From IMG/VR virus record IMGVR_UViG_3300025598_000162, positions 1 through 25,226 of that record: a DNA stretch of 25,226 bases; one strand, 5' to 3'. Of this stretch, positions 1 to 25,226 are shown in pieces; the first letter of the stretch is position 1; each line of letters begins with the position of its first letter. This DNA is from a virus. A model generated the notes under the pieces. The model did not search any database and was not told where the DNA came from. It was given only the letters and a program-made list of their open reading frames with translations. The position numbers and the translations under genes were made by a program.

Positions 1-104
1 TAGATAATAGTTTTTTAAGGCAAAGCGACTCTCGTATGCCTCTGTTCCAAGAACGGAAGTCTACGGTTAGTTTTGGAAATCGTTCATAATTTTAGGAGAA
101 TTAT
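1..104 (+). promoter_or_regulatory. Structured 5' leader of the decoration/capsid operon
   Basis: This gene-free stretch can fold into two hairpins. The first pairs AGGCA (18-22) with TGCCT (37-41), with CGA (26-28) and TCG (32-34) nested inside. The second pairs TTCC (45-48) with GGAA (55-58). GATAAT at 3-8 matches five of six bases of a -10 box, but its -35 region would lie outside the window. The leader ends in a good ribosome site, TAGGAG, before the ATG at 105. Whether this is a promoter or the tail of an upstream gene cannot be told from the window. Confidence 0.4.
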
Positions 105-983
105 ATGGCTTATCCTACAGTAGCAGCCCCTTATGGGCTAAAGCCAGTTAACCTCATCGGTGGTCGTGTATATGCGGGTTCTACTCGTATGTTCCCAATT
201 ACCAACGGTTATAATACTAGTATGTTCAACGGTGACGTTGTGCAAATTGGTACATCGGCTAATATCGGTAATATTATTGCTTCAACAATGACTTATAACC
301 AGTCTTCAGCAGTAGCTGGAACTATTGGTGTTTTTGTCGGTTGTGAATATGCAACAACAGGTGGTCCTATTTATGGTAAAAACCGTTATCAATTCTGGAA
401 TGCAAGTACATCTGCTCCTGATGCGATTGGTTATGTCGTAGATGATCCACAAGCAGTTTTCCAAGCAGTTTGTTTGTCTAATCCAGCTGGTACTGGTGGT
501 TCTACAACCATTCAATACCTCAACCCAGCTTTTGTTGGTTCTAATGCTTATTACATTGGTGCCGCTGCTGGTAACACTGGTTCGACAACTACTGGTGATT
601 CTTCTGCTGGTATTGCGATTTCTGCCGCTGCCACAAGCACTTCAGCAATCACTCCGTTGACTACATCTGCACCTTTCCGTATCGTTCAGGTTGTTCCTGC
701 TTCAGCTGTTACTGTGACACAAAATGCTACTACATCTAGCACAACTGTTACTTTATCTGCTGCTAACAGCGCAATTCTGCCTGGTATGGTTATTTCTGGC
801 CCTGGTATTAACCCTGGCTCGAATACTTATGTAACAACTGTAAACGGCACCACCGTAACTATCAATACAGCGGTAACAACTGCTCAATCGACAGCTACAG
901 GTTTTTCATTCACTGGCTACCCAGAAGCATTAGTGGCGTGGAACTTCGGTTATCACAGTTACTTCAATGCCACTGGTGTTTAA
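105..983 (+). CDS. Putative capsid decoration / minor head protein with inserted beta module
   Basis: A 292-residue virion protein directly upstream of the major capsid gene, 15 bases away, which is the usual place for a head decoration or scaffold-related protein. Residues 1-200 and the C-terminal end (from about YPEALVAWNFG) resemble a conserved protein seen before the capsid gene in many uncultured aquatic phages. Residues about 202-272 form a Thr/Ser/Val-rich stretch with the core ISGPGINPGSNTYV, which looks like a separate beta-strand module. Similar modules occur in the proteins at 2847-5423 and 19141-21816. The start is supported by TAGGAG 6-7 bases upstream of the ATG. Eight of 11 Phe codons are TTC, a bias shared with the capsid gene and consistent with high expression. 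The decoration role is inferred from position and codon use; no catalytic motif is visible. Confidence 0.75.
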   Translation: MAYPTVAAPYGLKPVNLIGGRVYAGSTRMFPITNGYNTSMFNGDVVQIGTSANIGNIIASTMTYNQSSAVAGTIGVFVGCEYATTGGPIYGKNRYQFWNASTSAPDAIGYVVDDPQAVFQAVCLSNPAGTGGSTTIQYLNPAFVGSNAYYIGAAAGNTGSTTTGDSSAGIAISAAATSTSAITPLTTSAPFRIVQVVPASAVTVTQNATTSSTTVTLSAANSAILPGMVISGPGINPGSNTYVTTVNGTTVTINTAVTTAQSTATGFSFTGYPEALVAWNFGYHSYFNATGV

Positions 984-998
984 TTAAGGAGCATTTAA

Positions 999-1901
999 AT
1001 GGCTATTTCTCGTGCACAACTATTAAAAGAGCTATTACCTGGATTAAACGCTTTGTTTGGTCTTGAGTATGCTCGTTACGGTGAAGAACATAAAGAAGTT
1101 TATGAAATCGAAACTTCTGAGCGTTCTTTTGAAGAAGAAACAAAACTGTCAGGCTTCTCAGCTGCACCAGTCAAAAACGAAGGTCAAGCCATCGCTTATG
1201 ACAACGGACAAGAAGCATGGACAGCTCGTTACAACCACGAAACTATCGCTCTTGGCTTTAGCTTAACTGAAGAGGCAATCGAAGATAACTTGTACGATTC
1301 TCTCTCTGGTCGCTATACCAAAGCTTTGGCTCGTGCAATGGCTTACACCAAGCAAGTTAAAGCTGCTGCGGTATTAAACAACGGTTTCAATAGCCAGTTC
1401 ACTTATGGTGACGGACAACCTTTGTTCTCTACTGCACACCCATTAATCTCTGGTGGTACGAACGCCAATACTCCATCAACTCCTGCTGACTTGAACGAAA
1501 CTGCGCTTGAAAACGCTGTTATTCAGATTGCTGCATGGACTGATGAGCGTGGTTTATTAATTGCTGCAAAACCGAAGAAGTTGATTGTTCCACCTGCACT
1601 CCAGTTCGTAGCAACTCGTTTGTTAGATACTGAACTCCGTGTTGGTACAAACAACAATGACATCAATGCAATTAAGAACAACGGTTCTGTTCCAGAAGGT
1701 TATGCAATTAACCACTTCTTGACAGCAACTAACGCATGGTTCTTGACTACTGATGTTCCTAACGGTTTGAAGATGTTCGTAAGAACACCTTTACAGAACT
1801 CCATGGATGGTGATTTCGATACTGGTAACGTACGTTACAAGTCTCGTGAACGTTATTCTTTTGGTGTATCTGATCCATTAGGTATCTACGGTTCTTACTA
1901 A
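999..1901 (+). CDS. Major capsid protein, Mu gpT-like (HK97 fold)
   Basis: A 300-residue protein recognisable as the Mu gpT-like major head subunit. Hallmarks are an N-terminal region with YARYGEEHKEVYEIETSERS (residues about 24-43), the middle stretch PLFSTAHPL (about residues 141-149), and a C-terminal half in which a strand and loop region (KKLIVPPALQ, GTNNNDINAIKNN) is followed by the end DPLGIYGSY. Length fits the family (about 300). It would form the icosahedral shell. The ribosome site TAAGGAG precedes the ATG. The gene follows the putative decoration gene in one operon and is closed by a strong terminator at 1927-1956. Nine of 13 Phe codons are TTC and Asn is often AAC, in contrast to the TTT/AAT habit of the tailspike genes, as expected for the most abundant virion protein. 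No protease cleavage site or scaffold domain was identified. Confidence 0.9.
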   Translation: MAISRAQLLKELLPGLNALFGLEYARYGEEHKEVYEIETSERSFEEETKLSGFSAAPVKNEGQAIAYDNGQEAWTARYNHETIALGFSLTEEAIEDNLYDSLSGRYTKALARAMAYTKQVKAAAVLNNGFNSQFTYGDGQPLFSTAHPLISGGTNANTPSTPADLNETALENAVIQIAAWTDERGLLIAAKPKKLIVPPALQFVATRLLDTELRVGTNNNDINAIKNNGSVPEGYAINHFLTATNAWFLTTDVPNGLKMFVRTPLQNSMDGDFDTGNVRYKSRERYSFGVSDPLGIYGSY

Positions 1902-1926
1902 GGTTATTTCCTTTGTGAGAGGACTT

Positions 1927-1956
1927 ATCCCCAGCTTAAAAACTGGGGATTTTTTT
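1927..1956 (+). terminator. Rho-independent terminator after the capsid gene
   Basis: An 8-bp perfect stem, ATCCCCAG (1927-1934) with CTGGGGAT (1943-1950), closes an 8-base loop. It runs straight into seven T residues (1950-1956). It begins 25 bases after the capsid stop codon and should end the transcript of 105-1901. Confidence 0.93.
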
Positions 1957-2082
1957 ATAAAAAAGATTGCACAAATCTATAGAAGTAGTAAACTAATAAC
2001 TACTGGGTGATCAACTATTCCACTACTGCCCCAGCAGACAATGCAATGATCGGAATAGTTACTTTTGCATAAGGAGACCATT
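1957..2082 (+). promoter_or_regulatory. Hairpin-rich leader (candidate structured RNA) of gene 2083
   Basis: A 126-base gap between a terminator and the ATG at 2083. AGTAGT (1984-1989) pairs with ACTACT (1999-2004). AACTATTCC (2013-2021) is the exact reverse complement of GGAATAGTT (2052-2060), and this 9-bp stem encloses a small hairpin CTGC/GCAG (2026-2029 and 2034-2037, loop CCCA). A second ACTACT at 2022-2027 could compete for AGTAGT, giving two exclusive folds. Because of the terminator upstream, a promoter is expected near the start. Candidates are TTGCAC (1967-1972) with TAAACT (1989-1994), which is weak, or the phage-polymerase-like core CTATAGAAG at 1977-1985. The ribosome site AAGGAGA (2071-2077) is left outside the stem. 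Function is unknown. Confidence 0.5.
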
Positions 2083-2796
2083 ATGGGTCGTAGTACATTT
2101 GATGGACCAATTTTATCTGGTGACAATCGTTTTGGACCACTTCGTAACGTAGGTTACACAGATTTAATTCAATCTGCATTTTTAGATTTTTCTGTAACAA
2201 CAAACAATACTGCCAATTATGGTGGTGGATCTGGTGTTTTTGTTAACGCAAACGGAATTCCTAATAGTGCAGCAACTATTTACACTCCACAATCTGGTGT
2301 ATATAGCACATCAGGACCAACAGCAGCAACAGCTCCAACGGCTGATGCTTCATCAACCGTATATCGTGGTGCAGTATTTTGGCTGCCATACTCTTCTAAT
2401 ATTACTGATATTATTCTTGATATTGGAACGGTTCCAAAAGATTCTCAAGGGACTCCAGTTGCTGTTACAGCAATTCAACCATATGTTTCTAATAACTTTG
2501 CAACATCTACTGGTGTATATGCAACATTTGCAAATATTTCTAGCCCAGCTGCTCAAAGATATACAGCAACTTATGTTGGTACACAGTTAGCGTATGCTAG
2601 TTCAACATTACAAGACGTTCAAAATTTACAGCCTGGTCAACAGCCTACATGGTTTTCACAAGTTGTTGTAGGTCTTAAAATGACTACTGGTGCTGCTGGT
2701 TTGTCTTCTGGTCAAGTTGAAATTACTGTTCGATATAATCAATTAGATATGAATATTGGTACAAGTACAACTTATCCATACGGTAACTTTGATTAA
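2083..2796 (+). CDS. Virion-associated protein of unknown function, expressed alone
   Basis: A 237-residue protein that I do not assign to a named family. It begins MGRSTFDGPILSGDNRFGPL and is rich in Thr, Ser, Gly and Ala, with alternating hydrophobic residues suggestive of beta strands. It has no signal peptide, membrane segment or catalytic motif that I can see. The start at 2083 is chosen over an upstream in-frame ATG at 2065 because AAGGAGA lies 6 bases before it. The gene is flanked by terminators at 1927-1956 and 2805-2828, so it should be a single-gene transcript, with a structured leader. Position right after the major capsid gene suggests a head component such as a decoration or stabilising protein, but this is inference. 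All ten Phe codons are TTT, unlike the capsid gene, so codon use does not argue for very high expression. Confidence 0.75.
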   Translation: MGRSTFDGPILSGDNRFGPLRNVGYTDLIQSAFLDFSVTTNNTANYGGGSGVFVNANGIPNSAATIYTPQSGVYSTSGPTAATAPTADASSTVYRGAVFWLPYSSNITDIILDIGTVPKDSQGTPVAVTAIQPYVSNNFATSTGVYATFANISSPAAQRYTATYVGTQLAYASSTLQDVQNLQPGQQPTWFSQVVVGLKMTTGAAGLSSGQVEITVRYNQLDMNIGTSTTYPYGNFD

Positions 2797-2804
2797 TAGC
2801 GTTT

Positions 2805-2828
2805 AGGGGTCTAAGGACCCCTTTTTTT
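2805..2828 (+). terminator. Rho-independent terminator after gene 2083
   Basis: A 7-bp stem, AGGGGTC (2805-2811) with GACCCCT (2816-2822), has a TAAG tetraloop and is followed by TTTTTTT (2822-2828). It lies 8 bases after the stop codon and only 18 bases before the next ATG. Transcription of 2847 onward therefore needs read-through or a promoter overlapping the terminator. Confidence 0.92.
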
Positions 2829-2846
2829 AAAATCTAAGGGGCTTAT

Positions 2847-5423
2847 ATGGGAATGAATTTATTAAATTTCTTTTCTGGAAACAACCAGAATAGTGCTAAT
2901 GGTACCAATCAACAAACTGGTCAGATGGGTAATCAAACTCCATCTACGGTTTGGCAAGGTATTGATGGGGCTGCTGAGTTTATTGCTCCACAGCGTTTGC
3001 GTGATGTAGTTGGTAAATTGAAAGTATCACAATCACAAAATATTTACGATGCAGACTTTGAGTATGGTACACAACCTTTGCGTTGGGAAAATTTTATTCA
3101 AAACGTATCAGGTAATGCATCTATAGTTCAAAACCCAGGTCTTGGTGGTGTAACCATGACTATTGGAGGTAATCCTAATATTGGCGGATCACCTATTCCT
3201 GGTGATATTACAATTCGTCAATCAAGACCATATCATCGTTATCAGCCAGGTAAAACTTTTTACATGGCATCTAATGTCAACTTTGGTGGAGCTGTTTCAG
3301 GTCAATTCCAGCGTGTTGGTATTTTTGATGATGCAAACGGCATATTTTTTATGCAAAATACCCCTAATGGAGCAGGCAATCCACAAGGAATGTATTGTGT
3401 AATTCGTTCTGATTCAGGTGGTTTGCCACAAGATACAGTATTTGATATGTCTTTATGGAATGGTAATAGAACAATTATTAATGCCATTGATTGGACAAAA
3501 GTTCAAATGATTTGGATGGAATACGCTTGGTATGGTGCTGGTGCACTTCGCTGGGGAGTGGTTATTAATGGCGAGCCTTGGGTATTGCATCAAGTTGGTA
3601 CTGGTAACGGTATTGTTAATAATAATCCACAAATTAAACCTTGGAGTCGTACAGGTAACTTGCCTGTTCGTTATGAACAACGTAATTCAAGTACTGGACT
3701 TCAATCTTTTATGACTCACTATGGTGTATCTGTATTGATTGAAGGTGGTATTGATAAACAGCGTGGATTTACTTATTCTTATGGTAATGATGCTGCAACA
3801 CAAAACCGTACAGTTCCATCATCATCTATTCGTTTCCCAGCAATGTCTTTCCGTATGAGACCTGTTGGAACTAATTTATTTGATAATACACAAACGGCCA
3901 TAACTTCAGGAACTCAATCTTCATTAACTATTAATGGTTCTGTTGGAACAATTAGTTCAATGGTTGGGCAAGGAAATAATGGTCAAGCATTATTAACATT
4001 TAGTGCTGCCCATAATTATGCAGTAACTAATACTGCTGCTAATTCTCCAGCTCAATACATAACTTTAAGTGCATTTACTCAAATAGCTTCTATTACTGCT
4101 TATACGATTAGCGGAACAACGCTTACGGTAACGGCTAATACAGGTGTTATTACTGATCAACAGGTATTATCTGGAACTGGTATTATAGGTTCTCCTACAA
4201 TTGTTAATCAATTAACAGCAACTGGATCTACAGTTGTAACCCCTACATTTGTAAGTGGTGGAACTGTTGGACAAAATGCAGTAATTTTAAGTGCTGGTAC
4301 AAGCTTATTGGCTGGACAGTTAATTTCTGGTACAGGAGTTCCAGCTGGAACATATATTCAACAAGTTATTGGTTCAAGTGTTATTCTTAGCCAAGCATTT
4401 ACTGTTCAAGCTTCTGGAACATATAACGTTTATACAGCTGGCGGTGTGGGAACATATCAAGTTAGTAGTGCATCAGCAATTGCAGGAGCAACAGGAACAA
4501 TTACTGCAACACAATCTTATGCAGCAAATACATATTTGATTAATAACATACCTAGTACAACTACAATGGTTATTCAAGTAGTTAATTTTCCAAATACAGC
4601 AACACCCTCTTCTGTTCCAACAGCAACATATTGGGCAGCAAATCAATGGGTAGGTAAATATGTGTATTACACAGCAAGTTTACCTTCAATTGCTACGATT
4701 AGTGCATTAACTGGACCAACACCAAAAGTTGCTGGTGTAAATAACTATAGTGCTACTGTTACATTCCAATCGGCTCATTATTTAAACACCAACGACCAAA
4801 TTATTATTAGCAATTCAAACCCAAGTGCTTATAACGGTATTTACTCTGTAACTGTATTAACGTATAACCAAGTGTCAATTAACTTTGGTCCTGTAAGTCC
4901 AGGAGCATATTCAAATAGTGCAACTGTATCTGCAAACTATACGGCTCGTATCACTTCAAATACAACAACAACACTTAATTTTGTTGATGTTGTTACTGGA
5001 AATCCATTAGTAACTGGACCATCAGCTGGTAATGCATATCAGATTGGTTTAATTAATCGTGGTCAATTATTGCCACAAACATTGTTAATTAACTCTTCAG
5101 CAACTTGTTTGGTGGAATTAATTTCTGGAACACCAACAAATGAAATTTCTTTAACAGGCGCAAATTTCATTCCTTTAAGTGGTCTTGGATCTTACAATTC
5201 TTTTGCGCAGCAGGATTTAAGCGCTACATCTTTATCTGGTGGTGAGGTTGTATACGCATTCTCTACAGCAAATAATGGATTGCAACAATTGGATTTGTTG
5301 AATTTTTTCCCTGTTGTTACAAACATTAAAGGAAATATACCAGACATTTTGACTGTTGCTGTTACATCAAGTGCTGGTGCTACTGTTCAAATTAACGCAG
5401 TATGTCAGGAAGCGATGGCATAA
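2847..5423 (+). CDS. Large virion structural protein with long modular insertion
   Basis: An 858-residue structural protein of a kind I have seen after the capsid gene of uncultured phages but whose function is unknown. Residues about 45-350 form a conserved body (QNIYDADFEYGTQPLRW; then IRQSRPYHRYQPGK and RVGIFDDANGIFFMQ). The last 100 residues are a conserved tail (SFAQQDLSATSLSGGEVVYAF, then PDILTVAVTSS). Between them, residues about 350-760 are repetitive beta-type sequence, including two degenerate copies of a module (around 419-466 and 474-545, core LISGTGVPAGTYIQQV) also found in 105-983 and 19141-21816. The ribosome site CTAAGGGG precedes the ATG, immediately after a terminator. The body-insert-tail layout suggests a surface-exposed or fibre-like insert on a structural base. 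A head fibre or a tail protein are both possible. Confidence 0.7.
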   Translation: MGMNLLNFFSGNNQNSANGTNQQTGQMGNQTPSTVWQGIDGAAEFIAPQRLRDVVGKLKVSQSQNIYDADFEYGTQPLRWENFIQNVSGNASIVQNPGLGGVTMTIGGNPNIGGSPIPGDITIRQSRPYHRYQPGKTFYMASNVNFGGAVSGQFQRVGIFDDANGIFFMQNTPNGAGNPQGMYCVIRSDSGGLPQDTVFDMSLWNGNRTIINAIDWTKVQMIWMEYAWYGAGALRWGVVINGEPWVLHQVGTGNGIVNNNPQIKPWSRTGNLPVRYEQRNSSTGLQSFMTHYGVSVLIEGGIDKQRGFTYSYGNDAATQNRTVPSSSIRFPAMSFRMRPVGTNLFDNTQTAITSGTQSSLTINGSVGTISSMVGQGNNGQALLTFSAAHNYAVTNTAANSPAQYITLSAFTQIASITAYTISGTTLTVTANTGVITDQQVLSGTGIIGSPTIVNQLTATGSTVVTPTFVSGGTVGQNAVILSAGTSLLAGQLISGTGVPAGTYIQQVIGSSVILSQAFTVQASGTYNVYTAGGVGTYQVSSASAIAGATGTITATQSYAANTYLINNIPSTTTMVIQVVNFPNTATPSSVPTATYWAANQWVGKYVYYTASLPSIATISALTGPTPKVAGVNNYSATVTFQSAHYLNTNDQIIISNSNPSAYNGIYSVTVLTYNQVSINFGPVSPGAYSNSATVSANYTARITSNTTTTLNFVDVVTGNPLVTGPSAGNAYQIGLINRGQLLPQTLLINSSATCLVELISGTPTNEISLTGANFIPLSGLGSYNSFAQQDLSATSLSGGEVVYAFSTANNGLQQLDLLNFFPVVTNIKGNIPDILTVAVTSSAGATVQINAVCQEAMA

Positions 5424-5424
5424 C

Positions 5425-5664
5425 ATGGCTGGAGCTTGGACACGAAAAGAAGGTAAAAATCCGAGTGGTGGACTTAATGCAAAAGGTCGTGCAAGCCTCA
5501 AGGCTGAAGGACATAATATTAAACCACCACAGCCTGAAGGTGGAGCTAGAAAAAGATCATTTTGTGCTCGCATGGAAGGAATGAAAAAGCGTTTAACCAG
5601 TTCTGAAACTGCAAATGATCCTAATTCAAGAATTAATAAAAGTTTAAGGAAATGGAAATGTTAA
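5425..5664 (+). CDS. Small basic phage protein (DUF6321-like)
   Basis: A 79-residue, Lys/Arg/Gly-rich protein beginning MAGAWTRKEGKNPSGGLNAK. The pattern W-x-R-K-x-G-K-N-P-x-G-G-L-N-x-K-G-R, then KRSFCARMEGMKKRLTSS, then T-A-N-D-P-x-S-R-I-N-x-S-L-R-K-W-x-C, is a conserved small phage family that I believe is catalogued as DUF6321. The role is unknown; the strong positive charge and two Cys residues (the FCARM motif and the C-terminal Cys) suggest nucleic-acid or virion-internal binding. The start at 5425 lies two bases after the previous stop codon and is preferred over longer in-frame extensions inside the 2847 gene, because family members start this way. The gene overlaps the next one. Confidence 0.8.
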   Translation: MAGAWTRKEGKNPSGGLNAKGRASLKAEGHNIKPPQPEGGARKRSFCARMEGMKKRLTSSETANDPNSRINKSLRKWKC

Positions 5665-5912
5665 CTGATGCAATTATGCCCTTTTGGAATGCAATATTAA
5701 CTATACTTATTGCAATAGTAGGATTTATAATGAAAGAAAAATTTCATGAGTTAGATAGGTTAAATATTTTATTAAACAAAACCCGTGAAGAAGTTGCTCG
5801 TGATACAGTGACTCAAGCTGAATTAAGTAAAATTATGGACCATATCGATTCAAGATTTAATCGTTTGGAAGATAAAATTAACGAATTAATACGAGGTAGT
5901 AATGCCAAGTAA
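5658..5912 (+). CDS. Small membrane protein with coiled coil
   Basis: An 84-residue protein. After MLTDAIMPFW comes one hydrophobic segment (roughly residues 8-27, NAILTILIAIVGFIM), followed by a charged helix with heptad-like leucines and isoleucines (HELDRLNILLNK to DSRFNRLEDKINELI). This is one membrane anchor plus a coiled coil, as in small spanin-, holin- or lysis-related phage proteins, though it is far from the lysis cassette at 17849-19135. An upstream in-frame ATG at 5652 is possible, but AAGGA (5646-5650) is only one base from it and seven bases from 5658, so 5658 is chosen. The start overlaps the end of the DUF6321-like gene, and the stop overlaps the next gene by 11 bases. Function unknown. 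Confidence 0.75.
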   Translation: MLTDAIMPFWNAILTILIAIVGFIMKEKFHELDRLNILLNKTREEVARDTVTQAELSKIMDHIDSRFNRLEDKINELIRGSNAK

Positions 5913-6705
5913 GAGTAAAAAACAACATGATTTTATGGAGGCAATAGCCCATTCCAAGGCGTTTGCTGATAAGGTTCACATTCCACAAAAAGTGGGACGT
6001 GATTTTGTAGAAGCCGATAAAGGCAAACATTTTAAAAAAGGTGGAATCAATATGGCAACGATGAAAAAACGTAGTGTGAACCCAGCGATGGCAATGATGG
6101 CAGCAAGAGCTATGCCAACTCCATCAATGGCTCCTCCAGCAGCTCCAACTGGTGCTCCAATGGGTGGCGGAATGAAACATGGTGGCTTATCTAAAGAACA
6201 TCATAAACATTTAGCTCATCACCATTTAGCGATGGCAGAACATCATATGGCGCAACATGAAGGTCATCACACTAAAAAAATGGCTCATGGTGGCATGGCT
6301 CATCACGAAAAAGAAAAAGCGCATGAAATGAAACAAGCTAAAGAATTACGTCACTTGGCTTCTGAAGAAGAACATGAAGCTAAAATGATGAAGCATGGTG
6401 GTAAGGCTCACACTAAAAAAATGGCTCATGGTGGCAAAACTGAGTCAATGGGTCCTCGCACCATGAAAGAAGACGTTGAAAAAGGCTCTAACAAACATGG
6501 TCGTTTTGGTGAATCTAAAGTTGAAAAACGTGGTCACACAGAAGATCGTCATCCTAAGATGAAAGGTAATACTATTGGCGATGGTCCATTAGTTAATACT
6601 AAAAAACATGGTGGTCATGTAAAGAAAATGGCTCATGGTGGATCTACATCACATCGTGCTGATGGTATTGCACAACGTGGTCATACTAAGACTAAATATT
6701 GTTAA
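5902..6705 (+). CDS. His/Lys-rich protein with N-terminal MPSKSKKQHDFM domain and KKMAHGG repeats
   Basis: A 267-residue, very basic protein built of two parts. Residues 1-45 (MPSKSKKQHDFMEAIAHSKA, then GKDF-like GRDFVEADKGK) match a short phage protein that usually stands alone. From about residue 51 onward the chain is rich in His, Lys, Met and Gly, with HHKHLAHHHLAMAEHHMAQH around residues 101-120 and three KKMAHGG copies. An internal ATG at 6052 has AAAAGGTGGA just before it, so a shorter product starting MATMKKRSVNPA may also be made, or two ancestral genes have fused. No catalytic motif is visible. Plausible roles are an internal head protein, a DNA-binding protein or a metal-binding protein; none is shown. 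The neighbouring small genes share the motif x-x-GG. Confidence 0.7.
   Translation: MPSKSKKQHDFMEAIAHSKAFADKVHIPQKVGRDFVEADKGKHFKKGGINMATMKKRSVNPAMAMMAARAMPTPSMAPPAAPTGAPMGGGMKHGGLSKEHHKHLAHHHLAMAEHHMAQHEGHHTKKMAHGGMAHHEKEKAHEMKQAKELRHLASEEEHEAKMMKHGGKAHTKKMAHGGKTESMGPRTMKEDVEKGSNKHGRFGESKVEKRGHTEDRHPKMKGNTIGDGPLVNTKKHGGHVKKMAHGGSTSHRADGIAQRGHTKTKYC
6267..6295 (+). repeat. 29-base direct repeat, copy 1, in the His-rich gene
   Basis: These 29 bases, beginning TCACACTAAAAAAATGG, recur identically at 6408-6436. They encode HTKKMAHGG. A shortened third copy (17 bases ending CTCATGGTGG) is at 6625-6641. Identity over 29 bases including wobble positions points to recent duplication or recombination. 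Confidence 0.9.
6408..6436 (+). repeat. 29-base direct repeat, copy 2, in the His-rich gene
   Basis: Identical to 6267-6295 and in the same reading frame, 141 bases downstream. Because 141 is a multiple of three, recombination between the copies would remove 47 residues without breaking the frame. Confidence 0.9.
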
Positions 6706-6715
6706 GGAGAAGTTT

Positions 6716-6913
6716 ATGAAACCACATTTAACCAAAGAACACGAAGAACCAATGTCAGGACCAGATATGAAGCGTCATGATGAGTTCATTTCTGAGCATG
6801 AGACTGAATCTCATAAACACCATAAGCATCATTTTAAAAAACATGCAGAACATCATCACCATCACATGGATCATGTTGAAAAAATGTGCTGGGGTGGAAA
6901 GGCTCACAAATGA
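6716..6913 (+). CDS. Small His-rich phage protein
   Basis: A 65-residue protein starting MKPHLTKEHEEPMSGPDMKR. The middle is dense in His (HKHHKHHFKKHAEHHHHH), followed by EKMCWGGKAHK at the C-terminus, a variant of the K-M-A-x-G-G motif of its neighbours. The start is set by TTAAGGAG eight bases upstream; the longer frame opening at 6635 lies within the previous gene and is not supported. The stop overlaps the next ATG (ATGA). A cluster of His residues with one Cys could bind divalent metal, but no known metalloprotein fold is evident. Function unknown. Confidence 0.7.
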   Translation: MKPHLTKEHEEPMSGPDMKRHDEFISEHETESHKHHKHHFKKHAEHHHHHMDHVEKMCWGGKAHK

Positions 6914-7170
6914 GAGCCAGTCGTGGTATGGGAGCTATGAACCCATCCAAGATGCCAACTAAAAAGGTTATTCACAGAAAAGATAACCCTGATGCTGTTG
7001 CTATGTATGCAAAAGGTGGCGAGGTATGGGATAAGCCAAGACCAAAAGGTTTAGGCAAACCAAAGAAATTAAGTTCTGCAAAAAAAGCATCAGCAAAAGC
7101 GATGGCTAAAGCTGCTGGTAGACCTTATCCAAATTTAGTTGATAACATGAGAGCTGCGAGGAAAAAATGA
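6910..7170 (+). CDS. Small basic phage protein (RASRGMGAM type)
   Basis: An 86-residue, Lys/Ala-rich protein. The start MRASRGMGAMNPSKMP, then VIHRKDNPDAVAMYAKGGEVW and the C-terminal AKAAGRPYPNLVDNMRAA, match a conserved small protein found in virion gene clusters of many uncultured aquatic phages. I know no experimentally defined function. The start at 6910 overlaps the previous stop (ATGA) and is preferred over the TTG/ATG extension from 6886. It contains MYAKGG, another member of the x-A-x-G-G motif set. The stop again overlaps the following ATG, so the run 6716-7475 is probably translationally coupled. Confidence 0.8.
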   Translation: MRASRGMGAMNPSKMPTKKVIHRKDNPDAVAMYAKGGEVWDKPRPKGLGKPKKLSSAKKASAKAMAKAAGRPYPNLVDNMRAARKK

Positions 7171-7475
7171 ATCTATTTGAAAAAGCAATTTATTTTGCAA
7201 AAAGTGTAGGATATTCTATAGAAAGTGAAGAACATAAATTAATTAATGAGTTTGTAACTTATTTAGGTAGTTCAAAAGTAGTTTCTGAGTTTTCAGATTC
7301 TCCTGTAGTTGCTCAATTTGCCGCTGCTATTGCACCACAAATTGATCCTACTCCTGTTGTAATTGCACCTCCACCTGTTTTAGAAACACCAGAAAGCGTA
7401 ACTGTTAATGTTGAAGAATCAGTTTCTACAACTGTTACTACTCCAATTAACCCTGAACAAAATGTTGTGAGTTAA
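7167..7475 (+). CDS. Hypothetical phage protein
   Basis: A 102-residue acidic protein, in contrast to its basic neighbours. Residues 1-60 look helical (MNLFEKAIYFAKSVGYSIES, then LINEFVTYLGSSKVV). Residues about 60-102 are a Pro/Val/Thr-rich low-complexity tail (DPTPVVIAPPPVLETPESV). I do not recognise it. The start overlaps the previous stop (ATGA). It may be a small head or neck accessory protein judged only by position. Confidence 0.65.
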   Translation: MNLFEKAIYFAKSVGYSIESEEHKLINEFVTYLGSSKVVSEFSDSPVVAQFAAAIAPQIDPTPVVIAPPPVLETPESVTVNVEESVSTTVTTPINPEQNVVS

Positions 7476-7477
7476 TT

Positions 7478-7654
7478 ATGGCTGAAAAATGGATACAGAA
7501 CGCAATACACAGAGCTGGTGCGTTGCGTAAATCTTTGGGCGTTAAAGAAGGACATACGATTCCAGAGAAAAAGCTCGAAGCAGCTGCTAAGAAACCTGGC
7601 AAGTTAGGACAACGTGCAAGATTAGCAGAGACATTAAGAAAATTGCATAAATGA
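7478..7654 (+). CDS. Conserved 58-aa phage protein (KWIQNAI...LRKLHK type)
   Basis: A 58-residue ORF starting MAEKWIQNAIHRAGALRKSL and ending GQRARLAETLRKLHK. This layout (W-I-Q-x-A-I-x-x-x-G-A-L-x-x-x-L-G-V, then I-P-x-K-K-L, then L-G-Q-R-A-R-L-A-x-T-L) is a very common tiny phage protein near connector genes. It fills the space between 7475 and 7651, begins two bases after the preceding stop and ends in an ATGA overlap with the next gene. It is short enough to be missed by length cut-offs. Mostly helical and basic; the function is unknown. Confidence 0.85.
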   Translation: MAEKWIQNAIHRAGALRKSLGVKEGHTIPEKKLEAAAKKPGKLGQRARLAETLRKLHK

Positions 7655-8616
7655 CAACGACAGGCACCTCCGTATTTGATTTAAATATGAATGAACTCAT
7701 TGAAGAGGCATTCGAACGGTGCGGTGCTGAGTTAAGAAGTGGTTATGATTTTAGAACTGCTAGAAGATCATTAAATATTTTATCGGTAGAATGGGCAAAT
7801 CGAGGTATTAATTTATGGACTGTTGAAGAAGGTCAGATACCTTTAAACACAGGTCAAATTACTTATCCTTTACCAATTGATACGATTGATCTTTTAAGCC
7901 AAGTGATTCGTACTGGCACATTGCAAAACCAAATTGATATTAATATCAGTCGCATATCAGAAGATACTTATTCAACATTGCCCAATAAACTGGCACAAGG
8001 TAGACCAATTCAAGTATGGATTAATCGTCAATCTGGACAGACACAACCAACAACATATACGTTAGTTGGAAATGGATCTAATGGTAATGGTGGAATCTCT
8101 GCAACAGATACCAATATTCAATTAAGTCCAAACGATTTAACAGGGTTAGCTGCAACTGGATATATTAAGATAGATAATGAAATTATTTACTATCCAAACG
8201 TCTCTACAACGTCTCCATACCTTTTAAATTGTTATCGTGGACAAGCAGGTACAACTGCAACAACTCATGCCTATAACGCCCCTATAAGCGTTACAAATTT
8301 ACCTTGTATTAACGTCTGGCCAACACCTAACTCACCAGGGAATCAGTATACATTTGTCTATTGGAGATTGCGTAGAATGCAAGATGCTGGAACTGGTGCG
8401 GCAACCAATGACATACCATTTAGATTTATATCTTGTTTAGTTGCTGGACTGGCTTATTATTTATCACAAAAAATACATGGAGTTGATCCTGCTCGTATAG
8501 CGATGTTAAAAGCTGATTACATGGAACAATGGACATTAGCATCTGAAGAAGACAGAGAGAAGGCTGCTATTCGTTTTGTTCCAAGAATGGGATTTTATGG
8601 TGGAGCAGGTAGATAA
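7651..8616 (+). CDS. Putative head-tail adaptor (neck) protein 1
   Basis: A 321-residue protein. Residues about 1-70 (MNELIEEAFERCGAELRSGY, then FRTARRSLNILSVEWANRGI and LWTVEE) are the hallmark of a conserved adaptor-type protein in short-tailed phages; the C-terminal third is helical (IPFRFISCLVAGLAYYLSQK, then LKADYMEQWTLASEEDREKA). Such proteins, comparable in position to P22 gp4 and T7 gp11, sit between portal and nozzle. Residues about 138-208 contain an insertion with the pattern GYIKIDNEIIYY and CYRGQAGTTATTHAYNAPI, a beta module that I have seen inserted in other phage proteins. The start overlaps the 58-aa gene (ATGA) and the stop shares its A with the next ATG (TAATG). Confidence 0.75.
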   Translation: MTTTGTSVFDLNMNELIEEAFERCGAELRSGYDFRTARRSLNILSVEWANRGINLWTVEEGQIPLNTGQITYPLPIDTIDLLSQVIRTGTLQNQIDINISRISEDTYSTLPNKLAQGRPIQVWINRQSGQTQPTTYTLVGNGSNGNGGISATDTNIQLSPNDLTGLAATGYIKIDNEIIYYPNVSTTSPYLLNCYRGQAGTTATTHAYNAPISVTNLPCINVWPTPNSPGNQYTFVYWRLRRMQDAGTGAATNDIPFRFISCLVAGLAYYLSQKIHGVDPARIAMLKADYMEQWTLASEEDREKAAIRFVPRMGFYGGAGR

Positions 8617-9050
8617 TGCCAAACAAATATTCATCTGGCAAATGGGCAATTGCCGAATGTGACCGATGTGGTCAACGATATTTGCTGAAGGAATTAAAAA
8701 AAGAAATTATTAAAACTAAATTATTTAATATTAAAGTTTGTCCTGAGTGTTGGGATCCAGATCACCCACAGTTAAGTATAGGTTTATATCCTGTGAATGA
8801 TCCACAGGCGGTGCGTGAACCAAGACCAGATGTGAGCTATCAGGCAAGCGGAACAACTGGACTATTTACTAATCCATATGATCCAAATGTAAATAATGTA
8901 GACAATCTTGGTTATGTAAATGATGGTAGTAGACAAACGCAATGGGGTTGGAATCCAGTTGGTGGGGCTAGTTATTTTACAGATGGATTTGTTCCCAATG
9001 ACTTGAATTTAGTGATTACAATAGGTAAAGTAACAATATTAACAACTTAG
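8616..9050 (+). CDS. Zinc-ribbon-like phage neck-associated protein
   Basis: A 144-residue protein. Residues 1-50 contain two CxxC pairs, C15/C18 (ECDRCGQ) and C42/C45 (VCPECWDPDHPQ), a likely zinc-binding knuckle. Then come DPQAVREPRPD (about residues 67-77) and a Gly/Asn-rich C-terminal half (YFTDGFVPNDLNLVITIGKV). Proteins with this N-terminus are common beside adaptor genes in uncultured phage genomes. The role is probably structural; the zinc site would stabilise the fold. TAATG coupling to the upstream adaptor supports co-assembly, which is inference. Confidence 0.75.
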   Translation: MPNKYSSGKWAIAECDRCGQRYLLKELKKEIIKTKLFNIKVCPECWDPDHPQLSIGLYPVNDPQAVREPRPDVSYQASGTTGLFTNPYDPNVNNVDNLGYVNDGSRQTQWGWNPVGGASYFTDGFVPNDLNLVITIGKVTILTT

Positions 9051-9058
9051 GAGTTAAC

Positions 9059-9247
9059 ATGGACAAGAAACAAGTGGTAAAGATTGCTGATAAAGAAGCT
9101 GCAAAAGAAGTTCATAAACACGAACATCATATGCACAAAGGTAAACCAGTTACCAAAATGGCTAAAGGCGGTGTAACAAGCAAGGAGATGAAAGCCGTAG
9201 GTCGCAATTTGGCTCGTGCTCACAATCAAAAAGCAGGGAGCAAATAA
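9059..9247 (+). CDS. Small basic His-containing protein with KMAKGG motif
   Basis: A 62-residue protein with a charged, His-containing N-terminal half (EVHKHEHHMHKGKPVTKMAK) and the C-terminal segment GGVTSKEMKAVGRNLARAHN. The C-terminal part resembles a small conserved phage motif. The KMAKGG core links it to the KKMAHGG repeats of the 5902 gene. TTAGGAG precedes the ATG, and the stop shares a base with the next start (TAATG). Function unknown. Confidence 0.75.
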   Translation: MDKKQVVKIADKEAAKEVHKHEHHMHKGKPVTKMAKGGVTSKEMKAVGRNLARAHNQKAGSK

Positions 9248-9552
9248 TGGCTACTCAAGTTAAACCGACTACTAAAAATAGTCCAAAAATTACCATTGGT
9301 AAAAACAAGTTTGCTGAACCAGCAGAAGTATACGCCAATCCACATACCAATAAAGAAAAGCATATTACTGGTCAAGAAGTGATGGATCGTGGCGAATTTG
9401 CACATACAAAATCTGCCAAAGATGCTGAATTGACTGATCCAGTTTATGGTGGTGTTGGTTATGGACAATCTAAATTAAAAACATCTGGCATACAAATGCG
9501 TGGAACAGGAGCGGCAACTAAAGGAAAAATGAGTAGAGGACCCATAGCGTGA
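9247..9552 (+). CDS. Conserved phage protein with C-terminal RGTGAATKG motif
   Basis: A 101-residue hydrophilic, basic protein. The N-terminal region is variable (KPTTKNSPKITIGKNKFAEP). The C-terminal 20 or so residues, SGIQMRGTGAATKGKMSRGP, match a motif known to me from small proteins next to adaptor genes in aquatic phages. It is probably disordered in large part. The start is TAATG-coupled to 9059-9247, and its TGA overlaps the GTG of the next gene. Function unknown. Confidence 0.75.
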   Translation: MATQVKPTTKNSPKITIGKNKFAEPAEVYANPHTNKEKHITGQEVMDRGEFAHTKSAKDAELTDPVYGGVGYGQSKLKTSGIQMRGTGAATKGKMSRGPIA

Positions 9553-10514
9553 ACTACCAACAGTTATATAACACGATACAAGCGTATGCTCAAAACTATG
9601 AGTCTACGTTTGTTACATATATTCCTACGTTTATTATGGAGTGTGAAGAGCGTGTTTATAATTCAGTTCAATTTCCATCATTGCGTAAAAATGTAACAGG
9701 TTTATCAACAGCTTCTAATCCTTATTTGTCTTTACCAAATGATTATTTATCTACGTTTTCCCTTGCAATTATTGATCCAACTACAGGCGCATATTCTTAT
9801 TTATTAAATAAAGACGTAAACTTTATTCGTGAATCTTTTCCTATACCATCTGTAACTGGTACACCAACACATTATGCTTTGTTTGGTAATCAGTATTTAA
9901 ATCCTAATGAGCTTTCTTTTATTTTAGGACCAACACCAGATCAAAATTATCCAGTAGAGATGCATTATTTTTATTATCCACCTTCTATTGTGCAAGGTAT
10001 TATTACTTCAATTACTTTAACTACAGCTGGCGCAAATTACATTCCAGGATTTTACCCAAATGTACCATTTCAATATTATTCTACTAGTGGAAACCAATCA
10101 GGCGTAAACGGATATGGTGATGTATTAGTTAGTAATAGTGGAACAATTACTTCTGTTTATTTACAGAACGGTGGAAGTTTTTACAATACAAATGATGTTT
10201 TAACAGTAAATACTTCTTATTTAGGAAATAGTTCTGCGGGTTCAGGATTTAATTTTACGGTGACTTCTATTAATAATTCTAATGGACAAAGTTGGTTAGG
10301 TGATAACTTTGATCCAGTTCTTTTGTACGGATCTATGCGTGAAGCAATGATTTTTATGAAAGGTGAACAAGATATGGTGACTTATTATGAACAAAAATAT
10401 CAAGAAGCTCTTCAATTAGCAATTCGTCTTGGCAATGGTATGGAACGTGGCGATGCGTACAGGGATGGCCAAACTAAACTTAATACTAATCTTAAAGGTA
10501 ATGTTGTTTCATGA
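9549..10514 (+). CDS. Putative head-tail adaptor protein 2 with inserted repeat module
   Basis: A 321-residue protein beginning at a GTG (VNYQQLYNTIQAYAQNYEST), with AGAGGA (9535-9540) eight bases upstream. Residues 1-149 (FIMECEERVYNSVQFPSLRK, then YLSLPNDYLS and YPVEMHYFYYPPSI) and 242-321 (SWLGDNFDPVLLYGSMREAM, then QKYQEALQLAIRLG) match the adaptor/tail-accessory proteins of short-tailed phages (P22 gp4-like role). Residues about 150-241 interrupt the fold with a Gly/Ser/Asn-rich module (TTAGANYIPGFYPNV, GTITSVYLQNGGSFYNTND) of the same kind as the two repeats in the nozzle protein at 19141. The insertion lies between the strand ending PPSIV and the helix after SWLGD, presumably at a surface loop. 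Two adaptor-like proteins in one window may represent two rings of the neck. Confidence 0.78.
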   Translation: MNYQQLYNTIQAYAQNYESTFVTYIPTFIMECEERVYNSVQFPSLRKNVTGLSTASNPYLSLPNDYLSTFSLAIIDPTTGAYSYLLNKDVNFIRESFPIPSVTGTPTHYALFGNQYLNPNELSFILGPTPDQNYPVEMHYFYYPPSIVQGIITSITLTTAGANYIPGFYPNVPFQYYSTSGNQSGVNGYGDVLVSNSGTITSVYLQNGGSFYNTNDVLTVNTSYLGNSSAGSGFNFTVTSINNSNGQSWLGDNFDPVLLYGSMREAMIFMKGEQDMVTYYEQKYQEALQLAIRLGNGMERGDAYRDGQTKLNTNLKGNVVS

Positions 10515-10975
10515 TAGTTCAAACTTCCTGCACAGTTTTTCAACAAAACCTTTTAAGTGGTTTAGAGAACTTTACTGCAACCAGCCCATACACTTACAAA
10601 ATTGCTTTGTATAATGCCAATGCTAATCTAGGGCAGTCTACAACAGCTTATACTTCGGTCAATGAAGTAGTAGGAACAGGATATACGGCTGGGGGACAGG
10701 TATTAACAATTTCAACATTTCCAACACAAAATTCACAATACAATGTAAGTTACGTATCATTTAATAATGCAGTTTGGAGTCCTGCATCATTTACTTGTAG
10801 AGGTGCTTTAGTCTACAATGCAACTACAGGTGCGGCATGTTTTGTGTTGAATTTTGGATCAGATAAGATTTGTACTACAAGCTTTACAGTGCAGTTTCCG
10901 ACAGCAGCATATAACAGCGCCATATTAACTATTGGTACCAACACAAGTAGTATTAATTATAGTAGCCCAGATTAG
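10511..10975 (+). CDS. Putative tail/virion structural protein
   Basis: A 154-residue protein beginning MIVQTSCTVFQQNLLSGLEN. The motifs YKIALYNANANLG, TAYTSVNEVVGTGYTAGGQV and FNNAVWSPASFTCRGALVYN are a conserved arrangement in phage structural proteins located between connector and fibre genes. It is predicted to be mainly beta strand. The start overlaps the adaptor stop (ATGA). A tail-tip or fibre-network role is inferred from position. Confidence 0.72.
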   Translation: MIVQTSCTVFQQNLLSGLENFTATSPYTYKIALYNANANLGQSTTAYTSVNEVVGTGYTAGGQVLTISTFPTQNSQYNVSYVSFNNAVWSPASFTCRGALVYNATTGAACFVLNFGSDKICTTSFTVQFPTAAYNSAILTIGTNTSSINYSSPD

Positions 10976-10983
10976 GAGAAATT

Positions 10984-11589
10984 ATGCAAAATGAAATATC
11001 AGGCTTCGGTGACAATGCCGTAGCAACTTTACAAGCCAATGTAACTATCCCTGAAGGAATGGGCATTGAAGGTTATTGGAAAGCTGAGTGCCGTGATGCA
11101 CAAGGTAATCTTAAATGGGTAGAAGAATTTCCTAATTTAGTCGTTGCTGTAGGTAAGCAATTAATGCTAGATACTTTACTTAGAGGCTCTTCTTATTCAG
11201 TTACTGGACCATATCTTGGTTTAACTAATGCTTCATTAACACCAGCTGCAACAGACACCATGACTACTCTAGTTGGTGGCAGTAAAGAGTTTACTAACTA
11301 TACGGTTGGCGGTTCTGCGGTTCGTGGAACAGCGGTATTTGCAGCTTCAACTTCAACAGGTTCTACTCCATCAAACGTAACTTCTTCTACAGCAACAGCG
11401 ATTACTTACACAATTACAGGCGCTGGCGGTACAGTTTATGGGTGTTTCTTAGTTTTAGGTTCTGGCGCAGTAAACACACAAAGCTCATCAGCGGGCACAT
11501 TATATTCTGAAGGCAATTTCTCGGTAGCTAAAACTACAACATTAGGTGATACTGTTAGCGTTACATATAGCACAACCGCAACTTCGTAA
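10984..11589 (+). CDS. Putative tail structural protein
   Basis: A 201-residue protein. The segment GIEGYWKAECRDAQGNLKWV (residues about 28-47) followed by PNLVVAVGKQLMLDTLL and SYSVTGPYLGLTNA is recognisable from conserved phage tail-region proteins of this size. The second half is Thr/Ser/Gly-rich beta-type sequence ending TTTLGDTVSVTYSTTATS. TTAGGAG sits upstream of the ATG. It probably works with 10511 and 11600 in the tail tip; exact role unknown. Confidence 0.7.
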   Translation: MQNEISGFGDNAVATLQANVTIPEGMGIEGYWKAECRDAQGNLKWVEEFPNLVVAVGKQLMLDTLLRGSSYSVTGPYLGLTNASLTPAATDTMTTLVGGSKEFTNYTVGGSAVRGTAVFAASTSTGSTPSNVTSSTATAITYTITGAGGTVYGCFLVLGSGAVNTQSSSAGTLYSEGNFSVAKTTTLGDTVSVTYSTTATS

Positions 11590-11599
11590 GGACTTTTAG

Positions 11600-12178
11600 A
11601 TGGCCCTTCAGGTAGCTGATCGTATACAACAGACTGGCAGTGCTAATACCACTGTTAGTTTTACATTGTCGGCTACTGTAATTGGTTATCAAGCATTTTC
11701 ATCTGCTATAACAACAGGTAATACTGTTTATTATAGTTCTTCAGATGGTACTAACTGGGAAGTAGGGATTGGTACTTTAACCAACTCTACAACTTTAACA
11801 AGAACAACCATATTATCTTCTAGTAATTCAGGGTCAGCGGTTAGTACTTTTGGGACTTCCGTAAATATTTGGTGTGATTATCCATCTGAAATAGCTGTAT
11901 ATTCTAGTAATAACCCAGGCACTTTAGGTTATTCATTAATTTCTCAAGGTACTGGTGTAGCTCCTGTATGGAAACCACCATATGTAAGAACTTCATTTAC
12001 GGCAACGGCTAGTCAAACGACATTTACGGCAAATTATAATGTTGGTTATGTTCAAGTCTTTGTTAATGGTGTTTTATTAAACGGAACGGATTATACGGCT
12101 ACAAATGGCACTTCTGTAGTTCTAGGTGTTGGATGTAATGCTGGTGATATTGTAGAAACAATTGCTTACAATGTCTAA
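11600..12178 (+). CDS. Tail fibre-type protein with C-terminal FTATxxQTxF domain
   Basis: A 192-residue protein with two parts. Residues 1-115 (MALQVADRIQQTGSANTTVS, then GYQAFSSAI, YYSSSDGTNWEVGIGTLTNS) match an N-terminal domain common in phage tail proteins. Residues 131-192 (FTATASQTTFTANYNVGYVQ, VFVNGVLLNGTDYTATNGTS, GDIVETIAYNV) are a small beta domain that recurs in the tailspike at 13042 (residues 161-233). That domain is frequent in phage fibres and may join fibre subunits. A ribosome site TAAGGA is upstream. It probably forms part of the fibre base. Confidence 0.75.
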   Translation: MALQVADRIQQTGSANTTVSFTLSATVIGYQAFSSAITTGNTVYYSSSDGTNWEVGIGTLTNSTTLTRTTILSSSNSGSAVSTFGTSVNIWCDYPSEIAVYSSNNPGTLGYSLISQGTGVAPVWKPPYVRTSFTATASQTTFTANYNVGYVQVFVNGVLLNGTDYTATNGTSVVLGVGCNAGDIVETIAYNV

Positions 12179-12193
12179 GAAGGGGTTTAAAAC

Positions 12194-13039
12194 ATGTTTG
12201 GTTTAACCGTATTTTCTCAATCGCCTTTTGCCTCAGCAGGTAGTATTAAATACGCCCTTACCATATCAGAACCTATTACATTAGCGGATGCGCAGACCAT
12301 TCTTGCCCAATTTGCGGCTAGTCAAACAGAGAATGTAACACTTGCAGATGTATTGTCAATTCTTGCTCAGTTTAATGTTAGTGATAAAGAGAATATTAAT
12401 TTAGCCGATTCTAATACTCAGCAATCAGCTTTTTTAGAGTCTATTACAGAAGCTACGGTTACGGTGGGTGATGTTCAAAGTGAACAAGATAACTTCTTTG
12501 AAGGTATAGTTGAGAATGTTGGACAAACGGATTCTAGTACTCAACGGTCTACATTCTTACAGTCTATTATTGAAAATGCTAATTTAACAGATGTTTTAAG
12601 TTTAACTGCTCAGTATTTAGAATCTATTATTGAATCTTTGGTTTCTGCAAATAACCAAACAATTACTTTACAGGCTTTGGCAAGTATTACCGAGAATTTT
12701 GTGCCAGCAGACATAAGTTCAATTTCAAGTATTTATAACTTTAGTATTACCGAGAACACCAATCTGTCAGAAACTGAATCAATTTCAGCAGGGTTTTTAC
12801 TTAATATAATTGAGTCACTTACTTTAGCTGATACAGAAACAATACTTGCTAGTTATGCCAAAGCAATTATTGAAGCTTTTTATGTTTTAGACTCGCAATT
12901 TGTCACGGGATGGATTACAATTAATGACAGTCAGACCGCAACTTGGAATCAGATAGTAAATTCACAAGGGACAACATGGACAGCCGTTAACAACGCCAAC
13001 GCAACAGATTGGGTAATAATCAACGATAGTCAAGGATAA
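12194..13039 (+). CDS. Tandem-repeat tail fibre protein (20-residue and 11-residue repeats)
   Basis: A 281-residue protein. After a 24-residue leader (MFGLTVFSQSPFASAG), residues 25-225 consist of ten consecutive units of 20 residues (the fourth has 21) with approximate consensus (I/T)ENxxLADxxSIxAxFLxSI. Residues 240 to the end hold four Trp residues spaced exactly 11 apart within segments such as WNQIVNSQGTTW and WVIINDSQG. Such regular units suggest an elongated, possibly trimeric, rod. No enzyme motif is visible. AAGGGG precedes the ATG. The stop is two bases before the GTG of the tailspike, so it is probably part of, or a connector for, the receptor-binding apparatus. The number of repeats may vary between related phages. 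Confidence 0.75.
   Translation: MFGLTVFSQSPFASAGSIKYALTISEPITLADAQTILAQFAASQTENVTLADVLSILAQFNVSDKENINLADSNTQQSAFLESITEATVTVGDVQSEQDNFFEGIVENVGQTDSSTQRSTFLQSIIENANLTDVLSLTAQYLESIIESLVSANNQTITLQALASITENFVPADISSISSIYNFSITENTNLSETESISAGFLLNIIESLTLADTETILASYAKAIIEAFYVLDSQFVTGWITINDSQTATWNQIVNSQGTTWTAVNNANATDWVIINDSQG
12266..12868 (+). repeat. Ten tandem 60-base coding repeats
   Basis: Codes for ten degenerate 20-residue units (one of 21). The units are recognised by E at position 2, an A-D/T-D pair near positions 7-8, and a hydrophobic pair near 15-17. DNA copies have diverged, so the repeat is old at nucleotide level. Confidence 0.85.
12911..13036 (+). repeat. Four 11-residue Trp repeats
   Basis: Four Trp codons are spaced 33 bases apart at the C-terminus of the repeat protein. 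The units read like W-x-x-I-N-D-S-Q-x-x-x. The even spacing fits beta-strand stacking in a fibre. Confidence 0.85.
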
Positions 13040-13041
13040 CC

Positions 13042-15288
13042 GTGTCAACATACTCTACCGATTTAAGAATACAACTGATTGCAGATGGCGATCAAGCGGG
13101 TACTTGGGGTCAAACGACCAATACCAATCTAGGTACAATTATTGAACAGGCAATTGCTGGTGTATCAGGCGGTCCAGCTACTACAGGTACTTACCCAGCT
13201 GTTAACTTCCCAACCGATGCAGATATTACATTAACTGCAAACAATGGTACACCAGATCAGGCAAGAAACGCTGTTTTAGTAGTTACAAGTTCTGTATCTT
13301 TAAGTGCACAAAGAAATGTGATTGCTCCAGCAGGAGCTAGTAAAGTCTACATCATTAGTAACCAAACATCTGGCGGACAGAATATTCAGATTAAATATCC
13401 AACAGGCGGTGGCGTTATTATTGGAAACGCACTTAATGCAATTGTTTATGGGAATGGCACTAATTTTAATTTGGTTAGCAGTGGTGGTAGTGGAGGCGGA
13501 GCAAACAGTGGTACGCAAGTTAATGAATTTACAGCAACACAAGGGCAGACTGTATTTACTACAACATTTAACTATACACCAAATCTTAATCAATTAGCAG
13601 TTTTTGTTAACGGTTCAAAACAAATTGTTACAACAAACTATACAGAAACATCAAACACAACAATTACATTTGTTACAGGATTAAATGTTGGAGATTTAGT
13701 AGAAATTATTTATAACCAAGCATTGTCTGGTGGAGTAATAAGTTCGCAAAATATTACTTACACACAAGGTAGTACAGGTTCAGTAACAACCAATGTACAA
13801 GCAAAACTACAACAAACAGTATCTGTAAAAGACTTTGGTGCTATAGGTGATGGAGTAACTAACGATACTTCAGCAATTGCAGCTGCTATATCTGCAACAC
13901 CTACAAATGGAACTTTATATTTTCCATCAGGTACTTATGTAGCATCAATGAGTATTAGAAAAAGCAATATTAGTATTGTGGGTGCTGGGTCGGCATCTAC
14001 TAAAATGATTATGCCAGCTGGGGTAAATAGTATTGTTTGCGAATTAGGAAATACTGCGTTAGGAAATTCAGCACCAGCATTTACAAATATAAATGTAAGT
14101 GGATTTACTTTTGATGGTAATTATTTAAATGTTCCAACACCATCAACAGATGTAACTGGTCAGGGTTTTGCAACAACTAACGTAAGTTATTCAAGATGGA
14201 CAGATATTATTTGTCAAAATACACAAAACTCTGCGTTTGGTACATTTATTAATTCAAATTATAACTATGCAGAAGTAACTTGTATTAATGGTGGTAATGC
14301 AGTTATTTATAGTGGGCATTATCCTAATTTTGATATTAATTCTTCAAAATATAGTATTTACAGAGTTGTTTCACAAAACGGATATTATGGTGGAAGAATG
14401 TTAGATAATTGCTACGGCAATCATTTAAAACTTACAGCAAATAATCCTTCTATTACTGGGTTTGTTTATAACAATCAAACAGTAAATTCTAGTTATGGGA
14501 ATACTATTGAAGTAAACATTAATAGTGGGTGTGCATCAGGTCAAGGTGTATCAATAGGTTCTAATTGTTATAACTCTACAGTTATTGCAAATATTAATAA
14601 TGTTGCTGGAACTGGATTTTATGACGGCAATTCATCTTCTTCTACATATACAAGTTATGGCAATAAATATTTAATTACTACATATCAATGTGGTGGTGCA
14701 AGTGTTTTAACGTATGGGTATAACAATCAATTTACTATTAATTCAAAATATGATGGATATGGTTCAAGTGCTGGAACATATTTTGCAGTTGATGTATATG
14801 GAAGTTACAATCAATTTACAATAAACGTACAAGACCAAGCAACTCCATTACTTCGTGGATTAGTATTTAGGTCTGGATCGCAATATAACAATGTAATTGA
14901 TTTTGTCCATAATACATTAGTTCAAAATTACAACAATATAGATACATCAAATACAAACAATTATTGGTTTCAATACGCTGGCAATAATGTTCAAAATACA
15001 TTTTCATTTGCGTCTGGCTGGTCAAACACTTATGGATCGCCTTATGCTCCTTGTCAATATCAAAAAGATTATATGGGAGTTGTTCATCTTCAAGGTGTGG
15101 CAACAGGTGGAACAGGAACAATTACAACATTGCCTGTAGGTTATCGACCAACATCTACATTGAATTTTCCTACTGTTTCAAACGGTGCTGTTGCTATTGT
15201 TAATATAACATCTGCTGGTGTAATATCTTTAGGTAGTGGTAGTGCAGCATCAGTCATATTAAACGGCATTACATTTACTACATATTAA
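13042..15288 (+). CDS. Tailspike / tail fibre with pectate-lyase fold, spike 1
   Basis: A 748-residue receptor-binding protein starting at a GTG (VSTYSTDLRIQLIADGDQAG). Residues 1-150 (GTWGQTTNTNLGTIIEQAIA, then NAVLVVTSS) are the N-terminal virion-attachment domain common in phage fibres. Residues 161-233 are the FTATQGQTVFTTTF domain shared with 11600-12178. From residue 260 (VSVKDFGAIGDGVTNDTSAI, then YFPSGTYVAS) it has the pectate-lyase/right-handed beta-helix signature, continuing with many short strand repeats (NYNYAEVTCINGGN, GNHLKL) and a C-terminal distal domain. Such proteins bind and often cleave host surface glycans. Catalytic residues cannot be assigned by eye. The GTG is preceded by AAGGATAACC. 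The spike-like core is paralogous to the one at 16316. Confidence 0.85.
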   Translation: MSTYSTDLRIQLIADGDQAGTWGQTTNTNLGTIIEQAIAGVSGGPATTGTYPAVNFPTDADITLTANNGTPDQARNAVLVVTSSVSLSAQRNVIAPAGASKVYIISNQTSGGQNIQIKYPTGGGVIIGNALNAIVYGNGTNFNLVSSGGSGGGANSGTQVNEFTATQGQTVFTTTFNYTPNLNQLAVFVNGSKQIVTTNYTETSNTTITFVTGLNVGDLVEIIYNQALSGGVISSQNITYTQGSTGSVTTNVQAKLQQTVSVKDFGAIGDGVTNDTSAIAAAISATPTNGTLYFPSGTYVASMSIRKSNISIVGAGSASTKMIMPAGVNSIVCELGNTALGNSAPAFTNINVSGFTFDGNYLNVPTPSTDVTGQGFATTNVSYSRWTDIICQNTQNSAFGTFINSNYNYAEVTCINGGNAVIYSGHYPNFDINSSKYSIYRVVSQNGYYGGRMLDNCYGNHLKLTANNPSITGFVYNNQTVNSSYGNTIEVNINSGCASGQGVSIGSNCYNSTVIANINNVAGTGFYDGNSSSSTYTSYGNKYLITTYQCGGASVLTYGYNNQFTINSKYDGYGSSAGTYFAVDVYGSYNQFTINVQDQATPLLRGLVFRSGSQYNNVIDFVHNTLVQNYNNIDTSNTNNYWFQYAGNNVQNTFSFASGWSNTYGSPYAPCQYQKDYMGVVHLQGVATGGTGTITTLPVGYRPTSTLNFPTVSNGAVAIVNITSAGVISLGSGSAASVILNGITFTTY

Positions 15289-15290
15289 AA

Positions 15291-16307
15291 ATGACTATAC
15301 CTCGTAACCTATCATTTCTTGCTGAAGGTGCTTCTAGTACAGGAGTATTATCTGTTGCCAAAGGTGGAACAGGAAACGTAACTTTAACTGCTGGATATAT
15401 TCCTTACGGAAATGGAACAGGAGCATTTAATTCAAGTTCTAATTTATATTTTAGTGGTACACAATTAGGTATTGGAAATACAAGTCCAAATGCTTTTATT
15501 GATATATATTCAGCATCACAAGGATATGCTGGTATAGCAATGCAAGGATATTCTAGTGCTGCAAAATGGTATTTATTATCTGGTGTTTCAGGTGTAAGTA
15601 TTCAGCCATTTGTAATAAGTACAAGTGGTGTAGGCACAAGCCCAGCGATATGTGTTTATCCTTCAGGTGGTGTATCCATAGGAAACACAACGGATGCTGG
15701 AGCAAGTAATTTAAGTGTAAGTGGAATTGTTGTTGGAGGAACAGACAGTGCAATTGCTTCAGCACACACATTTGTTAAAACTGCTCCAGCAAATAAAGTA
15801 TTTACTATTAAAAATGCCAATAATGCAAGTGGTGATCAAGCTTTAAATATTTTATTAGGGACAAATTGTAATGATACAAGTTCTCCTTTAATGTATGGTG
15901 GTTATGGTGCTACAACTTCGGTAATTATTTGGGGTAATGGAAACATAGTAAATGCTAATAATAGCTATGGCTCTAGTTCTGACATTAAGTTAAAACAAAA
16001 TATATCGCTTGCAAGTTCGCAATGGGATGATGTAAAAACATTAGGAACTTTAGTAAGCAAATATAGTCTTATTTCAGACAAAACAAATAAATTACAAATT
16101 GGTTTTATTGCTCAAGATGTACAAAAAATATGTCCTGGACTCGTATATGAAACACCAGATAGAGATGAAAAAAACAATTTAACAGGCACAACTACTTTAG
16201 GTGTTAATTATTCTATTGCTTATATGAAAGCATTTAAAGCATTAAGTGAAGCATTAGAAAGAATTGAAACTTTAGAAGCAAGATTAGCTACAGCAAAAAT
16301 TGAATAA
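15291..16307 (+). CDS. Tail fibre with C-terminal S74 intramolecular chaperone/peptidase
   Basis: A 338-residue fibre protein. Residues 1-55 (MTIPRNLSFLAEGASSTGVL, then SVAKGGTGNVTL and GYIPYGNGTGAF) are a typical shaft repeat. Residues 56-225 are beta-rich. From about 229 a peptidase S74 chaperone domain begins: SSDIKLKQNI (S230, K235), then QIGFIAQDVQKICPGLVYET and GVNYSIAYMKAFKALSEAL, ending in a coiled-coil RIETLEARLA. In this family the C-terminal domain assists trimer folding and cuts itself off just before the conserved Ser, here predicted between 229 and 230. This would release a 109-residue fragment. The gene lies 2 bases after spike 1 with a weak ribosome site, suggesting coupling, and it sits between two spike genes. 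Confidence 0.88.
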   Translation: MTIPRNLSFLAEGASSTGVLSVAKGGTGNVTLTAGYIPYGNGTGAFNSSSNLYFSGTQLGIGNTSPNAFIDIYSASQGYAGIAMQGYSSAAKWYLLSGVSGVSIQPFVISTSGVGTSPAICVYPSGGVSIGNTTDAGASNLSVSGIVVGGTDSAIASAHTFVKTAPANKVFTIKNANNASGDQALNILLGTNCNDTSSPLMYGGYGATTSVIIWGNGNIVNANNSYGSSSDIKLKQNISLASSQWDDVKTLGTLVSKYSLISDKTNKLQIGFIAQDVQKICPGLVYETPDRDEKNNLTGTTTLGVNYSIAYMKAFKALSEALERIETLEARLATAKIE

Positions 16308-16315
16308 GGATAAAC

Positions 16316-17842
16316 ATGACAACATTAATACCAAAATTTGATATAGGTGGAACAGGTGCAACAAATCGTGCCATTAATTTAAAACTTGCTGAAATAGTAT
16401 CAGTTAAAGATTTTGGTGCTGTTGGGGATGGAACTACAGACGATACTACTGCTATACAAGCTGCTTTAAATACTGGTAATTCAGTATATTTTCCAAAAGG
16501 AACTTATGTAATTTCTAGTGCATTAACTCCTGTTTCTAATCAAAGAATTTACGGCTCTGGTCAACAAAATTCAATAATTAAACAAACTTCTGCAAGTGCT
16601 AATGCGTTTACATTAAGTTCTTTAACTTGGGTTTATATTGAGCAACTTTCAATTACTTGCTCTGCTACATCTACTGCTAATGGTATTTATGTAACTGGGG
16701 GTGGTAATTGTTTTATTACAGATGTATATGTTAGTTCATTTTTTCATGGGTTTCAATTCCAAAGTGCTGGCTCATTACAAGTTAGTCGTTGTTACTCAAC
16801 AACTAATTTAAGTCATGGCTTCTATTTAAATACTAATGGTTCTACTCCTACTGTAGGTGTTTGGATTAGAGATTGTTATTCAACAGCTAATACAGGAGAT
16901 GGTATTTGCATTACTGGATTAGTAACTGGTATTTATTTAGATACTCTTGAGTTATCTTTAAATTCTGCAAATGGGATTGAATTTATTGTAGATAGTTCAG
17001 GATCACCTTCTGATTTTCTTTGCACAAAAGTCGTATGTGATACAAACAGTCAATCAGGTTGTATTATTAATTCAACTGTAAATCAATGTTATTTTAATAA
17101 TTGTTGGTTCTCAAATAGAGGAACAGGATATAACTTTTATTCTTTAGGTACTGAAATTCAAATTAATGGTGGTTTTTTTTATAATTGTAATAAAAATGGA
17201 ATTGATCTTTTAGGCCCATATAATTCTGTTATAGGTGCAAGTATTCATAATGCTGGGGTAAATACTGCAAATACTTATGACGGCATTTATGCAAACTCTA
17301 CTTTTCCTACTATTTCAGGTTGTTCAATTTATTCAGGTAATTCAGGTTCATCTGACAAAACTAGATATGCTATTAATTTAGGTTCTTCTGTTACTTACGG
17401 AACAATTACTGGAAATAACGTTGTTGGAGTATTTGGTAGTCCAAAAATTTACTTAGGAACTACTGATCAAACAACTCTTGCAAATATATTAAACAATACT
17501 GGTTTTTCTAATTATTCAGTCGTTGCTAACGAATTTGGCTCAACTTATGGTGGAACAGTTGTTACAAATGGAAGTACAACAACTTTAACAACATTAGATT
17601 CTGTAAATACAAATGGTAATTATTTATTGTTTATTGGACAAACTAATTCTACTACTGGTGGTATAAACGCATTAGCTCAAATTAGACGAGGAAGTTCTTC
17701 TTCTACAATTTATACTATTCATGCTACTTCTGGAATTGCATTATCTATGTCAGGTCAAAATGTTCAATTAACTAATACAGTAGGTGGCGATCTTAATGCT
17801 GATTGGAGTTTAATTAAAATTGTGGCTAATGGAGCTGTTTAA
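16316..17842 (+). CDS. Tailspike with pectate-lyase fold, spike 2
   Basis: A 508-residue protein. Its start MTTLIPKFDIGGTGATNRAI is a short attachment stub, unlike the long N-terminal part of spike 1. Residues 28-64 (VSVKDFGAVGDGTTDDTTAI, YFPKGTYVIS) are the pectate-lyase-superfamily signature, followed by a right-handed beta-helix pattern with repeated G-I/F-x-hydrophobic turns (DGICITGLVTG, NGIEFIV, NGIDLLG, DGIYAN). A C-terminal beta domain ends ADWSLIKIVANGAV. Several Cys residues lie in the helix turns. The likely role is glycan recognition or depolymerisation at the host surface. TAAGGATAAAC lies before the ATG. It lacks the long N-terminal domain of spike 1, so it may attach through the S74 fibre or another protein. 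Confidence 0.85.
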   Translation: MTTLIPKFDIGGTGATNRAINLKLAEIVSVKDFGAVGDGTTDDTTAIQAALNTGNSVYFPKGTYVISSALTPVSNQRIYGSGQQNSIIKQTSASANAFTLSSLTWVYIEQLSITCSATSTANGIYVTGGGNCFITDVYVSSFFHGFQFQSAGSLQVSRCYSTTNLSHGFYLNTNGSTPTVGVWIRDCYSTANTGDGICITGLVTGIYLDTLELSLNSANGIEFIVDSSGSPSDFLCTKVVCDTNSQSGCIINSTVNQCYFNNCWFSNRGTGYNFYSLGTEIQINGGFFYNCNKNGIDLLGPYNSVIGASIHNAGVNTANTYDGIYANSTFPTISGCSIYSGNSGSSDKTRYAINLGSSVTYGTITGNNVVGVFGSPKIYLGTTDQTTLANILNNTGFSNYSVVANEFGSTYGGTVVTNGSTTTLTTLDSVNTNGNYLLFIGQTNSTTGGINALAQIRRGSSSSTIYTIHATSGIALSMSGQNVQLTNTVGGDLNADWSLIKIVANGAV

Positions 17843-17848
17843 TTAATT

Positions 17849-18121
17849 ATGAACTATATCCTATTCGCACTATTCGTAATTCTCCAATTCCTCGACTTTT
17901 GGACAACGTATAACGTCATTAAGTCAGGTAAAGGGCATGAAGGTAATCCAGTTATGGCTTGGTTATTCTCCAAAATTGGACTAATAGGTGGATTTACATT
18001 AGTAAAAGTATTGGCTATTGTGGCAATGTGGTTTGTAAAAGACGTGTTATTTGCCATTAGTTTAATTAATATTATTTATGTTTACGTTGTATATATGAAC
18101 TATAGGATTCTAAAATCATGA
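17849..18121 (+). CDS. Three-TM membrane protein (DUF5658-like), lysis-cassette member
   Basis: A 90-residue protein with three likely membrane segments: about residues 3-22 (FALFVILQFLDFWTTY), 44-62 (GLIGGFTLVKVLAIVAMWFV) and 65-86 (VLFAISLINIIYVYVVYM). The pattern LDFWTTYNVIKSG, then GHEGNPVM, then a later K in the second segment, resembles DUF5658-type small membrane proteins. Adjacent to the holin and the muramidase, it may be a holin partner or antiholin, which is inference. The ribosome site is poor (GGAG about 14 bases upstream), and the stop overlaps the holin ATG. Confidence 0.75.
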   Translation: MNYILFALFVILQFLDFWTTYNVIKSGKGHEGNPVMAWLFSKIGLIGGFTLVKVLAIVAMWFVKDVLFAISLINIIYVYVVYMNYRILKS

Positions 18122-18618
18122 GTTGGTTAGAGCAGGTAGCACCTACAATTGCAACTGCATTAGGCGGACCTTTAGCGGGTTTGGCAGTCACGGCAATTTC
18201 CAAGGCAATCGGTATTTCTGAAGATGATGTGGAAAAAACTATGGATGCAGGCAAGCTATCTGCTGAACAAATAGCACAACTAAAACTTGCTGAAATAGAA
18301 TTTCAAAAGAGTACACAAGAACTGGGTTTAAACTTTGAAAAACTTGCGGTTGATGACCGTGCTTCCGCTAGAAATATGCAAATTGCAACTAAGTCTTGGA
18401 TACCCGGAGCATTGGCTTTAGGTATTACTGTTGGGTTCTTCGGTATTCTTATTTATATGATGGCATATGCGATTACTCCGTCTAATGAATTATTAGTCAT
18501 GTTAGGTTCACTTGGGACAGCGTGGACCGGTGTCGTTGGTTATTATTTTGGTAGTACTGCATCTAGTCACGTAAAAGATCAAATGCTATATAATTCGGTG
18601 CCGACAAATGCAAAATAA
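18118..18618 (+). CDS. Holin, 3-TM (GTA holin family)
   Basis: A 166-residue protein. The start MSWLEQVAPTIATALGGPLA plus GLAVTAISKAIG gives an amphipathic or first membrane segment. A charged helix follows (LSAEQIAQLKLAEIEFQK, then DDRASARNMQ). Two clear membrane segments follow: WIPGALALGITVGFFGILIY and the region MLGSLGTAWTGVVGYYFGS. This is the layout of the 3-TM holin family first defined for gene-transfer agents. It would permeabilise the inner membrane and let the endolysin out. ATGA overlap with 17849 and an 11-base overlap with the endolysin gene show tight lysis-operon coupling. Confidence 0.88.
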   Translation: MSWLEQVAPTIATALGGPLAGLAVTAISKAIGISEDDVEKTMDAGKLSAEQIAQLKLAEIEFQKSTQELGLNFEKLAVDDRASARNMQIATKSWIPGALALGITVGFFGILIYMMAYAITPSNELLVMLGSLGTAWTGVVGYYFGSTASSHVKDQMLYNSVPTNAK

Positions 18619-19135
18619 TTTTGTTATAGCTCTTCGTGATGTATTAGTGTCAGAAGGTCTTTGGTCTGATGATCCTACCGATGCTGGTGGTGCTACTATG
18701 AAAGGGATTACTCTAAGTGTTTATCGTGAGTGGAAAAGAAACCAATATATAACTAAAGAACAACTTAAAGAAGTATCTGATAGTGATGTATATAACCTAT
18801 ACAAACAACTTTATTGGGATAAAATAAATGCTGATAACTTGCCTGCTGGCGTGGACTATGCCGTATTTGATGCTGCTGTTAATTTGGGTGTGGCTAGGGC
18901 TACCAAGCTCATTCAAGAGGCAGTTGGAGTTACTACGGATGGTGTGTTGGGACTCAAGAGCTTATCGGCTATTCAAGCGGCTGACCATAAAGAATTAATT
19001 GAAAAATTTAGTAATTTAAAGAAAAGTTTTTACGATAGTATTGTTGAACATAGGCCTGATCAAATTAAATATTTAGATGGATGGAAAAGTAGAGTAGCAA
19101 AAGTAGAAACAATATCTGAATCAATGTTAGGGTAA
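18608..19135 (+). CDS. Endolysin, GH108 N-acetylmuramidase
   Basis: A 175-residue peptidoglycan hydrolase. Near the N-terminus, VLVSEGLWSDDPTDAGGATM followed by KGITLSVYREWK is the glycoside hydrolase family 108 motif; E16 is the expected catalytic acid. The middle part (LYKQLYWDKI, then DYAVFDAAVNLGVARATKLI) is the rest of the catalytic fold, and GVTTDGVLGLKSLSAIQ with the following helix resembles the C-terminal peptidoglycan-binding region. It cleaves the glycan backbone of the wall after holin action. No signal peptide is visible, so export depends on the holin. The second Gly of the usual E-G-G motif is Leu here (EGLW). The start overlaps the holin gene end. Confidence 0.92.
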   Translation: MQNNFVIALRDVLVSEGLWSDDPTDAGGATMKGITLSVYREWKRNQYITKEQLKEVSDSDVYNLYKQLYWDKINADNLPAGVDYAVFDAAVNLGVARATKLIQEAVGVTTDGVLGLKSLSAIQAADHKELIEKFSNLKKSFYDSIVEHRPDQIKYLDGWKSRVAKVETISESMLG

Positions 19136-19140
19136 ACCCC

Positions 19141-21816
19141 ATGCCATTAAAAAAACTACAACTTAAGCCAGGATTGTATCGTGAGGGTACAATTTATTCC
19201 AGTTCTGGTGGGTGGTATGATGGGGACAAAATACGCTTTCGTTCAGGTTTGCCAGAAAAAATTGGTGGTTGGACACCTGTTAATATATCAACTTATACTG
19301 GCACTGCAAGATCAATTTGGATATGGTCAGCTGCAACAGTAGGTCTTAATAATAATTATATTGGACTAGGAACAAACACAAATTATTATATATATTATAG
19401 TGTGGCTTATTATGATATTACTCCAATTGTAAAAACAGATACTTCGGTAACTTTAACAACTAATGGCACTACAATTGTAACGCTAACGGATGCAAGTTAT
19501 AGTCCCAATATTGGTGATTACATTAATTTCAGTACTAGTTATACTGTTGGTGGATATACATTTTTAGGAAATTATGAAGTATTATCTATACCTACAGCTT
19601 CAACATATACTATTCAAACAACCACTGCCCCTTCTTCCGCAAGCGCAACAGTTACTGTAAATTATTTATATCCCAGTGGTACAAATACTTTTACAAATGG
19701 TACAGGTTGGGGTGCTGGTCCTTGGGGTGGATATTATGGAGCGGGCAGTCCAAACAATACTGGTTGGGGGCAAGCAGCAACATTAGGATTAATATCTTCT
19801 CAATTAAGACTTTGGTCTAACGATAATTTTGGTGCTAATTTATTTCTTGCGCCAAGAGGAGGTCCTATTTATTATTGGCAAAACTCTTTAGGATTAAATA
19901 CAAGAGCGAAATCATTGCAAAGTTTAGCAAACAATGCAACGCTTTTAACAGATGCAACAACATTTAGTGCTAGTGTTAATGGAATATCAATAACAACTGC
20001 TGGAACAGGATATACAAACGGTACATATACTTCAGTTTTATTAACTTATGTATCTGGTGCTACTATGGTAACTTATCCTACTGCAACTATTGTTGTGTCG
20101 GGAAATGTGGTTACATCAATCACTATTACAAATGGTGGTACGGGTGCTTCTGGTACAGGAACAGTATTATCTGCTACAAACGGTAGTATTGGTGGTGGGA
20201 TTGTTACTGCTTTTGGTTCTATTACAGGCGGTTCAAGTTATACAAATGGTACATATACAAATGTACAATTAACTTATGTTTCTGGCCCAACCATGACAAC
20301 ATATCCCAAAGCTACTATTGTGGTAAGTGGTAATTCTGTAACATCAGTAACTTTAACAAATGGTGGTTTGGGTGCAACAGGAACAGGTACTGTTTTAACA
20401 GCTCCATCGGCATCTATTGGTGGTACAGGTTCTGGTTTTCAGATTCCAACATCAACAATTACTGGAACAGGATTTACAAGCACTGTAACATCTTTGCTTG
20501 GTTCAACAACTATTTTAGTTACTTCAGCAAATGCGCCTTATGTATATCCATATTCTTATATTTCAGGAACTGGAATTCCAGCTAATACTTATGTTGTTTC
20601 TATTGATCATGTTACAGGCGTAGCTACAATTAGCAATTCATATACCGCTTCATCAAGTGGAAGTTATACTTTTTCTTATTCTGGCGCATTTATACCTAAT
20701 GAAACTTATCAAGTTTTGTCTTCTGATGTACAAGAATTTGTTATTGCATTTGGTGCAAATCCTTATGATCCAACAACTGGTATTTCTGCATTTAATCCTT
20801 TACTTGTACGCTGGTCAGATCAAGCAAATCCATATCAATGGGTTCCACAACTAACTAATCAAGCTGGTGAGTTTGCATTAGGTAATGGTTCTTATATTAT
20901 TGGAGCAAGGTTTACTCGACAAGAAATTCTTATTTGGACTGATTCTGCTATATATTCAATGCAGTATATTGGCGCACCATATGTTTGGGGCTTTCAACTT
21001 TTAATGGATAACATATCTATTATTAGTCCAAACGCTATGATTACAGTAAACAACATTACTTATTGGATGGGGCGTGACAGATTTTATATGTATAACGGTA
21101 CAGTGCAAACTTTGCCATGTACTTTAAAACAATATATTTTTGATAATTTAAATCAAAGTCAAGGCTTTCAAGTATTTTGTGGAGCAAATGAAGGATTTAA
21201 TGAAGTTTGGTGGTTTTATGTATCTATTGATGGTAATGGCGGTACAGATAGCAATCCTAATACTTCTGTTGATAAATATGTTATCTATAATTACTTAGAT
21301 AATGTTTGGTATTATGGAAATATGGCAAGGACAGCTTGGTTACAAAACGGCATCAATCAATTTCCAATAGCAGCAGATTATAATAATAGACTTCTGTTCC
21401 ACGAAAACGGAAATGATGATAACTCTTCTGGTACTCCTGTGCCAATTACATCTTATATACAATCTTCAGATATAGAAATTAGTCCTGATGATGCTGGTCA
21501 GCATTTTGGTTTTGTTTGGAGAATGTTTCCAGATATGAATTTTAACGGTTCAACTTCCAATAACCCTTCAATAACTATGCAGTTAATACCTAGAAATACT
21601 TCGGGCAATGCTTATGGCACAGCAGCAAATCCATCTGTAACAAGTTTACAAAATTATACAAATATTCCAGAATATACTATACAACAATTTACTGGTGAGG
21701 TATTTACTCGTTTACGAGGTAGGCAAATGGCTTTTAGACTGCAATCTACAGGCTTAGGTGTTGCTTGGCAAATGGGAACACCACGTTATGACATAAGACC
21801 AGATGGCAGACGCTAG
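19141..21816 (+). CDS. Tail nozzle / stabilisation-type protein with inserted modules
   Basis: An 891-residue structural protein. The N-terminal start MPLKKLQLKPGLYREGTIYS, then GGWYDGDKIRFRSGLPEKIG, is a conserved feature of a large phage tail protein family. The body contains FNPLLVRWSDQANPYQWVPQ, FTRQEILIWTDSAIYSMQYI, YWMGRDRFYMYNG and VWWFYVSIDG, a beta-propeller-like series reminiscent of P22 gp10/T7 gp12 nozzle proteins. It would form the distal tube below the adaptor. Insertions interrupt the body: two tandem modules at residues about 279-435 (TTAGTGYTNGTYT and ITGGSSYTNGTYT) and a third at 438-517 with SGTGIPANTYVVS. Its position after the lysis cassette is unusual but the strand and spacing are normal. 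The start follows the endolysin stop by five bases with no strong ribosome site. Confidence 0.75.
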   Translation: MPLKKLQLKPGLYREGTIYSSSGGWYDGDKIRFRSGLPEKIGGWTPVNISTYTGTARSIWIWSAATVGLNNNYIGLGTNTNYYIYYSVAYYDITPIVKTDTSVTLTTNGTTIVTLTDASYSPNIGDYINFSTSYTVGGYTFLGNYEVLSIPTASTYTIQTTTAPSSASATVTVNYLYPSGTNTFTNGTGWGAGPWGGYYGAGSPNNTGWGQAATLGLISSQLRLWSNDNFGANLFLAPRGGPIYYWQNSLGLNTRAKSLQSLANNATLLTDATTFSASVNGISITTAGTGYTNGTYTSVLLTYVSGATMVTYPTATIVVSGNVVTSITITNGGTGASGTGTVLSATNGSIGGGIVTAFGSITGGSSYTNGTYTNVQLTYVSGPTMTTYPKATIVVSGNSVTSVTLTNGGLGATGTGTVLTAPSASIGGTGSGFQIPTSTITGTGFTSTVTSLLGSTTILVTSANAPYVYPYSYISGTGIPANTYVVSIDHVTGVATISNSYTASSSGSYTFSYSGAFIPNETYQVLSSDVQEFVIAFGANPYDPTTGISAFNPLLVRWSDQANPYQWVPQLTNQAGEFALGNGSYIIGARFTRQEILIWTDSAIYSMQYIGAPYVWGFQLLMDNISIISPNAMITVNNITYWMGRDRFYMYNGTVQTLPCTLKQYIFDNLNQSQGFQVFCGANEGFNEVWWFYVSIDGNGGTDSNPNTSVDKYVIYNYLDNVWYYGNMARTAWLQNGINQFPIAADYNNRLLFHENGNDDNSSGTPVPITSYIQSSDIEISPDDAGQHFGFVWRMFPDMNFNGSTSNNPSITMQLIPRNTSGNAYGTAANPSVTSLQNYTNIPEYTIQQFTGEVFTRLRGRQMAFRLQSTGLGVAWQMGTPRYDIRPDGRR
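19975..20445 (+). repeat. Tandem duplicated beta module in the nozzle gene
   Basis: Two adjacent units of about 75-80 residues are recognisable: copy 1 (about 19975-20200) and copy 2 (about 20201-20445). Both contain YTNGTYT, TYVSG, TIVVSGN, VTSITITNGG or VTSVTLTNGG, and GTGTVL. DNA similarity is also clearly visible. A third, more diverged member is inserted in the adaptor at 9996-10271. Confidence 0.85.
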
Positions 21817-21817
21817 G

Positions 21818-21846
21818 TTTACAATCTGTTCAAATGGTGATATAAT
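21818..21846 (+). promoter_or_regulatory. Sigma70 promoter of the HNH gene
   Basis: TTTACA (21818-21823) matches five of six bases of a -35 box, then a spacer of exactly 17 bases, then the perfect -10 box TATAAT (21841-21846). TGA just before it makes an extended -10 (TGnTATAAT). Transcription is expected to start near 21853, just ahead of AAGGAG (21858-21863) and the ATG at 21870. It is the best sigma70 match I found in the window. Confidence 0.82.
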
Positions 21847-21869
21847 AACTCCTCAACAAGGAGAATATT

Positions 21870-22496
21870 ATGAAGTTAGTAGACCGTACAGGGCAGAGGT
21901 TTGGAAGATTAGTAGTATTAGAACAGGCTGGTAGAACAGTAAGTAAAAAAGTATTATGGAAGTGTAAATGTGATTGTGGTAATGAAACACAAACAGATTC
22001 AGGCAGTTTAGTAACAGGCAATACGGAATCGTGTGGTTGTATTTTAAAAGAAGCAATTACAAAACACGGTGGATGGAAAAAAAGTTCTTATAATACATGG
22101 CGAGCAATGATAAGAAGATGCAATAACCCTAAAGATAAAGATTACCCAAAATATGGTGGTAAAGGCGTATCGGTGTGTCCTGAATGGTTGGATTATGCGA
22201 CTTTTGCAAAAGATATGGGTGAGCCTCAAGGTGATGAAACATTGGACAGAATTGATGTTTATGGCAATTATGAACCAAGTAATTGTAGATGGGCTGGTCT
22301 AACACAACAAGCAAGAAATGTAAGAGTTCGTGCAAATAGTGAAACAGGCGTTACTGGTGTTGTGCTTTATAAAAATAGATATTACGCAAAAATTACTGTA
22401 AAAAAGAAAAATTATTACTCCAAGGTGTTTAATACTATAGAAGAAGCTGCTGAAGCACGTAAAGAATTAGAACGCATACATTGGAGTATAAGATAA
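21870..22496 (+). CDS. HNH-type homing endonuclease-like protein with AP2-like domain
   Basis: A 208-residue protein. Residues about 7-57 start RTGQRFGRLVVLEQAG and hold a Cys cluster (C32, C34, C36, C55, C57). Residues about 66-142 form an HNH-like region: YNTWRAMIRRCNNP, YPKYGGKGVSVCPEW, then the signature LDRIDVYGNYEPSNCRWA. The C-terminal part, about 155-205 (TGVVLYKNRYYAKITVKKK, then FNTIEEAAEARKELERIHW), is an AP2-like DNA-binding domain. This three-part plan is typical of free-standing phage homing or homing-like endonucleases, whose role is to cut DNA and spread the gene. It interrupts an otherwise structural order and has its own promoter (21818-21846). Its stop overlaps the next ATG (TAATG). 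Whether it is active is unknown; the HNH metal ligands cannot be confirmed by eye. Confidence 0.87.
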   Translation: MKLVDRTGQRFGRLVVLEQAGRTVSKKVLWKCKCDCGNETQTDSGSLVTGNTESCGCILKEAITKHGGWKKSSYNTWRAMIRRCNNPKDKDYPKYGGKGVSVCPEWLDYATFAKDMGEPQGDETLDRIDVYGNYEPSNCRWAGLTQQARNVRVRANSETGVTGVVLYKNRYYAKITVKKKNYYSKVFNTIEEAAEARKELERIHWSIR

Positions 22497-22798
22497 TGAC
22501 TAATCCTACCTATCTTAACTATAACGGTACGCCAATTAATCCAACACCGCCAAATTTACCTGTTGCGCCTAAAGAATATAGCGCAATGCATGATAATCAA
22601 GTTTTAAGCCAGTTACGTTTATATTTTAATCAATTAAATAATTACACTCAGGCTACGGCAACGCCAGATTATGGAATAAAATCTAATCGACCATCTTCCA
22701 ATTTACAAATTGGACAGTTTTATTTTGATACTACATTAGGTTATCCAGTTTATTGGAACGGAACTGCATGGGTAAATTATGCTGGCGTAGTTGTTTAA
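22496..22798 (+). CDS. Small tail fibre / tip protein
   Basis: A 100-residue protein starting MTNPTYLNYNGTPINPTPPN. The central helix (YSAMHDNQVLSQLRLYFNQL) and the C-terminal motif NRPSSNLQIGQFYFDTTLG with VYWNGTAWVNYAG match a small conserved phage protein in tail regions; the last motif is widespread in fibre proteins. The start is at the TAATG overlap with the HNH gene, with GGAG nine bases upstream; the longer frame from a TTG at 22481 is less likely. Before insertion of the HNH gene it probably followed the nozzle gene directly. Confidence 0.8.
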   Translation: MTNPTYLNYNGTPINPTPPNLPVAPKEYSAMHDNQVLSQLRLYFNQLNNYTQATATPDYGIKSNRPSSNLQIGQFYFDTTLGYPVYWNGTAWVNYAGVVV

Positions 22799-22801
22799 TT
22801 A

Positions 22802-22810
22802 TGATAAAAT
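22802..22810 (+). promoter_or_regulatory. Possible extended -10 promoter before gene 22838
   Basis: TGATAAAAT in the short gap is an extended -10 (TGn plus TAAAAT, five of six). No convincing -35 is present. It resembles TGATATAAT of the HNH promoter. It lies 28 bases before the ATG. In AT-rich DNA this can occur by chance. Confidence 0.35.
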
Positions 22811-22837
22811 GATTCCAAATAACTCAATAGGTCGTGT

Positions 22838-24430
22838 ATGAGTCTACCGTTAATTGCCAAACACTTAGAGAAGCATGGTCGTGGAGACGATACCCACTTA
22901 GTCCATATGACTACTGGGGAGCTTCAAGCCCTACAAAAATTGGCACAACAGCACGGTGGATCATTAACCATCAATCCAAAAACAGGTCTTCCCGAAGCTG
23001 GTTTCTTAAGTTCTATTCTTCCTGTGGTGGCTGGTGCTGCAATGGTTGCTTTAGCTCCTGAAACTGGTGGATTATCTATGTTAGCTGATCCTATGGTCGC
23101 AGCTGGAGTTGTTGGAGCAACTGATTACGCTATGACAGGTAGTTTAAAAGATGGACTTATGGCTGGTCTTGGAGCTTGGGGCGGTGCTAATTTAGTTGGT
23201 GGGTTAGGTTCAGCTGGATTACAAGCAGCAGCTCAACAAGGTGGCGATGAAGCAGCAACAGAATTTGCTAAAACACAAGCAACTGTAAATGCTGGATTAA
23301 ATTCAAGCATTCCATCAGATATGGCAGCACAATCATCAGGAAGCATTAATTCAGCAGTTAATCAAGTTAATAATATGCAAAACTTAACTGATGCTCAAAG
23401 AACAGCATTGGGTCAAGCTTTTCAAAATCCAAATGTTAATCCATCTGATATCGTGCGTAGTGCTGGTGCTATGAATGCTGTTGGTGGTGCTGGTCCTGCA
23501 AGCAGTTTATCTAATATAAGTGCAGGATTACAAAATGTAACAAGTTCTGGATCCAATGCTTTGAATTTTGCGAAAGCTAATCCAGGCTCAGTGGCGTTAT
23601 TAGGTGGAACAGCTTTAAGTGCTGCTGGTGCATTTAATCAACCAACAATTCAACCTGTGCAAACTAGTCAAACGAATCCATTTAACATTAAACCTATATC
23701 GTCTAATTTCCAAGGGCAATATCCTGCTGCACCACAACCATATTATCAATCTCAATATCCTAATTATGTTCAACAACCGTATAACATGGCAACAGCCAAG
23801 AGTGGCGGTATTATGGGATATTCTGGAGCAGATGGTAGCGATGTTCAACAAGGTTTAGCAATGATATCTAAACGCCCTGTATTACAAGCAACGCCAGATC
23901 ATGATAGTACTTATGTGGATATAGATCCTGATACGAAGAATCTTGATGCGTATAATACGGCCATTAAAAATTTAGATAAAATTAATAAACTTGCTCATTT
24001 AGCACCAAGCAAATCAGGTCTTGGATCTGTTTCTCCTCTTGGTTCTAATATTCAAACATTATCACAAGATCAATTAGCAGCTGAAGCAGCAGCAAAAGAT
24101 ATTCAAAAGAATAGTCCAGTAGTTAATACTGCCAAAGAAGGCGGATTACAAAGTCATTTAGGAGATTACTCTGATGGTGGCAGATTGCTCAAGGGTCCTG
24201 GTGATGGCGTAAGTGATGGTATTCCTGCGGTCATTGGTGGTAAACAACCAGCAAGACTAGCTGATGGTGAATTTGTAATTCCAGCAAGAATTGTTTCTGA
24301 ATTAGGAAACGGAAGCACAGATGCTGGAGCTAAAAGATTGTATGCCATGATGGATAGAATTAAAGCGGCAAGAAGGAAATCAAAGGATATTGCAGCAGAT
24401 ACAAAGGCATATAAACATTTACCAGCATGA
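22838..24430 (+). CDS. Putative internal virion (ejection) protein
   Basis: A 530-residue protein. The start MSLPLIAKHLEKHGRGDDTH followed by LVHMTTGELQALQKLAQQHG and SLTINPKTGLPEAGF is a conserved N-terminal domain in large proteins of uncultured short-tailed phages. Residues about 58-135 are Ala/Gly-rich and hydrophobic (ILPVVAGAAMVALAPETGG, then GLMAGLGAWGGANLVGGLGS), possibly membrane-active. The middle is Ala/Gln/Asn-rich. The C-terminal LLKGPGDGVSDGIPAVIGG and RLADGEFVIPARIVSELGNG are a second widespread phage motif, followed by DAGAKRLYAMMDRIKAARRK. The likely role is in DNA ejection, but direct evidence is lacking. The stop overlaps the acetyltransferase ATG (ATGA). The ribosome site is weak. 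Confidence 0.72.
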   Translation: MSLPLIAKHLEKHGRGDDTHLVHMTTGELQALQKLAQQHGGSLTINPKTGLPEAGFLSSILPVVAGAAMVALAPETGGLSMLADPMVAAGVVGATDYAMTGSLKDGLMAGLGAWGGANLVGGLGSAGLQAAAQQGGDEAATEFAKTQATVNAGLNSSIPSDMAAQSSGSINSAVNQVNNMQNLTDAQRTALGQAFQNPNVNPSDIVRSAGAMNAVGGAGPASSLSNISAGLQNVTSSGSNALNFAKANPGSVALLGGTALSAAGAFNQPTIQPVQTSQTNPFNIKPISSNFQGQYPAAPQPYYQSQYPNYVQQPYNMATAKSGGIMGYSGADGSDVQQGLAMISKRPVLQATPDHDSTYVDIDPDTKNLDAYNTAIKNLDKINKLAHLAPSKSGLGSVSPLGSNIQTLSQDQLAAEAAAKDIQKNSPVVNTAKEGGLQSHLGDYSDGGRLLKGPGDGVSDGIPAVIGGKQPARLADGEFVIPARIVSELGNGSTDAGAKRLYAMMDRIKAARRKSKDIAADTKAYKHLPA

Positions 24431-24879
24431 TAGTTTATGCCGACTGCGATCCTATAAAATTAGTAGAAGAGCTTGAACAGCTTCTTCCAGAACATTATGA
24501 TGAGTTGTGTGTAACAAAAGACTTTGATTGGGATCCTGATTATGATGCCTATCGAAAATTTGCAGAATTAGGCATGTTGCGTTGTATTTCTTGTAGGAAT
24601 GATGGTGAATTAATTGGTTATATTATCTTTATGATTAGTCCGCACTTACACTATAAGTCATGTATTACGGCAATAGAAGATGTGTATTTTGTTAAAAAAG
24701 AGTTTCGCAAAGGTCGTGTTGGGATTAAACTATTTCAATATGCCGAACAAGTTTTAAAGCATTGCAAAGTAGATCGAGTAATTGTTCATACCAAGATTCA
24801 TTTGGATAATTCAAGATTGTTAGAATATTTAGGTTATAAACAGACAGATAAAGTATTTACGAAAATGTTAAAGGATTAA
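24427..24879 (+). CDS. GNAT-family acetyltransferase
   Basis: A 150-residue protein with the GNAT order: an N-terminal helix (LVEELEQLLPEHYDEL), then strands (ISCRNDGELIGYIIFMISPH), then IEDVYFVKKEFRKGRVGIKL with the acetyl-CoA pyrophosphate-binding loop (RKGRVG), then YAEQVLKHCKVDRVIVHT and a C-terminal RLLEYLGYKQTDKVFTK. Length is normal for a single-domain GNAT. The substrate is unknown; it could be a host or virion protein or a small molecule. It is placed between two internal-virion-type genes with an ATGA overlap upstream and a single-base gap downstream. That placement is common in related phage contigs and suggests a virion or late-phase role. Confidence 0.88.
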   Translation: MIVYADCDPIKLVEELEQLLPEHYDELCVTKDFDWDPDYDAYRKFAELGMLRCISCRNDGELIGYIIFMISPHLHYKSCITAIEDVYFVKKEFRKGRVGIKLFQYAEQVLKHCKVDRVIVHTKIHLDNSRLLEYLGYKQTDKVFTKMLKD

Positions 24880-24880
24880 T

Positions 24881-25226
24881 ATGGGTGGCGGATCTTCATC
24901 ACCAGCTCCAGTTCAGCAAAATGTAAATAATACTCAGATTCCTGATTATCTGGCTCCGTACGCTTCAAATATGCTGAATGCTACACAGGCACAGATATTT
25001 CAACCTGATATGACTACATTTAAGCCATATCAACCCTATAGTACTAATCCATCTGATTATTTTGCTAACTTTAGTCCTATGCAACAGCAGGCCCAGTCTA
25101 CTGTTGCCAATTTGCAAACACCAAATCAATATAATCAAGCAATTGGTGTCACTGGTCAAGATATCATGAAGTCTGGCATGGTTGGCAATCAAATGGGACA
25201 AGCTGGAAATCAATACGCTCAACAAG
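24881..25226 (+). CDS. Internal virion-type protein, N-terminal part (cut by window end)
   Basis: An open frame with ATG at 24881, AAGGA five bases upstream, and no stop by the window end, giving at least 115 residues. It begins MGGGSSSPAPVQQNVNNTQI, then PDYLAPYASNMLNATQAQ, and PYSTNPSDYFANFSPMQQQA. Proteins with a Gly-rich start and a (Q-x-x-I-P-D/E-Y-x-x-P-Y) motif precede or follow internal virion proteins in many uncultured phages. Gln, Asn and Ala dominate. It is probably a second ejection-type or tail protein. The rest lies beyond the window. Confidence 0.75.
   Translation, partial: MGGGSSSPAPVQQNVNNTQIPDYLAPYASNMLNATQAQIFQPDMTTFKPYQPYSTNPSDYFANFSPMQQQAQSTVANLQTPNQYNQAIGVTGQDIMKSGMVGNQMGQAGNQYAQQ

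Follow-up and report, generated by a model that had tools for sequence, protein, structure and literature searches.

The gene 32 message of phage T4 carries an autogenous leader pseudoknot before its ribosome site; the pseudoknot is bound by protein, and the gene encodes a single-stranded DNA-binding protein. Translational pseudoknot riboswitches of the preQ1-II and SAM-II type are compact structures whose 3' strand takes up the Shine-Dalgarno sequence. Mu-gpT-DE (RF03012), a motif reportedly described in a 2017 paper, is an Rfam candidate family of unstated function, typed by Rfam as 'Gene; sRNA'. The only mention of Mu-gpT-DE that PMC searches returned is a passage stating that its Rfam and ZWD alignments differ (PMC7657543).

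The locus described here belongs to an IMG/VR virus record of 25,226 bases (the window, meaning the whole stretch of DNA that was analysed), which carries a structural gene cluster. The gap at 1957-2082 holds a real, conserved structured leader RNA, recognized by sequence comparison as a five-helix element at about 2003-2076. This element is absent from Rfam and is carried by a large group of aquatic phages.

Organization of the Locus

The leader stands between a capsid gene and a cement-like gene, with a terminator behind each of them:

999-1901, plus strand: major capsid protein gene, Mu gpT-like (phrog_371, 3.7e-23; PF25209, 8.3e-15; PF10124, 9.3e-11)
1927-1957, plus strand: intrinsic terminator behind the capsid gene, an 8-bp stem (1927-1950) and a T tract; fold z -3.1
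2071-2076, plus strand: Shine-Dalgarno AAGGAG as read from the sequence, 6 nt 5' of the ATG at 2083
2083-2796, plus strand: gene for a cement/decoration-like capsid protein of 237 aa, behind the leader
2805-2829, plus strand: terminator behind the cement-like gene (stem 2805-2822)

Elsewhere in the window, in the tail gene region, a 208-aa ORF at 21870-22496 resembles a homing endonuclease of the HNH/AP2 type.

The proteins encoded behind the element belong essentially to one family: 201 of 209 are linked by BLAST, the window protein being linked to 200 others, and 186 of 209 show an F.G[PA][VI]-like motif at their start. One of them, in DSL-LC04, is annotated as 'cement protein'. The window's ORF gave no Pfam or PHROG family match in profile searches, and sequence searches of the PDB returned a single match for the cement profile (E 0.5) and none for the capsid profile. 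The predicted model of the 237-aa protein (pLDDT 72) weakly matches capsid chains of Pam1 (7eel_H, Z 7.2, residues 1-221), GP4 (8h89_J, Z 6.8) and KHP30 (7dn2_1, Z 6.8), with scores no higher than unrelated beta proteins can reach. For a cement-like role these modelled resemblances are suggestive, not decisive.

A Double Pseudoknot Conserved by Covariation

The five helices are mutually compatible and combine into a double pseudoknot, with the following strands in the window:

2003-2007, plus strand: helix a, 5' strand CTGGG, pseudoknotted with the loop of hairpin d; 100% paired in 73 sequences
2013-2021, plus strand: helix b, 5' strand AACTATTCC; 9/9 pairs changed on both sides, 94.5% of cells paired
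2026-2028, plus strand: hairpin d, 5' strand CTG; CTG/CAG, CAG/CTG, CCG/CGG and CCC/GGG occur in relatives
2030-2034, plus strand: helix a, 3' strand (a') CCCAG, filling the loop of hairpin d
2035-2037, plus strand: hairpin d, 3' strand CAG, directly followed by a conserved AC
2041-2046, plus strand: helix c, 5' strand ATGCAA, inside the loop of b; invariant in the close set
2052-2060, plus strand: helix b, 3' strand GGAATAGTT
2062-2064, plus strand: hairpin e, 5' strand CTT
2065-2070, plus strand: helix c, 3' strand (c') TTGCAT, filling the loop of hairpin e
2071-2073, plus strand: hairpin e, 3' strand (e3) AAG, the first three bases of the Shine-Dalgarno

Two 3-bp hairpins flank helix b: d inside the loop of b and e just 3' of it. 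The loop of d pairs with the upstream strand (a/a') and the loop of e with a strand inside the loop of b (c/c'), so that c' forms the loop of e exactly as a' forms the loop of d.

The initial annotation, made from the window alone, had pointed to the 9-bp inverted repeat that is helix b (9/9 paired) and to a CTGC/GCAG hairpin within it (2026-2029/2034-2037), which is hairpin d. Both are real and strongly conserved with compensatory changes in relatives, and its picture of a structured leader adjoining a ribosome site and isolated by terminators gains support from the conserved fold. Helices a, c and e, which are also conserved, were absent from it. Single-sequence folding gives leader z-scores of about -0.9, not beyond chance, so the window by itself could not decide; folding of this kind misses both pseudoknots.

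Viral loci were collected by protein search, 80 with the ORF at 2083-2796 and 80 more with the capsid protein. Common to the loci fetched with the ORF is a block of about 75 nt that ends in CTTTTGCATAAGGA before the start codon; it is missing from one truncated contig and from L082, L090 and L093, where there is an insertion. A close set of 73 distinct sequences was chosen only by this 3' 14-mer and aligned without structure. Covariation, the check that the initial annotation had proposed for homologous leaders, is strong here. The window structure pairs in 97.9% of cells, a value that falls to 31-46% on sliding by 1-3 columns. Changes on both sides are seen in 12 pairs and 238 cells, and the covariation score is 0.364, compared with 0.132 +/- 0.007 in 500 shuffles. 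Covariation extends to all nine pairs of helix b. Helix d contains changes from U-A to C-G and from G-C to C-G, and a single compensatory change, CTAGGG/CCCTAG, is seen in helix a.

Across a family of several hundred relatives, all five helices show compensatory substitutions in the sequences compared. Helix a appears as CTAGG/CCTAG, CCGGG/CCCGG or CCTAG/CTAGG, and the 5' strand of helix c has 35 different first 5-mers in the wider set. A fold descriptor matches the window once (2003-2070). It gave 202 matches in the loci collected up to that point, compared with 2 in 3.9 Mb of block-shuffled sequence; because these counts are partly circular, the evidence to rely on is that of the swap, shuffle and slide controls. 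An independent test of the rest started from two further scans, whose 15-mer probes spanned nothing beyond hairpin d and strand a'. Among 163 sequences near the capsid gene, helix b reaches at least 7 bp in 65% (6% with halves swapped between loci) and helix c at least 6 bp in 57% (5% swapped). Helix e is fully paired in 89 of 112 distinct regions, compared with 49.2 +/- 3.5 (maximum 59) for shuffled partners, in a test that favours pairing somewhat by picking the loop register per sequence where helix c is not 6 bp; its types are CTT/AAG, GTG/CAC, CTC/GAG, CTT/GAG and GCG/CGC. A looser version of the helix e test is less clear (36/46, vs. 56% swapped), because CTT and AAG are common to many members. 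Pair counts from a MAFFT alignment of 43 diverse members were set aside in favour of the swap and shuffle controls, since that alignment misaligns helices a and c between subtypes.

Some members depart from this layout. Of 79 with CCGG in helix a, 71 carry a second CCGG before hairpin d (e.g., L028 3736-3760), which would give an alternative 5' hairpin in competition with the pseudoknot; the window lacks it. L565 (5473) and L568 (2250) have a variant in which helix a is ACTATAC/GTATAGT and the hairpin is CGA/TCG; it lies about 550-580 nt downstream of the capsid gene, with small inserted genes in between.

Predicted Promoter and 5' End of the Transcript

The sequence 5' of helix a contains candidate promoter hexamers:

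1967-1972, plus strand: -35-like hexamer TTGCAC, 16 nt from the -10
1989-1994, plus strand: -10-like hexamer TAAACT, ending 8 nt before helix a
2001-2002, plus strand: transcription start predicted from the -10 position, 1-2 nt before helix a

Among 233 distinct upstream regions, 30% have -35/-10 matches of at least 9/12 5' of helix a, compared with 7% of shuffled ones, and for 42 of the 70 strong matches in relatives exactly 8 nt separate the end of the -10 from helix a. TTGCAC and TAAACT in the window fit this spacing, from which we infer that a host-type promoter is active here and drives the leader. An SP6/T7-like phage promoter at CTATAGAAG (1977-1985) was considered and rejected: the exact string occurs once in the window and varies among relatives, and it is the host-type -35/-10 spacing that is fixed relative to helix a.

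The promoter bears on the switch that the initial annotation had proposed, in which AGTAGT (1984-1989) pairs with either of two ACTACT copies (1999-2004 and 2022-2027) in mutually exclusive folds. The strings exist at these positions, but 6-nt complementarities are common here (15 inverted pairs of at least 6 nt in 201 nt), and of 93 close relatives 16 have AGTAGT; an ACTACT partner is kept in 2 at the first site and in 3 at the second. AGTAGT overlaps the first base of the -10 and otherwise lies between the -35 and the -10; it is probably promoter DNA and not transcribed, because the RNA would begin at about 2001-2002, 3' of it. With the pairing not conserved and AGTAGT probably outside the RNA, the switch is rejected as hardly credible. 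Of the riboswitch-like or autoregulated leader, what stands is a structured RNA beside the ribosome site; the AGTAGT/ACTACT switch falls, and regulation is a matter for conditional argument.

A start 1-2 nt before helix a also fits an mRNA stabilizer, in which the locked 5' end would block 5'-end-dependent decay with no control of translation. The compact pseudoknot, the leader's own promoter and terminators, and a presumably abundant structural protein agree with this main rival. It leaves unexplained, however, the overlap of e3 or c' with the Shine-Dalgarno in many lineages and the recurring hairpins that hide the Shine-Dalgarno in pelagiphage forms, and we regard it as rather unlikely.

Distribution of the Leader and Inserted Genes

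The element lies between the Mu gpT-like major capsid gene, always 5' of it, and the cement-like gene, in cultured phages as well. Among unbiased pattern matches, 175 of 239 have the capsid gene 5' and a Shine-Dalgarno and start codon 3'; the remainder are mostly contig ends or unstructured chance matches. The helix sequences are replaced in the cultured carriers, the Pelagibacter phages HTVC023P and HTVC027P and DSL-LC04. Many relatives have a c' or e3 strand that extends into the Shine-Dalgarno, and in HTVC027P c' is the CTAGG of CTAGGAG, that is, the Shine-Dalgarno itself. In Synechococcus phage MinM2 (L282), whose capsid protein is 72% identical, the gap at 1527-1632 has neither the window RNA nor Mu-gpT-DE.

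Hosts span Pelagibacter to freshwater bacteria with only one gene context, the capsid protein. This uniformity, with no metabolic gene, argues against a small-molecule riboswitch, as does the lack of an Rfam riboswitch match; the initial annotation had likewise recognized no known class, and it was right in that Rfam scans give no riboswitch match at the element. In such a riboswitch, a pocket gating the Shine-Dalgarno would be made up of the bases that stay fixed amid freely varying helices (A before d, AC after d, GA before b), in an architecture like that of the translational pseudoknot riboswitches. Despite these fixed junction bases, the idea seems improbable.

Inserted genes occur at several of these loci. 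In L013 an HNH-like gene, read by eye, lies at 2503-3126 between the capsid gene and the leader, with its own ribosome site in a short hairpin of the CTGTGT..ACACAG type; similar inserts are found in L018, L024, L028, L077 and L081. At these loci the leader remains with the cement gene, which speaks against the RNA being a small RNA of its own or an element at the 3' end of the capsid mRNA, as the sRNA type and the name 'downstream element' of RF03012 and the position 3' of the capsid gene would suggest. A terminator and a promoter also separate the capsid gene from the element, which continues into the Shine-Dalgarno and start codon, and this possibility is very remote.

Six related loci with a GIY-YIG-type insertion (L003, L004, L011, L082, L090 and L093) have no leader, which is therefore dispensable in some genomes. 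In L011 the homing-endonuclease-like gene, read by eye, occupies 1737-2324 between the capsid and cement genes. The stop codon of the inserted gene overlaps the cement start, so that translation may be coupled; these loci are natural leader losses.

A Probable Leader Control of Cement Translation

We consider the element to be a cis-acting translational control leader of the cement-protein mRNA, with a probability of roughly 0.6; it probably sets the timing or the amount of cement protein synthesis. The host-type promoter would start the RNA at about 2001-2002, and its first 75 nt or so would fold into the double pseudoknot around core helix b. The loop of hairpin d would pair with the extreme 5' end (helix a) and seal it. 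Because the 3' arm of e is the beginning of the Shine-Dalgarno, the folded RNA would keep the ribosome site closed, or nearly closed and strained, and the e/c end of the fold would then have to open for cement protein to be translated. The leader probably serves to tune the amount or timing of cement protein relative to capsid protein. As the trigger, the leading guess is autogenous control, with the phage capsid or cement protein binding the leader, which fits the single gene context.

Several lineages appear to hide the Shine-Dalgarno in a different way at the same place, which points to translational control as what they have in common: by eye, it lies in TTTCC..GGAGGAAA or TTAAGGAGACTTAA hairpins beside helix b. 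In the pelagiphage forms L300-L386 (e.g., L302, L304, L330), also read by eye, the Shine-Dalgarno has its own hairpin, ATTTCC..GGAGGAAAT or TTAAGGAGACTTAA, replacing c/e. Several points count against translational control. In the window only the AAG of AAGGAG lies in helix e, so these three weak pairs may leave the site just partly closed; repression is of no obvious benefit to a capsid protein made in large amounts; and the leader is missing at the six loci with GIY-YIG insertions.

A fuller version of the translational reading, tentative and on balance doubtful, is that an undescribed fold, with two 3-bp hairpins whose loops pair across a central helix, gates cement translation and that Mu-gpT-DE is its reduced form. 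If true, this may be the first described RNA switch that couples capsid assembly state to cement synthesis in tailed phages, in one of the most abundant phage groups of oceans and lakes. The balance of capsid and cement proteins in tailed phages becomes testable, and cultured members exist.

Comparison with Known RNAs

When the window and 23 other loci were scanned against Rfam at gathering and permissive settings, no family matched the element, except for RF03012 in the sister phage CRP-902. The RF03012 model has no match in the window or the close relatives L088, L148, L115 and L072 at E<=10, and the window does not reach its gathering threshold of 49 bits; two weak matches in the L100 contig (6370-6399 and 9096-9119, minus strand) lie away from the element. 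In CRP-902 and eight further contigs of sister phages, RF03012 is above its cut-off in the same capsid-cement gap. Despite its sRNA type, Mu-gpT-DE is probably also a cement-gene leader, and not a small RNA or capsid downstream element, because the GACAGGAGAUuaACAUG at the end of its consensus reads as a Shine-Dalgarno followed by a start codon. In 35 intermediate pelagiphage forms, the GACA..AGCCA.GA segment of Mu-gpT-DE occurs together with helix a and hairpin d as in the window and with a helix b that is shorter; RF03012 weakly matches two of these forms at the element (E 0.006 and 0.012). The window form and Mu-gpT-DE may thus make up one extended family, with the window form as its pseudoknotted long version.

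Both RNAs lie in the gap after a Mu gpT-like capsid gene in the same orientation and end in a Shine-Dalgarno and AUG; in both, AC follows a small hairpin and GA precedes the closing strand. However, Mu-gpT-DE is about 53 nt long and lacks helices a, c and e, whereas the window form has a long helix b and folds as a double pseudoknot. The outer helix of Mu-gpT-DE, CCUG/CAGG, also takes up Shine-Dalgarno bases; it is not in the window, where helix b ends 10 nt before the Shine-Dalgarno. Likewise, the GACA..AGCCA.GA segment, which runs from the hairpin to the outer 3' strand of Mu-gpT-DE, is replaced in the window by ACAATGCAATGA.

The likeness to preQ1-II and SAM-II lies in a compact pseudoknot whose 3' strand runs into the Shine-Dalgarno: the window element has a covarying 5' leader structure and, by covariation, the AAG of AAGGAG within its fold (e3). 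In contrast to these riboswitches, it has neither a sequence or covariance-model match nor a metabolic gene, and it occurs in a single phage structural context. With the T4 gene 32 leader it shares a phage mRNA pseudoknot before the ribosome site and a protein needed in stoichiometric amounts. The two differ in topology and in their gene, which here encodes capsid cement, and protein binding is known for T4 but only proposed here.
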